In this document: piece after piece, positions 1 through 64,000 of the stretch
How the letters are laid out: every line of letters begins with the position of its first letter
Position numbering within the stretch: the first letter of the stretch is position 1
DNA from: Patiriisocius marinus
Lineage (GTDB): Bacteria; Bacteroidota; Bacteroidia; Flavobacteriales; Flavobacteriaceae
Length of the DNA stretch: 64,000 nt
NCBI RefSeq assembly: GCF_008974325.1
Contig: NZ_BKCG01000001.1
Span: forward strand, 868,001-932,000
Reading direction: 5' to 3'
Notes under the pieces: model-generated
What the model was told of the DNA's origin: nothing
Seen by the model: only the letters and a program-made list of their open reading frames with translations
Database searches by the model: none
Program-made: the position numbers and the translations under genes

Positions 1-1
1 G

Positions 2-667
2 AAAGGTGTCATGGCATTTTTATATAGAACAGTAAAAAGGCGATCATTAAAAAACAAAATTTCATTAATAGAATCTCGTCTAGGTACTAAAGGAAGTTTA
101 TTAGATGTTGGAGCTGGTACAGGAGAATTTTGTAAAGTCGCATTTGATAATAATTGGAAAGTTGAAGGAGTAGAGCCGAGTAAAGTGGCATTAAAATTTG
201 CTAATGAAAAAGGTATTAAAATGTATACTTCTATAGAAAATGTAGTTGACAAAAAATACGATGTAATTACATTATGGCATGTGCTAGAACATCTTCCTAA
301 TCTTGACGATGTAATCAAAAAGCTCTCAGATTTATTGAAACCCAATGGAGTTTTAATAATAGCTGTTCCCAATTACAATTCATTTGATGCGGGCTATTAT
401 AAATCATTCTGGGCAGCATTTGATGTGCCTCGTCATTTATGGCATTTTTCTAAAGAAAGCATTCCTAGGTTATTTAAAGAAAGCTTTAAAGTAGAATCTA
501 TTAAACCAATGTGGTTCGATTCTTTTTATGTGAGTTTACTTTCTGAAAAATATAAATCAGGATCTGGCTTTTCAATTAAAGCCTTATTTGTGGGATTAAT
601 ATCAAATGTTAAGGCAATTTTCACTAAAGAGTATTCATCAGTAGTTTATTGTCTTAGGAAAGGGTGA
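2..667 (+). CDS. SAM-dependent methyltransferase, 5'-truncated by window edge
   Basis: This is the C-terminal part of a class I S-adenosylmethionine methyltransferase. The glycine-rich motif I (LLDVGAGTGEF) lies about 30 residues into the visible part, followed by the WHVLEHL stretch and a GVLIIAVPN strand typical of the Methyltransf_11/23 type. The reading frame is open up to base 2, with codons for K-G-V before the first ATG at 11, so the gene very probably starts outside the window and the ATG at 11 is internal. Related enzymes often lie in surface-polysaccharide clusters, but the substrate cannot be told from the sequence. It is convergent with holB. Confidence 0.8.
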   Translation, partial: KGVMAFLYRTVKRRSLKNKISLIESRLGTKGSLLDVGAGTGEFCKVAFDNNWKVEGVEPSKVALKFANEKGIKMYTSIENVVDKKYDVITLWHVLEHLPNLDDVIKKLSDLLKPNGVLIIAVPNYNSFDAGYYKSFWAAFDVPRHLWHFSKESIPRLFKESFKVESIKPMWFDSFYVSLLSEKYKSGSGFSIKALFVGLISNVKAIFTKEYSSVVYCLRKG

Positions 668-754
668 TCTAGCCTTTTAAGAGCTGAAACTAAACCGAAA
701 ACCTTTTTATAAGCACTTTGTAGGCAAGTTGCTAAAAGCTCCTTAAATCGCTTA

Positions 755-770
755 AAAACAGGCCTGTTTT
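755..770. terminator. possible bidirectional terminator palindrome
   Basis: A perfect 16-bp palindrome (AAAACAGGCCTGTTTT) lies between the convergent methyltransferase and holB genes. With GGCC as the loop it would form a short hairpin flanked by A and T tracts. It is weak as a terminator, but its position fits. Confidence 0.35.
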
Positions 771-819
771 AATAAATAAATATTATTATATTAAAACAAC
801 ACGATAGAAAAGACTAATA

Positions 820-1968
820 CTAAGATTTAGCTTGGATCAATCGAGTAAGTTTAATAGAAAGATCAGTGAAAATAATTTTTCCATTTCCATTTCTAGAAAC
901 ATGGTAAGTAGCTTCTTCTAAAGCTTCAAAAATCTTCACAATATTATTTTGATGAATAAATGGTGCAAATTTCTCAATAGAGAATCCAGTTGCAGGAGCA
1001 TCAAAATAAATTAACGAGTCAGCGCTGTAATTTTTTAGCATTGCTTGCCTAAAAGTTGTACTACAATACGCTAAAAATTTCTTTTGTGTTTCACGGTTTT
1101 GAGATGCTAAATCAATACTCCATTGTAACAAAGGGTTTATGGCAGCTTTATTACCTTTTGCTTTAAATGCAGTACGTACCCATTCAACAAACCATTTTTC
1201 GAATTGTAAATCGTCACCCTCCTCATTTAGGAGTTGGAGCGCTATATTAAGATTTCCGTGTGCTAATTTACTAACTTTTGTTGCTTTTTTAACATCAACA
1301 TTCTCATTATCGGTTAGATATTTTAATATTTCTGAATCAGGTAAAGCGGGAAATTGTAATTTTTGGCACCTACTCCTAATAGTTCCCAAAATCATTTCTT
1401 CTTTTTCAGTGAGCAATAATATAATGGTGTTTTTAGGCGGCTCCTCAATTAGCTTTAATATTTTATTTGATGCTTCCGTATTCATTCTATCTGCCATCCA
1501 AACTACCATTACTTGATAACCACCTTCAAATGGTTTATGGATTAACGTTTTTGAAATCTCTTTAGCTTCATCAACACCTATATTTCCTTGTTTTTTATCA
1601 ATTCCAAGTGCTTCTAACCATTCATATAAAGAACCGTAAGGTTGCGTATTGACAAAACTTCTCCATTCTTCTAAAAAAAAAGAGGAAACAGGATTTTTTT
1701 TAACGTTATCTGTGGTATTCATAGGAAATGAAAAGTGCAAATCTGGATGTGCCAGTTTTGTTACTTTTTGAATACAAGCAGCCTCTTCGACACTCCCAGG
1801 TTGATATTGACTTGTTAATATTGCTTGTGCATAAGCAATAGCCATTGGTAAAATACCACTTCCAACAGATCCCACAAACAACTGTGCATGTGGTATACGG
1901 TTGTTTTCAACACTTTTGAGAAGGTGATTTTTTAAATGCGTTTGTCCTAATACGTCGTTAAAATGCAT
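820..1968 (-). CDS. holB: DNA polymerase III subunit delta prime
   Basis: Clamp-loader subunit that helps load the beta sliding clamp during replication. The N-terminal AAA+ fold begins FNDVLGQTHLKNHLL. The P-loop position is degenerate (VGSVGSGILPMAIAYAQA), as expected for delta prime, which does not hydrolyse ATP. The sensor-like LKLIEEPPKNTIILLLTE stretch and the IRSRCQ motif near residue 205 are characteristic of DnaX/HolB proteins. The frame can be read from a TTG at 1974, but the ATG at 1968 gives the natural start MHFNDVLGQ. It is divergent from pgk. Length (382 aa) is usual for Bacteroidota. Confidence 0.92.
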   Translation of the reverse strand: MHFNDVLGQTHLKNHLLKSVENNRIPHAQLFVGSVGSGILPMAIAYAQAILTSQYQPGSVEEAACIQKVTKLAHPDLHFSFPMNTTDNVKKNPVSSFFLEEWRSFVNTQPYGSLYEWLEALGIDKKQGNIGVDEAKEISKTLIHKPFEGGYQVMVVWMADRMNTEASNKILKLIEEPPKNTIILLLTEKEEMILGTIRSRCQKLQFPALPDSEILKYLTDNENVDVKKATKVSKLAHGNLNIALQLLNEEGDDLQFEKWFVEWVRTAFKAKGNKAAINPLLQWSIDLASQNRETQKKFLAYCSTTFRQAMLKNYSADSLIYFDAPATGFSIEKFAPFIHQNNIVKIFEALEEATYHVSRNGNGKIIFTDLSIKLTRLIQAKS

Positions 1969-2037
1969 ATGCAAATGTAGCTAAACAATGAGTAAATTCA
2001 AGCTAAGATATGGTTCTCTATCTCAACCTAAAACTAC

Positions 2038-2045
2038 TATATTTG
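2038..2045 (+). promoter_or_regulatory. promoter -7 element of pgk
   Basis: TAtaTTTG matches the Bacteroidota sigma-ABfr -7 consensus TAnnTTTG and lies 19 bp upstream of the pgk ATG. No clear -33 TTTG is visible. Confidence 0.6.
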
Positions 2046-2064
2046 TTATCTTAATTTTACTTTT

Positions 2065-3252
2065 ATGAAAACACTTTCCGACTTTAACTTTCAGAATAAA
2101 AAAGCATTAATCCGTGTAGACTTCAATGTGCCATTAGATGACAATCTAGAAGTTACCGATGCAACTAGAATTGAGGCTGCAAAGCCAACTATAATGAAGG
2201 TTCTTGAAGATGGAGGCTCTTGTATTTTAATGTCACACTTAGGAAGACCAAAAAATCACGAAGCTGAATTCTCACTTAAAAATATTGTGAGTAAGGCTAC
2301 TTCCATTTTAGGAATTCAAGTAAAATTTGTGGAAGATTGTGTAGGACCTTTAGCCGAAGAAGCCGCTGCCAATCTAAAATTTGGCGAAGTATTACTTTTA
2401 GAAAACTTACGTTACCACGCAGAAGAAACAGAAGGGAACAGAGAATTTGCTAAAAACTTAGCAAAACTTGGTGATATATATGTTAATGATGCCTTTGGTA
2501 CAGCACATAGGGCACACGCTTCAACAGCAATTATTGCTGATTATTTTGAAGGTGCAAAATGCTTCGGAAACTTATTAGCTTCGGAAATTTTAAATGTTAA
2601 AAAAGTACTAGATGATAATGAAAAACCAGTTACAGCTATTATAGGTGGCGCTAAGGTTTCATCTAAAATTAGTGTAATTGAAAACATTCTTGACAAAGTG
2701 GACAACCTTATCATTGGCGGTGGAATGGCTTTCACATTTATCAAAGCACAAGGAGGAAAAATTGGGGGTTCGCTTGTTGAAGATGATAAACAAGATTTGG
2801 CATTAGAAATTTTAGCTGCTGCTAAAGCTAAAAATGTGCAAATATATTTACCTGTAGACGCAATTATTGCTAATAGCTTTTCAGAATTAGCAAGCACTGA
2901 AATTAGTCCAATTGATTCGATATCGGATGGATGGATGGGTCTTGATGCAGGACCAAAAACAAACGAAATTTTTGCTGAAGTTATTAAAAACTCTAAAACT
3001 ATTCTATGGAATGGTCCAGTAGGGGTTTTTGAAATGGAACCTTTTGCTACAGGAACGAAATCACTAGGAAATGCAATTGCTGAAGCAACTAAAAATGGCG
3101 CTTTTTCTTTAGTAGGTGGAGGTGATTCTGTTGCTGCAGTTAAACAGTTTAATTTAGGTAAAAAAGTGAGCTATGTTTCAACTGGTGGTGGAGCGATGCT
3201 CGAAATGCTTGAAGGTAAAGAACTTCCTGGAGTAGCTGCTATTTTAGCATAA
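2065..3252 (+). CDS. pgk: phosphoglycerate kinase
   Basis: Cytosolic glycolytic enzyme that moves phosphate between 1,3-bisphosphoglycerate and ADP. The N-terminal signature [14 protein letters not shown], substrate-binding SHLGRP near residue 58, central [11 protein letters not shown], and C-terminal nucleotide-binding [11 protein letters not shown] and [10 protein letters not shown] are all intact. At 395 aa it is full length. It is monocistronic with its own TAnnTTTG promoter and a hairpin just downstream. Nothing is unusual apart from two tandem GCTTCGGAAA stretches near 2560-2590, the second belonging to a motif repeated elsewhere in the window. Confidence 0.98.
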
Positions 3253-3255
3253 TAT

Positions 3256-3282
3256 CACTAATTAAGTGCCTAGCAATTAGTG
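3256..3282 (+). terminator. hairpin downstream of pgk
   Basis: CACTAATT at 3256-3263 pairs perfectly with AATTAGTG at 3275-3282 and is followed by TTTT. It lies directly after the pgk stop. The T tract is short. Confidence 0.4.
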
Positions 3283-3403
3283 TTTTAACTTAGTGTATTT
3301 TAAGTGTTAAAATTTCGGCGTAGCCATCAACTTTTATTTTGCTGGATTATCAATTAGTATTACTTGGTTAAAATTTTAGACACAAGCTGTCGTTTATAAA
3401 TAT

Positions 3404-5023
3404 ATGAAGTATTTTTTTACAGTATTATTTAGTTCATTTTCACTGCTTTCGTGGTGCCAAAATGATAGTATTATTTCAACCAATCAACAGGAAGTAAAAC
3501 CTGTTACTACAACTACTCAATCTCAAATTGTAAAAATTGATTCGCTTAAAACGACTCATATAAAGGTTGTAGATTCTATTAAAGTTACTGGAATTAGTCA
3601 GGATTTACCTTCTACAGTTGTAGCTACTCAAATAAAAGACACAACAGTTATTTTACTTGAAGATATGGCTGCGGCTAGAAAATATGATAGTTTATGGCTA
3701 CAGGAATTATATAATGCTCCTCGTTTTGAAGAGATTTATGGAAGCGTTACTAACATGACGTATGAACCTGTTGATTATCAAGAATTACCAACCGAACTGC
3801 TAAAACAACGCCTTGCAGAAATAAATTCACGCACACCTTTTAATGTAGAATATAACCCAGCGCTAGAAAGTGTAATTAAAAATTACCTTAAAAATAGACG
3901 TCGCACAATGGGGAGGCTTATAGGTACTAGTGATTACTATTTTCCAATGTTTGAAGAGGCGTTAGCTAAATATAATATTCCTTTAGAAATAAAATACCTT
4001 GCTATAGTAGAATCTGCCTTACGCCCTACGGCTGAGTCTCGTGTGGGAGCAACGGGATTGTGGCAATTTATGTTTAGTACTGGTAAAATGTTTGGTTTAG
4101 ATGTAAACTCGTATGTTGACGATAGAACGGACCCAATAAAAGCAACGGAAGCAGCTTGTAAATATTTACAATCATTATATAATAGTTTAGGAGATTGGGA
4201 TCTTGCTTTGGCTGCATACAATTCTGGGCCAGGAAATGTGTCAAAAGCGATTAGACGCTCCGGAGGATATAAAAACTATTGGAATATTAGGTCGCACCTT
4301 CCACGTGAAACAGCAGGATATCTGCCTGCTTTTTTAGCAACAATGTACATATTTGAATATGCTGAAGAGCACGGTTTTAAAAGTGAAGGACCACGCATTC
4401 CTTATATTGCAACAGATACAATTCATGTCAAAAAGCAAATAGCTTTAGATCATGTTGCTGCAGTGACTTCAATGGATTTAACCGAAATAGAATTTTTAAA
4501 CCCACAATATAGGTTAGGGATTATTCCAGTAGTCAAAGATGAAATTTATTCGCTTCGACTTCCTGTAGATATGATTGGAAAATTTGTTGCGAATGAAGAT
4601 GCCATTTATGCGTACGCAGCAAACGAATTTAATAAAAGAGAAAAGCCACTTCCAGAAGTTTTAAGACAGGACAGTAAAACTAGATATAAGGTGCGTAATG
4701 GAGATTATCTTGGGAAAATTGCGAATAAATTCGGCGTAAGAGTAAGCGAAATAAAGCGATGGAACGGACTTAAAAGCAACAACCTAAAGATTGGGCAAAG
4801 ATTAACTATACACCCTCGAAAACCGTCCGCAACAACGTCTAAAACAGAAAAAGTACGTAACGTAACAACAGATCCTAATGCAAAATCATATATTGTGCAA
4901 AATGGAGATTCTTTATGGACTATTGCACAAAAGCATCCAGGAGTTACTGTAGAGAATATTAAAAAGTGGAACGATCTTAGTGGTACAAAACTAAAGGTAG
5001 GAATGGAATTAAAAATTCTTTAA
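3404..5023 (+). CDS. LysM lytic transglycosylase, MltD-like
   Basis: Secreted or envelope-bound murein lytic transglycosylase that cleaves glycan strands with formation of 1,6-anhydro-muramic ends. An N-terminal signal peptide (residues 1-18) is followed by a low-complexity linker. A GH23 SLT domain spans roughly 180-330: the catalytic Glu is in AIVESALRP, followed by VGATGLWQFM and AAYNSGPGNV. Two LysM peptidoglycan-binding repeats lie near 430-475 and 495-538, each with the YKVRNGDYLGKIA or YIVQNGDSLWTIA pattern. The 539-residue length and order match MltD-type enzymes of Bacteroidota. The next gene starts 18 bp downstream, so the two are probably cotranscribed. Confidence 0.93.
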   Translation: MKYFFTVLFSSFSLLSWCQNDSIISTNQQEVKPVTTTTQSQIVKIDSLKTTHIKVVDSIKVTGISQDLPSTVVATQIKDTTVILLEDMAAARKYDSLWLQELYNAPRFEEIYGSVTNMTYEPVDYQELPTELLKQRLAEINSRTPFNVEYNPALESVIKNYLKNRRRTMGRLIGTSDYYFPMFEEALAKYNIPLEIKYLAIVESALRPTAESRVGATGLWQFMFSTGKMFGLDVNSYVDDRTDPIKATEAACKYLQSLYNSLGDWDLALAAYNSGPGNVSKAIRRSGGYKNYWNIRSHLPRETAGYLPAFLATMYIFEYAEEHGFKSEGPRIPYIATDTIHVKKQIALDHVAAVTSMDLTEIEFLNPQYRLGIIPVVKDEIYSLRLPVDMIGKFVANEDAIYAYAANEFNKREKPLPEVLRQDSKTRYKVRNGDYLGKIANKFGVRVSEIKRWNGLKSNNLKIGQRLTIHPRKPSATTSKTEKVRNVTTDPNAKSYIVQNGDSLWTIAQKHPGVTVENIKKWNDLSGTKLKVGMELKIL

Positions 5024-5041
5024 TACATAAATGACAATTTT

Positions 5042-6016
5042 ATGAAAGCAGTTTATATAGCAATAGTTTCATTAATAGTACTTGTTTCTTGTGGTGATAA
5101 TTCAGACTCTAAAACTAAGTACAAGCAGGAGTCCCTCGGAAATATTAACACATTACAAATTGTTACTACAAACGAATTGTGGAATGATAGTGTAGGAGAG
5201 GTAATTAGAGAACGATTTGCAGCTCCCACTCCAGGATTACCGCAAGACGAACCGTTATTTTCAATGAATCAAATGCCACCAGATGCTTATAGTGGTTTTG
5301 CAAGAAAATATCGTTTATTTATAAAGGCTACAATAGCAGACAAGGATACAATTGCTATAAGAAAAAACCCTTATGCAAAACCACAAGTAGGAGCTTTTAT
5401 TACTGCAAAAACACCAGAAGGTTTGGTGAAAATAATTCGTGAAAATAGCGACAGAATTATTAAAGCATTTAAAAATAGCGAAATAGTAGAGCGTCAACGA
5501 CGCACTAAAATTTCAAAAATGCGATTAGACTCGTTACCAACAGATTTTGGTTTAAGTCTAGAAATTCCTTCGGCATATAGAATGTATAAATCTACAAAGG
5601 AATTTTACTGGATGCAGAAAGATCTAGAAGCTGGAAGCACTAATATAATTGTGTATGAGGTGCCATTATCTGCTATAAAACAAGATAGCACTGCAATTGC
5701 ATCTATTATTCAAATAAGAGACTTAGTAGGGGAGCGTGAAATGCCTGTAGAAGACGATGGTATTTTTATGACAGAAGAGGCATATGCACCATATATTTTC
5801 GATAGTGAAATAGACGGACATTTTGCCTATGAAACGAAAGGGACGTGGGAAGTAAAAGATAAGTGGATGGCCGGACCTTTTGTAAACTACGCAATAAAAG
5901 ATGAAGCAAATGATCGTTGGTTAATGATTGAAGGATTTACACATGCACCTTCAGTTCGTAAAAGAGATTTGCAATTTGAGTTAGAATCGATATTAAAATC
6001 TGCCAAATTGAAATAA
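5042..6016 (+). CDS. DUF4837 family lipoprotein
   Basis: Predicted lipoprotein: the signal peptide ends in a lipobox (LIVLVSC, lipidated Cys at residue 17). The remainder (about 305 residues) is a soluble alpha/beta protein of the DUF4837 type, a family I recall from Bacteroidota and whose function is not established. The gene follows the lytic transglycosylase by 18 bp and ends at a strong bidirectional terminator. The association suggests an envelope role, but nothing in the sequence indicates enzymatic activity. Confidence 0.75.
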   Translation: MKAVYIAIVSLIVLVSCGDNSDSKTKYKQESLGNINTLQIVTTNELWNDSVGEVIRERFAAPTPGLPQDEPLFSMNQMPPDAYSGFARKYRLFIKATIADKDTIAIRKNPYAKPQVGAFITAKTPEGLVKIIRENSDRIIKAFKNSEIVERQRRTKISKMRLDSLPTDFGLSLEIPSAYRMYKSTKEFYWMQKDLEAGSTNIIVYEVPLSAIKQDSTAIASIIQIRDLVGEREMPVEDDGIFMTEEAYAPYIFDSEIDGHFAYETKGTWEVKDKWMAGPFVNYAIKDEANDRWLMIEGFTHAPSVRKRDLQFELESILKSAKLK

Positions 6017-6037
6017 TAGCTTACCAAATTAAAAAGA

Positions 6038-6073
6038 AAAGCCCCAAGAAATAACAATTTCTTGGGGCTTTTT
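6038..6073. terminator. strong bidirectional terminator
   Basis: Perfect 15-bp stem (6038-6052 with 6057-6071) with a 4-base loop, GC-rich CCCC/GGGG core and flanking A and T tracts. It sits between the convergent DUF4837 gene and tatA and serves both strands. Confidence 0.9.
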
Positions 6074-6091
6074 ATATAGAATAAAATCTAT

Positions 6092-6271
6092 CTATTTTTC
6101 AATTTTGGATTCGTCCTCATCTTTAGAGGCATCTTTAAATTCCTTGATTCCGCTACCTAGACCGCGCATTAATTCAGGTATTTTTCTACCTCCAAATAAT
6201 AATAAAACGACCACCGCAATTAAAGCGATTTGAGGCCAACCTATCACTAAGAACATTGTTAAAGCTTCCAT
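6092..6271 (-). CDS. tatA: Sec-independent translocase TatA/TatE
   Basis: Small single-span membrane protein that forms the pore element of the twin-arginine export pathway. From the ATG at 6271 the protein is 59 aa: [11 protein letters not shown], a transmembrane helix ([16 protein letters not shown]), the conserved FGGRKIPEL hinge, an amphipathic helix ([14 protein letters not shown]) and an acidic/lysine tail. An upstream in-frame ATG at 6319 exists but lies upstream of a TAccTTTG promoter at 6291-6298, which supports the shorter start. tatBC partners are not in the window. Confidence 0.92.
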
Positions 6272-6290
6272 GTTAAATAATTTAGTTAAG

Positions 6291-6298
6291 CAAAGGTA
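6291..6298 (-). promoter_or_regulatory. promoter of tatA
   Basis: On the minus strand TAccTTTG, preceded by TTG about 18 bases upstream, matches the Bacteroidota consensus. It lies 20 bp before the ATG at 6271 and decides that start. Confidence 0.65.
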
Positions 6299-6361
6299 AC
6301 AAGAAAAACGCACATACAACGTTTTGATTTAAGATAAGCGTGCATCACCGTACTAAAGTTT

Positions 6362-6369
6362 TATATTTG
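6362..6369 (+). promoter_or_regulatory. promoter of the M23 peptidase gene
   Basis: TAtaTTTG lies 19 bp before the ATG at 6389. Confidence 0.55.
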
Positions 6370-6388
6370 TGATGGACACAAGAGTACT

Positions 6389-7255
6389 ATGGAACAAAAA
6401 GAAAAACGATCTAAAAAAATCAAGAAAAAACTCTTGCATAAGTATCGCCTAGTGGTACTTAATGAAGAAACTTTCGAGGAGCGGTTCTCATTTAAATTGA
6501 ATCGTTTAAATGTATTTGTGTTTACAGTGTTATTATCTCTTTTTTTAATTGGGATAACAACACTAATTATCGCCTTTACACCGCTTAGAGAATATATTCC
6601 AGGCTATTCTTCCACAAAACTTAAAAAGAAAGCGACTGAACTTTCTTTTAAAACCGATTCATTACAACAAATTATCAATATTAATGATCAATATCTAAAT
6701 AGTGTTAGAAAAGTATTATCAGGCGATATTAAGTCGGTAGATTTCAATAAAGATTCTATTATTGAAGCGGCAAAATTTGAAGCATCACAAGTTAATTTAC
6801 AAGCCTCAAAAGAAGATTCTTTATTACGAGAAAAAGTAGCAAGAGAAGATAAATACAATCCGCTTTTAGGAGAAGAAACACTTGGACTTGTCTTTTTTGC
6901 TCCTGTTAAAGGTACCGTTTCTGAAAAATATAATGCTCAAAATAAGCATTATGCTATTGACGTGGTGACCGTTAAAGATGCTCCTGTAAAAGCAGCAGCA
7001 AATGGTACTGTTGTTTTTGCTGGATGGACTTCAAACACTGGAAATGTTATTATTTTAAAACATTCTAATAATACATTGACCGTTTACAAGCATAATGCTT
7101 CATTAAGTAAACAACAAGGAGAAATTGTAAAAGGAGGTGAAGTAATTGCAACGGTAGGTAACACGGGCGACTTGACTACAGGACCACATTTACATTTCGA
7201 ATTATGGCGAAATGGGCACCCTGTAAACCCTACAGATTTTATTGATTTTGATTAA
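6389..7255 (+). CDS. M23 family zinc metallopeptidase, membrane anchored
   Basis: Predicted peptidoglycan DD-endopeptidase. The N-terminus is very lysine-rich and cytoplasmic, then one transmembrane helix near residues 45-68, a coiled-coil-like periplasmic stretch, and a C-terminal LytM/M23 domain from about 170. The zinc ligands look intact: HYAID supplies His and Asp, and GPHLHFELW supplies the HxH pair. It should therefore be catalytic, unlike the EnvC-like protein at 61.2 kb. The GH3-type gene starts 16 bp downstream. Confidence 0.9.
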   Translation: MEQKEKRSKKIKKKLLHKYRLVVLNEETFEERFSFKLNRLNVFVFTVLLSLFLIGITTLIIAFTPLREYIPGYSSTKLKKKATELSFKTDSLQQIININDQYLNSVRKVLSGDIKSVDFNKDSIIEAAKFEASQVNLQASKEDSLLREKVAREDKYNPLLGEETLGLVFFAPVKGTVSEKYNAQNKHYAIDVVTVKDAPVKAAANGTVVFAGWTSNTGNVIILKHSNNTLTVYKHNASLSKQQGEIVKGGEVIATVGNTGDLTTGPHLHFELWRNGHPVNPTDFIDFD

Positions 7256-7271
7256 TACTGAAGTTTAAACT

Positions 7272-8777
7272 ATGTCTATAAAAGCTTTTGGCGCTAAAAT
7301 TTTTGCTCAATTTGTCATAAATAGGCAAAATAGATGGGCTGCTACTCCAATTAAAACACAGAAGAAGGTTTTTAATCAATTAATTGATAAAGCAAAAAAT
7401 ACAGCCTTCGGAAATGATCATAATTTTTCTAAAATTACATCTCATCAAGATTTTGTGAACCATGTTCCTATTAGGGATTATGAGGCGTTAAAAAACTATG
7501 TGGACAGAGTAGTTTCTGGAGAGCCAGATGTTTTATGGCCCGGAAAACCATTGTATTTTGCAAAAACATCAGGGACAACATCTGGCGCTAAGTATATTCC
7601 ATTAACAAAAGAGTCTATGCCTACGCACATTAAAGCTGCGCGAAATGCTATTTTATCCTACATCAACGAAACTGGCAACACAAAATTTGTAGATGGTAAA
7701 ATGATTTTTCTACAAGGTAGCCCAGAGATGACAGAAAAAAATGGGATAGGTTTAGGTAGACTTTCAGGTATTGTAGCGCATTATGTTCCTGCATATTTAC
7801 AAAAAAACAGACTTCCATCTTTAGAAACCAATTGTATTGATGATTGGGAAACAAAAGTCGCAGCAATTGTAACAGAAACTAAAGATCAAGATATGACTGT
7901 TATTAGCGGAATTCCACCGTGGGTACAGATGTATTTTGAAAGATTAACCGAAACTACAGGAAAAAAAATAGGTGATTTATTTAAAAACTTTGACTTATTT
8001 ATTTACGGAGGTGTTAATTACGAACCCTATCGTGCAAAATTTGAACAATTAATAGGTAGAAAGGTTGATAGTATAGAATTATTTCCAGCAAGTGAGGGCT
8101 TTTTTGCTTTTCAAGACAGTCAAAAAGCGGAAGGAATGTTACTACAATTAGACAGCGGAATCTTCTATGAATTTATAGAAGCAGATCAGTTTTTTTCTGA
8201 AACGCCAACAAGATTAACCATTGGTGAAGTTAAAAAAGGAGTGAATTATGTCATGATAATTTCAACCTCTGCTGGATTGTGGGGTTATAACATTGGTGAT
8301 ACGGTGCAATTTACTTCAACTGCGCCTTATCGTGTTGTAGTTTCTGGAAGGATTAAACATTTTATTTCAGCGTTTGGCGAACACGTTATTGGTAAAGAAG
8401 TAGAAACCGCAATGTTAGAAGCTATTGAGGCACATGGTTTTAGTATTTCAGAATTTACAGTGGCGCCTCAAACAAATCCTAAAGAAGGAGCGTTAGCATA
8501 TCACGAATGGTTTGTCGAGTTTGAAAATACTCCAAAAAATTTAACTTCGATTGCTAAAAGTATTGACGTTTCGCTCCAAAAACAAAACAGTTATTACAAA
8601 GATTTAATTGATGGAAATATGTTGCAAGCACTTAAAATTTCGGCTTTGCCTAAGGATGCTTTTCAGCAATATATGAAGTCACAAGGAAAACTAGGAGGGC
8701 AAAATAAAGTGCCCCGTTTATCTAATGATCGCAAGATTGCAGATGCATTAACTTCAATTATTTCTAATGCGAAATAA
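7272..8777 (+). CDS. GH3 auxin-responsive promoter family protein
   Basis: 501-residue member of the GH3 branch of the ANL adenylate-forming superfamily. In plants these enzymes join amino acids to acyl acids through an acyl-adenylate. The ATP-binding motif KTSGTTSGAKYIPLT is present near residue 100, with the adenylate motif around LFPASEGFFAFQ and the hinge region VVSGRIKHFISAFGEHV near 360. The bacterial substrate is unknown; amide bond formation on a carboxylic acid is an inference from the family. It lies between an M23 peptidase and the DUF6909-like gene, which has its own promoter. Confidence 0.88.
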   Translation: MSIKAFGAKIFAQFVINRQNRWAATPIKTQKKVFNQLIDKAKNTAFGNDHNFSKITSHQDFVNHVPIRDYEALKNYVDRVVSGEPDVLWPGKPLYFAKTSGTTSGAKYIPLTKESMPTHIKAARNAILSYINETGNTKFVDGKMIFLQGSPEMTEKNGIGLGRLSGIVAHYVPAYLQKNRLPSLETNCIDDWETKVAAIVTETKDQDMTVISGIPPWVQMYFERLTETTGKKIGDLFKNFDLFIYGGVNYEPYRAKFEQLIGRKVDSIELFPASEGFFAFQDSQKAEGMLLQLDSGIFYEFIEADQFFSETPTRLTIGEVKKGVNYVMIISTSAGLWGYNIGDTVQFTSTAPYRVVVSGRIKHFISAFGEHVIGKEVETAMLEAIEAHGFSISEFTVAPQTNPKEGALAYHEWFVEFENTPKNLTSIAKSIDVSLQKQNSYYKDLIDGNMLQALKISALPKDAFQQYMKSQGKLGGQNKVPRLSNDRKIADALTSIISNAK

Positions 8778-8808
8778 TACGAAATAGCTATAACTGTAAT
8801 AAAACGTG

Positions 8809-8816
8809 TATCTTTG
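8809..8816 (+). promoter_or_regulatory. promoter directly before the DUF6909-like gene
   Basis: TAtcTTTG ends 13 bases before the ATG at 8830. Transcription should begin a few bases before the start codon, excluding the alternative upstream ATG at 8806. Confidence 0.6.
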
Positions 8817-8829
8817 CCGAGAAATCTAC

Positions 8830-10515
8830 ATGACAAAACTCAAAGCACATACCCGTTCTAGGGCACAAGAGAGTACAGGCGCGATTGAAAGACTTTACAT
8901 TACTATGCGTCACCTCTTTAATAGAGGATTTTACAAACCAATGGGCGTTTCTGGTGAATCCTTACGCGATTCCCTTCTAACATTAAGACCTGAAATTTAT
9001 GGTTCTATCGCAGAAGATAAGATAGAATTACAAGGCTTATTATATGTTATTGACAGACTTCCAATTGGGATTGAAGAATGCCGTTTTATCAATTTAACTA
9101 GTGATGAAGGGTATAAAAATTCTCATTTCGAACCTATTATTCCACCTAAACGTCGCCGTAATTGCTACCGTATTGACGATGAGCAAATGAACATTGAGGT
9201 AACTCGTGGGCGAAGTGAAATTTACGATATTCTTACACACCTAACTTTTCTTTATATAGAATCGCATAAAATTATGCGTGCTATTTTAATTAATGAAGAA
9301 GGCGGTGTTATTAGAGATTGGAAAAAATTAGAGATAGCCGTAAACAAAAAAGGAAAGCTAACGCAGGAAGAAAAAGAGATAGCATTAACACATACTGCTA
9401 ACTTTTTAGGTAGAACGTTTGAAGAAGTGCTTTCAGTTTATGATGCTTTTAGTTGTGCAGAAAACGAGCACCGTTTTTTAAATATTATCTATTATTTAGG
9501 AAAACTAGCTATTGATGAAGTTGTACGTGATGATAAACGAATTATCACATTTAGTCCTGTATTGCGAGAGCGTTTAGGACACCATATTCATGGAGAACGT
9601 TGGGCGATGAACATCAAGCAGCTTCTAGATGAAAAAGGCTTAATACAGCGCCCTATTCACATTATAAGTGCAAATATGCATAGCGTAATGAATAGTTTAT
9701 TTGCTGAAAGAGCTTTACCGGTAATTTCTAAAAAGAATTCTCAAATGCAATTGTTTGAGCTATTGAGTAGTTCAGGGAGTTCTAAAGAGCGTGAAAAAAC
9801 AATGAAGTTAGCCCTTAAAGAGGGAATGACGTATATTAAAGACGAAAGCGGTACCAATATAGACGTTCAGGTTTTTGATACAGCAAAGCTGAAATCACTA
9901 CCATACGGTCTTGAATCTACCATCGAAAACGAAGAAGATACGCCAGTAATTGTCGTTATGGATTATGCGTTTGGAGAGCAAGCGTATGAAACTATGGACG
10001 AGTTATTGAAACCTTATGTGAAAGATAATGTGACCCAATTTTTGAATATTGTATCTATTGGAATTATGGGTAAAGCTGGAATTCTTGAAGGAGGAAAAGG
10101 TGATATTATGATACCATCGGCACATGTTTTTGAAGGAACAGCAGATAATTACCCATTTAAAAACAAGTTAAAAGCATCAGATTTTAAAGATGATGACGTA
10201 GCAGTTTTTAAAGGATCTATGATAAGTGTGCTTGGAACATCATTACAAAATAGAGATGTATTGAAGTTTTTTTATAACTCTACTTGGAATGTAATTGGTC
10301 TTGAAATGGAGGGTGCACATTACCAAAAAGCCATACAAGCAGCATCAAGAATACGAGGTAGTATTAGCAAAAATGTAAAGGTAATGTACGCGTATTATGC
10401 AAGTGATAATCCTTTAGAAACTGGAAGCACTTTAGCATCTGGTGGATTAGGAACAACAGGGGTAAAACCTACCTACGTTATCACCGAAAAAATGTTAAAA
10501 CATATTTTAGATTAG
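8830..10515 (+). CDS. DUF6909-like protein with nucleoside-phosphorylase-like C-terminal half
   Basis: 561-residue soluble protein, conserved in Bacteroidota as far as I recall (DUF6909), with no assigned function. The N-terminal 300 residues are mostly helical and unlike any fold I recognise. The C-terminal part shows the landmarks of the purine nucleoside phosphorylase/MTA nucleosidase superfamily in the right order: a strand leading into SIGIMGKAGIL plus GGKGDIMIPSAH near residue 420, the GLEMEGAHYQKA segment near 495 (compare the phosphorylase DMEGAA motif), and a YYASDNPLE segment near 525 in the position of the catalytic S-D. The start at 8830 (MTKLKAH) is chosen from the promoter position. 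No signal peptide is seen. The assignment to the superfamily is my inference from motifs. Confidence 0.7.
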   Translation: MTKLKAHTRSRAQESTGAIERLYITMRHLFNRGFYKPMGVSGESLRDSLLTLRPEIYGSIAEDKIELQGLLYVIDRLPIGIEECRFINLTSDEGYKNSHFEPIIPPKRRRNCYRIDDEQMNIEVTRGRSEIYDILTHLTFLYIESHKIMRAILINEEGGVIRDWKKLEIAVNKKGKLTQEEKEIALTHTANFLGRTFEEVLSVYDAFSCAENEHRFLNIIYYLGKLAIDEVVRDDKRIITFSPVLRERLGHHIHGERWAMNIKQLLDEKGLIQRPIHIISANMHSVMNSLFAERALPVISKKNSQMQLFELLSSSGSSKEREKTMKLALKEGMTYIKDESGTNIDVQVFDTAKLKSLPYGLESTIENEEDTPVIVVMDYAFGEQAYETMDELLKPYVKDNVTQFLNIVSIGIMGKAGILEGGKGDIMIPSAHVFEGTADNYPFKNKLKASDFKDDDVAVFKGSMISVLGTSLQNRDVLKFFYNSTWNVIGLEMEGAHYQKAIQAASRIRGSISKNVKVMYAYYASDNPLETGSTLASGGLGTTGVKPTYVITEKMLKHILD

Positions 10516-10679
10516 TCTAAAATCTGTTTTAGAAAAGCAACAAAATGCTATAAATAGGCGGCTCATTTGATTTTCGATGTGTTTTCTAAGAAAAGAGTTT
10601 TAATGCTGTCAAAAATAAAGTTGTAGTACTATGTACTGTAAATTTTGCTCAATTAAACCAATAAAGTAATTAGACTAAC

Positions 10680-11225
10680 GTGAAAATAGAACAAACACTT
10701 TTATCTGGATGCTTTGTCATCACACCTAAAACTTTTGAAGATTCAAGAGGAGTTTTTAGCGAAACATTCAACAGTAAAACGTTTGAAGAAGTAACTGGAA
10801 TTTCGCAAGATTTTGTTCAGGACAATCAATCAATTTCTCGTTACGGAGTGGTAAGAGGACTTCACTTTCAACGCGGTTCCCTGGCGCAAGCAAAATTGGT
10901 TCGCGTAGTAAAAGGTCGAGTTCAAGATATTGTTGTTGATGTTAGAGAAGGTTCTGAAACTTTTGGAAAATCATTTTCAATAGAACTTAGTGCAGCAAAT
11001 GGAAAACAATTATATGTTCCTCGAGGATTTGCACATGGATTTTCAGTGTTAGAAGAGGGAAGTATTTTTGCTTACAAATGTGATAACTTTTACGATAAAG
11101 AATCTGAAAGCGGAATTATCTTTAATGATTCAGATCTAAATTTGGATTGGAGATTACCTAAAAATGACATGATAATTTCAGAAAAAGATCTTGAGTTACC
11201 GTTATTTAAAAATGCCCTACTATAA
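10680..11225 (+). CDS. rfbC: dTDP-4-dehydrorhamnose 3,5-epimerase
   Basis: Third enzyme of dTDP-L-rhamnose synthesis (cupin fold). The catalytic His lies in VRGLHFQRG near residue 60, with the catalytic Tyr/Phe region YVPRGFAHGFSVL near 120. At 181 aa it is full length. The start codon is GTG (GTG AAA ATA GAA), the only start in register with the conserved N-terminus. It is the first gene of the long polysaccharide cluster and overlaps rfbD by one base. rfbA and rfbB are not in the window and must lie elsewhere if rhamnose is made. Confidence 0.95.
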   Translation: MKIEQTLLSGCFVITPKTFEDSRGVFSETFNSKTFEEVTGISQDFVQDNQSISRYGVVRGLHFQRGSLAQAKLVRVVKGRVQDIVVDVREGSETFGKSFSIELSAANGKQLYVPRGFAHGFSVLEEGSIFAYKCDNFYDKESESGIIFNDSDLNLDWRLPKNDMIISEKDLELPLFKNALL

Positions 11226-12085
11226 TGCGAATTCTTGTTACTGGAGCACATGGTCAACTAGCAAAATGTATAAAAGATGCTAGTATTAAGCACACCTCTT
11301 TAGCGTGCACTTTTGTTTCAAGAGAGCAATTAGACATTAGCAATAATGATGCGGTTGCTTTATATTTCAGAAATCATTCGTTTGACTATTGTATCAATAC
11401 AGCAGCATATACCAATGTTGAAAAAGCAGAATCAGATAAAGAAAACGCATATTTAATTAATAGCGAAGGAGTAAAAAACCTAGCAATACAATGTGAGGAG
11501 CATAATGTTGTTTTACTTCATGTGTCAACAGATTATGTTTTTGATGGTACGCAAACAGTACCGTATAAAGAGACTGATAACACCGGACCTATAAATGTTT
11601 ATGGTGCGTCTAAATTAGCTGGAGAACAGCATGTTTCGGCTTTATGCCAAAAACATTTTATTGTAAGAACTTCGTGGTTGTATTCGCAATATGGGCACAA
11701 TTTTTATACCTCAATGCTTTCACACTTTAAAAAGGGTACTGCGTTAAAAATTACAACAGAGCAAACAGGAACTCCCACAAATGCTCAGGATTTAGCTGTT
11801 GTACTACTCACTATTATTTTAAGTGAGGTTTACCAATATGGCGTGTATCATTATAGCAACGATGGCGAAGCAACTTGGTATGATTTTGCTTCGGAAATTT
11901 TAAAAAATGCAGGGCAAATACCACAAGCAAATCTTGGTAGTACCAATCATTATTCTACTTTTGCCCGAAGACCCGAACGCAGCATTTTAAATACTAAAAA
12001 AGTAAAGGAGACGTTTAGTATTGTTATTCCGCTTTGGAATGAGCGTTTAAAGGGTTTTATGGAAGATGTGTACACGCAACCTTAG
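11225..12085 (+). CDS. rfbD: dTDP-4-dehydrorhamnose reductase
   Basis: Extended short-chain dehydrogenase that reduces dTDP-4-keto-L-rhamnose with NAD(P)H. The nucleotide-binding VTGAHGQLAKCI is at residues 5-16, the active-site STDYVFDG near 105, the catalytic YGASKLAGE (YxxxK) near 132, and the RTSWLYS motif near 150. Length (286 aa) is normal. It overlaps rfbC by one base, consistent with translational coupling. Confidence 0.95.
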   Translation: MRILVTGAHGQLAKCIKDASIKHTSLACTFVSREQLDISNNDAVALYFRNHSFDYCINTAAYTNVEKAESDKENAYLINSEGVKNLAIQCEEHNVVLLHVSTDYVFDGTQTVPYKETDNTGPINVYGASKLAGEQHVSALCQKHFIVRTSWLYSQYGHNFYTSMLSHFKKGTALKITTEQTGTPTNAQDLAVVLLTIILSEVYQYGVYHYSNDGEATWYDFASEILKNAGQIPQANLGSTNHYSTFARRPERSILNTKKVKETFSIVIPLWNERLKGFMEDVYTQP

Positions 12086-12146
12086 GGTTATTTTTACATC
12101 TTTTAAAAGATTAATTTATTATAAAATTTACGTCATTAAGGATTAT

Positions 12147-13127
12147 ATGAATACAGAACAACAAACTACAGCTGCTGAGGAGATTGATTTAGGCTATTTC
12201 TTTAAACAAATTTCAAACTTTTTTAGAGGTTTTGCGCGTCTATTATTTATGATGTTTGATTTCTTTAAAAGAAACATTCTTTGGATTTCATTATTGATAA
12301 TCGCTGGAGTTGTATTAGGCTATTTTGCGGAAAGAAATTCAGCAACAATGTATCAAAACAAGTTGTTAGTTGTTCCTAACTTCGAAAGTACAGATTACTT
12401 GTATGATAAAGTTGACGAAATAAACTTAAAAAGAAAGCAAGGGGATTCTGTGTTTATTAAACAATTTACAGGAGAAAACTGGAAACGATTTAATACTATT
12501 GAAATAGAAGCGCTACCAGATATTTACAATTTTGTAACTCAATCTAGAGAGCAACTTGATGCATTCAGAATTTTATTTGAGAACCAAGAACTTTCTGAGT
12601 TTTTGGAAGACAACACTACAAGCAGATCATTTAAATACCATCGTTTAAACTTTTATGTTGCTGGTGAAGATGCTCCTGTAGTTGTGAATAAAATTATGGA
12701 GTACCTTAATCAAAATGAATTCTACAAAGGATACCAAGACATCTATCAGAAAAATATGGCTTTGCGTATTGATAAAGCAATGAAAACAGCTAATAATATT
12801 GAAAATATTATGGTTGCTTTAAGTTATGTTCCAGAAGAAAAGGATGGTGTGTTATCACTTACAGCTAACAGCAACAGTGATATGTTTGAGCTTTCAGACT
12901 ATCAAGAGGTATTGCTTGCTAAAAAGTTAGAACTTGAAAAAATGCAGCACGATCAAGACCAAATTATTAAAGTGGCAAGTGCAAATTATAAAATTGTAGA
13001 TAAAGGGATTTTTGGATTTAGTAAAAAAATCAAATTTCCAATTTATTTAGTGCTATTATTCTCATCTGTATTTTTCATTTTGTATTTGTTTAGAACGTTA
13101 AAGCAATTTTCTCAAGACAACGAGTAG
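12147..13127 (+). CDS. Wzz-like chain-length/export protein
   Basis: Inner-membrane protein with the topology of polysaccharide co-polymerases: a cytoplasmic N-terminus, a transmembrane helix near residues 45-66 (NILWISLLIIAGVVLGYF), a periplasmic domain of about 220 residues rich in helices, and a second transmembrane helix near the C-terminus (FPIYLVLLFSSVFFILYLF). There is no kinase domain. The ATG at 12147 is preferred because earlier in-frame starts overlap rfbD and give a non-conserved leader. The function in chain-length control is inferred from topology and context. Confidence 0.7.
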   Translation: MNTEQQTTAAEEIDLGYFFKQISNFFRGFARLLFMMFDFFKRNILWISLLIIAGVVLGYFAERNSATMYQNKLLVVPNFESTDYLYDKVDEINLKRKQGDSVFIKQFTGENWKRFNTIEIEALPDIYNFVTQSREQLDAFRILFENQELSEFLEDNTTSRSFKYHRLNFYVAGEDAPVVVNKIMEYLNQNEFYKGYQDIYQKNMALRIDKAMKTANNIENIMVALSYVPEEKDGVLSLTANSNSDMFELSDYQEVLLAKKLELEKMQHDQDQIIKVASANYKIVDKGIFGFSKKIKFPIYLVLLFSSVFFILYLFRTLKQFSQDNE

Positions 13128-13145
13128 TACTAAATAGCGAACAAT

Positions 13146-13904
13146 TTGGGACAAACAGGAATAATAATACAAGCAAGAATGGGAGCTACAAGGCTTCCTA
13201 ATAAAATGATGCTTCCTTTTTACGAGAATGAAGGTATTTTCGAATTGTTAGTTTCTCGTTTGTTGAGTGCAGGCTTACAAATGCCTATTATAGTAGCAAC
13301 CACTAATAGCGAACAAGATAATGTACTTGCAACGGTAGCAAATGATAGAGGGCTTTCAGTCTATAGAGGTAGTGAACATAATGTGTTAGAACGCTTTATC
13401 AACGCTGCTAAACAATTTTCTGTAGACAGAATTATCAGGATATGTGCAGATAATCCGTTGCTTGATATTTCGGCATTACAACATCAAATAACAGCTTTTA
13501 ATAACAGTGATGTAGATTACTGGTGTTATTGTACTTCTGAAAGTTTACCAAGCATTAAAACGAGTTATGGTTTTTATACGGAAGGAGTAACGCTAGATGC
13601 ATTAGAAAAAGTAGCTGAAATGACTACTGAAAAATTATATATAGAACACGTTACAAACTATATATATACTCACGATACTAACTTTACAATACATAAAGAA
13701 GAGATTCCAAAAACAGTATCAACAAATAAATCAATACGCTTAACGATAGATACACCAAAAGATCACGAGTTGATTAAAAATATCTATACTAAGCTTATTG
13801 AAGAACATATAGTTTTAGAACAAGAGCACATTGTCGCATTTATTGAAAAACACCCAAAGTGGATGGAAGCAATGACTACCGAAATGCGCAATAACATTAA
13901 ATAA
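13146..13904 (+). CDS. SpsF/KdsB-type cytidylyltransferase
   Basis: Nucleotidyltransferase of the acylneuraminate cytidylyltransferase family, expected to activate a 3-deoxy-ulosonate to its CMP form. The N-terminal signature IIIQARMGATRLPNKMM carries the conserved QAR, S/T-R-LP and K elements, and RICADNPLLD near residue 97 holds the metal-binding Asp. The start is TTG at 13146; the next ATG would remove the QAR motif. It forms a tight set with a NeuB-type synthase (3 bp downstream) and a KdsC-type phosphatase. The exact sugar is not determined by sequence alone. Confidence 0.85.
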   Translation: MGQTGIIIQARMGATRLPNKMMLPFYENEGIFELLVSRLLSAGLQMPIIVATTNSEQDNVLATVANDRGLSVYRGSEHNVLERFINAAKQFSVDRIIRICADNPLLDISALQHQITAFNNSDVDYWCYCTSESLPSIKTSYGFYTEGVTLDALEKVAEMTTEKLYIEHVTNYIYTHDTNFTIHKEEIPKTVSTNKSIRLTIDTPKDHELIKNIYTKLIEEHIVLEQEHIVAFIEKHPKWMEAMTTEMRNNIK

Positions 13905-13907
13905 AGA

Positions 13908-15462
<1,555 letters not shown>

Positions 15463-15490
15463 TCCTAAAAGGATATTTATAGGAGCACTT

Positions 15491-16732
15491 ATGCAGCGAT
15501 TACTTAAGGCATTGTCCATAAATAAGCTCAGTTCTTTATTTTTAAGGATGTCAGCAATGGCATCTAAATTTGTAATATTTACAATTCTTTCTAAGTATTT
15601 TGATACAGATACCTACGGTGTGTATTCATTGCAAGCTACCACCATTACCATTGCCATATTTATACTAGGATTTGACTTTTACAATTATGCAATTCGCGAT
15701 ATTCTTTTAAACAAAGAACGCACTGCAACTAAGGTTTTGACAGCAATGTCCCTTTATGCAGTATCGTACGTATTATTTGCAGTAATTGGGTATGTATTGT
15801 TTAATCAAATTGATTACTTCGCACAATACACGTGGTTGTTAATAGGTATTTGCATTACGGAACATCTCAATCAAGAAATTTACAGACTACTGCTCGCTTT
15901 TAAAAAAGTATTAGTGGCTAACATATTGCTTTTCATTAGAGTTGCAGGATGGACGTTGTATGTGCTTTATAAGCTATTGTTAGAAGAAGCTTCATTAGGC
16001 ATAGCCGAAATATTAATCATTTGGTTATCGTTCAACGCAATGACACTTGTGCTAACGTTAATCATCTTTGCTAAACCTTTGATTACTAATTTAAAAGTAG
16101 CTACTTGGGATAAAAGTTGGCTAATAAAAGGACTCAAAGTGAGTGTGATTTTTTATACTGCAACCATATTTTTGAAAATAATTGAATACTCAAATAGATA
16201 TGTAGTTGAGGCAGTTTTAGATGAAAGTGCGGCAGGAATTTTTTCTTTCTATTCTAATTTTGCAATGGTTGTTACCATTTACGTAAGTACCATTGTGGTA
16301 TCATATGAGCTTCCAGATTTAATTGAAAGTAGCACAACCGATAACTTTGTAAACAAATTAAAAAGGTACAAGAAGTTATTATTTCTCCATGCGGCAATAG
16401 CAAGTGTTGTCGTGGTAATTTGTATGTACCCTATTTTAATTTGGCAAGGCAAAACCGAGTTTATAGCATTATGGCCATTACTTTTATTTTTGTTAGGAGG
16501 TGCTTATTTAATGAATGTTTCGTTATTATACCACGCATATTTATACATTAAGCATCGAGAGAAAAAGCTATTAGAAATTGTAATAATTTCAGGAATTATC
16601 AATATAATAGCCACGTGGATTTTAACCTATTATTATGGGTTATACGGAGCGGCATCAGCATTTTTAGTAACGGCAATTGTTATTTTTATTTTGAGAAGAA
16701 AAGCAGCACCTAAGCAATTAATGGGAATATGA
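15491..16732 (+). CDS. oligosaccharide flippase (Wzx-like)
   Basis: Polytopic inner-membrane protein of 413 aa with about 12 hydrophobic segments. The N-terminus (FLRMSAMASKFVIFTILSK) and the conserved YGVYSLQATT segment fit the MOP/PST flippase superfamily that moves undecaprenol-linked oligosaccharide units to the periplasmic side. It lies 28 bp after the KdsC-like gene and overlaps the next gene by 4 bp (ATGA). Confidence 0.85.
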   Translation: MQRLLKALSINKLSSLFLRMSAMASKFVIFTILSKYFDTDTYGVYSLQATTITIAIFILGFDFYNYAIRDILLNKERTATKVLTAMSLYAVSYVLFAVIGYVLFNQIDYFAQYTWLLIGICITEHLNQEIYRLLLAFKKVLVANILLFIRVAGWTLYVLYKLLLEEASLGIAEILIIWLSFNAMTLVLTLIIFAKPLITNLKVATWDKSWLIKGLKVSVIFYTATIFLKIIEYSNRYVVEAVLDESAAGIFSFYSNFAMVVTIYVSTIVVSYELPDLIESSTTDNFVNKLKRYKKLLFLHAAIASVVVVICMYPILIWQGKTEFIALWPLLLFLLGGAYLMNVSLLYHAYLYIKHREKKLLEIVIISGIINIIATWILTYYYGLYGAASAFLVTAIVIFILRRKAAPKQLMGI

Positions 16733-17751
16733 AGCACATTTTTATAGCCATAGGACAGACACATCTCAATAATTTTGAAACATTATTGAATGATAATATC
16801 GCGTCTATAGGCGAACGAATTTTAGTTGTAGACAATACCATTATTTATAATGAGGCACTATGGCCAACAGTTATTAAAGCGACAATATCGTTTAATAATA
16901 CGGCAAGTTCTAGTGTACAACAACTTGTTTCAATTTCTAATAAAGCAAAAGCGTACGCGACCATTATTAAAAGCTTGAAAAAATATAAAAATGAAAGCAC
17001 CGTTATTTACTTAGCGTATATTGAAGATATACTTAGTAATTATATGTTTTTCAGTTTTAGTGATAAAGCTAAAATAGTCATTGTAGAAGACGGAACACTT
17101 AACTATTACAATCATAGTTTAGCGAATGTTTCCGTATTAAAATTTCGGCTAAAACAAACTATTGCAAAGCTTAGAGGGATTCCTTTTAAAAAATACGTGG
17201 GGCACTCATCTGGTGCTGGTTATGCCCATGTAATTGCGCAATACCTAACATTTCCAGATCAAGCGTTTGTTGCAGAAAAGGTAAAACAGTTTCCTGTTGA
17301 AACAACTTCTGTAGATAATACCGTAGATGAACTGTATATAATTGGACAGGAAGGTTTTTGTAATTTAATAGGCCAGGATGTTTTTATGACGGCTCTTAAG
17401 GATTTTTTCGAGATGCTAAAAAAACAACCTTTTTATAACACAATCACAACAATACATTATAAACCTCACCGAAACGGAGTGCGTTTAACGCAAGAGTTTT
17501 TGTCGGGTTATTTTCCTGGAAAGAAAGTTCGTTTAGTAACGACTTCGAAAACCGCTGAAGATCTATTTTTTGAAGAATTACCGTGTAGCTTTGTAACAAG
17601 TTTTAACTCTAGCACATTAATAAATATTTACGCACGTTTAAGTAAAGAAGATAGGGCGAAAATTGAATTTTCAGTATATCCTATTCAAGACAATGAGTTA
17701 ATACACGTATTTAAAAAGCTTAATTTTAACTTTATAAAGCCTCTCAACTAA
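16729..17751 (+). CDS. sialyltransferase-like glycosyltransferase
   Basis: 340-residue cytosolic protein without transmembrane segments. I see three elements that recall bacterial sialyl- and polysialyltransferases (CAZy GT38/GT52 type): an acidic (D/E)(D/E)G motif in IVEDGTLNYYNH near residue 120, a KPHR segment (YKPHRNG near 245) where the family has its HP motif, and a serine pair in TSFNSSTLIN near 290. It follows the NeuB/CMP-transferase genes, so transfer of the CMP-nonulosonate onto the repeat unit is a natural inference. The HP motif is not exact, so another family is possible. It overlaps the flippase by 4 bp. Confidence 0.55.
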   Translation: MKHIFIAIGQTHLNNFETLLNDNIASIGERILVVDNTIIYNEALWPTVIKATISFNNTASSSVQQLVSISNKAKAYATIIKSLKKYKNESTVIYLAYIEDILSNYMFFSFSDKAKIVIVEDGTLNYYNHSLANVSVLKFRLKQTIAKLRGIPFKKYVGHSSGAGYAHVIAQYLTFPDQAFVAEKVKQFPVETTSVDNTVDELYIIGQEGFCNLIGQDVFMTALKDFFEMLKKQPFYNTITTIHYKPHRNGVRLTQEFLSGYFPGKKVRLVTTSKTAEDLFFEELPCSFVTSFNSSTLINIYARLSKEDRAKIEFSVYPIQDNELIHVFKKLNFNFIKPLN

Positions 17752-17757
17752 CTGTTA

Positions 17758-19020
17758 ATGGGATTATTTGTCAACATATTATTTGCACTGCTATTTGTAG
17801 CATTTGTCTTCTATTATTTTAGGCAAAGTTTTACGTTGGCATTTTTATATGGATTGGTTTTTTTTCAAGCCTTTAGTGTAATTCCTTCGCTAATTTATTT
17901 AGAACAAGGAGTATACATTAATGAGCAGGGACGTATGAGCTTTTTTACGGGTGCTACTATTTTATGTGTACTCTATTTTATTTTTACGTTCGTGTTAATA
18001 GCTATGGCGTTTAAAAGTTTTAATAAACGCTCTTTGCCCGTCTTTAATATTGCATTTAAGGGGCGGAATATAGAAGTACCTCTCATAATAGGTTTAATAC
18101 TATTTGCGCAAGGAATTCTCCTTATTAACGCGGCACTTTCACCTTTACCTATATTGAATCCAGAAATAACAAGATTTACTTATTGGTCTCATTCACGTTT
18201 TCCTTTTTTAAATTCAATTTTTGGAAATACCGCAATTTTCATTCCTTTTGCAATTGGATTACTTTTTTCAAAATATAAAAAATTCTCAATAGTAATGTTA
18301 CTTGTTTTCTTTGGATACAACTTTGCTATTGGACAAAAATTTTCACCCATTGTACAAGGAACTTTTTCATTTCTTCTACCAATTGTTTTTACGTTTAGAG
18401 CAAACATGAAAAAATTCTTGATTAGATCAATTGTACCTTTATTCTTGTTTTCGATTTTAATGGGAGGTGTAATTTATAAAATTACTTATACGAAATACGA
18501 AGAAACAAAACCATTTGCTAACATTAAAATCTACGACCCCAATGAAGCAATGCTTTATAGAATTTTTGGACTTCAAGGGCATTTATTATGGGGAGCAACA
18601 GATAGATTCGTAGTTCATAATGAAGAACCAAAATCATTTAATCCAGCAGATCTACTTTACGGAATGCCAATAATGATGGAAGAGTTTGCTGCAGATAAAA
18701 AAATGGTGCTTACAGCAAACAATACTGGAGGGTACAACTTTACTAATGCATATCCAGGAATATTATTTAAAATTTTCCCAGTGTCATTAGCGCTTGTTTA
18801 TCACACTATATTGGTTATTGGTTTTCTAGCACTTATGGGATGGGTTCTAAAAGAACTGATGGTAAAGAAGGCCTATTTTTTGTCAATTATAGCGTATCAA
18901 CTTTTTAATTGGACTATTTATGCCTTTGTAATGGGTTATTTTTACAAATTGTATTTTGCGTTTGGTTTTTTAGCGGTGTATTTTCTTTTTGTTCATTTCA
19001 GAAAACCAAAATTAACGTGA
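17758..19020 (+). CDS. polytopic membrane protein, putative polysaccharide polymerase
   Basis: 420 aa with about 10 transmembrane segments and one larger loop (about residues 240-320) between them. It has no motif I can assign firmly. The pattern GQKFSPIVQGTF within a membrane segment and the overall topology resemble oligosaccharide repeat-unit polymerases (possibly DUF6418). It overlaps the next gene by 4 bp (GTGA). Function is inferred from topology and position beside flippase and glycosyltransferase genes. Confidence 0.55.
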   Translation: MGLFVNILFALLFVAFVFYYFRQSFTLAFLYGLVFFQAFSVIPSLIYLEQGVYINEQGRMSFFTGATILCVLYFIFTFVLIAMAFKSFNKRSLPVFNIAFKGRNIEVPLIIGLILFAQGILLINAALSPLPILNPEITRFTYWSHSRFPFLNSIFGNTAIFIPFAIGLLFSKYKKFSIVMLLVFFGYNFAIGQKFSPIVQGTFSFLLPIVFTFRANMKKFLIRSIVPLFLFSILMGGVIYKITYTKYEETKPFANIKIYDPNEAMLYRIFGLQGHLLWGATDRFVVHNEEPKSFNPADLLYGMPIMMEEFAADKKMVLTANNTGGYNFTNAYPGILFKIFPVSLALVYHTILVIGFLALMGWVLKELMVKKAYFLSIIAYQLFNWTIYAFVMGYFYKLYFAFGFLAVYFLFVHFRKPKLT

Positions 19021-20234
19021 TTAATCAACTAAATACTAAAGATGATTGGGTGTCTCTTAGCTTTTTAAGTGTCTTTGCAGTGTTGCCATTTCTAGATATT
19101 TTAGCGCCTATAGCTTTGGGTTTATGCCTTGTATTGTCATTGGCTTTTAAGCCGAAATTTAATTTTTTTAAAAACATAGCTAAGCAACCTTTACTTGTGT
19201 TATTAATAAGTTATTTCATTCTAACCCTTCTAAGCTTGACTTATTCTATAACTATTGATAAAACTGTGGAAAAAATAGGTAAGAATATTGCTTTCTTATT
19301 AATTCCGTTGGTTTTTGTTTTGGTGAACCCAGACAACCAGCTAATTAAAAAAGCACAACGTGTATTTGTTTTTGCTTGTACGTTGTTTTGTCTATTCTCA
19401 CTTACAAAACTTGGTTACAATTATATAATACGTTTCGATGAAAGTCATTGGTATAATTTTATTCAAGAATCCATGTATCACAAATACATGCCAGAAGATG
19501 CTATGTACTTAAATACTGCTTTAATTTTTTTGTTATTTGGCACTTTTAAAAAGCATATAAAATTGACAGTTGCTTCACTCTTTTTTGTAATTATTGTGTT
19601 GTTTGGAGTGCGATTAGGGTTGTTTATTTATGGTTGTATTGTAGGAGTGTATATGCTTAAAAACATACAATTGTTTTTAAATATTAAAACACTGGTTGTT
19701 GCGGTTATAGCAATAGCGGCTATGGTTTCATTACTAAGTATAAACAAATTTGCCCAAGATAAATTTTATGATACTTTAGAAAAAATAGGCTTTGATACAG
19801 GCGATAAGGTTTCAAAAATAGGTGCAGAATATCACGATATTAGCTTGAGAGGGAAAGTATGGAGTACCGCTATTAATGTTATAAAAGAAAAACCTATTTT
19901 AGGGTATGGAGGAGGTGCTGAAAAAAAGGCATTAAATACGGCTTATGAAATAGCAGGTTACGAGAAAGTAAAAAATTTTCACGCTCACAATCAATTGTTG
20001 TCAAGCTCGATTCAATATGGAATGATAGGTGCATTATTACTATTAACAATTTGCTTGGCACTATTTTTTAAAGTTCTAAAAAATAAAAAAACACCACTTA
20101 TTGTTTTGACACTATTAATGATAGTGTCAATGTTTACCGAGAGTTATTTTGAGTTACAACAAGGTATATTTTACTTTTGTATGTTTGTTTCTCTCGTTTC
20201 TGTACATTTAAAAGCTATTGAACAAAGAATATGA
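19017..20234 (+). CDS. O-antigen ligase/polymerase family protein
   Basis: Polytopic membrane protein with the Wzy_C (O-antigen ligase) pattern. It has about 11 hydrophobic segments and a periplasmic loop containing RGKVWSTAINVIKEKPILGYGGG, then FHAHNQLLSSSIQYG with the conserved H-x-x-x-L near residue 325. The likely start is GTG at 19017, which overlaps the previous stop in GTGA. An upstream ATG at 18909 would give a long out-of-frame overlap with the preceding gene. The gene overlaps the MBOAT gene by 4 bp. Confidence 0.8.
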   Translation: MINQLNTKDDWVSLSFLSVFAVLPFLDILAPIALGLCLVLSLAFKPKFNFFKNIAKQPLLVLLISYFILTLLSLTYSITIDKTVEKIGKNIAFLLIPLVFVLVNPDNQLIKKAQRVFVFACTLFCLFSLTKLGYNYIIRFDESHWYNFIQESMYHKYMPEDAMYLNTALIFLLFGTFKKHIKLTVASLFFVIIVLFGVRLGLFIYGCIVGVYMLKNIQLFLNIKTLVVAVIAIAAMVSLLSINKFAQDKFYDTLEKIGFDTGDKVSKIGAEYHDISLRGKVWSTAINVIKEKPILGYGGGAEKKALNTAYEIAGYEKVKNFHAHNQLLSSSIQYGMIGALLLLTICLALFFKVLKNKKTPLIVLTLLMIVSMFTESYFELQQGIFYFCMFVSLVSVHLKAIEQRI

Positions 20235-21679
20235 TATTTAATTCGTTAATCTTTCTATTTGCTTTTTTACCTACAGTTTTAGTGGTTTATTTTTTACTGC
20301 CTAAAATTCAGTTAAAAAATATTTTTCTACTGCTAGCATCTTTGTTTTTTTATGCTTGGGGTGAAGCGGTCATTGTGTTGGTAATGGTATTTTCGATTTT
20401 GTTTAACTATTTGGTTGGAAATATTATTTTAACCAACAACCAACAACCAACAACCAACAATCAACAATCAACAATCAAAGTTAAGACTTGGCTCAATCCA
20501 AAATTAATTTTATTTATAGGTGTTTTATTTAATCTAGCAGTACTTATTTATTATAAATACGCTTATTTTATTGTTGAAAACTTACAAGTATTTGGGTTTA
20601 AAGCATCAATTACTGAGGGTTCTATTTTACTTCCTATCGGTATTTCATTCTACACATTTCAAAGTATTTCTTACTTAGTTGATGTTTATAAAAGAATAGT
20701 GCCACCACAAAAAAACCTTGTTCATTTGGGACTATACATCTCATTATTTCCACAATTAATTGCAGGTCCTATTGTTCGTTATGAAGATATTTATAAAGAA
20801 ATATTATATCGAAAAACTACAATTGAAGGGTTTACAAGTGGGATATTAAAATTCACAAGAGGTCTTGCTAAAAAAGTTTTGATTGCGAATAATGTGGCCC
20901 TAATAGCAGACAAAGTTTTTGACATTCCCATTACTGAACTTGGTACGTCCATGTCTTGGTTAGGAATATTGTGTTATTCGTTACAAATTTATTTTGATTT
21001 TTCTGGTTATTCTGATATGGCTATTGGTTTAGGCAGAATGTTTGGGTTTAATATTAAAGAAAATTTCCAACATCCCTATAGCGCGAAAAACATTAAAGAT
21101 TTTTGGCGTAGGTGGCATATTTCTTTATCGACTTGGTTTAGAGATTATTTATATATTCCCCTAGGTGGAAGTAGGGGCGGTACATTATTTACCTATAGAA
21201 ACTTGTTACTTGTGTTTTTTGTAACGGGCTTATGGCACGGTGCTAGTTGGAATTTTATTGTTTGGGGTTTGTTTCACGGATTCTTTTTATTGGTAGAAAA
21301 AAACATTTCGATGAAATTGCCGAGAACATTAGCGTGGCTTTCAAACATCTATATGCTAGTAGTGGTTATGGTTGGTTGGGTTTTTTTTAGAGCTGAAAAC
21401 TTAAACTATGCCGTGGACTATATTGGTAGATTGTTTGTATTTAGTGAAGGAACAAATCTGTATGCGTTATTATATGTTAATAATTTAACGGTTTTAATAA
21501 TTACTTTAGGAGTGATTTTTTCAGTTCCATTACGAAAATATATCATTAAATATTCGCAAGGTATAAATACAATATTATTTACAAGTATTACTTATGGGGT
21601 GCATTTTGTTTTGTTGCTGCTAAGTGTTTTTGAAATAATACAATCTAATTATAACCCTTTTATATATTTTAGATTTTAA
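20231..21679 (+). CDS. MBOAT family O-acyltransferase (AlgI-like)
   Basis: Membrane-bound O-acyltransferase of 482 aa that passes acyl groups across the inner membrane for modification of an exported glycan. It shows the AlgI pattern: IGISFYTFQSISYLVDVY near residue 135, FPQLIAGPIVRY, FDFSGYSDMAIGLGRMFG, NIKDFWRRWHISLSTWFRDY, and the catalytic His in GLWHGASWNFIVWG near 340. An extra TNNQQPTTNNQQ segment near residues 67-83 is encoded by seven 7-bp repeats and is not part of the family's core. Gain or loss of one or two repeats would shift the frame into nearby stops. The AlgJ-like partner follows 4 bp later. Confidence 0.93.
   Translation: MIFNSLIFLFAFLPTVLVVYFLLPKIQLKNIFLLLASLFFYAWGEAVIVLVMVFSILFNYLVGNIILTNNQQPTTNNQQSTIKVKTWLNPKLILFIGVLFNLAVLIYYKYAYFIVENLQVFGFKASITEGSILLPIGISFYTFQSISYLVDVYKRIVPPQKNLVHLGLYISLFPQLIAGPIVRYEDIYKEILYRKTTIEGFTSGILKFTRGLAKKVLIANNVALIADKVFDIPITELGTSMSWLGILCYSLQIYFDFSGYSDMAIGLGRMFGFNIKENFQHPYSAKNIKDFWRRWHISLSTWFRDYLYIPLGGSRGGTLFTYRNLLLVFFVTGLWHGASWNFIVWGLFHGFFLLVEKNISMKLPRTLAWLSNIYMLVVVMVGWVFFRAENLNYAVDYIGRLFVFSEGTNLYALLYVNNLTVLIITLGVIFSVPLRKYIIKYSQGINTILFTSITYGVHFVLLLLSVFEIIQSNYNPFIYFRF
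20431..20479 (+). repeat. seven tandem 7-bp repeats inside the acyltransferase gene
   Basis: Four copies of AACCAAC are followed by two of AATCAAC and one of AATCAAA, with no interruption. The unit is not a multiple of three, so copy number sets the reading frame of the MBOAT gene. Frame +1 stops within about 30 bases after the repeat and frame +2 stops immediately. Confidence 0.95.
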
Positions 21680-21683
21680 GTAT

Positions 21684-22772
21684 ATGAAAAAAGCAAAAAT
21701 TATATTACAAGTGTTTTTTATTGTGGCGTTTGCACTTCTTTTAATAGCGCCATTTATAGGGTTTTTAATTTTACCAGAAGCAAACGTTTCAAACGAAAAT
21801 AGGAAACTAACAGGATTGCCAGAGCAATCCTTCACAAAAGAATATTTTCAAGACTTTGAATTATACTTTAATGATCGATTTCCGAATAGACAAAAATTTA
21901 TAGCAAAAAATGCGGAGATAAAAATAAAGTACTTTAAGGTATCGCCATTTCCAGATAAAGTACAAATAGGTAATGATGGTTTTCTTTTTATAAATACAGA
22001 TGAGGCGTTAAAAAGTTATTCAAGAAGGGATCTACTTACAACTGATGATCTAAATAAATTTGTAGACAAAATTGTAAAAAAAGACAGTCTGCTTAAGGCA
22101 AGAGGGATTTCCTATTATTTTGGTTATTTTCCTAACAAGCACAATATTTACATTGAGAAGTTGCCTAAAGCAATGCGGGTTCAAATTAGGGACACTATAT
22201 CTTTAGCAACACAACTTAAAAAAGGTTTATCTTTAAATGGGTTTACTTTATTTGAACCTTCTGTTTATCCTGAAAGAAAAGAAGCGCTTCGGTATCTTAA
22301 ATTAGATACACATTGGTCTAACTTGGGTTCATTTCAAGCTTATCAAGATTTTTTTAAAACTTTTACGGAGTTGGATGTAACTCCATATAAATACAATGAT
22401 TTTAGATGGCGAAATGTTCATCAGCGTTTCGGTGATTTAACAAAATTAGCAGGATTAGATTCAATAGCTGGATATGAAGAGTATAGACCGCTTTCTGATC
22501 TAAAATCTCAGTCAAATAAATATGTTTATGATACTTTAGAAAGTTTACCACCAAGAGCTATAAGAACCACCAATAATTCGATTGATGCAAAACAAAAAAA
22601 ATTACTTGTATTTGGCGACTCTTATAGTAATAATATGATTCCTTTTTATTCACTTCATTTTAAAGAAGTTATTTATTTGAGAGATGAATATAATCAGCAA
22701 ATGGTTGATTCAATAAAACCTAATATAGTACTTGAGGTTTCAGTTGAGCGATTTTTATATAAGCATATTTAA
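21684..22772 (+). CDS. AlgJ/AlgX-like acetyltransferase (SGNH type)
   Basis: 362-residue protein with an N-terminal membrane anchor (residues 8-28) and a periplasmic SGNH-hydrolase-like domain of the ALGX/ALGJ family, which attaches O-acetyl groups to polysaccharide. The catalytic Asp-His pair is in LKLDTHWSNLGSF near residue 212, and the Ser in LVFGDSYSNNM near 313. It starts 4 bp after the MBOAT gene, its expected partner. Its stop codon overlaps the end of the convergent beta-helix gene by 4 bp. Confidence 0.88.
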   Translation: MKKAKIILQVFFIVAFALLLIAPFIGFLILPEANVSNENRKLTGLPEQSFTKEYFQDFELYFNDRFPNRQKFIAKNAEIKIKYFKVSPFPDKVQIGNDGFLFINTDEALKSYSRRDLLTTDDLNKFVDKIVKKDSLLKARGISYYFGYFPNKHNIYIEKLPKAMRVQIRDTISLATQLKKGLSLNGFTLFEPSVYPERKEALRYLKLDTHWSNLGSFQAYQDFFKTFTELDVTPYKYNDFRWRNVHQRFGDLTKLAGLDSIAGYEEYRPLSDLKSQSNKYVYDTLESLPPRAIRTTNNSIDAKQKKLLVFGDSYSNNMIPFYSLHFKEVIYLRDEYNQQMVDSIKPNIVLEVSVERFLYKHI

Positions 22773-24205
22773 TCAATTAAAATAGCAGCAGTGGTTATAC
22801 GAGTAGGTAAAATGAAATTGTCTTTAATAAATTCAAAATCATCACCATCACCAGCGTATATACCATATTTACCCTCTACTTTTTGGTGATGTATTGAAAT
22901 AATATTATTAGATACAATGTTTTGAATATTGTTTTTTTGTTTAGTAGGGCTTTTTTCAATCCTTATTCCGCAATATGTTGATCCATCTTGTACTTCGGGC
23001 GCTAAAGTAGACTTTTTAATAAATGCGTGACGGTTAAAGTTATGAATGGTATTGTTTTGAATAGATGAATTTCTAGACTTTTCTATATAAATACCATTAA
23101 AGCGTTTATTTGAAATTTGATTATTATTTATTGTTAAGTAATTAGAGTTATTAATATGTATTCCATGTCCACTAGGGAAGGATGTGCTATTATTATATGT
23201 CTCAGGGAAAAGTTTGTTACCGTTCCATGTATGTGAACCATCAATAAGGTTGTTAGAAATTGACCCATAATTTCCTGTAGTGGCTTTGATTGCTGTACCC
23301 CCAGAAGTTAAAATAGTATTACCGTCAATTTTGGTTCGGTCTAAGCTACCTTCAAAAAAAGTTTTACAATCATCAGCATGATTTGTAGTAATTTCATTAT
23401 TGTAGCCTCTTACGATATAATTTTCGCCATTTCCATTTGACTCACTAGTGATACCAGTGTCATTCCATATTTTTATGCAGGCTGACCCAATCAATGAAGC
23501 GTCTTTACTAGAGCTACCTATTGAGTGAAATCTATTTCTTGTAATAACATGTGATCTTGTTTGTGCATTAACATCATCATTACTATGGTTGGTTATAGGT
23601 GTTTTTAAAGGTTTGTCTGCCATTATACCAATATAGCAGGCGGTAAAAGTACAATTAGTTACTTTTAGGTTTGCACCTCTTGTCATAATTGCCATATTAA
23701 AATCAACAAACATGCAGTTATTTACACCAGTATCAATGTCTTTAATTACTATTCCGTTTAAATCGAGTATCTCATATTTCAAAGCAAAACCAATAGCACC
23801 TGCCCCTTTATTAGTAGAGATATTACCAGTAAAATTAATGTCGGAGATTCTAATACCAGGTCTGCTAATTTTAAATACGCCTTGATTATTTAAAGTAGTT
23901 GGCTGTAAATAATTGCTGGGTGTATCAGTACTATAATATTTTCCAAGTCCCGTTATTCTAAGACCTTCAACATCAATATTAACAACTTCGTTTATTCTGT
24001 AAAATTTACCTAAAAGACATAAACTACCACCTATGTCTGCTGAATTTATTGCTTTTTGTATAACGATATTGTCATTATATAATGGAGGGCCTACAAGATC
24101 CACTACTTGGTAGGTACAAACCCCAAACCATTCGGGATATATTATCTCATTAAATATAGTTATATTATGATTTAAAGGGGCTTGAATAATTTGGTTTATT
24201 TTCTT
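22769..24205 (-). pseudogene. right-handed beta-helix protein, C-terminal part of a frameshifted gene
   Basis: Parallel beta-helix protein of the pectate-lyase-3/NosD type, read against the direction of the cluster. The frame opens at 24205 after a TGA and contains IIYPEWFGV followed by NDNIVIQKAI, the landmark that precedes the helix in this family, then many asparagine-rich turns (NNLIDGS, INNNQISNKR, SIQNNTIHNF). No ATG occurs near the beginning; a GTG at 24103 could serve as start but would remove the PEWFG region. The N-terminal part is encoded in another frame at 24196-24435. The two frames swap in an A-rich stretch near 24200. It is most simply a broken or frameshift-expressed gene. 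Confidence 0.7.
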
Positions 24206-24435
24206 TCAATTTGTCCAAATATTCTAATCACCCTATTACCAATTAAAAGTTTATTACCGTTAATAAACCTTAGAGTAACGAAAGAGGGAAACAAAAAATC
24301 GTCGGTATTACTAGAAATAACAACACTCTCATTGAATACTATTGTTCCAGATTGATTCCCCGCTGTTATTAAGTCTTGAATGAAGTTTAGTAAAACAGCT
24401 TCATTATTGTTTGTATTGTCTATTATTAGTTCCAC
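24196..24435 (-). pseudogene. N-terminal fragment of the beta-helix gene
   Basis: 79 codons starting ATG at 24435 and ending in TAA at 24196-24198. The end of this fragment (LLIGNRVIRIFGQIE) looks like the family's strand that normally reads into a QI..PEWFG segment, which is found one frame over in the downstream reading frame. The join requires a -1 change within about 24199-24205. No signal peptide is visible, so the complete protein may be exported by an unusual route or the start may be wrong. Confidence 0.6.
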
Positions 24436-24524
24436 ACGTTAAAATATTTATTTGTGAATATTTAATTATAACTCTATTCTGCAAAAAGTTATTGCAAGAA
24501 CACCTATAAAATATTCATTTTAAC

Positions 24525-24532
24525 TACTTTCG
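24525..24532 (+). promoter_or_regulatory. possible promoter of the second ligase/polymerase gene
   Basis: TActTTCG is a variant of TAnnTTTG and lies 30 bp before the ATG at 24563. An internal promoter is expected here because the antisense beta-helix gene interrupts the plus-strand operon. Confidence 0.4.
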
Positions 24533-24562
24533 TATTATGCTTTATATGCATAAAATTGACCC

Positions 24563-25783
24563 ATGAAAATAGTATTAAGCTCCATATATCCTTATGTGTT
24601 TTCGGCATTATTTTTAATGTTGCCATTTGATGAATACGCACGTTCGTTGCCTAATATTTTATTAATTATTCTGCTTGTGGCATTTCCGTCAGTAATAGAA
24701 AAAGCAGATTTCTCTCGTATCAAGAAAACGCCATTTTTTATATTTTGTGCTTTTGCTTTATACCTTGTTCTAAACACATTATTTACAGGCAGATCTGAAA
24801 CTAATTTTGCGGTAGTCAATAAAGTATTGGTTTCTCTAGGGTTGGTTATACTATACCTTCCAGTTAGAGATATAAAAAAGGTGAATAAGGCCATTATTTT
24901 TTCAGCATTAGCTGCGATTCTCTTCTCTATGTATAGTATTGTACTAGTTATTAATCAAGAAGGAATTTTTAATATAGGAAATCCATTACGTTCTGTAGAC
25001 ACATTACTTATAGACCGCCAGTACTTGGGATTGTTAAGTGTTATAAGCATTCTTGTTTCGTATTGGAGTATGAAAAAAACATACGATGCCAACAATAAAT
25101 ACTACCTCGCTAATATTATAATCAATTTACTATTCGTATTTCTAATTGTTTCAAGATATGCGGTTGTAGCACTTTTAGTTTTAGCGCTTGTAAAACAATT
25201 TTATGGGCAGAAAAGAGGACTTAGATTAGGCATTGCAATTGCTGCAATCGCTGTACTATCGGTTATAGTTTATAGTATTAAAGACACCTCTGCAAAACGA
25301 TTTATTTATGCTGAAGATTACGCAACGAATGCGTTATTAGTAAAAGACAATAACTCATTTGATCCCCGTAAAGAAATTTGGTCTTGCGCTGTATCAATAA
25401 TTAAAGATGAAGGATTGTTAGTTAGTGGATTAGGATTCGAAGGAACAAAAAACACATTAAAAAATTGTTATCAAGAACAAATACAAGATGCCAATACAAA
25501 GGAGTGGTTTTCTAAGAAAAAATATAATAGCCATAATCAATTTCTAGACTTTTTAATGAGTTCAGGGATTATAGCGCTTGCACTATTATTATTATGGGTT
25601 ATTTATACTTTTTTCAAAAACCGCAACAATTACAATTTAACCGCTTTTCTAATTGCAATTGTGGCTTTTGGAATGATTGAAAATTTCTTTCATCGACAAA
25701 TAGGAGCCTACTATTTTGGATTTTTCTTAATTATATTACTCATTGAGCACAAGAAAAGTATTGCTTCAAAAACATCATTATAG
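24563..25783 (+). CDS. O-antigen ligase/polymerase family protein (second copy)
   Basis: 406-residue polytopic protein, about 11 transmembrane segments, with a Wzy_C-type periplasmic loop: SFDPRKEIWSCAVSIIKDEG followed by YNSHNQFLDFLMSSG near residue 320, the same H-N-Q-(F/L) landmark as in the 19.0 kb gene. The two are clearly separate genes, not duplicates in sequence. It could be the repeat-unit polymerase while the other is the ligase, or the reverse. The GT4 gene follows by 11 bp. Confidence 0.78.
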   Translation: MKIVLSSIYPYVFSALFLMLPFDEYARSLPNILLIILLVAFPSVIEKADFSRIKKTPFFIFCAFALYLVLNTLFTGRSETNFAVVNKVLVSLGLVILYLPVRDIKKVNKAIIFSALAAILFSMYSIVLVINQEGIFNIGNPLRSVDTLLIDRQYLGLLSVISILVSYWSMKKTYDANNKYYLANIIINLLFVFLIVSRYAVVALLVLALVKQFYGQKRGLRLGIAIAAIAVLSVIVYSIKDTSAKRFIYAEDYATNALLVKDNNSFDPRKEIWSCAVSIIKDEGLLVSGLGFEGTKNTLKNCYQEQIQDANTKEWFSKKKYNSHNQFLDFLMSSGIIALALLLLWVIYTFFKNRNNYNLTAFLIAIVAFGMIENFFHRQIGAYYFGFFLIILLIEHKKSIASKTSL

Positions 25784-25794
25784 CTGCACAATTA

Positions 25795-26925
25795 ATGGAT
25801 AAAAAACTTAAAATAATACACGTACTCCATTCGGTTGGCGGTGTAGATGTTTCATTACGTTTAATCACAGAAAATATAAATTCGGCTGCTTTCGAAACGA
25901 TAATTATTCACGGAAAGACAGATTCTAAAAAACCATATTTAAGTAATACTTCGGAAATTTTAAAGGAATTTAAACTCCCAATAGACAGAGAAATCAGTCC
26001 TGTAAATGATTTAAAAGCTATTATTGCAACGGCTAGAATATTTCGGAATGAAAAACCAGATGTAGTACACGCACATAGTGCTAAAGGAGGTATTATTGCT
26101 AGAGCAGCATCAATATTTTACAAAGTGCCAGTTTTGCACACTCCACAAGCTTATTCTTTTATGAGTGAGCCTAAAGGCTTTAAAAGAAAAGTTTTTTTAG
26201 GAATTGAACAATTTTTCAAGAACATAAATTCAACGTTAGTTGCATCATCAAATTCTGAAAGAAATAGAGGGATAAAAGAAGTAGGTTATAAAGTGTCAAA
26301 AGCACTAAATTTTAATAACAGTATTAACCCTGTACTAAATACAGATATTTCACTTGGAGATCTCAAGTTACCAGCTAATTACATTTGTACAGTAGGCAGA
26401 CCATCGTTTCAAAAAAATATTGAAATGATGATTGAAGTATTAAAAGTGCTAAAAACAAAGCAACCAAACATACATCTTGTACTCATGGGAGTAGGGGAAT
26501 ATAGCCCTAATAAAGAAGCTGTCGAAAAATTAATTTCAACATACGGGCTTGAAGATAACGTTACAATGATTTCATGGATTGAACGCGAAAAGATTTTTAA
26601 GCTTATTAAAATGTCGCAACTATACATTTCTACAGCACGTTACGAAGGTTTGCCATACTCAATAATTGAATCTTTAGCCTTGGGTAAAGCTTGTGTAGTT
26701 TCAGATTGTGATGGAAATAGAGATTTAGTTGTCGATAGCCATAATGGATATGTGATTAAAGATGGTATGGCGGTTACTATGGCAAATCGTATTTTTGCAC
26801 TTTTGGAGGATAGTACACTAAGAGAGCAATTTGAGAAAAATGCCTTAGTTCGCTTTGAAAAGCATTTCAATATCGAGAACAATATTAGTAACCTCGAAGC
26901 GATTTATAAAGAAGCGAGTGCTTAA
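25795..26925 (+). CDS. glycosyltransferase family 4
   Basis: Cytosolic GT-B fold retaining glycosyltransferase, 376 aa. The N-terminal domain begins KIIHVLHSVGGVDVSLRL and includes DVVHAHSAKGGIIAR. The C-terminal Glycos_transf_1 domain has YICTVGRPSFQKNIEMMI, then EGLPYSIIESLALGKACVVSD with the conserved E-x7-E pair near residues 283-290. It resembles the first-sugar or second-sugar transferases of capsule clusters; donor and acceptor are unknown. Confidence 0.9.
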   Translation: MDKKLKIIHVLHSVGGVDVSLRLITENINSAAFETIIIHGKTDSKKPYLSNTSEILKEFKLPIDREISPVNDLKAIIATARIFRNEKPDVVHAHSAKGGIIARAASIFYKVPVLHTPQAYSFMSEPKGFKRKVFLGIEQFFKNINSTLVASSNSERNRGIKEVGYKVSKALNFNNSINPVLNTDISLGDLKLPANYICTVGRPSFQKNIEMMIEVLKVLKTKQPNIHLVLMGVGEYSPNKEAVEKLISTYGLEDNVTMISWIEREKIFKLIKMSQLYISTARYEGLPYSIIESLALGKACVVSDCDGNRDLVVDSHNGYVIKDGMAVTMANRIFALLEDSTLREQFEKNALVRFEKHFNIENNISNLEAIYKEASA

Positions 26926-26986
26926 TGAAAGCACCATTAATGAAATTGAATTATAATTAAAAGATACTCACACGAGTGCGCAGATT

Positions 26987-28285
26987 ATGAAAATAACAGT
27001 AGTAGGAACAGGATATGTAGGATTAGTAACAGGAACCTGCCTTGCCGAAACCGGTAATGAGGTGGTATGTGTTGATATAGATAAAGAGAAAATAGCTAAA
27101 ATGCGCAACGGTGTGGTACCCATTTATGAGCCACATTTAGACGTGTTGTTTGACCGAAATATTAAAGCGGGAAGATTAACTTTTACAACATCATTAGACG
27201 AAGGCCTTGAACATGGCGAGATTATTTTCCTTGCACTACCAACACCAGAAGACGAAGACGGAAGTGCAGATTTACGTTATGTTTTAGGCGTAAGCGAAGA
27301 CATAGGTAAAAAGATAAAAAGCTATAAAGTAATTGTAGATAAAAGTACAGTGCCTGTAGGTACTGCAGATAAAGTACAGGCTACAATTAGTAAACACGCT
27401 GGTTGTGAATTTAATGTGGTGTCAAACCCAGAATTTTTAAGAGAAGGGTTTGCGGTAGACGATTTTTTAAAACCTGAACGTATTGTTGTAGGCTCTAGTA
27501 GTGATCGAGCAACTGCTTTAATGCAAAAATTATACAAACCATTTGTACGCAGCGGCAACCCTATTATCATCATGGATGAGAAAAGTGCTGAGTTAACTAA
27601 ATATGCTGCAAATGCATTTTTAGCAACCAAAATTACGTTCATGAACGAGATTGCTAACTACTGTGAAAAAGTAGGTGCAGATGTTGATAAAGTAAGAGTA
27701 GGTATGGGTACCGATAGTCGTATCGGAAAACGTTTCTTATTCCCAGGAATAGGATATGGAGGGTCTTGTTTTCCAAAAGACGTTAAAGCACTTCAAAAAG
27801 CAGGAAGTGATGCTAATTACGACTTTAAAATACTTGACAGTGTTATAGAAGTTAATGAAACACAGAAAACCATATTATTGCCAAAAATTGAATCACATTT
27901 TAATGGAGATTTAAATGGAAAAACAATAGCAATATGGGGATTAGCTTTTAAACCAGAAACAGACGATATTCGCGAAGCACCATCGTTGTATATGATGAAG
28001 GGACTGCTTGAAAGAGGAGCAACACTTCAGGTGTTTGACCCTGAGGCAATGCCAAACATAAAAAAACGATTTGAAGATACTTTATCATACGCATCTGGAA
28101 TGTACGAAGCATTAGAAAATGCAGATGCATTATTAATTTGTACAGAGTGGAGTATTTTTAGAACACCAGATTTTGCTAAAGTTAGCAAACTACTTACAAA
28201 TAAAGTAATATTTGATGGTCGTAACCTTTACGACACTAACGATATGAAAGCAGAAGACTTTACGTATATATCAATAGGTAGATAA
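26987..28285 (+). CDS. ugd: UDP-glucose 6-dehydrogenase
   Basis: Oxidises UDP-glucose to UDP-glucuronate with two NAD+. The Rossmann motif VVGTGYVGLVTGTCLAE is at residues 4-20, the catalytic Cys in GIGYGGSCFPKDVKAL near 263, and KYAANAFLATKITFMNEIA near 204. The 432-residue length is normal. The following gene decarboxylates UDP-glucuronate, so together they can make UDP-xylose. Confidence 0.96.
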   Translation: MKITVVGTGYVGLVTGTCLAETGNEVVCVDIDKEKIAKMRNGVVPIYEPHLDVLFDRNIKAGRLTFTTSLDEGLEHGEIIFLALPTPEDEDGSADLRYVLGVSEDIGKKIKSYKVIVDKSTVPVGTADKVQATISKHAGCEFNVVSNPEFLREGFAVDDFLKPERIVVGSSSDRATALMQKLYKPFVRSGNPIIIMDEKSAELTKYAANAFLATKITFMNEIANYCEKVGADVDKVRVGMGTDSRIGKRFLFPGIGYGGSCFPKDVKALQKAGSDANYDFKILDSVIEVNETQKTILLPKIESHFNGDLNGKTIAIWGLAFKPETDDIREAPSLYMMKGLLERGATLQVFDPEAMPNIKKRFEDTLSYASGMYEALENADALLICTEWSIFRTPDFAKVSKLLTNKVIFDGRNLYDTNDMKAEDFTYISIGR

Positions 28286-28345
28286 TCGGTTTTTAGACCT
28301 CACTCTAGAGTTAAAATAATAGATAGATTGCCAAGAAAACATACT

Positions 28346-29335
28346 ATGAAAAAAACAATACTTATCACAGGTGCAGCAGGATTTTTAGGTTCTCACTTGT
28401 GCGATCGTTTTATAAAAGAAGGGTTTAAAGTATTAGGGATGGACAACCTTATTACTGGAGATAAAAAAAATATAGAACACTTATTTCAGTTAGAGGATTT
28501 TGAATTTTACCATCACGATGTTACAAAATTTGTCCACGTACCTGGAAATGTTGATTATATTATGCATTTTGCTTCTCCTGCAAGCCCTATCGACTATCTT
28601 AAAATACCAATCCAAACGCTAAAAGTTGGGTCTTTAGGAACACACAATCTTCTAGGTTTAGCAAAAGAGAAAGGAGCACGGTTTATGATTGCTTCTACCA
28701 GTGAAATTTATGGAGATCCATTAGTACACCCACAAAAGGAAACGTACTACGGAAATGTTAATACAATAGGACCTCGTGGCGTTTATGATGAAGCAAAGCG
28801 CTTTCAAGAATCAATTACTATGGCATACCATAGTTTCCACGGCTTAGACACTAGAATAGCACGTATATTTAATACCTATGGGCCAAGAATGCGTCTAAAT
28901 GACGGACGTGTAATTCCAGCTTTTATTGGGCAGGCTTTAAGAGGAGAAGATTTAACGGTGTTTGGTGATGGAATGCAAACACGTTCTTTCTGTTATGTGG
29001 ATGATCAAGTTGAAGGATTGTATCGTTTATTAATGAGCGACTACACACATCCAGTAAATATTGGTAACCCAGACGAGATTACCATACTTGATTTTGCACA
29101 GGAAATTATAAAACTTACAGGTACAGATCAAAAAATAGTTTTTAAAGAACTTCCTAAGGACGATCCATTACAACGAGAACCAGACATAACGCTTGCGAGA
29201 GAACTTCTAGGTTGGGAACCTAAAGTCTCTAGGGCAGAAGGAATGAAAATAACGTATGAGTATTTTAAAAGCTTATCAAAAGAAGAGCTTGAAAAAAGTG
29301 AGCACAAAGATTTCTCAAAGCATATTCGCTCTTAA
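28346..29335 (+). CDS. UDP-glucuronate decarboxylase
   Basis: Extended SDR of the UXS type that converts UDP-glucuronate to UDP-xylose (through a 4-keto intermediate). Landmarks: [16 protein letters not shown] at the N-terminus, [12 protein letters not shown] near residue 75, [14 protein letters not shown] with the catalytic Thr/Ser-Glu, [11 protein letters not shown] (YxxxK) near 145, and [10 protein letters not shown]. The ATG at 28346 ([12 protein letters not shown]) is preferred over an upstream TTG at 28328. It shares one base with the next gene. Confidence 0.92.
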
Positions 29336-30690
29336 TGATATTTAAAAAAGGTAGATATTCAGGCTTTTTGAGGCCCATTTCGTATGTCATCGATTTAGTG
29401 GTGATACACGTGCTTGCCTATTTGTTTTTTGGCGGTGGGATTGAGTTTGTAAATTATATAATTTTTATTTCGGGTGCTTGGATTGTTTCAACACTCATCT
29501 TAAATTTTTATGAAATTTATCGCTTTACTAAGTATATTAAAATACTCTCTTTAATAGTAAAACAAACCTTAGTTTTCTTACTTATTGTATATGCATTTTA
29601 TGGGTATTACAGTGAGTTAATGGAAGACTCAGGAGTCATTTTTAAGTATTCTTTAGTGACAATGGGGGTTATTTCGGTTATTAAAATTGCCATATTTTAC
29701 CTTCTTAAAAAATACCGCCGCTTATTAGGTGGTAACGTTCGCAAAGTTGTTATAGTTGGGTTGAATGATAAAACAAAAGAGCTTGAGAACTTTTTTAATG
29801 ATAGCCCAGAATATGGCTATAGTCTTGTAAAATCATTTGTTGTTAAAGGTGCTAATAAAACATCACAAGAGGAAATATTAAAATTTCTTACAACTAACAT
29901 TGTAGACGAAATTTATTGTTCGGTTGGAGATTTAAACGAAGAAGAAATGGCTGCATTAATTGATTTTGCAGACAACAATCTTAAAGTATTAAAGTTTCTG
30001 CCAGATAATAAAGAGATTTATGGAAAACAGCTGGATTTTACTTACTACGGCTACGTTCCTGTTTTATCTTTACGTAAAATACCCATTGATGAGCCTATAA
30101 ATAAATTCATAAAACGCCTTTTTGATATAGTAATGTCACTTTTAGTAATTGTTGGAGTGTTATCTTGGCTAACCCCAATTTTAGGAATATTTATTAAATT
30201 GGGATCTAAGGGACCTATTTTCTTTAAACAGAAACGTAATGGACTTGATTATAAAGAGTTTTATTGTTACAAGTTTAGGTCAATGAAACCTAACCCTACA
30301 GCAGATTTACACCAAGTAAAAAAAGGTGATGAACGTATTACGAGAGTAGGGAAAATTATTAGAAAAACAAGTATGGATGAGTTACCGCAATTTATCAATG
30401 TATTGCGCGGTGATATGAGTGTAGTAGGGCCTCGACCACATATGGTAAGTCACACACACATGTATGCCGAGCGCATAGATAAATTTATGGTTCGACATTT
30501 CATAAAACCTGGAATTACTGGACTTGCACAAACTAGTGGGTATCGTGGTGAAGTAGAAAGTGATGAGGATATAATTAATCGTGTAAAATTTGATATTTAC
30601 TATTTAGAAAATTGGTCTTTAATTATGGATCTTAAAATAGTATTCCAAACAGTTTATAATGCCGTTAAAGGAGAAGAAAAAGCATACTAA
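29335..30690 (+). CDS. polyprenyl-phosphate sugar phosphotransferase (WcaJ/WbaP-like)
   Basis: Initiating enzyme that loads a sugar-1-phosphate onto undecaprenyl phosphate at the inner membrane. Four N-terminal transmembrane helices (about residues 10-125) are followed by a Rossmann-like CoA-binding segment near 136-250, a membrane re-entrant helix (RLFDIVMSLLVIVG) and the C-terminal Bac_transf domain. The conserved FFKQKRNGLDYKEFYCYKFRSM is near 296, then RKTSMDELPQFINVL and VVGPRPHM. Length 451 aa is typical. Its end overlaps the next gene by 32 bp. Confidence 0.94.
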   Translation: MIFKKGRYSGFLRPISYVIDLVVIHVLAYLFFGGGIEFVNYIIFISGAWIVSTLILNFYEIYRFTKYIKILSLIVKQTLVFLLIVYAFYGYYSELMEDSGVIFKYSLVTMGVISVIKIAIFYLLKKYRRLLGGNVRKVVIVGLNDKTKELENFFNDSPEYGYSLVKSFVVKGANKTSQEEILKFLTTNIVDEIYCSVGDLNEEEMAALIDFADNNLKVLKFLPDNKEIYGKQLDFTYYGYVPVLSLRKIPIDEPINKFIKRLFDIVMSLLVIVGVLSWLTPILGIFIKLGSKGPIFFKQKRNGLDYKEFYCYKFRSMKPNPTADLHQVKKGDERITRVGKIIRKTSMDELPQFINVLRGDMSVVGPRPHMVSHTHMYAERIDKFMVRHFIKPGITGLAQTSGYRGEVESDEDIINRVKFDIYYLENWSLIMDLKIVFQTVYNAVKGEEKAY

Positions 30691-31468
30691 AACTTTAGAG
30701 CAACCGCTCGTTTCCATTATCACTCCGCTGTATAATGCAGCTAACTACATTACCAAAACAATAGTATCTGTTCAACAACAATCGCACACCAATTGGGAGT
30801 TATTAATTGTTGATGATTGCTCTACGGACAACGGATTAGAAATTGCTAAATCAATTGCAAAAACAGATTCGAGAATACATATTTATTCCCAAAAATCTAA
30901 TCAAGGCGCAGCAGTATGTCGCAACAAAGCGACAGAGACGGCTAGGGGAGATTATATTGCGTTTTTAGACGCAGACGACCTTTGGCTCAGCTCTAAGCTC
31001 GAAAAGCAATTAAACGCTATGAAAACAGCAAATAATCCTGTTTGCTATTCAAGTTATGTGCAAATTGATGCTAGTGGGCAATTGTTAGGAAAACGCATTA
31101 AAGCCTTACCAGAATTATCATATAAAAAAGAGCGAAGTAATAATTACCTCGGAAATTTGACAGGCATTTACAATTGTGCTGTTTTAGGTAAAATTATAGC
31201 CCCAAATATTAGGAAACGCCAAGACTGGGCAGTATGGCTAATGGCAATAGAAAAAAGCGGAAAGCCAGCCCTTGGGATACAAGAGGATTTAGCCTACTAT
31301 CGTGTTCACGATGGAAATATGAGTTCTAATAAATGGAAACTTGTCAACTATAATTACAAATTTTACAGAACTTTTTTAGGCTATTCTGTTTTAAAATCAC
31401 TTTGGTTTTTGCTCTTGTTTTTTAGAGCGTATTTTATTGAACGACCTAAATTAATTGAGCGATATTAA
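30659..31468 (+). CDS. glycosyltransferase family 2
   Basis: GT-A fold inverting glycosyltransferase, 269 aa. LVSIITPLYNAANYITKTI begins the domain, LLIVDDCSTDN supplies the first Asp motif and AFLDADDLW the DxD motif near residue 103. The C-terminus carries a short hydrophobic segment (LKSLWFLLLFFRAYF) that may touch the membrane. The start at 30659 overlaps the phosphotransferase gene by 32 bp. It is the last gene of the cluster and is convergent with the histidine kinase, 8 bp away. Confidence 0.9.
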   Translation: MPLKEKKKHTKTLEQPLVSIITPLYNAANYITKTIVSVQQQSHTNWELLIVDDCSTDNGLEIAKSIAKTDSRIHIYSQKSNQGAAVCRNKATETARGDYIAFLDADDLWLSSKLEKQLNAMKTANNPVCYSSYVQIDASGQLLGKRIKALPELSYKKERSNNYLGNLTGIYNCAVLGKIIAPNIRKRQDWAVWLMAIEKSGKPALGIQEDLAYYRVHDGNMSSNKWKLVNYNYKFYRTFLGYSVLKSLWFLLLFFRAYFIERPKLIERY

Positions 31469-31476
31469 AAAACAGA

Positions 31477-33708
31477 TTATTGATTTCTATTAAAAGCAAC
31501 AGTTAAATTACGAAGGATAACGGTTAAAAACTGTGCGACATCATATGGTTTTAAAATAATATCATTCATACCGGCGTCTAAAATAGCTTTTCTAGCCTCT
31601 TCTATTTCAACAGCGGTTAATGCAATAATAGGAGTTTTATCATCAAATGAACGAATTACTTTAGTTGCTTCAACACCTCCCATTACGGGCATATGTATGT
31701 CCATTAATATTAAACCGAAATCTTGTTTTTGAGCTAAAGTAACGGCCTCTTGTCCATCGTCTGCAAGGCTAGTTTTGAAACTTCTTGATTGTAAAATTTT
31801 CTGTGTCACCTTTTGATTGATCTTGTTGTCATCTACTATTAGAATATGAACATTCTCAAACGAAGGTGTTTGTTTACTTGTAGCAAGTAGTTCCTCAGCT
31901 TCAGTGTCAACTGTTGAGGTGTTTTCTTCTAGTGGTATAATAAATGAAAAAATAGCGCCTCTTCCCACATCACTTTGTAGGGCTATTTCACTGCCAAAAA
32001 CATCAAGTAATTTTTTAACAATTGGCAGTCCAAGACCTGTACCTTGATAATTATAGTTGTTGTTTTCAACTTGTGAAAATTCCTCAAAAATAGAAGCTTG
32101 CTTTTCTTTGGGAATCCCAATTCCATTGTCTTTAATAAAAAACTGCGTTCTGTAAACGCCATCCCTAGTACGTTCAACTAGTTTGATGATAATTTCGATA
32201 GTTCCATTTTCATTAAACTTAACGGCATTTCCAACTAAGTTCATTAATATTTGAGAGAGCTTAATAGAATCGCCTAAAAGACGTCTTGGTATGGCTTCAT
32301 CAATAACAACGTTTATTTTATTATTATTTTGTTGTAGGCTAAATGAAAACGAGTTGACAATACTTTCCACAAGCTTCTTGAGGCTAAACGGAGTTTTCTC
32401 TAACTTCATTCCTTGAGCATCAGCTTTGTTTAAAGTCAATACATCATTAATTAAAGCAAGTAAATAATCTGCTGAAAATTTAAGAGATTTTAAATCATCT
32501 TTATGCGATTTAAGTTCAACGTCATCAAGCAATATTGAAGATAGACCAATTACACCATAAAGCGGAGTTCTCAATTCGTGACTCACTGTTGAGAAAAACT
32601 GTGTTTTAAGTTTAGAGAGGCGCTCTGCATTTTCCTTAGCCTCGGTGAGTTCTATATTTTGTTCGCGAAGTCTGTTGATGAGCTTACGTCTACTTCTATA
32701 AAGCAAAAACACACTCAATAAGCCCAAAAGGAGTATGATACTTATTACAATGAAAAAGATAGAAACCTCTTTACTTTTTGAAACAAGTGTATCTGATATT
32801 ATCTGTTCTTTTTTGGCTAACTCAGCTTCTTGTTGAAACTGTTGTAGTTTATGTTTTGTACTTGTTTCAGCTAATTGTTGTTTTCTAATTAATTTTTCGT
32901 GTTCTATCCTAAACTCATTTTCTTTTTTAATACTTGCGATAGCTTCAGTTAAATCGCCATTTTTCTCATAAGCAATAGATAAATATTTTTGTGCTTCATA
33001 TGCTTCTTCTAGAAAATTTCCGCTTGAAGCTCTTTCGGCAGCACTTTTTAATATGTCTATAGCTCTATTGAGGTCAGTGTTTCTGTATAAATGATACCTT
33101 CCTCTTAAAACATCTAGTCCAATACTGTATAAGGGGTGAAGCGTTGTGTCATTCTCAATGGCGTTTCTTGAATAATTTAAATAGGGTAGTGCTTGATTTA
33201 ACTCTTTTAAATTAAGATGCGTCCAAGCAAGATTAATATTATTAATAATAATACCAAGCTTTGGTTTTCCATCTCTATTGTTAAATGATAAACTTTTTTT
33301 GAAATTTGTTTGTGCTTCAATTACATTACCATCTAACACCATTATTGCATTTCCAATGTCGTTGTAAACATCAGCAATAACAGTGTCGTTTTTTGCTTTT
33401 TTAGCGAACTCGAGAGATCTATTATAAAAATCAAAACAATTAATAGAGTCTTTCATGGAGAGATAAATAGCTCCAAGTCTTGAATATCCTAATGAGGTAT
33501 AATGATCGTTTTTTTGATCTATAGAAAGTTTAATTAACCCATCACTTTCAGCAATGGCACCAGCATAGTCATAGTTATACGAAAGTCTGTGTGTGCTTTC
33601 ATACAAACTATCTAATGTTCTGAGCGTTTGCGGGGAAGTTTGACTGTTAGAAATAAATGGTGAGATTATTACCACTAACAGCAATATATAGTGTTGACTT
33701 TTAGTCAT
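31477..33708 (-). CDS. TPR hybrid sensor histidine kinase/response regulator
   Basis: 743-residue hybrid two-component sensor. A signal peptide is followed by periplasmic tetratricopeptide repeats (about residues 30-290), a coiled coil, one transmembrane helix (ISIILLLGLLSVFLLY near 320-337), a HisKA domain with the phospho-accepting His in STVSHELRTPLYG near 376, a HATPase domain (NAVKFNENGTI, DNGIGI, GTGLGL) near 480-600, and a C-terminal receiver domain with the phospho-Asp in LILMDIHMPVMGG near 669. The signal and the output regulator are unknown; no DNA-binding partner is adjacent. It lies at the end of the polysaccharide cluster. Confidence 0.93.
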   Translation of the reverse strand: MTKSQHYILLLVVIISPFISNSQTSPQTLRTLDSLYESTHRLSYNYDYAGAIAESDGLIKLSIDQKNDHYTSLGYSRLGAIYLSMKDSINCFDFYNRSLEFAKKAKNDTVIADVYNDIGNAIMVLDGNVIEAQTNFKKSLSFNNRDGKPKLGIIINNINLAWTHLNLKELNQALPYLNYSRNAIENDTTLHPLYSIGLDVLRGRYHLYRNTDLNRAIDILKSAAERASSGNFLEEAYEAQKYLSIAYEKNGDLTEAIASIKKENEFRIEHEKLIRKQQLAETSTKHKLQQFQQEAELAKKEQIISDTLVSKSKEVSIFFIVISIILLLGLLSVFLLYRSRRKLINRLREQNIELTEAKENAERLSKLKTQFFSTVSHELRTPLYGVIGLSSILLDDVELKSHKDDLKSLKFSADYLLALINDVLTLNKADAQGMKLEKTPFSLKKLVESIVNSFSFSLQQNNNKINVVIDEAIPRRLLGDSIKLSQILMNLVGNAVKFNENGTIEIIIKLVERTRDGVYRTQFFIKDNGIGIPKEKQASIFEEFSQVENNNYNYQGTGLGLPIVKKLLDVFGSEIALQSDVGRGAIFSFIIPLEENTSTVDTEAEELLATSKQTPSFENVHILIVDDNKINQKVTQKILQSRSFKTSLADDGQEAVTLAQKQDFGLILMDIHMPVMGGVEATKVIRSFDDKTPIIALTAVEIEEARKAILDAGMNDIILKPYDVAQFLTVILRNLTVAFNRNQ

Positions 33709-33727
33709 TAGGTTAGTTTAGTTAACC

Positions 33728-33735
33728 CAAATTTA
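33728..33735 (-). promoter_or_regulatory. promoter of the hybrid kinase
   Basis: TAaaTTTG on the minus strand, 19 bp before the ATG at 33708. Confidence 0.5.
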
Positions 33736-33789
33736 ACAATTCTAGGCTCCTAGCAAAAACAATGTGTAATAAAACACCACTTCTTATAC

Positions 33790-33797
33790 TATCTTCG
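33790..33797 (+). promoter_or_regulatory. promoter of ogt
   Basis: TAtcTTCG ends 6 bp before the ogt ATG at 33803, predicting a very short or absent leader. Confidence 0.45.
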
Positions 33798-33802
33798 CTT
33801 TT

Positions 33803-34279
33803 ATGGATTGTTATTTTTTACAGACTGAAATTGGAATACTCGAAATTAAAGGAAATGATGAGGGATTATTTTCTGTTCTTTTTGCTATTGATTCACCCCA
33901 GAATATTTCAGATATAATACCTGATAGCCTCAAACAAACCGTTAGACAATTACAAGAATATTTTGATGGTAAACGCGAAAGCTTTGAGCTGAAATTAAAC
34001 CCTCAGGGAACAGATTTTCAGAAAAAAGTTTGGCAACATTTACGGTCTATTGATTTTGGTAAAACAAAATCATATCAGCAAATGGCATACGAGCTTGGAG
34101 ATCCTAAAGTTATTAGAGCGGCTGCTTCAGCTAACGGAAAAAATCCAATTTCAATAATAATACCTTGCCATAGGGTAATTGGTAGCGATGGTTCACTTAC
34201 GGGATATGCCGGAGGGTTACATCGAAAAAAATGGTTGTTAGCATTAGAAAGTCCAGTAACTCAGGGGTCACTATTTTAG
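33803..34279 (+). CDS. ogt: methylated-DNA-protein-cysteine methyltransferase
   Basis: DNA repair protein that removes alkyl groups from O6-alkylguanine by transfer to its own cysteine. The acceptor motif IIIPCHRVIGSDGSLTGYAGGLHRKKWLL is complete around residues 116-145, and the DNA-binding FQKKVWQHLRSIDFGKTKSYQQMA helix region precedes it. At 158 aa it lacks the Ada regulatory domain. It overlaps the convergent downstream gene by 4 bp at the stop codons. Confidence 0.94.
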   Translation: MDCYFLQTEIGILEIKGNDEGLFSVLFAIDSPQNISDIIPDSLKQTVRQLQEYFDGKRESFELKLNPQGTDFQKKVWQHLRSIDFGKTKSYQQMAYELGDPKVIRAAASANGKNPISIIIPCHRVIGSDGSLTGYAGGLHRKKWLLALESPVTQGSLF

Positions 34280-35091
34280 TTTCCACCGCAAATGGAATCG
34301 TATTTAAGCATTAGGTCAATCATAGGTTGAGAAACACGTTTGTAATAATGCGCATCTAACTCATCTTCTTGAACTTCTTCGCTAAAGTTTTTAGTTCTTT
34401 TTTCAATTTCTTTAAGCTCCTTTTTAAGTTCTTTCCACGGAACTCTTAGTGTTTCAACATCGAAACTTTCTAAATAGGTTAACATTTTAGGGCAAGATTT
34501 GAAAGCTTCTTTAAGTGCCTTTTCAGTTCTCAATTTGGTTTTATTTGTTTTAATTACAGTGAAATAACCATAGTCAAAAGCAAACATTACTGTATCACTA
34601 CCGTGTTTTTGTATATAAAACAACCTAATATTCTTCTTTTTTCTTCCTCCAGCACTAATAAAAAAGGCATGAAGATTTAGTGTATTTCCTTCATGGATTT
34701 GTTGCATCCACAATTTTCTATTTCTATCCTCGATTTCAATATCACCATTGGCTAGTAATACTTTATACTGCTTAAATGTTCGAGTGCCATTTTCATCTGT
34801 AATAGTGACACTTTCAACATCTTTTGCGTAAAAAACACGACGATTAAAGCTAGTATCTAGTAATTCAAATTTATCATCGTTAAGACCAAAATGTTCTTCA
34901 AATTTCCCAAATGGATGATCCCATTCACTTCCTTCAAAAACAACATTTAAAAATTCGGAAATCTTCCCTTCTACAACTTCGCCATCTTTAAGAACAACGA
35001 CACCGTCGTTATATTCATTTCCCAGTTTAATACCTTGTGAGAAGCTTATAAATGAAATTAGTAATAATGATAATAGCGAAATTTTTTTCAT
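34276..35091 (-). CDS. secreted protein of unknown function
   Basis: 271 residues with a signal peptide (MKKISLLSLLLISFISFSQG). I do not recognise the family. The mature part starts with a strand-rich region (VVVLKDGEVVEGKISE; FYAKDVESVTITDENGTRTFKQY) and ends in a lysine/glutamate-rich helical region. The first in-frame ATG at 35145 would place 18 non-signal residues in front, and a promoter element lies at 35111-35118, so the ATG at 35091 is chosen. It is divergent from the serine hydrolase. Confidence 0.65.
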   Translation of the reverse strand: MKKISLLSLLLISFISFSQGIKLGNEYNDGVVVLKDGEVVEGKISEFLNVVFEGSEWDHPFGKFEEHFGLNDDKFELLDTSFNRRVFYAKDVESVTITDENGTRTFKQYKVLLANGDIEIEDRNRKLWMQQIHEGNTLNLHAFFISAGGRKKKNIRLFYIQKHGSDTVMFAFDYGYFTVIKTNKTKLRTEKALKEAFKSCPKMLTYLESFDVETLRVPWKELKKELKEIEKRTKNFSEEVQEDELDAHYYKRVSQPMIDLMLKYDSICGGN

Positions 35092-35110
35092 CAAATAGGA
35101 TTTAACTTCG

Positions 35111-35128
35111 TAAAGATAAATATCTTTA
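35111..35128. promoter_or_regulatory. palindromic divergent promoter
   Basis: TAAAGATA-AA-TATCTTTA is an inverted repeat with two back-to-back TAtcTTTA elements, one facing each divergent gene: 20 bp before the ATG at 35091 on the minus strand and 24 bp before the ATG at 35152 on the plus strand. Both differ from the TAnnTTTG consensus in the last base only. Confidence 0.5.
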
Positions 35129-35151
35129 AACCGAAACACATCCATAACTAC

Positions 35152-36285
35152 ATGAAGAAACTGTTAATTAGCGTTTTAATTTTTATAGCCTTTATTGTAA
35201 GCCTAGCATATATTACAGATTACGATTACATTTTAAAAGGAGTGAGGGTTGTGTATCTAACAGGCCGAACAACTGCCTACATTGATGATGCGCCACATTT
35301 TGAAAATGACAGTATAAATGCAAGTTCTAAACCTCAACCTTGGCCATCGCACACATTGCTAGGAAAAATAAAACCCACCAATACATTAACTACTATAAAT
35401 GATGAGTTAGGTACAGTAGCATTTCTACTTATTAAAAATGATAGTATAATTTATGAGAATTATGCTGAAAATTATTCGGTAACATCTCAAACTAATGCTT
35501 TTTCAATGTCTAAAAGTATCATTACGGCACTTTTGGGAAAAGCAATAAAAGATGGTTTTATTAAAAACTTAAATCAACCAGTAGCCGATTTTATTCCGAA
35601 GTTTGGTAACGGTGTAACCGTAGGCGATTTATCCTCCATGGCATCTGGTTTAAACTGGGATGAGAGTTATAAAAGCCCATTTAGTACTACCGCAAGAGCC
35701 TACTATGATGATGATCTAGCCGAAACAATGTTTGACTTGGCAATTACTGAAACTCCGGGAGAATCTTTTGAATACTTAAGCGGAAGTACTCAGTTACTAG
35801 GAATGGTAATTGAGAAAGCAACTAACATGACTATTAGTTCTTATTTGCAACAAGCTTTTTATGAGCCAATGGGATTTGAACAACCTGCCACTTGGCAAGT
35901 TGATGATGCTGAACATCGCCTGGCTAAAATGTATTGTTGCTTAGCGAGTAATGCTAGGGATTATGCGCGATTCGGTAAACTTTTTAAAGACTTCGGAAAT
36001 TTTAATGGGGAACAATTGTTAGATTCAACATTTGTAGCTAAAGCAATAAAACCTAGATTTGAAGTGAGTCCTGAGTACGGCTATGGGTTTTGGTTAAGTA
36101 ACTATTTAGACAAGGAAATTTTTGTGATGCGTGGTATTTTAGGACAGTATGTAATTACCATTCCGGAAGATAATTTAATAATTGTTAGACTAGGACATCA
36201 ACGAGGAGGCCCATCAGGATTGCCTTTTACTACTGACTTTTATACATATATTGAAGAAGCATATGCAATGTTAAAACTCAATTAA
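35152..36285 (+). CDS. serine hydrolase, beta-lactamase (class C) family
   Basis: 377-residue enzyme of the penicillin-binding/beta-lactamase fold. It has one N-terminal transmembrane segment (LLISVLIFIAFIVSLAYI). The nucleophile motif SxxK is in AFSMSKSIITALL near residue 120, YLSGSTQLLG near 205 is in the Y-x-N position, and HQRGGP near 350 is in the place of the K-T-G triad. The substrate may be an ester or amide; beta-lactam hydrolysis is not implied. The gene is divergent from the secreted unknown protein. Confidence 0.85.
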   Translation: MKKLLISVLIFIAFIVSLAYITDYDYILKGVRVVYLTGRTTAYIDDAPHFENDSINASSKPQPWPSHTLLGKIKPTNTLTTINDELGTVAFLLIKNDSIIYENYAENYSVTSQTNAFSMSKSIITALLGKAIKDGFIKNLNQPVADFIPKFGNGVTVGDLSSMASGLNWDESYKSPFSTTARAYYDDDLAETMFDLAITETPGESFEYLSGSTQLLGMVIEKATNMTISSYLQQAFYEPMGFEQPATWQVDDAEHRLAKMYCCLASNARDYARFGKLFKDFGNFNGEQLLDSTFVAKAIKPRFEVSPEYGYGFWLSNYLDKEIFVMRGILGQYVITIPEDNLIIVRLGHQRGGPSGLPFTTDFYTYIEEAYAMLKLN

Positions 36286-36336
36286 TTTTATTTTCCGTAG
36301 TTTTAACTAGACTCCCCTACAAAGAATATCACCTTT

Positions 36337-37050
36337 ATGCTTAAACGAATAAACCTAGAACACATCCTTTTTTTGGATATAGAAACTGTACCCAAATTTG
36401 AAAATTATTCAAGTTTAGATGATACAACCAAGCTTCTTTGGGAACAAAAAACCAAGTATCAACGTAAAGAAGAATTTACTGCTGAAGAGTTTTATGACCG
36501 TGCAGGAATTTGGGCTGAATTTGGAATTATAGTTTGTATTTCTGTAGGTTACTTTAAAATTGAAGGAGACACTAGAAATTTTAGAGTCACTTCTTTTAAA
36601 GGAGAGGAATTAAATATTCTACAAGATTTTAAAACCCTACTAGAGCTTCATTTTAAAAAATCGAATCATTTATTATGTGCTCATAATGGGAAAGAATTCG
36701 ATTTTCCATACATAGCACGACGAATGATTATCCACGGAATTGATTTGCCAAGTAAGCTAAATTTGTTTGGAAAAAAGCCCTGGGAAATTCCGCATTTAGA
36801 TACACTTGAGTTGTGGAAATTTGGAGACTATAAAACATTTACATCTTTAAAGTTGATGGCACATGTGCTTGGAATACCTTCTCCAAAGGATGATATTGAC
36901 GGAAGTCAAGTTAGAGATGTGTTTTACAACGACGGTAATATTGACCGAATAGCAACCTACTGCGAAAAAGATACCATAACGGTAGCCCAAATTTTATTAA
37001 AACTTAGAAATGAACCATTATTAGTTGAAAATGAACTAAAGTTTGTTTGA
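36337..37050 (+). CDS. DEDDy 3'-5' exonuclease
   Basis: 237-residue predicted exonuclease of the DNA polymerase B exonuclease-like type (PF10108-like). Exo I is FLDIETVP near residue 15, Exo II AHNGKEFDFPYIARRM near 112, and Exo III YCEKDTITVAQILL near 207 with the Tyr-x3-Asp spacing. It stands alone and ends at a bidirectional terminator. Its role is probably nucleic-acid repair or turnover. Confidence 0.88.
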   Translation: MLKRINLEHILFLDIETVPKFENYSSLDDTTKLLWEQKTKYQRKEEFTAEEFYDRAGIWAEFGIIVCISVGYFKIEGDTRNFRVTSFKGEELNILQDFKTLLELHFKKSNHLLCAHNGKEFDFPYIARRMIIHGIDLPSKLNLFGKKPWEIPHLDTLELWKFGDYKTFTSLKLMAHVLGIPSPKDDIDGSQVRDVFYNDGNIDRIATYCEKDTITVAQILLKLRNEPLLVENELKFV

Positions 37051-37101
37051 GAATAACGAATGTCAATCTAATAATATTTCGGCTTTGCCATACATATAAA
37101 A

Positions 37102-37127
37102 AACCCCAACTCAAATGAGCTGGGGTT
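37102..37127. terminator. bidirectional terminator
   Basis: 12-bp stem with one mismatch (37102-37113 with 37116-37127, GGGG/CCCC core), preceded by an A tract and followed by a T-rich tract. It separates the convergent exonuclease and subtilisin genes. Confidence 0.85.
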
Positions 37128-37153
37128 CTTTCTATTAATAATGGTATTTAGTA

Positions 37154-40100
37154 TTACTCCTTTACAAATCGTTCTACAAAAGTAGTTTGATCTGTATGTA
37201 CTTCAAGCATATAAACACCGCTAGCTAAAAGACTAACATCTAGTGTTTGTGTAAAAGCGCCAGACAAAACAACTTGTCCCGTTAGATTGTAAACAACATA
37301 GTCTTTAGCAGTACTCCCTAGTACTTCAATGTTTAAAACACCTTGAGTTACTGGGTTAGGGTACATTGTAAAATTACCTACTGGAGGTCCGTCATTTGTA
37401 ATTCCTTCAGATTGCGTGCTGTTTGAGCTCTGCGTTCCACAAGAACCTAGGTTAGTCCATCCAGAAGTTGTACGCTCATAAAGAGAACCGTTGTACGTTA
37501 CTCTATCTCCTGTTGAATAACTTGTACTGCTATTATATGCTGCAACCCCAGCACATTGATCTACAGATGTAGCTACTCTAAAATTATCAATTGCAATATC
37601 AGCTTGCCAAGTTGCCCCTGTTAATCTATTGAAACGTAATTGAACATTTCCGCCAGTATATGCAGATAAATCTACAGTTTCCTCTAACCAAGTATTGCCT
37701 TGATTACCTGTTTTAGTCCATAAGGCTGTCCATGAACTACCGTTGTTAGAACTAGCTTCAAGCGTAATACTTCCCATATCTGCTGCACCATACATATGGT
37801 AGCTAAAAGTTGCGAAAGCTTGAGTTTCTCCACTTAAATCTAAACAAGGCGAGTCTAAAATTGCTCTTTTATTAGGGTATCCAGTTCCACTTCCTGAAGC
37901 TTCAACAAACATATACCAAGTTCCCGATGCACCATTTGAAGGTCCAGTACTACTTGATGGTGTTCCACCAGAATCGCGAGTCCAATCAATATCATCATCA
38001 CTAGATTGTGACCAAGATCCTAATCCACTTTCAAAACTTTCACTGTAAGGGAATGCTGCAATTCCATTTATACAACCTCCTGAAGAACCTCCAGGTGTAG
38101 TAATGTTAAGTGTATTACTATTTCCTGAAATATTACCAGCAGCATCTTTAGCTCTAACATTGAAAGAGTAACCAGTAGCAGCGGTTAATCCTGTTACGTT
38201 TGCAGATGTTCCAGTTACCTCCCCTAATAGTGCTGTTCCTTGGTACACATCGTATGCGACAACCGCTACATTATCCGTTGAAGCAGTCCAGTTTAATGTT
38301 ACTGATGTTTCGGCTATATTTGAAGCAGTTAAGTTTGTTGGATTACTTGGTGCCTGTGTGTCTGCAGCAGCAGCAGCTATTGTCACTGTATAATCTTCAA
38401 CTTCACCATATGTAAACGATTGGCAAGAAGTTGGGATAGCGTTATACTGCATAGCAACTCTCATTCTTGTGGCTCCTAGTGATGCACTTGTAGGAATAGT
38501 AAACGAACCACTGTTAGGTGTATCCTTAGAAGGAGCTTTAGACCAGACTAATTCTCCCGCATCTGTAAAATCTCCATCTTTATTATAATCAATCCATACA
38601 GCGTAAGCTTCATCATAAATAGTTCCTGTCCACGTTGGTGTTACAGTAACGGTATAAGGATTACCTTGTGATAAGGTTGTAGAGATATTTGTAAAATCAG
38701 AATAAAACTGTGCTCCACTTGCGTTATTAATAGTGTTTAATTGAACTCTAGAAATATATTCATCGTTAGTATTTGTACTTGCAGATGAACAATAGGTTAT
38801 TCCTTGTACAGTTGTTGTAGCATTTGCTGTATTACTATATCCAGAAACATTTCCTGCTGCATCTTTAGCGCGTACTCTAAAAGAATAAGCTGTAGAAGGA
38901 GATAATCCAGTAACTGTATAAGAAGTTCCACTTACAGTAGCTATAACATTTGTTCCTTGATATACATCGTATCCAGAAACAGCTACATTGTCTGTAGAAG
39001 CATTCCAGTTTAATCCAACGGTGCTACTTGTTGCTCCTGAAGCTACTAATGAAGTAGGTGTGCTAGGTGCTTGAGTATCTGCTACAGAATTTCCAAGACC
39101 AGTAACAATTAAACTGAAAGCTTGGCTACCGCTGCTTAATGATCCTTTATGAGTTACAGTTATAGTGTATGTTCCAGAAGCATTTGCTACGTCTACACGC
39201 TCATAATTGTCTTTAGTATTATCTCCTTTACCGTTTGTTGTTACTCCTGTTAATCTCCAAGGAGAGAATGTAGCACCACCTTGAGTAACTCTTACATCTA
39301 AATCATTTACTAAGGCTGCGGTTCCTGAATTTGTTCCATTATTAACAGCTCCTGCAACATCTGTCCAAGATATTGAAGCAAATAAATCGTTTACACCGTC
39401 AGACTGAACTTGTACGCTATATGATTGACCAGAGTTTAAAACTCTTTCTTCAACTTTAGTAGCTGCTCCATTTGCTGAAATAACCTCAGCTGCTTTTTTT
39501 GTATTCATTAATCCCCATCCATAAATAGCATCAGGTCCTGTCGCTCCAGCATCATCAGCTGTGTGTAACGCGACACCTTTTAATGTTGCAGAACGCATAA
39601 AACTTCCATTTAAGCTATTGTAATGTTGTTGTAATAATAACAAAGATCCTGTAACATTTGGCGATGCCATTGATGTTCCTGTTATGCTTGCATATGCAGT
39701 ATTGCTACTTTCGTATGTAGAATAAACAGATGTTCCGTTACCAGTTATATCTGGCTTTATGCGGTAATCGTCTGTTGGACCTTCACTACTTGAGCTATTG
39801 ATAGAAACACTTATTAAATCTCCATTGTTAGCAATATTTGCATCTTGTGCATTTGCAACAACCATGTTGTTTTTTGAAGTAGCGTGACCAGTTAATTTAT
39901 CGTAAGCAGAGTTTCCCCCTAGAGGATTTCCGTTGTAGTTAGTACTTCCATCATTACCTGCTGCAACAACCATCAAGTAATAAGGAGCATTATACATAAC
40001 ATTATCCCAATCTCTAGAATCTTGAATATATGCACCAAAATATTGATCTGGAACTAAGTCACTTCTAAAACCATAACTGTGATTAGAAAGTAACATTCCA

Positions 40101-40738
40101 TTAGCAGCCGCGGCTGTAGCTTCAGCTACATCATTATTCCACATATAACCATTTACCTTAGATTGTGGAGCCATTCCTTTTGCTGAAGCCTGTACTCCAG
40201 ATGCGGTAATTGTTCCGGTAACATGCGCGGCATGAAAATTAAGTTGTGTTCCACCTTCTGAGGCTGCATCTTGAATGGTAACTCTATTTGTACCACCAGC
40301 ACCATCGTACTCTTGGTGAGAAGCACGAGCGTGACCTCCATCCCATACGTATGCAGTCATATTTTGACCATCTAAGTTTAGACCTAAACTACCGCCAATG
40401 TTAAGGTGATTTGCTCTAGTTGACCTAGCTGCAGCAACATTAAATGTACGATAATAAATAGGGCTTCCATCTTCAGCAAAACGTTGTAGCTCTGCAAAAC
40501 CACCATCTTCAAGTGTTAATTTTACAGGAATGTTTTGTGATTGTGCAAGTTGGATTGCACTTTGTTTTTGTGAGTCGTATTGTTGATTAAAATCTGCTTC
40601 GAGAATAGTTAGTTGAGCAACGTTTGACTTATTTTGGATACTTAGTCGTTCTGCTGTTGTTTGAGCATTTAAAGCCCCTGAGGAAACAAGCAGAAGGCCT
40701 GAAGCGATTAAACTAAATAGTGAATAATTGTTTTTCAT
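37154..40738 (-). CDS. T9SS-exported subtilisin-like serine protease, multidomain
   Basis: 1194-residue secreted S8 peptidase. Signal peptide 1-25, then a catalytic domain with Asp133 (VWDGG), His172 (FHAAHVTGT), Asn262 (AAGNDGS) and Ser356 (GTSMASP). A proprotein-convertase-like beta domain follows, then fibronectin type III domain 1 (about 555-645), a GEVED domain (650-785), fibronectin type III domain 2 (795-880), a MAM/jelly-roll domain (about 890-1060), a chitin-binding-like module (YNSSTSYSTGDRVTYNGSLY near 1070) and a C-terminal T9SS type A sorting domain beginning near TMYPNPV. It is probably secreted or displayed on the cell surface to degrade protein or glycan-linked matrix. No partner gene is adjacent. 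Confidence 0.95.
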   Translation of the reverse strand: MKNNYSLFSLIASGLLLVSSGALNAQTTAERLSIQNKSNVAQLTILEADFNQQYDSQKQSAIQLAQSQNIPVKLTLEDGGFAELQRFAEDGSPIYYRTFNVAAARSTRANHLNIGGSLGLNLDGQNMTAYVWDGGHARASHQEYDGAGGTNRVTIQDAASEGGTQLNFHAAHVTGTITASGVQASAKGMAPQSKVNGYMWNNDVAEATAAAANGMLLSNHSYGFRSDLVPDQYFGAYIQDSRDWDNVMYNAPYYLMVVAAGNDGSTNYNGNPLGGNSAYDKLTGHATSKNNMVVANAQDANIANNGDLISVSINSSSSEGPTDDYRIKPDITGNGTSVYSTYESSNTAYASITGTSMASPNVTGSLLLLQQHYNSLNGSFMRSATLKGVALHTADDAGATGPDAIYGWGLMNTKKAAEVISANGAATKVEERVLNSGQSYSVQVQSDGVNDLFASISWTDVAGAVNNGTNSGTAALVNDLDVRVTQGGATFSPWRLTGVTTNGKGDNTKDNYERVDVANASGTYTITVTHKGSLSSGSQAFSLIVTGLGNSVADTQAPSTPTSLVASGATSSTVGLNWNASTDNVAVSGYDVYQGTNVIATVSGTSYTVTGLSPSTAYSFRVRAKDAAGNVSGYSNTANATTTVQGITYCSSASTNTNDEYISRVQLNTINNASGAQFYSDFTNISTTLSQGNPYTVTVTPTWTGTIYDEAYAVWIDYNKDGDFTDAGELVWSKAPSKDTPNSGSFTIPTSASLGATRMRVAMQYNAIPTSCQSFTYGEVEDYTVTIAAAAADTQAPSNPTNLTASNIAETSVTLNWTASTDNVAVVAYDVYQGTALLGEVTGTSANVTGLTAATGYSFNVRAKDAAGNISGNSNTLNITTPGGSSGGCINGIAAFPYSESFESGLGSWSQSSDDDIDWTRDSGGTPSSSTGPSNGASGTWYMFVEASGSGTGYPNKRAILDSPCLDLSGETQAFATFSYHMYGAADMGSITLEASSNNGSSWTALWTKTGNQGNTWLEETVDLSAYTGGNVQLRFNRLTGATWQADIAIDNFRVATSVDQCAGVAAYNSSTSYSTGDRVTYNGSLYERTTSGWTNLGSCGTQSSNSTQSEGITNDGPPVGNFTMYPNPVTQGVLNIEVLGSTAKDYVVYNLTGQVVLSGAFTQTLDVSLLASGVYMLEVHTDQTTFVERFVKE

Positions 40739-41157
40739 CGTAGTTAGGTATTTTAGATTAGTAAAAAAAAATGTTAGTAAATGGTGTAGATATTCTTGAA
40801 GTGTTACACGTATTTATAACATTTAGGGTACTATCATCATTTGATTGTCAAAACGTGATAAATAGGTTTTGTTTCAATCTATTAGATGAGGTGATTGTTT
40901 CACATTTCTTTTTATATCAATACGGTGTTGCGCATATAAATTTTCGTTTATTAATACAAAGAATCAATTGTTGGTTGAAGAAATGTTTAGCATTTTGTTC
41001 TTTTAATTCATAAATCTTTAAAATTTTAGTTAAAATATTAAGGTTTGTCTTGTAAATAAAAGTAAATAATCGATAAAACAAAATTTTATTCGATGTACTA
41101 CCTCCTTTTTTGTGATTTGCAATTATAATAAACCTGTTTAAGTATCTTTATACCCAT
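40739..41157. other. 419-bp intergenic region, divergent promoters
   Basis: AT-rich spacer between the divergent subtilisin and ABC ATPase genes. A short ORF on the plus strand (40771-41013) has no family features and I take it as chance. An imperfect inverted repeat (ATCGATAAAA at 41069-41078 and TTTTATTCGAT at 41084-41094) lies upstream of the ATPase promoter. No convincing TAnnTTTG element is seen for the subtilisin gene. Confidence 0.5.
41143..41150 (+). promoter_or_regulatory. promoter of the ABC ATPase gene
   Basis: TAtcTTTA ends 7 bp before the ATG at 41158; TTTG at 41116-41119 lies 23 bp upstream and may be the -33 element. The transcript would be nearly leaderless. Confidence 0.45.
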
Positions 41158-42855
41158 ATGGATGGCACCTTAATAAAAATTGAAAATCTTAGCATTTCAT
41201 TTAAAAATGGAAAGAACATCAATACGGCAATATTTGACAGTTCATTCGAAATTTCTAAAAATAAAATTGTAGGAATAGTAGGGGAGTCGGGTAGTGGTAA
41301 ATCTGTTACTTCTATGGCATTGATGGGTTTATTGCCTAAGAAAAAAGTGCAATTAGCGGGGAGTATAGTTTTTGATGGAGTAGAATTAACTAATCTATCA
41401 CTCAAAGAGTTCCAAAAAATTAGAGGAAAGCAGATTTCTATGATCTTCCAAGAGCCTATGAGTGCTCTTAACCCTAGTTTATCCTGTGGATTTCAAGTAG
41501 CCGAAATATTAAAACAACATAAAATTGTTAAGAATTCTGAAGTAAAAAAGGAAACCCTTCATCTCTTTGAGCAAGTAAAACTTCCTAACCCTAACCAAAT
41601 TTACAATAGTTACCCTCATCAAATAAGTGGAGGACAAATGCAACGAGTAATGATTGCGATGGCTATTGCATGCAAACCACAATTATTAATCGCTGACGAA
41701 CCAACAACTGCACTAGATGTTACCGTTCAAAAAGAGATTTTAGAACTACTTAAAGAACTTCAAGTAGCTTATGGAATGAGTTTACTTTTTATATCGCACG
41801 ATTTGAGTTTGGTTTCTGAAATTGTAGACTCCGTTCTTGTTATGAAAGATGGATATATTGTAGAACAAGGATTAGCTAAAAACGTTTTTAATAATCCTCA
41901 ACATCCATATACTAAAGCATTATTAGCCTCAAGACCTTCGCTTAACGAACGTCTTAAACAATTGCCAACAATTGCATCAATACAAGATGAAACCTTTAAA
42001 AAACAAATTGTAGGCGTAAACCAAAGAGCTATAGCTCATAAAAAACTTTACACTAAAAACCCTATCCTTGAAATTAATAACGTTTCTAAAACGTATATCA
42101 CAAAAGGAGGTTTGTTTAATAAAGACCGAAATGTGAAAGCGGTGGCAGGAGTTAGTTTTAATGTTTACGAAGGTGAAACTTTGGGTCTAGTAGGTGAATC
42201 TGGTTGCGGAAAATCGACCTTAGGAAAAGTCATTTTAAAGTTAGAAGATATAACAAACGGTATAATAAAATACCGAGGTAAAATAATTAATTCGCTAACA
42301 AAAAATGAATTAAAAAGCTTTAGAAAAGATATCCAACTCATATTTCAAGATCCTTTTTCATCGTTAAACCCAAGAATAATAATAGGAAAGGCACTTACCG
42401 AACCTATGGAAGTTCATAATATAGGAATCAACCAAAAAGAACGTAAAGAAAAAGCACTGGCTTTATTAGAGCGTGTTGGACTTTCTTCAGAATACTATTA
42501 TAGATACCCACACGAACTTTCTGGTGGGCAAAGACAACGCGTTGGAATCGCACGGACAATTGCTATGGAACCCAAAGTCGTTATTTGTGACGAAAGTGTT
42601 TCTGCTTTAGATATTTCGGTGCAAGCTCAAGTGCTTAATTTATTAAACGAACTTAAAGAAGATTTTGGTTTTACGTACATATTTATTTCGCACGACTTAG
42701 CAGTTGTAAAGTATATGAGTGATCAATTAGTGGTTATGAATGCTGGTAAAATTGAAGAAATGGGTGATGCAGATGAAGTTTATGCAAATCCAATAAAACC
42801 CTACACTCAACGATTAATAAATGCTATTCCTGGTAAGGCTAAAACAACTTCTTAA
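41158..42855 (+). CDS. oligopeptide-type ABC transporter, two fused ATPase domains
   Basis: 565-residue ATPase equal to DppD plus DppF (GsiA/YejF-like layout). Domain 1: Walker A GESGSGKS near residue 42, signature ISGGQMQRV, Walker B LLIADEP. A linker with NPQHPYTKALLASRP (oligopeptide C-terminal motif) leads to domain 2: Walker A GESGCGKST near 345, signature LSGGQRQRVGIA, Walker B VVICDES. The permease and binding protein genes are not nearby, which is usual for Bacteroidota. Substrate is inferred to be peptides. Confidence 0.93.
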   Translation: MDGTLIKIENLSISFKNGKNINTAIFDSSFEISKNKIVGIVGESGSGKSVTSMALMGLLPKKKVQLAGSIVFDGVELTNLSLKEFQKIRGKQISMIFQEPMSALNPSLSCGFQVAEILKQHKIVKNSEVKKETLHLFEQVKLPNPNQIYNSYPHQISGGQMQRVMIAMAIACKPQLLIADEPTTALDVTVQKEILELLKELQVAYGMSLLFISHDLSLVSEIVDSVLVMKDGYIVEQGLAKNVFNNPQHPYTKALLASRPSLNERLKQLPTIASIQDETFKKQIVGVNQRAIAHKKLYTKNPILEINNVSKTYITKGGLFNKDRNVKAVAGVSFNVYEGETLGLVGESGCGKSTLGKVILKLEDITNGIIKYRGKIINSLTKNELKSFRKDIQLIFQDPFSSLNPRIIIGKALTEPMEVHNIGINQKERKEKALALLERVGLSSEYYYRYPHELSGGQRQRVGIARTIAMEPKVVICDESVSALDISVQAQVLNLLNELKEDFGFTYIFISHDLAVVKYMSDQLVVMNAGKIEEMGDADEVYANPIKPYTQRLINAIPGKAKTTS

Positions 42856-43264
42856 CGACACAATTAGTATAGATTACTAATTTGTTCTGAAAAATTAAAG
42901 CATAAAAAAACCCGTTCTAACCTCACAAAGAACGGGCTTATATCCTTATCTGTTTTTGTATCGTAGCAGATTCGGGGGTATTTTTTTAACTATTAATAAA
43001 CTAAAAATACTTTCATTGCAATATAAAATATGCTCTTTGTTAACCTTACGGTATCTTTTACAGATGTTAAAACCTTTTGCATAGTAGGCAATTCATTTTT
43101 GTTTGGGACTGCTAACATACAAGCTCTTTCTAAACTAAAACGATTAAAAACATATATTTTCGACGAAACACACTAAATTTTAACACTCTTTACCGATAAT
43201 TGCTGTTTTTAATCGGATAAAGTGTTTTTTTGAAGAAAATTTCAGCTTTGCTAAACAGGGTGTA
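42856..43264. other. 409-bp intergenic region
   Basis: Holds the strong terminator at 42911-42936. The rest is AT-rich without ORFs or elements I can support. A weak hairpin of the CCGAT/ATCGG type near 43193-43217 may terminate the minus-strand operon that ends at 43265. Confidence 0.5.
42911..42936. terminator. terminator of the ABC ATPase gene
   Basis: Perfect 8-bp GC-rich stem CCCGTTCT/AGAACGGG with a 10-base loop, preceded by an A tract, 55 bp after the stop. Confidence 0.8.
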
Positions 43265-43888
43265 TTACCCTTTACGTTTTCGTTTTGTAGTTAAAACACC
43301 TTGAGTAGGATAGTAGGTGCGACCGTAGTTTGAGCGTTTATCTTCGCCCAATCTTTTTGCTACTAGATTTGTCATTTTAATTACAAAAGCCTCTTCTGCA
43401 TTAGGAAACGATAAATCGTGACCATCTAAATCTAGTTTTTGACCTCGGTGTGAATGATCTTTTTTACGGCTTAGATAGTCTTCATTGTCATAAAGTTCAT
43501 TATAACAATGTATCAATTCGTGAGAGAGTAGTGCTACGGGACTGTTCACCCCTTTATTTTTTCTAAACCAAGATTTACGGTGGTTCTTTCTAAATAGAAC
43601 GCCGTGAGTGTCTTGAAACATGACACTATTCAATCTATGATTATAAGCGTTACGATTTCCAGGGACGATTGTAATGTTGTTAGTTGTATCTGCAACAAGG
43701 ACATCAATTATGTCAATTTTTTCTTCAATACCATCGTCTTCAAATGGTAACGTTAGGATGTTTGTTCTAACCAAAAAATCTAAAGCAATATGCGTGTTTC
43801 GTGTAAAACGATCTGCAATTGCATTATAATCGCGGTCTTCTTGGTAAGCGTATAAAGTAAATGTATTGGTTAATGAACCTATTTTCAT
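43265..43888 (-). CDS. M91-like (NleD-type) zinc metallopeptidase
   Basis: 207-residue protein without signal peptide. LLSHELIHCYNELYDN near residue 125 holds the HExxH zinc motif, and NAEEAFVIKM about 40 residues later offers the third ligand Glu. The stretch before it (NSVMFQDTHG...SPVALLSHELIH) follows the Peptidase M91 pattern known from the type III effector NleD. The C-terminus is strongly basic (TTKRKRKG). It starts 4 bp after scoB in the same direction, so it is probably the third gene of the scoAB operon. Substrate and role are unknown; secretion is not shown. Confidence 0.7.
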   Translation of the reverse strand: MKIGSLTNTFTLYAYQEDRDYNAIADRFTRNTHIALDFLVRTNILTLPFEDDGIEEKIDIIDVLVADTTNNITIVPGNRNAYNHRLNSVMFQDTHGVLFRKNHRKSWFRKNKGVNSPVALLSHELIHCYNELYDNEDYLSRKKDHSHRGQKLDLDGHDLSFPNAEEAFVIKMTNLVAKRLGEDKRSNYGRTYYPTQGVLTTKRKRKG

Positions 43889-43892
43889 CTTA

Positions 43893-44549
43893 TTAAAATT
43901 TCATCTCTGGAATTTTGCCTTCAATAATAAGATCTCCTTCAGTAGCAGCTTCAATTTCCGAAACACTAACTCCTGGTGCTCTCTCTATTAATTTAAATTT
44001 TCCACCAATCACTTCAATAACGGCAAGGTTGCTTACTATTTTCTTTACGCAATTAACTCCTGTTAATGGCAGAGAACAAGTTTTAAGAAGCTTAGACTCA
44101 CCAGCTCTATTTGTATGCATCATTGCAACAATAATATTTTCTGCGGAAGCTACAAGGTCCATAGCGCCCCCCATACCTTTTACCATCTTACCTGGAATTT
44201 TCCAGTTTGCGATATCTCCGTTTTGAGAAACTTCCATTGCTCCTAGTATGGTTAAATCTACATGTTGCCCTCTAATCATTGCAAAACTTGTAGCTGAGTC
44301 AAATAATGATGCTCCTTTTAATGCAGTAATTGTTTGTTTACCAGCATTAATTAAATCTGGATCTTCTTCCCCTTCAAAAGGGAAAGGCCCCATACCTAAA
44401 ATTCCATTTTCACTTTGAAACTCTACTTCAATATCGTTACGTACAAAGTTTGCAACAAGTGTAGGGATACCAATTCCAAGATTTACGTAATATCCATTTT
44501 TTACTTCTTGCGCAATGCGTTGTGCTATTTGTTCTTTACTTAATGCCAT
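43893..44549 (-). CDS. scoB: 3-oxoacid CoA-transferase subunit B
   Basis: Beta subunit of succinyl-CoA:3-ketoacid CoA transferase (ketone-body and acetoacetate use). The catalytic Glu is in the FQSENGILGMGPFP motif near residue 50. LGIGIPTLVANFV and the GGAMDLVASAENIIVAM segment are typical. 218 aa is normal. It lies 3 bp downstream of scoA. Confidence 0.96.
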   Translation of the reverse strand: MALSKEQIAQRIAQEVKNGYYVNLGIGIPTLVANFVRNDIEVEFQSENGILGMGPFPFEGEEDPDLINAGKQTITALKGASLFDSATSFAMIRGQHVDLTILGAMEVSQNGDIANWKIPGKMVKGMGGAMDLVASAENIIVAMMHTNRAGESKLLKTCSLPLTGVNCVKKIVSNLAVIEVIGGKFKLIERAPGVSVSEIEAATEGDLIIEGKIPEMKF

Positions 44550-44552
44550 GTT

Positions 44553-45251
44553 TTATTTTTTACGCACTGTTAATTGCTCAATTCTTTTTTCATAAACTTC
44601 TCCTTGAAATATTCGCTGTACAAATATTCCAGGTACGTGAATATCATTAGGATCTAGAGTTCCTGCTGGGACCAGTTCCTCAACTTCGGCTACAGTTATT
44701 TTTGCTGCACCAGCCATATTTGGGTTGAAGTTTCGAGCAGTTCCTTTAAAAATTAAGTTTCCAGCTGTATCACCTTTCCAAGCTTTTACAAAAGCAAAGT
44801 CCGCTTTAAATGCGTGCTCTAATAAGTGCATTTTACCGTTAAATTCTCGGGATTCTTTTCCTTCACCAACTTCGGTTCCATAACCTGCAGGTGTGTAAAA
44901 AGCAGGTATTCCTGCTTTAGCAGATTGACAACGTTGTGCCAATGTTCCTTGTGGTATTAAATCTACTTCAAGCTCTCCACTTAACATTTGGCGTTCAAAC
45001 TCAGCATTTTCTCCTACATAAGAGGAAATCATTTTCTTGATTTGATGTTTCTGAAGTAATAAACCTAAGCCAAAATCATCTACACCAGCATTATTTGCAA
45101 TGCAGGTTACATTTTTCACATTTAGTTTTACTAGTTGTGCAATGGCATTTTCTGGGATTCCACAAAGTCCAAAACCTCCTAACATAAAGGTCATTCCGTC
45201 TGAAACTCCTTTACAAGCTTCTGTCACATTAGCGACTGTTTTATCAATCAT
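44553..45251 (-). CDS. scoA: 3-oxoacid CoA-transferase subunit A
   Basis: Alpha subunit partner of ScoB. Typical elements are [17 protein letters not shown] near residue 20, the [11 protein letters not shown] region, [28 protein letters not shown] near 105, and [22 protein letters not shown] near 160. Full length at 232 aa. It is first in the scoA-scoB-M91 operon and has a terminator from PBP1A just upstream. Confidence 0.96.
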
Positions 45252-45283
45252 TGGTAATTAATTTTTCATAAAAATACAGAAAA

Positions 45284-45314
45284 AAACCTCTTAGTTTTAG
45301 GAACTAAGAGGTTT
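45284..45314 (-). terminator. terminator of the PBP1A gene
   Basis: Perfect 13-bp stem (45284-45296 with 45302-45314) with a 5-base loop and flanking A/T tracts. It lies 21 bp downstream of the PBP1A stop and upstream of scoA. Confidence 0.85.
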
Positions 45315-45335
45315 CAATAATTTTTATTTTATAAA

Positions 45336-47639
45336 CTAGAAATCAAATTCGTCTGGAACTTCCTCAATAGGAGTTTGTTCTTCTTTCCATTTCTCGCAAT
45401 CTGTTTCAATTGTTACATTTTCTGGTTTGTTGAAATTCCCTTTGCTAATTTTTAACGCTTCGTCCTTATAACAATCTTGCATATACATTGCCCATACCGG
45501 TAGCGCCATCGTAGCTCCTTGTCCATAAGAGGTTGTACTAAAATGCACAGAACGATCTTCACCACCTACCCATACTCCGGTAACTAAGTTAGGGACCATA
45601 CCCATAAACCAACCATCACTATTATTTTGTGTAGTTCCTGTTTTACCAGCAATCGCATTTGTAAATTGATATGGATATCCTGTAACGGCTTTTTTATAAG
45701 CTCCACTTGTTCTTCCTCTGTGTCTTAATCGAGAACCAGAACCAGATTGTGTAACACCTTCCATTAATTTCATTGTTACATACGCTGTTTCACTGCTTAT
45801 AACATCTTTAGTTTCAGGAGTGTTTTGATATAAGATAGTTCCGTTTTTATCTTCAATTCTTGTTATTAATGAAGGTTTTACATAAACTCCTTCATTAGCA
45901 AATGTGCTGTAGGCACCTACCATTTCGTATAAAGATAAATCTGCTGTTCCTAAAGCAATAGAAGGTACAGGGACAATATCCTTTGTGTCTATTCCCATTT
46001 TTCCCGCAAGCTCAATTACAGGTTCTGCACCTACACGATCAATTAATCGTGCTGTAATTGTATTTACGGAATTTGCAAGTGCATTAGTTAATGATAACAT
46101 ACCACCATAATTACCACTAGCATTTTTAGGACACCAATCTTTTGTATTTCCGCGTTTTCCTGCTGGAATACAATACGGTGTGTTTGGCAATGTATCACAA
46201 GGAGACATATGCATTTGATCAATTGCTGTAGCGTAAACAAATGGTTTAAACGTAGAGCCTATTTGGCGTTTACCAGTTTTAACCATATCGTATTTAAAAT
46301 GTTTATAGTTAATTCCTCCTACATATGCTTTTACTTCACCAGTTTGTGGGTCCATTGACATAAGTGAACCTTGTAAATAACGTTTGTAATATCTAATGGA
46401 ATCCCGCGGAGTCATTATTGTATCAATATCACCATTCCAAGTAAAAATTGACATCTTTCTTTTTTTGTCGAAACTAGCTAAAATTTCTTTTTCTGTTTTA
46501 CCTTCTTCGGTCATTGCTCTATAGCGTTCACTTCTTCTAATTGAATTATTGATAATTTTATCGATTTCCTCTTCAGTTACATCTCTAAAAGGAGCGGTTT
46601 TGTTTTTCTTATTTTGACTATTAAACTCTTCTTGTAGGTTCGCCATATGCTTCTCCATAGAATTTTCAGCATAAGTTTGCATACGGGAGTCTATGGTAGT
46701 GTAGACTTTTAGACCATCACGGTAAATATTAAAATTAGATCCGTCACTGCGTGGATTTGCCTTTGTCCAGTCTGCCATAAAAGCTCTTGCATACTCTCTA
46801 AAATAAGTAGCAATACCTTCTACGTGACCTTGAGGGGTATATTTAAGTTCAAGTGGTAACGCTTGTAGTGAGTCTTTTACTTGCTCTGTAATAAAATCGT
46901 ACTTCTCCATTTGAGACAGTACTACATTACGTCTGTTTTTAACTCCTACAGGGTTTCTAAGTGGGTTATAAAGTGAAGAGTTTTTGAACATCCCAACAAG
47001 CATTGCAGATTCTGATGTTGTTAGCTCATTTGGTGGTTTGTCAAAATAAATGTTACTAGCAGATTCAATTCCAATTGCTTGATTAAGAAAATCATACTCA
47101 TTAAAGTACATTGTTAGAATTTCGTCTTTTGTATAACGGCGTTCTAAACGCGTAGCAATAATCCATTCTTTGATTTTCTGAAGACCACGTTGTATTTTAT
47201 TTCTAGAAACCTGATCTGTAAAAAGCTGTTTTGCTAATTGTTGAGAGATGGTACTTGCACCTCCTTTTGTACCTAAAAATGCTGCGGCACGAAGTGTACC
47301 ACGAACGTCAATACCACTGTGATCGTAAAAACGAATATCTTCAGTTGCTAATAATGCATTAATTAAATGATCTGGTAATGCTTCAAAAGGAACGGGAGTT
47401 CTATTTTCTTTATAGAATTTCCCAATTACTTTTCCATCAGATGAAATAATTTCGGTAGCTAAGTTTTTTTCCGGATTTTCTAGACTTGTTTCATCTGGAA
47501 GACTCCCAAATGCTCCAATTGAAGCTAGTAAAAATAAAAGGAGAACACTTATAATTCCTAAACCTAATAAGGTCCAGAAAATACGTGCCGGACTCCACTT
47601 AGATTTAGATTTCTTCTTTTTTGCTTGTGTAGTAGCCAT
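45336..47639 (-). CDS. class A penicillin-binding protein (PBP1A)
   Basis: Bifunctional peptidoglycan synthase of 767 aa at the inner membrane. After a basic cytoplasmic start and a transmembrane helix (residues about 23-45), the GT51 domain shows EDIRFYDHSGID, GGASTISQQLAKQLF and RRYTKDEILTMYFNEY. The transpeptidase domain has SxxK in STFKPFVYATAI near 430, SVNTITARL near 500 and GKTGTTQNNSDGW near 650. The C-terminus is acidic. The order ricT-gldH-PBP1A is one I recall from other flavobacteria. Confidence 0.95.
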   Translation of the reverse strand: MATTQAKKKKSKSKWSPARIFWTLLGLGIISVLLLFLLASIGAFGSLPDETSLENPEKNLATEIISSDGKVIGKFYKENRTPVPFEALPDHLINALLATEDIRFYDHSGIDVRGTLRAAAFLGTKGGASTISQQLAKQLFTDQVSRNKIQRGLQKIKEWIIATRLERRYTKDEILTMYFNEYDFLNQAIGIESASNIYFDKPPNELTTSESAMLVGMFKNSSLYNPLRNPVGVKNRRNVVLSQMEKYDFITEQVKDSLQALPLELKYTPQGHVEGIATYFREYARAFMADWTKANPRSDGSNFNIYRDGLKVYTTIDSRMQTYAENSMEKHMANLQEEFNSQNKKNKTAPFRDVTEEEIDKIINNSIRRSERYRAMTEEGKTEKEILASFDKKRKMSIFTWNGDIDTIMTPRDSIRYYKRYLQGSLMSMDPQTGEVKAYVGGINYKHFKYDMVKTGKRQIGSTFKPFVYATAIDQMHMSPCDTLPNTPYCIPAGKRGNTKDWCPKNASGNYGGMLSLTNALANSVNTITARLIDRVGAEPVIELAGKMGIDTKDIVPVPSIALGTADLSLYEMVGAYSTFANEGVYVKPSLITRIEDKNGTILYQNTPETKDVISSETAYVTMKLMEGVTQSGSGSRLRHRGRTSGAYKKAVTGYPYQFTNAIAGKTGTTQNNSDGWFMGMVPNLVTGVWVGGEDRSVHFSTTSYGQGATMALPVWAMYMQDCYKDEALKISKGNFNKPENVTIETDCEKWKEEQTPIEEVPDEFDF

Positions 47640-47822
47640 ACTGATTAATTTACTTTTTTAGCCGAAATATTATAAACTTCAAGACGGCTATTTACGATTT
47701 ATTTCTAGGCAAATTTAAAGCAATGAATCTACCTAATTACTGTTAAAAATAGTAAGCGTTAATAATTAACGTGTAAGTGTGTTGTTATTAGCTGTTTTCG
47801 AATTTTGAATATTTCAGAAATA

Positions 47823-48314
47823 CTATTTATTGGTTGTTTTTTCAATGGTAAATCCAACATCTGTAATTCCTTCTAGTTGGCTAACGCCTTGTGTATCACC
47901 ATTATTGCGAACAGCCTGACTTATAGAAAGTTTATACGTTCCAGGTTCATCAAAATTGAAATTTTCTAAATAAGTGAGTTTACTTTCTTTAATACTACCT
48001 ATTCCTGTTCCCAACCAAGTTCCATCAGGATTTGCCATTTTGTATTCTAATGTATCGACCTTGATTTTACCATAAGGATATTCTAATTCAGCAATTAAAA
48101 AGATATTGCTAAAAGGATAGGCATTGGTATTTCGAATGTTTAGATACACATTAAACGGATGAATACTATCTAACTTCGGAAACTCAAAATTAACTTTTTG
48201 TGATGCTGGCCAACGTTCAGACTGCATCGACTGTAAATCTCCAGCGATTGTATTAGTGTCGCAACTGTTTAATAGTAACAGTGACATAAAAATCAAAAGC
48301 ATTGTTCTGATCAT
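47823..48314 (-). CDS. gldH: gliding motility lipoprotein GldH
   Basis: 163-residue lipoprotein with a lipobox LLLLNSC (Cys near residue 18). The mature part has the GldH pattern (PFNVYLNIRNTNAYPFSNIFLIAEL, followed by KVDTLEYKMANPDGTWLGTGIG). GldH is required for gliding motility and for stability of other Gld proteins in Flavobacterium johnsoniae. It overlaps ricT by 4 bp (ATGA). Confidence 0.94.
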   Translation of the reverse strand: MIRTMLLIFMSLLLLNSCDTNTIAGDLQSMQSERWPASQKVNFEFPKLDSIHPFNVYLNIRNTNAYPFSNIFLIAELEYPYGKIKVDTLEYKMANPDGTWLGTGIGSIKESKLTYLENFNFDEPGTYKLSISQAVRNNGDTQGVSQLEGITDVGFTIEKTTNK

Positions 48315-49693
48315 TCCTTTGGAGTATTGCCCCCTTTTTTGCGAGGATTAGGTTTTCTGTTTCGGTTGTTAGAAGGAGCACCTCCTTGTTTCTTACTATT
48401 AGGATTAGTGTTTGCTCCTGCAGGTCTTTTTTTACGTGGTGCGGTTGCCTTTTTAGGCGTGCCACCTTTTTTAGGTGTAGCTCCTTTTGCATTTGGCTTT
48501 TGCCCCCCTTGTTTTTTAGGGCGATTGTTGCCTCCACCAGTTCCTGCTGCAACTGGTGTGCGTTTACGATTATTACGTCGCTTGTTGTTTCTAGATTTTT
48601 TAGGTTGATCAAATCGCGTTAAACTGTCCTGTCCTACAACGTTACTGTATAATTCCGCTTCTTTGATCACTACTTCCTCTACATACTCTTCTAAGCTAGC
48701 AACGGTATTTCCTTTTTTATTAATGGCAATAATTTCATTAACCTTCGCTACTTCTAGCGTATGCCAATTCATTCCATCTTTCTCGTAAGCAAACCACATT
48801 AAGCCTTTAAAAATGTCAGTTTTTTGACAAGCTGCAAATCCTTTTTCAGTTTTTAACTTCACATCGGTTCTTGGAAACTCTTTAAGAGCATCCATATACG
48901 TGTCTAACTCATAATTTAAACAACATTTAAGCTTTCCGCATTGTCCTGCAAGTTTTTGAGGATTAAGCGAAAGTTGTTGGTAACGAGCTGCTGAGGTATT
49001 TACAGTTCTAAAATCAGTAAGCCAAGTTGAACAACAAAGCTCACGACCGCAAGATCCAATTCCTCCTAAACGAGCTGCTTCTTGACGGAAACCAATTTGT
49101 TTCATTTCAATCCGCGAATTAAATGTACGTGCAAACTCTTTAATTAATTCTCTAAAGTCTACACGCTCTTCAGCGGTGTAATAAAAAACTACTTTTGAGG
49201 CATCTCCTTGAAATTCTACATCACTAATTTTCATTCGTAATCCTAAGCGAATAGCAATTTCGCGAGAACGTTTTTGAACATCAGCTTCACGATCGCGCAC
49301 AGCTTGCCAGATATCAATATCTTTTTGAGTTGCTTTGCGATAAATTTTAGGAAGTTTTGTAGCGTCAGGATTTTCCTTTTTCTTCTTCATTTGGACTCTA
49401 ACTAGTTCACCCGTTAAGGTTACTTGGCCTATGTCATGTCCAGATTCAGCTTCTGTGGCAACCACATCGCCTATAGAAAGTGAAAGATCACTGTTGTTTT
49501 GATAAAAGTGTTTGCGTCCATTTTTAAAGCGAACTTCAACCCCTGTGTAAGGAGTCATGTTTGCTGGGAGCGCCATATTTGAAAGCCAGTCAAATACTGT
49601 TAGTTTGTTACATCCGTCCGTTCCGCAAGTACCGTTGTTCTTGCATCCCTTAGGTTGTCCATCAGCACCAGAGGCACAGCTTGTACAGCCCAT
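48311..49693 (-). CDS. ricT: PSP1-domain protein RicT with basic C-terminal tail
   Basis: 460-residue homologue of RicT (YaaT), in Bacillus part of the Fe-S Ric complex linked to RNase Y maturation. A cysteine-rich N-terminus (GCTSCASG...GCKNNGTCGTDGC) precedes the PSP1 domain (about 130-330), which has conserved Cys in GSCGRELCCSTWL and GQCGKLKCCLNYEL. The last 95 residues are low complexity, rich in K, R, N, P and G, resembling a disordered nucleic-acid-binding tail. It is translationally coupled to gldH downstream. Confidence 0.92.
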   Translation of the reverse strand: MGCTSCASGADGQPKGCKNNGTCGTDGCNKLTVFDWLSNMALPANMTPYTGVEVRFKNGRKHFYQNNSDLSLSIGDVVATEAESGHDIGQVTLTGELVRVQMKKKKENPDATKLPKIYRKATQKDIDIWQAVRDREADVQKRSREIAIRLGLRMKISDVEFQGDASKVVFYYTAEERVDFRELIKEFARTFNSRIEMKQIGFRQEAARLGGIGSCGRELCCSTWLTDFRTVNTSAARYQQLSLNPQKLAGQCGKLKCCLNYELDTYMDALKEFPRTDVKLKTEKGFAACQKTDIFKGLMWFAYEKDGMNWHTLEVAKVNEIIAINKKGNTVASLEEYVEEVVIKEAELYSNVVGQDSLTRFDQPKKSRNNKRRNNRKRTPVAAGTGGGNNRPKKQGGQKPNAKGATPKKGGTPKKATAPRKKRPAGANTNPNSKKQGGAPSNNRNRKPNPRKKGGNTPKE

Positions 49694-50026
49694 AAATTAT
49701 ATAGTATATAGTGAGGAGAAATAATTTTAATGCAGATGGAGCTTTAAGTGAAAACGGTTAAATTTACTACATAATCTTAATCGTGTAGTTTTCACAGTGT
49801 CAATAAATACGCGACTTAATGACCAAAATTGCTCGACAAACAACATTATTTATTAAAGAATTTCTCTCGAAAAATTAAACAATAATTGTAATAGGTAAAG
49901 GTACTTTTTTAATTCTGAAATTTTAATAATGGTTGCCATTATCTTAAAAACCGATTAATAATGCAGCGGAACAAGTGCTACCGCATTAAAATTTCAGAAT
50001 TAAAACTAACTGTATTTGTAGGAATT
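49694..50026. other. 333-bp intergenic region carrying a structured inverted repeat
   Basis: Between trhO (stop at 50027) and ricT (start at 49693), both on the minus strand. About 210 bp next to ricT shows nothing I can assign. The remaining part is the 99-bp inverted-repeat element listed separately. Confidence 0.6.
49907..50005. repeat. 99-bp element with perfect 21-bp terminal inverted repeats
   Basis: The 21-bp arms at 49907-49927 and 49985-50005 are exact reverse complements and contain TTCTGAAATTTTAAT. Between them are two smaller hairpins: AATGG-TTG-CCATT at 49928-49940 and GCGG/CCGC at 49966-49969 with 49981-49984. The whole folds into a branched structure. It could be a MITE-like or REP-like element or a large terminator for trhO; there is no ORF. 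Confidence 0.75.
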
Positions 50027-51058
50027 TTACTTTTTAAACTTCAGTTTTTCAGACCTTCCTTTTTTGAATATTTTGTTACTGTTATGAGTTCCTGCACGTA
50101 ATGCTTTTTGTTCTTCAAACGGAAGTTTAATAACTTCTTGACATTCTGTTGAGCAACAATTATCCATTGTTTTTGCACATTCTTCACATTGAATAAATAG
50201 TAAATGGCAGGCTTCGTTTTCGCAATTTGTGTGGTTATCGCAAGCCGTTCCACATTGATGGCACTGTGCAATTACATCATCTGTAATACGCTCGCCACGA
50301 CGATGATCAAAAACAAAATTTTTCCCAATAAACTTGTTGTCAAGTCCTTTGTTTTCTACTTGTCTGGCGTATTCAATAATTCCACCTTCTAGTTGGAATA
50401 CATTTTTAAATCCTTTATGTTTATAATAAGCACTCGCTTTTTCGCATCGAATTCCACCGGTGCAATACATTACTAGTTTCTTTTCTTCTTTGTGGTCTTT
50501 TAGTTGTTCTTCAATAATATCTAACGAATCTCTAAAAGTATCTACATCTGGTGTAACGGCATTTTTAAAATGACCAATTTCACTTTCGTAGTGATTTCGC
50601 ATATCTACAAGTACGGTATTTGGATCTTCAATAAGGGCATTAAAAGCTTCAGCGTCTACGTGGATTCCTTTATTTCGAACATCAAAAGTTTCGTCGTTTA
50701 ATCCATCTGCAACAATTTTATTGCGCACTTTCACTTTCAGTTTTAAAAACGATTTTAGATCGTGTTCAATAGCGATGTTTAGGCGAACATCTTCAAGAAA
50801 ATAAATGCCGTCTAAAAACTCCTTAAAAGCTTCAAATTGATTTGCAGGAAGTGATAGTTGGGCATTGATACCTTCGTTTGCTACATAGATACGTCCTAGT
50901 ACCTGAAGTTCGTTCCACTTAATAAATAGGTGGTTTCTAAAAAGTTCTGGATTGCCAATTTTGGCATATTGATAGAAAGAGAGCGTCAAGCGGTCTTGTC
51001 CCGCTTCTTCGAGCAAAGCTGCTCGCTCTTTCGCGCTTAAGGTATTGTACAGTTGCAT
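50027..51058 (-). CDS. trhO: tRNA uridine(34) hydroxylase TrhO
   Basis: Rhodanese-family protein that hydroxylates U34 of certain tRNAs in bacteria (formerly YceA). An N-terminal UPF0176-type domain (about residues 20-120) is followed by a rhodanese domain with the active Cys in LVMYCTGGIRCEKASAYY near 200, and a cysteine-rich C-terminal zinc-like region (CHQCGTACDNHTNCENEAC). The 343-residue length is usual. It is divergent from the short T9SS-like ORF. Confidence 0.93.
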   Translation of the reverse strand: MQLYNTLSAKERAALLEEAGQDRLTLSFYQYAKIGNPELFRNHLFIKWNELQVLGRIYVANEGINAQLSLPANQFEAFKEFLDGIYFLEDVRLNIAIEHDLKSFLKLKVKVRNKIVADGLNDETFDVRNKGIHVDAEAFNALIEDPNTVLVDMRNHYESEIGHFKNAVTPDVDTFRDSLDIIEEQLKDHKEEKKLVMYCTGGIRCEKASAYYKHKGFKNVFQLEGGIIEYARQVENKGLDNKFIGKNFVFDHRRGERITDDVIAQCHQCGTACDNHTNCENEACHLLFIQCEECAKTMDNCCSTECQEVIKLPFEEQKALRAGTHNSNKIFKKGRSEKLKFKK

Positions 51059-51106
51059 GCTATACTGGTTTAAGGTTGAAAAATTATTTTGAAATATTCT
51101 AGACTA

Positions 51107-51114
51107 CAAAAATA
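51107..51114 (-). promoter_or_regulatory. promoter of trhO
   Basis: TAttTTTG on the minus strand, 48 bp before the ATG at 51058. Confidence 0.45.
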
Positions 51115-51150
51115 GGGAAAATGAGTTTAATCTTCCACTGGGGTTGGTTT

Positions 51151-51168
51151 TATATATATATATATATA
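51151..51168. repeat. (TA)9 dinucleotide repeat
   Basis: Nine uninterrupted TA units lie 42 bp before the ATG at 51211. Dinucleotide tracts can change length during replication and would alter promoter spacing. Confidence 0.9.
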
Positions 51169-51210
51169 TTGTACGATGTAAACTTCCCATGCTCTTTTAA
51201 ATTATCAATT

Positions 51211-51399
51211 ATGAAAAGATCAACGTTACTTCTTTTAATGATTGTGGGTACTCAAAATAGTACTTCTAATAATTATATTCTAGATACGCAACAAACATCC
51301 ATAAATATTGACGTTTCTACCTATGAAAATGGTGTGTATGCAATTGCATTAGTGTGTGACAGTGAGATTGTAGCCTCAAAAAACCTTTTTAAAAATTAA
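51211..51399 (+). pseudogene. remnant of a T9SS-secreted protein
   Basis: 62-residue ORF. The first 13 residues (MKRSTLLLLMIVG) resemble a signal peptide, and the last 34 (INIDVSTYENGVYAIALVCD... ending in KNLFKN) have the beta-strand pattern of a T9SS C-terminal sorting domain. There is no room for a passenger domain between them, so it looks like an internally deleted gene. An upstream in-frame ATG at 51121 adds a tyrosine/isoleucine run translated from the TA repeat and is not convincing. It may be cotranscribed with the next gene, 5 bp away. Confidence 0.45.
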
Positions 51400-51404
51400 T
51401 TAAT

Positions 51405-52103
51405 ATGAAAAATCTAATATTATTAGCTTGGGTGTTTATAAGCACTCAAGTTTTAGCACAAGACCCACAGCTTTTTGAAGATACGTGGTACTTACAAAAA
51501 CTGACCATAAGTGATATGGGTTATTTCCCACCAAATAACTCAAATCCTATAACGGAACATATTTTTTTTGAGAATGATATGATATTCGAAACAGGGTATT
51601 GTGATGGTTTAGTTTGTGAGATAATTTTTAATACTGATAGTAGCTTCAATATAAATGGATTTACAGAATTAGGTTTTGGCTGTAACCACCCAGACGATAA
51701 CGACTTTCATGTTATTTATTTTGATTATTTAGAAGAGCATTTAGATGGGGCTAATCCTTACTCCTATGAAATAACAACTGACAACGGCATTCGTTTTTTA
51801 GAGTTTACAAATGCAAATGGTAACAAAGCGCTGTATGCAAACCAACTGTTAAATACCAATGAACAACAGTTAGAAAATGTTGTTTTATACCCTAACCCTG
51901 TAAAAAATGAACTATACCTGAAAACAGTTGCTGTCATTGATCAACTAAAAATTTATAGTATTACAGGGCAATTAGTAAAACAACAAACATCATTTACAGA
52001 TAAGGTGTCGATTAATACGGAAGATTTAATAGCAGGGGTTTATTTTGTAAAGATAACAACAAACGAAGGTCTAGTTTCTACGCATAAAATTATCAAAGAG
52101 TAA
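51405..52103 (+). CDS. secreted protein with T9SS type A sorting domain
   Basis: 232 residues: signal peptide (residues 1-19, ending VLAQ), a passenger of about 130 residues with a lipocalin-like opening (LFEDTWYLQKLTI) and two Cys in ETGYCDGLVCEI, then a sorting domain starting near VVLYPNPVKNELYLK and ending with the KIIKE tail. The passenger fold is not one I can name with confidence. It follows the T9SS remnant by 5 bp and ends at a hairpin. Confidence 0.85.
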   Translation: MKNLILLAWVFISTQVLAQDPQLFEDTWYLQKLTISDMGYFPPNNSNPITEHIFFENDMIFETGYCDGLVCEIIFNTDSSFNINGFTELGFGCNHPDDNDFHVIYFDYLEEHLDGANPYSYEITTDNGIRFLEFTNANGNKALYANQLLNTNEQQLENVVLYPNPVKNELYLKTVAVIDQLKIYSITGQLVKQQTSFTDKVSINTEDLIAGVYFVKITTNEGLVSTHKIIKE

Positions 52104-52120
52104 ATTAATGTCTATAATTT

Positions 52121-52154
52121 AAAATGCGTCTTCTTCAACAAAGATGCATTTTTT
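52121..52154 (+). terminator. terminator after the T9SS protein gene
   Basis: AAAATGC...GCATTTTTT hairpin followed by a T tract, about 17 bp after the stop codon. Confidence 0.6.
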
Positions 52155-52195
52155 GTGGAAAATATCCATAATTAGGAAATATTCCAAATTAGTTA

Positions 52196-52203
52196 TATAT
52201 TTG
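52196..52203 (+). promoter_or_regulatory. possible promoter of recA
   Basis: TAtaTTTG lies 123 bp upstream of the recA ATG, which predicts a leader of roughly 115 bases. No LexA-type box is obvious. Confidence 0.45.
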
Positions 52204-52326
52204 TGCACAAGAAAATTAAAAATACTTGTTGATAATTTACCATTTCAAGGAATAGTTATTATTGCCTTTCGGTTTTTGAAACAGTATTTTTAAACTTTTA
52301 AATTTTACATATAAATATATAGATAC

Positions 52327-53352
52327 ATGGCAGCAGATAAGTCAGATAAAGAAAAAGATGCTAAATTAAAAGCATTGAAACTTACGCTTGATAAACTTGA
52401 TAAAACGTACGGAAAAGGAACCGTAATGAAAATGGGTGATAAGCCTGTAGTGGAGGTAGATGTTATACCTTCAGGTTCATTAGGTCTAGATGTTGCATTA
52501 GGAGTTGGAGGATATCCAAGAGGGCGTGTAATTGAAATATACGGTCCAGAATCTTCAGGTAAAACAACATTAACTATTCACGCAATTGCTGAAGCTCAAA
52601 AGAAAGGTGGTATTGCCGCTTTTATTGATGCTGAGCACGCTTTCGATCCAGATTATGCAAAAAACCTTGGCGTTGATATTGAAAACTTAATAATTTCTCA
52701 GCCAGATAATGGAGAGCAAGCATTAGAGATTGCAGATAATTTAATTCGTTCAGGTGCAATTGATATTATTGTAATTGACTCGGTTGCCGCTTTGACTCCA
52801 AAAAGTGAAATTGAGGGTGAAATGGGAGATAGTAAAATGGGGCTTCATGCACGTTTAATGTCTCAAGCATTACGTAAACTTACGGGTTCTATTTCAAAGA
52901 CAAATTGTACAGTAATTTTCATTAACCAATTACGTGAAAAAATTGGTGTGATGTTCGGGAATCCTGAAACTACAACAGGAGGTAACGCACTTAAATTTTA
53001 CGCTTCAGTACGTTTAGATATACGCCGTTCAACTCAAATTAAAGACACTAACAGTAATGTTATGGGTAACAAAACCCGTGTTAAAGTGGTAAAAAATAAA
53101 GTAGCACCACCATTTAAAACGGTTGAGTTTGATATAATGTACGGGAAAGGAGTTTCTAAAGTAGGAGAAATAATTGATCTTGGTGTTGATTTTGAAATCA
53201 TTAATAAAGCAGGATCTTGGTTTAGCTATGACGATACAAAACTAGGGCAAGGTAGAGATGCTGTTAAAAATTTATTACTAGACAATCCAGATTTAATGGA
53301 GGAGTTAGAAATTAAAATTAAGGACAGCATTAAAGCATTAGCTGAGAGTTAA
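52327..53352 (+). CDS. recA: recombinase RecA
   Basis: ATP-dependent strand-exchange protein for homologous recombination and repair. Walker A is [14 protein letters not shown] near residue 73, Walker [14 protein letters not shown] near 148, loop L1 [10 protein letters not shown], and loop L2 [21 protein letters not shown] near 200. 341 aa, normal length. It stands alone between terminators. Confidence 0.98.
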
Positions 53353-53371
53353 AAAAATGCACAATTTTTAT

Positions 53372-53411
53372 AACTTCGGAAATACTAAGAACCCTTAGCA
53401 TTTCCGAAGTT
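53372..53411. terminator. terminator of recA
   Basis: Perfect 12-bp stem (53372-53383 with 53400-53411), extended by CTAAG/TTAG pairing in the upper stem, followed by TTTTTGTTTT. The stem includes ACTTCGGAAAT in both orientations. Confidence 0.9.
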
Positions 53412-53530
53412 TTTGTTTTAGTGAAATTATTTAAAACCTTACTTGTATTTATGCCTCATAGCAATTGACTCCTTTTTTGATGCTAAATAATCTTTTAGTG
53501 TTTTAATACTAAATGTTTAATTAGAACTGT

Positions 53531-53538
53531 TAACTTTG
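53531..53538 (+). promoter_or_regulatory. promoter of the ECF sigma factor operon
   Basis: TAacTTTG matches the housekeeping consensus and would give a leader of about 135 bases before the TTG start at 53680. Confidence 0.5.
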
Positions 53539-53679
53539 GGTAACTAACCAAAATACCAACAACCTGAACGCAACCCTCTTCATATTCAAGCATCTACTTG
53601 CTGTAGAAACCAAGGTTGTTATGGTTCAGGCACGTCTATTTAAGGCTTGTTTTGTAATTGTTAAACCAACGTACTACGC

Positions 53680-54213
53680 TTGACTTTAGAGGAACTCATA
53701 CACGGTTGTAAACAGAAGGACGCTAGGGCACAAGGTGAATTATACAAGCGCTACAGTGGCGTATTGTTCTCTATTTGCTTGCGCTATTCCCCTAATAAAA
53801 CTGAGGCTGAGGATAATTTGCAGGATGCGTTTATAACGATATTTAATAAAGCAGAACAATTTAAAGACAAAGGTTCTTTTGAAGGATGGATAAAACGAAT
53901 TACCGTAAACACTGTTCTTCAGAAATACCGAAAACAAAAGGTTTTTGATATTAAAGATGAAGGACAAATTGAGGATACAATTGATGATGACATTGTTGAT
54001 GAAGGATTGCCGTTAGATTATCTTTTAGGAATTATCCAAGAATTACCAGATCAATATAGGTTGGTTTTTTCAATGTATGTTATGGATGGTTATTCTCACA
54101 AAGAAATAGGCGAAATGTTAGGTATTAGTAACGGTACGTCTAAATCTAATCTAGCCAGAGCTAGAGGAATATTAAAAACAAAAATAGAGGCCTATAGGTC
54201 TCAACAAGAGTAG
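53680..54213 (+). CDS. ECF-type RNA polymerase sigma factor
   Basis: 177-residue extracytoplasmic-function sigma factor. Region 2 (YSPNKTEAEDNLQDAFITIFNKAEQFKDKGSFEGWIKRI) spans about residues 35-80, and region 4 (LPDQYRLVFSMYVMDGYSHKEIGEMLGISNGTSKSNLARAR) about 120-165. The start is TTG at 53680: the frame has a stop at 53662 and no other start before region 2. The next gene, a predicted dual-membrane anti-sigma protein, follows after 19 bp and is very likely its regulator. Confidence 0.92.
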   Translation: MTLEELIHGCKQKDARAQGELYKRYSGVLFSICLRYSPNKTEAEDNLQDAFITIFNKAEQFKDKGSFEGWIKRITVNTVLQKYRKQKVFDIKDEGQIEDTIDDDIVDEGLPLDYLLGIIQELPDQYRLVFSMYVMDGYSHKEIGEMLGISNGTSKSNLARARGILKTKIEAYRSQQE

Positions 54214-54232
54214 GTTTGAGTATAAAGTAACA

Positions 54233-55834
54233 ATGAGTAACAAAAAAAACATAGATCAACTTTTTAAGGAGCGCTTCAAGAATCATGAAGTAGCACCTGC
54301 TCCGCAAGTTTGGGAAAATATCCAAGCGGCAATGCGTGAGGAAAAGAAAGATCGAAAAGTAATTCCACTTTGGTGGAAAGTAGGAGGAGTCGCAGCTTTG
54401 CTAGCGATTCTATTTACTATTGGCTCAACTGTTTTCAATACGAATGAAACAAATAGTTTAGTAAAACAAACCAACGAGATTGAAAAAGCAGCTAATGATA
54501 TCTCTCCTCAAATAGATACGGAGAAAGAATTTACGACTACCAATAACGCTATAGAAGTTGCAGAAAAATCGACTAAAGATTCTCAAAATGAGCAAGAAGG
54601 TAATGCGGCGACTAATTTAAACGCAACTGCTGTACAGCAGAATAGTACTCAAGTTGTTTCAGAACATGTGAATGAACAACGCAATTCTCATAAAGATGAT
54701 TTTAAAAGAAACAACAGTTTTTCTAAGCGGAATGAATCTACAACAATTGCTAAAAACGAATCAAATTCAGTTATAAACAACAATTCTTCTAATCGTATAA
54801 ATCATTCTAATAGTATTCCAGCGCCTAAAATAAACAGAATTGTTTTAGATAAAAACGCATCTTCTTCTACGGTATCAAAAGAAGTAATTGCTCAGACTAC
54901 CCAAAGTGAAATGACAGTAATTAAAAATAAATCTTCTGAAATTAGCAAACCAAGTACAGCTATAAATTCAGATAACGCTATTGCTTCTGAAGCAGAAGTA
55001 GCTAAAACATCTACTATTTCAGAAGGAAAAAAGCAATCAATTTTTGATGCTATTGAAGAACAAAAAGCAGTAACAAATAGCGAAGAAGCTGTTGCTGTTA
55101 AAGATGTTCCTTCAGATAGGTGGGAGGTAGCTCCTAACTTTGCTCCGGTATATTACAATACATTAACAGAAGGATCTTCCATAGACGGAAGTTTTGCAGA
55201 TAACAGTCAAAGTGGTGATGTAAACATTAGTTACGGTGTTGCTGTTAGTTATGCTGTGAGTAATCGTTTAAGTATTCGGTCTGGAATAAACAATGTGAAT
55301 TTAGGCTACAGTACTGGTGGGTTAGAACTTGGTGAAGGTGATACTAACGCAGCATTGAGAAATATAAATTATAATGGAAGTGGCCAAGTAATTATACCTC
55401 AGGATGAGGGTACTTTCGCTTCTCAGAACAATAAAGAAGGGTTTGGGAATATTACACCAAAATCTACTAATGGCGAAGCATTTATAAATCAAAATATTAC
55501 TTATTACGAAGTGCCTTTAGAACTTAAATATTCACTTTTTAACACAAAACTTGGAGTGAATGTAATAGGTGGATTGAGCACGCTCTTTTTAGGAGATAAT
55601 GAAATAACAGTAAGTGCAGGAGATTTTAGTGAAACTTTAGGGGAAGCTAATAATCTTTCAAATGTGAGTTTTTCTACAAATGTAGGGCTTGGATTTGATT
55701 ATAAATTTTCTGAAAAATTTAAGTTTAATGTTGAACCTATGTTCAAATATCAACTTAATCCTTATACGGATAGCAGTGTTAATTTCCAGCCATACTATGT
55801 TGGTGTTTACACTGGATTGAGTTATAAGTTTTAA
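54233..55834 (+). CDS. dual-membrane anti-sigma/outer-membrane beta-barrel protein
   Basis: 533 residues with an unusual order. Residues 1-43 form a cytoplasmic, charged anti-sigma-like segment (LFKERFKNHEVAPAPQVWENIQAAM); 46-67 form one inner-membrane helix (WWKVGGVAALLAILFTIG). About 68-295 is a low-complexity linker rich in S, N, T, E, K and Q, and about 296-533 is a C-terminal outer-membrane beta-barrel (alternating strands, final residues LSYKF). There is no signal peptidase site. The protein would span both membranes, with the linker crossing the periplasm. This is the layout described for Dma anti-sigma proteins of Bacteroides thetaiotaomicron (from memory), which control outer-membrane vesicle formation. 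The gene is 19 bp after the sigma factor. Confidence 0.8.
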   Translation: MSNKKNIDQLFKERFKNHEVAPAPQVWENIQAAMREEKKDRKVIPLWWKVGGVAALLAILFTIGSTVFNTNETNSLVKQTNEIEKAANDISPQIDTEKEFTTTNNAIEVAEKSTKDSQNEQEGNAATNLNATAVQQNSTQVVSEHVNEQRNSHKDDFKRNNSFSKRNESTTIAKNESNSVINNNSSNRINHSNSIPAPKINRIVLDKNASSSTVSKEVIAQTTQSEMTVIKNKSSEISKPSTAINSDNAIASEAEVAKTSTISEGKKQSIFDAIEEQKAVTNSEEAVAVKDVPSDRWEVAPNFAPVYYNTLTEGSSIDGSFADNSQSGDVNISYGVAVSYAVSNRLSIRSGINNVNLGYSTGGLELGEGDTNAALRNINYNGSGQVIIPQDEGTFASQNNKEGFGNITPKSTNGEAFINQNITYYEVPLELKYSLFNTKLGVNVIGGLSTLFLGDNEITVSAGDFSETLGEANNLSNVSFSTNVGLGFDYKFSEKFKFNVEPMFKYQLNPYTDSSVNFQPYYVGVYTGLSYKF

Positions 55835-55897
55835 TTTGATAGTTATGTAGGTATAGGTTATTTTAATTGGTAACCGTTCTATTTTTTAGAACTATAC

Positions 55898-55929
55898 AAA
55901 ACCATCTTATCGCCATGAGGTGGTTTTTT
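55898..55929. terminator. terminator between convergent genes
   Basis: AAAACCATCT pairs with AGGTGGTTTT (one G-T pair), followed by a T tract, between the barrel gene and plsC. Confidence 0.7.
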
Positions 55930-55941
55930 TATACCGAAATA

Positions 55942-56682
55942 TTAAGCCATACTAGGATTGTTAAGCTCCGTTAAAATAACAGTTCTTACCTCTTCTTTTA
56001 AAGCACGCTTATCTTTTCCTTTTGAAGGAATAAGCTTATGAACTTTAGCACGCATTTTACCTGGAGTTCCACTAAAGAATATATACGGGAACCGCTTTTT
56101 ATTGTCGTGAAACGTCATTGGAGCAATAGGTAAATCGTGATCTGTTGCTAATCTAAAAGCGCCATCTTTAAAGGTGTCTAGTACAATACTCATATCATCA
56201 GGAACGCCACCTTCGGGGAAAATACAGATACTAAACCCTTGATTAAGTCTAGCTTGTGCACTTTGAAACACTTCGTGACGACTTTTAGGGTTTTTACGGT
56301 CAACTAATATGCAAGTACGTTTATAGAAAAAACCAAAAAGTGGAATTTTAGATAATTCTTTTTTACCAACAAAAACAAAAGGATTTTTTACCAGATAAAG
56401 CATTAGCATAATGTCTGTCATACTCGTGTGGTTTGAAACAAACATGTAACTTTTTCCTTTCTCGTACGTTGTGTCTCTCTTAATTTTTGGGATAAATCCC
56501 ATTCCAAATAAAATTACTGTTGCCCAAACGCGCGCTAGTTTAAAAAATGCTCCATACCATTCTTTTTTTAGAATAGAGATTAGTAAAAAAGGAAACATAA
56601 TGAGTATAGGGACTGCAAGAAGGATATAGAACCAAATTCTATAGAGTACATACCAAGGATATAACAAATACTTCATACGCAT
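55942..56682 (-). CDS. plsC: 1-acyl-sn-glycerol-3-phosphate acyltransferase
   Basis: Membrane enzyme that makes phosphatidic acid from lysophosphatidic acid. The catalytic HX4D motif is in VSNHTSMTDIML near residue 80, and the substrate motif CIFPEGGVPDD near 155. An N-terminal hydrophobic region spans about residues 10-60. The frame allows TTG at 56685 and ATGs at 56682 and 56676; the first ATG is given. Confidence 0.9.
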   Translation of the reverse strand: MRMKYLLYPWYVLYRIWFYILLAVPILIMFPFLLISILKKEWYGAFFKLARVWATVILFGMGFIPKIKRDTTYEKGKSYMFVSNHTSMTDIMLMLYLVKNPFVFVGKKELSKIPLFGFFYKRTCILVDRKNPKSRHEVFQSAQARLNQGFSICIFPEGGVPDDMSIVLDTFKDGAFRLATDHDLPIAPMTFHDNKKRFPYIFFSGTPGKMRAKVHKLIPSKGKDKRALKEEVRTVILTELNNPSMA

Positions 56683-56723
56683 CAAAAATAGTCATTTGAC
56701 TAATGCTAATGCATCAAAAAAAG

Positions 56724-56731
56724 TAACTTTG
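56724..56731 (+). promoter_or_regulatory. promoter of trpS
   Basis: TAacTTTG, 72 bp upstream of the trpS ATG. Confidence 0.5.
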
Positions 56732-56803
56732 TAATTAGTTTTAGATTAATTAATAGTAACACCCTCATAGTAATATAGAGGAGCGTCGAAACAAAGACAA
56801 ATA

Positions 56804-57772
56804 ATGGCAAGAATACTTACGGGAATACAAAGCACAGGAACACCACATTTAGGAAATATTTTAGGAGCACTTCTACCAGCTATTGAAATGGCAAATAATC
56901 CAGAAAATGAAAGCTTTCTTTTTATTGCAGATATGCACTCACTTACTCAAATTAAAGATGGTGAAAAATTAAGAGAAAACACCTACAGTACTGCCGCAAC
57001 TTGGTTAGCTTTAGGACTTGATATAAATCGTACCGTATATTACAGACAAAGTGATATTCCTCAAGTAACAGAATTATCTTGGTATTTGAGTTGTTTTTTC
57101 CCGTACCAACGATTGACTTTAGCACATTCATTTAAGGACAAAGCAGACAGATTGAGTGATGTAAACTCAGGACTATTTACATACCCAATGCTTATGGCAG
57201 CAGATATATTATTATATGATGCTGAAATAATACCTGTTGGAAAAGATCAGCTTCAACATATCGAAATGACTAGAGATGTTGCCTCACGGTTCCATGCAAA
57301 AATGGGCGATACTTTTGTGTTACCAACCGCTAAAATTGAGGAGCACAATATGCTTATTCCTGGTACTGATGGAACTAAAATGAGTAAAAGTAATAACAAC
57401 TTTATCAATATATTTCTTCCAGAGAAAAAGTTACGTAAACAAGTTATGAGCATTGCAACAGATAGTACTCCGCTTGAAGAACCAAAAGATTGGTCTACCT
57501 GTAACTGTTTTGCTATTTATAGTTTACTCGCATCGCCTGACGCGATTGCCCAAATGAAGAAAAACTATGAAGGTGGAAACTATGGGTATGGTCATGCAAA
57601 ACAAGCTTTATTCGAATTAATACTTCAGAAATTTGAAACTCCAAGAGAACGCTACAATCATTATATGGCCAACTTAAATGAAATTGAAGAAGCATTAGCT
57701 GTTGGAGCCAAAAAAGCTACTGCTGTTGCAACTGAGGTTTTAGCTAGAGTTAGAAAAAAGGTGGGCTATTAA
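56804..57772 (+). CDS. trpS: tryptophanyl-tRNA synthetase
   Basis: Class I aminoacyl-tRNA synthetase that charges tRNA-Trp. The HIGH-type motif reads TGTPHLGNILGA near residue 11, the KMSKS loop is DGTKMSKSNNNF near 190, and SFLFIADMHSLTQI is typical of TrpRS. The 322-residue length is usual. It is convergent with dprA, 3 bp apart. Confidence 0.97.
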   Translation: MARILTGIQSTGTPHLGNILGALLPAIEMANNPENESFLFIADMHSLTQIKDGEKLRENTYSTAATWLALGLDINRTVYYRQSDIPQVTELSWYLSCFFPYQRLTLAHSFKDKADRLSDVNSGLFTYPMLMAADILLYDAEIIPVGKDQLQHIEMTRDVASRFHAKMGDTFVLPTAKIEEHNMLIPGTDGTKMSKSNNNFINIFLPEKKLRKQVMSIATDSTPLEEPKDWSTCNCFAIYSLLASPDAIAQMKKNYEGGNYGYGHAKQALFELILQKFETPRERYNHYMANLNEIEEALAVGAKKATAVATEVLARVRKKVGY

Positions 57773-57775
57773 TAA

Positions 57776-58882
57776 TTAAGCCAACTGAAATAGTTTTCCA
57801 GGCAAAGGTCTAATCATTCCTTTCATTTCTAATTGTAATAAGAGATTTGCTATTTTATAAGTAGGCATATTGCAATTTATTGCAATAACATCTAGTAGCT
57901 CTTTGTCTTTATCTTTTAGAAATGCAACGATGGTTTCCTCTTCTGGAGAGAGGACTACAAATAGCGGTATTTGAGTCGCCTTTTTCTGTTTTTCTTCCAG
58001 TTCCCAACCTAGCATGTAAATAACATCGGCAGCTGAGGTAACAACTCTTGCTTGATTTGTTTTAATTAGATTATTACAACCCACACTTTGGCTATCAGTT
58101 GTTCTTCCTGGGACGGCAAAAACTTCTCTGTTATAACTATTAGCAAGATCTGCAGTAACAAGGCTACCTCCTTTTTCTGCAGACTCAATAACGATAGTAG
58201 CTTCGCTCATACCAGCAATTATGCGATTTCGTTTTAAAAAGTTATTGCGATTAAAACGGTCAGTACTCCAAAACTCTGAAATAAAACCTCCGTTTTCTTC
58301 TACTTGTGTCATATACTTTTTGTGGACTTTAGGATAAATTTGATTTAACCCGTGAGCGAGACAAGCGATGTTTTGTAAACCATTAGAGATTGCTGCTTTG
58401 TGTGCGCAAATATCTATACCATATGCAAATCCCGAAACGATTACGGGGTTAATAGGTGCAAGTTCTTCAATAAGTTTTTCGCAAAAAACATTACCATATG
58501 TGGTAATTTTTCGGGTTCCTACAATGCTTATTATTTTTTTATTGACCAGGTCTATATTACCAGCGTGGAAAAATAGAATAGGACCATCGAGGCAATGTTT
58601 AAGTTTTTCGGGATAATTATTGTCTTTAAAATAACTGTAACTAATATCATTTTCTTCCATAAAGCGTATTTCGGCTTCCGCTTCGGTAAGGAGGTGTGGT
58701 GCTTGTAGATCTTTAATTTTATTAGCGCCTATTCCATCAATTTTTAAAAGCGTGGAACTTTTTTCTTTAAATATTCCTTCGGCGGAACCTACGTGGTGTA
58801 ATATTTTTTTAGCAGAAGTATCACCTAAATTAGGAACTCTTTGCAAGGCTAGCATGTAGCGCAATTCAGATTTAGAAAGCAT
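57776..58882 (-). CDS. dprA: DNA-processing protein DprA
   Basis: Protein that loads RecA on incoming single-stranded DNA during natural transformation. An N-terminal helix-hairpin-helix-like segment (LGDTSAKKILHHVGSAEGIF) is followed by the Rossmann domain with IISIVGTRKITTYG near residue 110, VIVSGFAYGIDICAHKAAI near 145 and EKGGSLVTADLANSYNREVFAVPG near 235. A C-terminal winged-helix (DML1-like) region ends the protein. The frame extends upstream to 58996, but MLSKSELRYMLAL at 58882 is the conserved beginning. One copy of the 14-bp TTCGGAAATTTTAA motif lies about 50 bp upstream. Confidence 0.92.
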   Translation of the reverse strand: MLSKSELRYMLALQRVPNLGDTSAKKILHHVGSAEGIFKEKSSTLLKIDGIGANKIKDLQAPHLLTEAEAEIRFMEENDISYSYFKDNNYPEKLKHCLDGPILFFHAGNIDLVNKKIISIVGTRKITTYGNVFCEKLIEELAPINPVIVSGFAYGIDICAHKAAISNGLQNIACLAHGLNQIYPKVHKKYMTQVEENGGFISEFWSTDRFNRNNFLKRNRIIAGMSEATIVIESAEKGGSLVTADLANSYNREVFAVPGRTTDSQSVGCNNLIKTNQARVVTSAADVIYMLGWELEEKQKKATQIPLFVVLSPEEETIVAFLKDKDKELLDVIAINCNMPTYKIANLLLQLEMKGMIRPLPGKLFQLA

Positions 58883-59053
58883 ATTTTCAATAATATACTC
58901 CGAAATTTTATGTGTCGAACTATTGTGACACCCATTAAAATTTCCGAAGTAAGATGAATGAATTGCATTATAAACAGGGGAAGTTTCAAGATACAAAACT
59001 TTAGGTTGTTAATAAATTGATGCACTAGAAAACCGTAGGTGTTTAAAAAAAAG

Positions 59054-59061
59054 TATATTTG
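59054..59061 (+). promoter_or_regulatory. promoter of the SPOR protein gene
   Basis: TAtaTTTG ends 5 bp before the ATG at 59066, so the transcript should be leaderless or nearly so. It excludes the upstream start at 59039. Confidence 0.5.
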
Positions 59062-59065
59062 TTTT

Positions 59066-60001
59066 ATGCAATTATCGACGTACATAAAAGACCTACTTTA
59101 CCGCTACGAATGTGTTATCATTCCTGGCTTTGGAGCATTTTTAGCTAATTATACAACGGCGTCAATTGATACTGAGTCACATACATTTTACCCTCCTGGA
59201 AAATCAATTTCTTTTAATAGACAATTGCAAACCAATGATGGTTTACTTGCAAATTATGTAGCATCAGTAGAAGGTACAAGCTATGAAAAGGCTCTTGAGA
59301 AAATAAGAAGCTTTACTGGTAAATTGTCACTTCAATTAATGGAAGGATCCATTGCAACCTTAGACGGAATAGGTGATTTTAAACTTAATCCTGAAAACAG
59401 TGTAGCATTTACACCTTCTAATGCAGAAAATTTTAATACTGCTGCTTTTGGATTAACAACATTTGTTTCTTCTGAAATTTCAAGACTACAAGCTACAGGA
59501 ACTTCTACAACAACTGTTGAAGAACCATTTTTATTCGCACCAACAAAACGCTCACAGCCATATTTAAAATATGCTGCTGTAGGGTTAATTGCCTTGGCTC
59601 TTGCTGGTTTTGGTGGGATGAAAATGTATGAGGGTAATATTGAACAACATAACTTTGCTGAAAAGCAAAAAGCAACTACAGTTTTAGAAAAACAAATACA
59701 AGAGGCTACATTTGTTATTGATAATCCTTTACCTGCTATTGAGCTTGCATTAACGAAGCAAACAGGGAGTTATCATATTGTTGCTGGTGCTTTTAGAATG
59801 GAAGAAAATGCTGCAACAAAGATTGAACAACTTCAAGAGAAAGGTTTTTCTGCAACAATGATAGGTGTTAATAAATACGGTCTACATCAAGTTGTATACT
59901 CTAGTCATACAGAACGTTTAGATGCTTTAAATGCGTTACGTACTATTAAGCGCGAAGAGAATAAAGATGCTTGGTTACTAGTTAAGAAACTAGAGGAATA
60001 A
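59066..60001 (+). CDS. SPOR domain protein with HU-CCDC81 domains
   Basis: 311 residues. The N-terminal 140 residues carry two HU-CCDC81-type (bacterial HU-like) domains, recognisable by YIKDLLYRYECVIIPGFGAFLANY and the following KSISFNRQLQTNDGLLANYV. A transmembrane helix (YAAVGLIALALAGFGGMKMY) lies near 175-195, and the C-terminal SPOR domain (SYHIVAGAFRMEENAATKIEQL) near 235-310 binds denuded peptidoglycan. The protein probably links cytosol, membrane and cell wall at the division site, as inferred from SPOR proteins. Confidence 0.88.
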   Translation: MQLSTYIKDLLYRYECVIIPGFGAFLANYTTASIDTESHTFYPPGKSISFNRQLQTNDGLLANYVASVEGTSYEKALEKIRSFTGKLSLQLMEGSIATLDGIGDFKLNPENSVAFTPSNAENFNTAAFGLTTFVSSEISRLQATGTSTTTVEEPFLFAPTKRSQPYLKYAAVGLIALALAGFGGMKMYEGNIEQHNFAEKQKATTVLEKQIQEATFVIDNPLPAIELALTKQTGSYHIVAGAFRMEENAATKIEQLQEKGFSATMIGVNKYGLHQVVYSSHTERLDALNALRTIKREENKDAWLLVKKLEE

Positions 60002-60086
60002 TCTACTGTTTTATTTGGGCTATTAAATTATTCCCAATTCATGTTATTTTTATTAGTGTAAAAAGGGCTCTCTTATTAGAGTGACG

Positions 60087-60094
60087 TATCTTTG
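60087..60094 (+). promoter_or_regulatory. promoter of the thioesterase gene
   Basis: TAtcTTTG ends 13 bp before the ATG at 60107 and overlaps the alternative TTG start at 60092, which it therefore excludes. Confidence 0.6.
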
Positions 60095-60106
60095 CAAAAA
60101 AAAGTC

Positions 60107-60619
60107 ATGGAGGCAAAAACACCCTCAGAGTCTATTACCATAATTACAGATTTAGTACTACCTAGCGAAACAAACCCAATTGGGAATATGTTTGGTGGGG
60201 AATTATTAGCGCGAATGGATCGTGCTGCAAGTATTTCGGCAAGAAGACACAGTCGCCGTATCGTTGTTACTGCTTCAGTAAATCATGTTGCATTTAATAA
60301 AATGATTCCTTTAGGAAGTGTGGTAACTGTAGAAGCAAAAGTTTCTAGAGCTTTTAAGAGCTCTATGGAGGTTTATATGGATGTGTGGATAGAAGATCGT
60401 GAAAGTGGACTTAGAACTAAAGCAAATGAAGGTATTTATACATTTGTTGCTGTTAATGAAATGGGAGCTCCAATGCCAGTTCCGCCATTACTCCCAGAAA
60501 CAGATTTAGAAAAAGAGCGTTTTGAAGCAGCGTTGCGAAGAAAGCAATTGAGTTTGGTACTTGCTGGGAAAATGAATCCTACTGATGCTACTGAGTTGAA
60601 AGCATTGTTTACCAAGTAG
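60107..60619 (+). CDS. acyl-CoA thioesterase (hotdog fold)
   Basis: 170-residue YciA/Acot-type thioesterase that hydrolyses acyl-CoA. The hotdog motif is NPIGNMFGGELLARMDRAASISARRH near residue 22, with VTASVNHVAFNKMIPLGSVVTVEAKV following. It is a single-domain enzyme. Convergent with the next gene, 5 bp apart. Confidence 0.93.
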   Translation: MEAKTPSESITIITDLVLPSETNPIGNMFGGELLARMDRAASISARRHSRRIVVTASVNHVAFNKMIPLGSVVTVEAKVSRAFKSSMEVYMDVWIEDRESGLRTKANEGIYTFVAVNEMGAPMPVPPLLPETDLEKERFEAALRRKQLSLVLAGKMNPTDATELKALFTK

Positions 60620-60624
60620 TAATC

Positions 60625-61164
60625 TTAATTTTTACTATTTGAAAGTTTGTTTTTTATTAGGCTTAAATAGCTATTGAATTCTATTTTAAAAGTAGTTTCA
60701 GCATCTATAGCGTCATCTTCAAATCTATTGTGACCAGTACTAACAAGGTCTATTAATTTATTTTTTTCAAATATATAAGCACCGTAGTATCCTCCATCAA
60801 ATTTTGAATAATCAAATGTGTTTGTTTCAATATTAAATTCAAACTGTTTAAACCTATCTTTAATAAAGATTAGTTTTTCATTTATTGCATAGAATGTGTA
60901 TTGCTGGATTCCAAGAGACTTGAACAAAATAACCTCTATTTTCTTTACGTCCAATTCTGTGTTGTAGTAAGCCTTTAATTTTCCACCACCATCTCCCATT
61001 TGATCTAGGAAGTCTTCATTTTCTAAGACAATGATTTTTAGCGAATCATTTGTATCAATTAATTCTTTTTCAAATTTAATTGCTGGATAATTGTCAATTA
61101 GACTTTGTCCGTAAGACGTTAAACCAATGAAGATAAACGAGCAAATTAGTGTTATGAGTTTCAT
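60625..61164 (-). CDS. secreted protein of unknown function
   Basis: 179 residues with a signal peptide ending near SYGQ (residue 20). I do not recognise the family. The mature part looks like an alpha/beta protein with a GDGGGKLKAYYNT turn, a stretch of alternating strands (YTFYAINEKLIFIKDRFKQFEF) and a C-terminal helix. It is 19 bp downstream of the EnvC-like gene and may be the last gene of that operon. Confidence 0.65.
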   Translation of the reverse strand: MKLITLICSFIFIGLTSYGQSLIDNYPAIKFEKELIDTNDSLKIIVLENEDFLDQMGDGGGKLKAYYNTELDVKKIEVILFKSLGIQQYTFYAINEKLIFIKDRFKQFEFNIETNTFDYSKFDGGYYGAYIFEKNKLIDLVSTGHNRFEDDAIDAETTFKIEFNSYLSLIKNKLSNSKN

Positions 61165-61183
61165 ACTTTAGAAAATATGAATG

Positions 61184-62422
61184 CTACATTCTATAAATCC
61201 AATCTTCTGGGTTGAGTTCCGTGTCGTTTTTATAAACCAAAAACTTGAAGTTTGTTTTTCCTGTAACAGGATGCGTGAAAAAGGTCCCAATTTCTTGTTT
61301 GGTTGTAACAACATCTCCTTGTTTAACTGATAAAGATGCCAGATTATAGTAAATGGTTATATAATCTCCGTGCCCAATCATTACCGCTTTATTCGCATTT
61401 TTTATTTGTTGAATTTTTAATACTTCGCCATTAAAAACGGCACGTGCTTTAGCGTTTGCACTTGTAGCAATTTCTACACCGTGAAACGTTTGCGTTACAT
61501 TAGGGAATTGTGGGTGTTGTCTTGTACCGTGTTTATTGATTACAATCCCTTTTTCTACAGGCCAAATAAGTTTACCCTTATTGTTTTTAAAATCTTTAGC
61601 TAATGCAGCTGCTTCTGGAGTTAATGCAAAATCTTCCTTTGAAGCTGTAGTAGTTTTAGTAGTTGTTTTCCCTGCTTTTTTGTTAGCAGCTGCAATGGCA
61701 TCACGAATCATTTTCTTTACTTCTCCGTTAATACGATCTGCTTCTTTTTGCTTTGAACGTATTTGCTTTACAAAGGTTCCTTCCTCTTTTTTAAGGGAAG
61801 CAATTAAACCTTCTTGTGCTTTTTTCTCTTTAGCTAGTGCAATTTTAGTTTTCTTATTTTCAGCAATCAATACATCTTTTTGTTTTCGCTGTGAGATGAG
61901 GTTGCGATTTAACTCCTGGAGTTTTTCTGTTTTTACTTTTATAGTCTCTCCTTGTTTTTTACGATGATTTGCATACTGCTTCATGTACTGCACGCGTTTG
62001 TATGCTTGCAAGAAACTTTGAGATGATAGTAAGAACATTACTCTACTTTGCTGAGACTTACTTTTGTATGATTTCCGAACCATAGCAGCATAATCATCTT
62101 TAAGTTTCTTTAAATCGTCTCTAAGCTGGGTAATTTGATTCTGGTTGTCGTTTATTTCGCGCGTCAGTAAATTGGCTTGTTGATTGGTAACTCGAATTAA
62201 GTTTTCTTGTGCTTTAATGCGCTGGCTTAAATCTTCAACTTCGGTTAGAACGGTTTTCTTTTCTCCTCTTGTTTTAAAAAGGAGGTTGTTTATTTTCTTA
62301 ATGTCATTCAATAGCGATTGGCGTTGTTCTTCTAATTGTTGTTGCTTTTTAGATTGAGCAAAACCATTAAAATTTCCGAAGAAAATAAAAGCACCAAGTA
62401 TGAGTAAAACGCGAATGTTCAT
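61184..62422 (-). CDS. EnvC-like murein hydrolase activator
   Basis: 412-residue periplasmic protein: signal peptide ending FAQ, a long coiled coil (about residues 25-250), then a LytM/M23-like domain at the C-terminus. The zinc site is degenerate: HGVEIA replaces the usual HxGxD pattern, and FKFLVYKN stands where HxHFE is expected. It therefore should not cleave peptidoglycan but may activate amidases, as EnvC does. It follows the DUF4292 lipoprotein gene without a gap. One copy of the TTCGGAAATTTTAA motif is in the signal-peptide codons. Confidence 0.9.
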   Translation of the reverse strand: MNIRVLLILGAFIFFGNFNGFAQSKKQQQLEEQRQSLLNDIKKINNLLFKTRGEKKTVLTEVEDLSQRIKAQENLIRVTNQQANLLTREINDNQNQITQLRDDLKKLKDDYAAMVRKSYKSKSQQSRVMFLLSSQSFLQAYKRVQYMKQYANHRKKQGETIKVKTEKLQELNRNLISQRKQKDVLIAENKKTKIALAKEKKAQEGLIASLKKEEGTFVKQIRSKQKEADRINGEVKKMIRDAIAAANKKAGKTTTKTTTASKEDFALTPEAAALAKDFKNNKGKLIWPVEKGIVINKHGTRQHPQFPNVTQTFHGVEIATSANAKARAVFNGEVLKIQQIKNANKAVMIGHGDYITIYYNLASLSVKQGDVVTTKQEIGTFFTHPVTGKTNFKFLVYKNDTELNPEDWIYRM

Positions 62423-63205
62423 CTATTTGAGGGTAATTTGTTCGTATCCTTCTGGAATAGAGAACGGAAAACTTAAAGAAACATTGAGGTCAATTTTACG
62501 ATATTTTATATCTACTATCGTTTTATCTTGATTTTCAGTAGCTTCTATGTGTATTTCAGTAGGATAAAAGTCATTTTCTATAGTTTGGTAAGGGCCATAA
62601 TCTACTGTAAGTTTTTTTCCTTCTTGTGGTTGCTCAATTATTTCATTAGCTACTAAAAAGTTATTTGGGTTTAAGAGCATTGAAAGTATGAAACGTGGGT
62701 CCTGCGTTTTTGGACGTACTTCATATGCATTTGCAATTACAGCAGTGCTATATTTTGAAGGGTTTAAATCTAGTATTGATTGTCCTAAAAAGAGTGCTTG
62801 TGCTTGTTGAAAATTGATGTCGGTTCCTAAAAAATCGCTTAATAAAGAGAAATCACCTTTAAAATAACTTCGCCCAATAGATTCGTAAAAACTTACTTCG
62901 TTAGGAGTAATTAGTACTTTCGCTAATGTAATTCCTAGAATAGAAGCTTTAATCCAAATTACTTTATCCTTTTCCATTCTAACACTTGTTGTAATGCTTT
63001 GCGATTGCTTAGCATCTTCATACTTTACTTGCATTCGTGCTGCAAGTGTGTTAAAATCTTGTGTAGCATTGTTATGAGCATTAATAATTGCTTTAGTGCT
63101 CAATGCAGCATTTGCAGTTGCAGAACCAACAGCCTTTTTAGCTCCGCCACAGGCAGAAAGTGCCATGAAAACGATACAAGTTACAATATGAAAGGGTCTA
63201 ATCAT
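62423..63205 (-). CDS. DUF4292 family lipoprotein
   Basis: 260-residue predicted lipoprotein with a lipobox FMALSAC (Cys near residue 19). The remainder fits the DUF4292 type, an LolB/LolA-like beta protein I recall from Bacteroidota (function unproven). The ATG at 63205 directly precedes the signal peptide; an earlier in-frame start at 63286 overlaps the upstream gene and is not plausible. The TPR gene ends 1 bp before this gene. Confidence 0.82.
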   Translation of the reverse strand: MIRPFHIVTCIVFMALSACGGAKKAVGSATANAALSTKAIINAHNNATQDFNTLAARMQVKYEDAKQSQSITTSVRMEKDKVIWIKASILGITLAKVLITPNEVSFYESIGRSYFKGDFSLLSDFLGTDINFQQAQALFLGQSILDLNPSKYSTAVIANAYEVRPKTQDPRFILSMLLNPNNFLVANEIIEQPQEGKKLTVDYGPYQTIENDFYPTEIHIEATENQDKTIVDIKYRKIDLNVSLSFPFSIPEGYEQITLK

Positions 63206-63206
63206 T

Positions 63207-64000
63207 TTAGTTAGGTAGTTGAATTGCTTGTGCTTTTTTAGTGTACTGTAATGCTTTGTTCGAGTCACCTTTTCCAGTATAAGCAATGCTTAGTTGCTCG
63301 TAAAAATCTTTCTCCATTTTCGAATCGTCGAAAAGATAATCAATTCCTGTTTCTAAAGATTCTAGCGCTGCATCAAAACTTGATAGGTTATTTTGTGCAA
63401 TGCCATTTAATAAATAGAGTATAGGTTGTGCTGGAAATATTTCTAAACCAGATTCGCTGAGTTTTTTAGCGTCTTCAAATTTATTAAAGTCTAGTTGTAA
63501 AAGGATTGTGTTTTTTAATAAGCTGAAATTGTCTGGATCGCCTTCTGTTCCTTTTTCATAAAACTTAAGGGCTGTATCTTTTTTATTCTTCTTCATATAA
63601 AAATCTCCAAGTTTCTCAAAAACTTGCCCATTGTCTTCTGCTGAAAATTCCTGAATCTTTTTATCTAATTCAACTTCATATTGAGGGTTTTTTTCTACAA
63701 ATTGAAGAAAATCTCCTAATACTCGATACTGTCCTGCTTTGTCAATTTGCTGTGATTTAAAAACAATATCCATTGACTTTAGTGCTTGGGTAGTGTTTCC
63801 TTCGTCTAAATAAAATTTATATAAAGCAAGATGTACTAATTCACTTTTTGGATTGTTTTTTTGAAGTTCTTTAGCGGTTTCAAATGCTTTTGTTGTATTA
63901 CCTTCCTCACTATACAGATAGATGAGGTTTAAGTAATCCTTTTCATTTTTAGGATTTGTATCCACTTTCTTTTCAAGATTGTCAATAGCTCCAGCACTAT
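63207..64000 (-). CDS. TPR protein, 5'-truncated by window edge
   Basis: C-terminal part of a tetratricopeptide repeat protein, read to the last base of the window with the frame still open. Several TPR units are visible (YLNLIYLYSEEGNTTKAFETAKEL, VFEKLGDFYMKKNKKDTALKFYEKG, FYEQLSIAYTGKGDSNKALQYTKKA). No ATG lies in the visible part; a GTG at 63965 is probably internal. It is the upstream member of the TPR-DUF4292-EnvC operon, which points to an outer-envelope assembly role. Confidence 0.85.
   Translation of the reverse strand, partial: SAGAIDNLEKKVDTNPKNEKDYLNLIYLYSEEGNTTKAFETAKELQKNNPKSELVHLALYKFYLDEGNTTQALKSMDIVFKSQQIDKAGQYRVLGDFLQFVEKNPQYEVELDKKIQEFSAEDNGQVFEKLGDFYMKKNKKDTALKFYEKGTEGDPDNFSLLKNTILLQLDFNKFEDAKKLSESGLEIFPAQPILYLLNGIAQNNLSSFDAALESLETGIDYLFDDSKMEKDFYEQLSIAYTGKGDSNKALQYTKKAQAIQLPN

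Follow-up and report, generated by a model that had tools for sequence, protein, structure and literature searches.

Does a flavobacterium place one of its sigma factors under a single polypeptide that reaches from the cytoplasm across both membranes and, if so, which genes would such a pair switch? The question is raised by a locus of Patiriisocius marinus that lies in a window (the whole stretch of DNA analysed) of 64,000 nucleotides. A first-pass annotation of this window had described a sigma factor with regions 2 and 4 and, 19 bp further on, a 533-residue protein, and both open reading frames and the Pfam matches confirm it. The ECF sigma gene (53680..54213, + strand; 177 aa, with a TTG start placed from the ORF list, Pfam and the start codons of relatives) matches Pfam sigma region 2 (5e-16) and region 4 (2.6e-15), both above cut-off, and the gap of 19 bp leads to the frame of the 533-aa protein (54233..55834, +), which its homologues and an AlphaFold2 model mark as a dual-membrane anti-sigma-like protein of the Dma/Reo type. 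The module is thus where it had been placed, although the sigma gene begins at 53680 and the span claimed from 53531 merely includes upstream sequence. Among the best 25 of 101 NCBIfam families, the general sigma70-ECF superfamily is the only model that the sigma protein matches above cut-off; against NF058625 (GFO_1088/PG0214 ECF sigma) it scores 82.2 bits, the curated value being 130. Upstream lies recA (52327..53352, +), identified from its ORF and the loci of relatives, and the pair is followed by a terminator-like hairpin with a T tail (55909..55924, +; hairpin search). Another hairpin with a T tail, between recA and the operon (53372-53414), was read by eye and is absent from the program-made hairpin list.

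The AlphaFold2 model, for which a 28-row alignment served as input, divides the 533-aa protein into parts that fit a chain anchored in both membranes. Residues 1-45 (54233..54367, +) form a helical domain, predicted to be cytoplasmic and sigma-binding from the model, a conserved motif and the gene linkage; its helices (4-14 and 24-39) are drawn with modest confidence, block pLDDT being 54-68 across residues 1-50. The helix that follows (aa 46-68; 54368..54436, +) is assigned to the inner membrane by AlphaFold2, hydropathy and charge, and the mean net charge in 28 homologues, +3.5 in the 25 residues before it and -3.2 after it, fits a predicted N-in topology. These three predictions agree with the cytoplasmic N-terminus and single inner-membrane helix that had been proposed. 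Next comes a tether rich in N, S, T, E and K (aa 69-266; 54437..55030, +), disordered according to the model (pLDDT below 50, mostly about 30) and similar in relatives, where the distance from helix to barrel is 171-267 residues (median 214, measured in 85 of 101). The claim of a low-complexity linker of some 230 residues therefore stands as to a long disordered stretch, but its length is nearer to 200 residues.

A further helix (aa 270-290; 55040..55102, +; AlphaFold2, conservation) stands right ahead of an OmpA-like beta-barrel of eight long strands (aa 297-533; 55121..55831, +), supported by AlphaFold2, Foldseek and relatives. The strands, from 297 to 532, mostly have pLDDT of 90 or more, and a C-terminal F is found in all 101 relatives. 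In a Foldseek search of the PDB, OmpA ranks first (TM-score by target 0.64) and again fourth (0.74), with other outer-membrane barrels at ranks 2 and 3; the Pfam barrel models PF13568 (4.4e-5) and PF13505 (1.4e-4) match below their gathering scores. The earlier claim of an outer-membrane barrel ending in F thus came through a check that could have overturned it. A barrel so generic in its likeness to OmpA invites the interpretation that the protein simply gauges assembly: since its own barrel needs the barrel assembly of the cell, an unfolded barrel would mean a lost anti-sigma factor. The BcpT toxin induces genes in Phocaeicola that overlap with those induced by the BamA inhibitor bacteroidetocin A, an effect which the authors, in the available text, ascribe to envelope stress (PMC9308784), as this interpretation would expect. 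However, 41 of the 48 columns invariant among 28 homologues fall in the barrel, which could equally mean a ligand, and we hold the assembly interpretation to be nearly as probable as its opposite.

Inner-membrane anti-sigma factors are commonly controlled through stepwise proteolysis, and a disordered tether of about 200 residues would be an easy target for a protease. The chain may then work as RseA does, its tether being cut under stress, with the barrel no more than a cap under the control of the protease and no signal passing along the intact polypeptide. Loose AxA-like sites near the transmembrane helix in 9 of the 28 homologues would suit such a switch. Against it, no cleavage motif is conserved across the family, no RseA-type Pfam match appears up to E=1, and conservation falls on the barrel and not on the tether. 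A cleavage site after the helix had been named as the finding that would count against an uncleaved chain, and a simple search for an AxA-like motif finds none there in the window protein. Proteolytic switching is a serious possibility, though one that we would sooner doubt than accept.

The precedent named for this architecture is real. In Bacteroides thetaiotaomicron, Dma1/Das1 and Dma2/Das2 are pairs of a dual-membrane anti-sigma factor and its sigma factor, and their describers, in the text available, call the Dma family Bacteroidota-wide (PMC13088901); EcfO/Reo pairs are known from Phocaeicola (available parts of PMC9308784 and PMC13114119). As far as these sources extend, loss of the anti-sigma factor, or stress, raises the sigma gene itself and NigD surface lipoproteins, lengthens O-antigen, or increases vesicles (PMC13088901, PMC9308784, PMC13114119). 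The flavobacterial pair resembles Dma/Das in its order of predicted sigma-binding N-terminus, transmembrane helix, long disordered tether and C-terminal barrel, as well as in its adjacent ECF sigma gene, and das2 rises when dma2 is lost (PMC13088901, in part), just as the candidate self-promoter described below would predict. It differs in its linkage to recA and in its predicted targets, which are lipoproteins and mini membrane proteins. With EcfO/Reo of Bacteroides fragilis and Phocaeicola vulgatus it shares a dual-membrane barrel anti-sigma factor that drives, in those species, surface lipoproteins (NigD) (PMC9308784, PMC13114119, available portions). The shared architecture, the adjoining sigma gene and the conserved candidate self-promoter support a module of the same type, as had been suggested, and the assignment to the Dma/Reo type is supported by likeness of architecture and gene order rather than by a sequence match.

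Cell-surface signalling by FecR and FecA likewise leads from the outer membrane to an ECF sigma factor in the cytoplasm, through two proteins and a TonB-dependent receptor. Here, unlike there, a single protein with an OmpA-like barrel would serve, and neither a FecR domain nor a TonB-receptor plug is matched in the 533-aa protein by Pfam up to E=1.

How widely the pair is kept can be judged from several samples. The 533-aa protein has matches at 1e-5 in 55 of 98 genomes, its own included, and a sigma gene lies directly upstream in all 30 fetched loci, with recA seen in 28; these two counts together argue that the module is no product of chance. Within the family, 242 of 299 genomes, the window's own among them, have a profile match at 1e-10. 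Of 80 named loci, some of them from genomes already covered by the 98-genome search, 79 have both the adjoining sigma gene and recA, and the remaining one is a contig stub; the nearest of the 80 are Patiriisocius, and Ulvibacter, Aequorivita, Winogradskyella, Maribacter, Gelidibacter and more are among them. In most of the Flavobacteriaceae sampled, judging by sequence matches, the module is present and linked to recA. Beyond the family, profile A1 (from an alignment that leaves out two of the 30 loci, L004 and L007; alignment A2 leaves out eight) matches 34 of 148 genomes of the phylum at E<=1e-3, only 3 of them outside the class. That the protein could be a passive tether between the membranes, its link to the sigma factor incidental, has in its favour the long tether with a membrane anchor at either end. 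The sigma gene, however, stands directly upstream wherever both can be scored, and the N-terminal domain adjoins a sigma gene in the barrel-less form too, leaving this explanation hardly credible.

That barrel-less form emerges when the N-terminal domain is searched for by itself. In all 35 loci from the phylum search and from relatives (L142 being the same place as L029), a sigma gene precedes its profile match, and a barrel profile match is present in some and absent from others. Of 12 further stretches, several of which coincide with earlier loci, 11 hold both the sigma gene and the N-terminal domain and one holds neither. The genome of the window has a barrel-less paralogous pair itself (L177; G000:C9:82300-86000), with the sigma gene directly upstream. 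Pairs of this kind share a related N-terminal domain and transmembrane region with the module, and differ in having no fused barrel; L177 has a separate ORF after the pair instead, whose start looks by eye like a signal peptide of an exported protein and which has no Pfam match. In the sigma tree, the rows with a barrel that come from the family and its order, 30 in all, form one group (support 94/92), while outside that group barrel and barrel-less forms are mixed and many forks are weak. No natural fusion of sigma and anti-sigma factor was found among 47 loci scanned.

In many flavobacteria the operon begins with yet another gene, for a lipoprotein of about 140 aa, between recA and the sigma gene (16 of the first 30 loci, L013-L020 and L022-L029, and 24 of the 80 named loci, L189-L268). 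Its product has two invariant cysteines besides the lipid one, a predicted beta-sandwich and no Pfam family; the best match in the window genome (E 0.33) is too weak to count as a clear copy. The arrangement recalls EcfO/Reo, where one nigD gene of the regulon (03762) adjoins the sigma gene (03761) by locus number in the accessible text, much as the lipoprotein gene precedes sigma in those 24 loci; the two nevertheless differ, since the flavobacterial protein lacks a NigD match. The idea that it is NigD was in fact dropped after no Pfam NigD match appeared in 28 members. A sequence search of the PDB gave nothing up to E=1, and a fold search gave nothing at 1e-3, only weak generic matches (best E 4.9e-3).

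The start codons of the two genes hint at how the sigma factor could be restrained. In 100 of 101 non-redundant relatives (L001-L030, L189-L268) the sigma gene, which starts at 53680 in the window, begins with TTG or GTG and not ATG, an in-frame ATG lying further upstream in 4 of those 100, whereas the anti-sigma gene is read from ATG in the same comparison. Given this difference, the sigma factor would stay scarce, in deficit at rest. The weak start codon as such is strongly kept across relatives. Ahead of it runs an 83-nt leader (53597..53679, +) which, from its sequence and folding, has no clear RNA structure. An RNA element was suspected there because of repeats seen by eye before the sigma gene, and was discarded, since a 181-nt stretch with the leader folds no better than shuffles (z -0.48). 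Visual inspection of the window also suggested a small overlapping upstream ORF, which was set aside because none was evident by eye in the upstream sequences of relatives that were inspected.

If the pair regulates itself, its operon should carry a promoter of its own, and the upstream regions of relatives do share a motif, CGCAACC followed by 15 variable bases and C/T-ATCTA (CGCAACC-N15-YATCTA), of constant spacing. In the window it reads as a candidate ECF promoter of the operon (53569..53596, +), with the -35 element CGCAACC at 53569-53575, a 15-bp spacer and the -10 element CATCTA at 53591-53596, proposed on the strength of the relatives, the excess of the motif and its co-occurrence with the module. 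Of the first 30 loci, 23 have it ahead of the operon, and so do 66 of the 80 named loci under a slightly looser pattern. Where the lipoprotein gene comes first, the motif, when found, precedes that gene (9 of 16 loci and 16 of 24), a placement that marks it as a sign of the operon start. The motif differs from the ECF motif of Flavobacterium psychrophilum SM6, considered as a possible equivalent and rejected, as the latter has a CGT -10 box (PMC9723704, in the text available); this is the single flavobacterial study of a sigma regulon among the literature found.

Across the 299 genomes of the family the exact motif has 609 sites, as opposed to 22 for a reversed-pattern control, far too many for chance. 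At least one site occurs in 211 of the genomes: 207 of the 242 with the barrel protein, 35 of which thus have none, as against 4 of the 57 without it. At least two sites occur in 157 of 242 and 0 of 57, respectively, all these being raw genome counts that ignore kinship. Genome size is a partial confounder of this co-occurrence, as most barrel-negative genomes are small; if the comparison is limited to genomes of at least 2.6 Mb, a site is present in 189 of 220 with the barrel protein and 2 of 13 without, these 13 including a site-free genome of 2.7 Mb (G300). When 14 of the 57 negative genomes were searched more loosely (E up to 1), none yielded a full barrel protein and 7 yielded weak partial matches; two of these 7 (G285 and G310) have one site each along with a weak, short relative of the protein, and five have no site. 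One genome (G173) has eight identical copies of one motif-containing sequence, perhaps a repeat or mobile element.

The sites could of course belong to another sigma factor and stand before the operon by coincidence. The window genome does have at least one more ECF sigma factor of this kind (L177), and four barrel-negative genomes have one site each. Against this, the motif tracks the start of the operon, and the barrel-negative genomes, none of the 57 with two sites, stay near the control rate, so that we consider such a coincidence unlikely; the stretch around the barrel-less pair L177 has no motif site. The operon's self-promoter remains a candidate, and we infer from these patterns that its own sigma factor would read it. 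The window genome has only two exact sites, which makes its regulon look small.

What the sites would control was read from the DNA downstream of 97 of 123 sites in 60 genomes; many of the unread ones adjoin recA. An ORF of at least 70 aa begins within 260 nt behind 74 of the 97, and 50 of the 74 are lipoprotein-like by a rule of our own, which misses a few obvious ones (e.g., L093, L094 and L100). Applied to the 52 window ORFs that reach 100 aa, a longer limit than that of the target set, the same rule picks 4. At least two acidic residues come just after the lipid cysteine in 42 of the 50, compared with 37 of 75 lipoprotein-like ORFs that lack an exact site in front; this comparison set has members of the operon family left in it. 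In this phylum acidic signals after the cysteine direct lipoproteins to the surface (PMC5080379), and in Bacteroides SusG is packed efficiently into vesicles only with such a signal, lipoproteins with export-like signals being a class that is packed (PMC6222051), all according to the available parts of these papers. The target set, as predicted from motif sites, is rich in lipoproteins with export-like signals.

Other genes behind the sites are of different kinds. Proteins of only 28-38 aa, with a single hydrophobic segment by eye, follow sites in 11 loci (L036, at 1373-1480 on the - strand, L052, L064, L065, L074, L078, L090, L113, L116, L125 and L130), among which is the second exact site of the window genome; in three of these loci (L036, L113 and L074) an ung gene is also present. 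In 8 genomes (L047, L049, L050, L061, L069, L070, L135 and L136) a site near the sigma locus is followed by a peptide of 30 aa whose last residues are NCKADGG or nearly so, and in 6 a site is followed by the sigma gene itself. In L051 and L063 the ORF behind the site resembles the window ORF 50027-51058, which we take to be trhO. Two of the 97 sites have no called ORF, and 23, some of which may be chance occurrences, fall within an open frame longer than 130 codons. The window also has a candidate site with one mismatch (12075..12102, +), 44 nt before ORF 12147-13127, which encodes a membrane protein that has, by eye, hydrophobic segments close to either end; the ORF belongs to what is probably a surface-polysaccharide cluster. 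This cluster was rejected as a target after no comparable site was found before 15 related ORFs, and a by-eye guess that the ORF is a chain-length regulator had no Pfam support.

Sequence thus establishes a predicted anatomy, a linkage, a promoter motif, its co-occurrence with the module and a predicted target set rich in lipoproteins, and the account that we find quite probable is an autoregulated switch of the Dma/Reo kind, which would respond to the state of the outer membrane and remodel the surface lipoproteome. At rest, the N-terminal domain of the 533-aa protein would keep the sigma factor at the inner membrane, the disordered tether would span the periplasm and the barrel would sit in the outer membrane, the non-ATG start of sigma against the ATG of its partner leaving sigma in deficit. 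When a change in the outer membrane leaves the barrel uninserted, removed or bound, the hold on sigma would be lost, be it by release or by proteolysis. The freed sigma factor would then read the CGCAACC-N15-YATCTA promoters, that of its own operon first and then those of surface lipoprotein and very small membrane protein genes, and the cell would thereby rebuild its outer surface, possibly with some role for vesicles, to which the lipoproteins with export-like signals in the predicted target set come closest as support. The parallel in outcome with the Bacteroidales systems, by analogy through surface lipoproteins, appears close.

The Dma/Reo architecture was already known; the recA linkage, the candidate promoter and the predicted regulon are new, and no report of the flavobacterial pair or its promoter is among the open-licence literature matches listed. 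In the literature found, and as far as its available text goes, gut Bacteroidales are the only bacteria in which the module has been investigated, in spite of its being called Bacteroidota-wide by its describers. It is real and well conserved in a large and mostly non-gut family, where a sharp candidate promoter makes what was a structural curiosity into a regulon that can be put to the test, with 609 candidate sites in 299 genomes, controlled by a reversed pattern and by genomes lacking the gene. The question of how a signal passes along a chain through both membranes would become approachable in other laboratory strains, and attention is drawn to membrane proteins so small that annotation may overlook them. 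More tentatively, and with rather more doubt than belief, the recA-linked switch may be the general regulator of the outer surface of Flavobacteriaceae, reading the state of the outer membrane through a single chain and setting the repertoire of surface lipoproteins and vesicle cargo together with that of the 28-38-aa membrane proteins; it would then be the flavobacterial counterpart of sigma-E.
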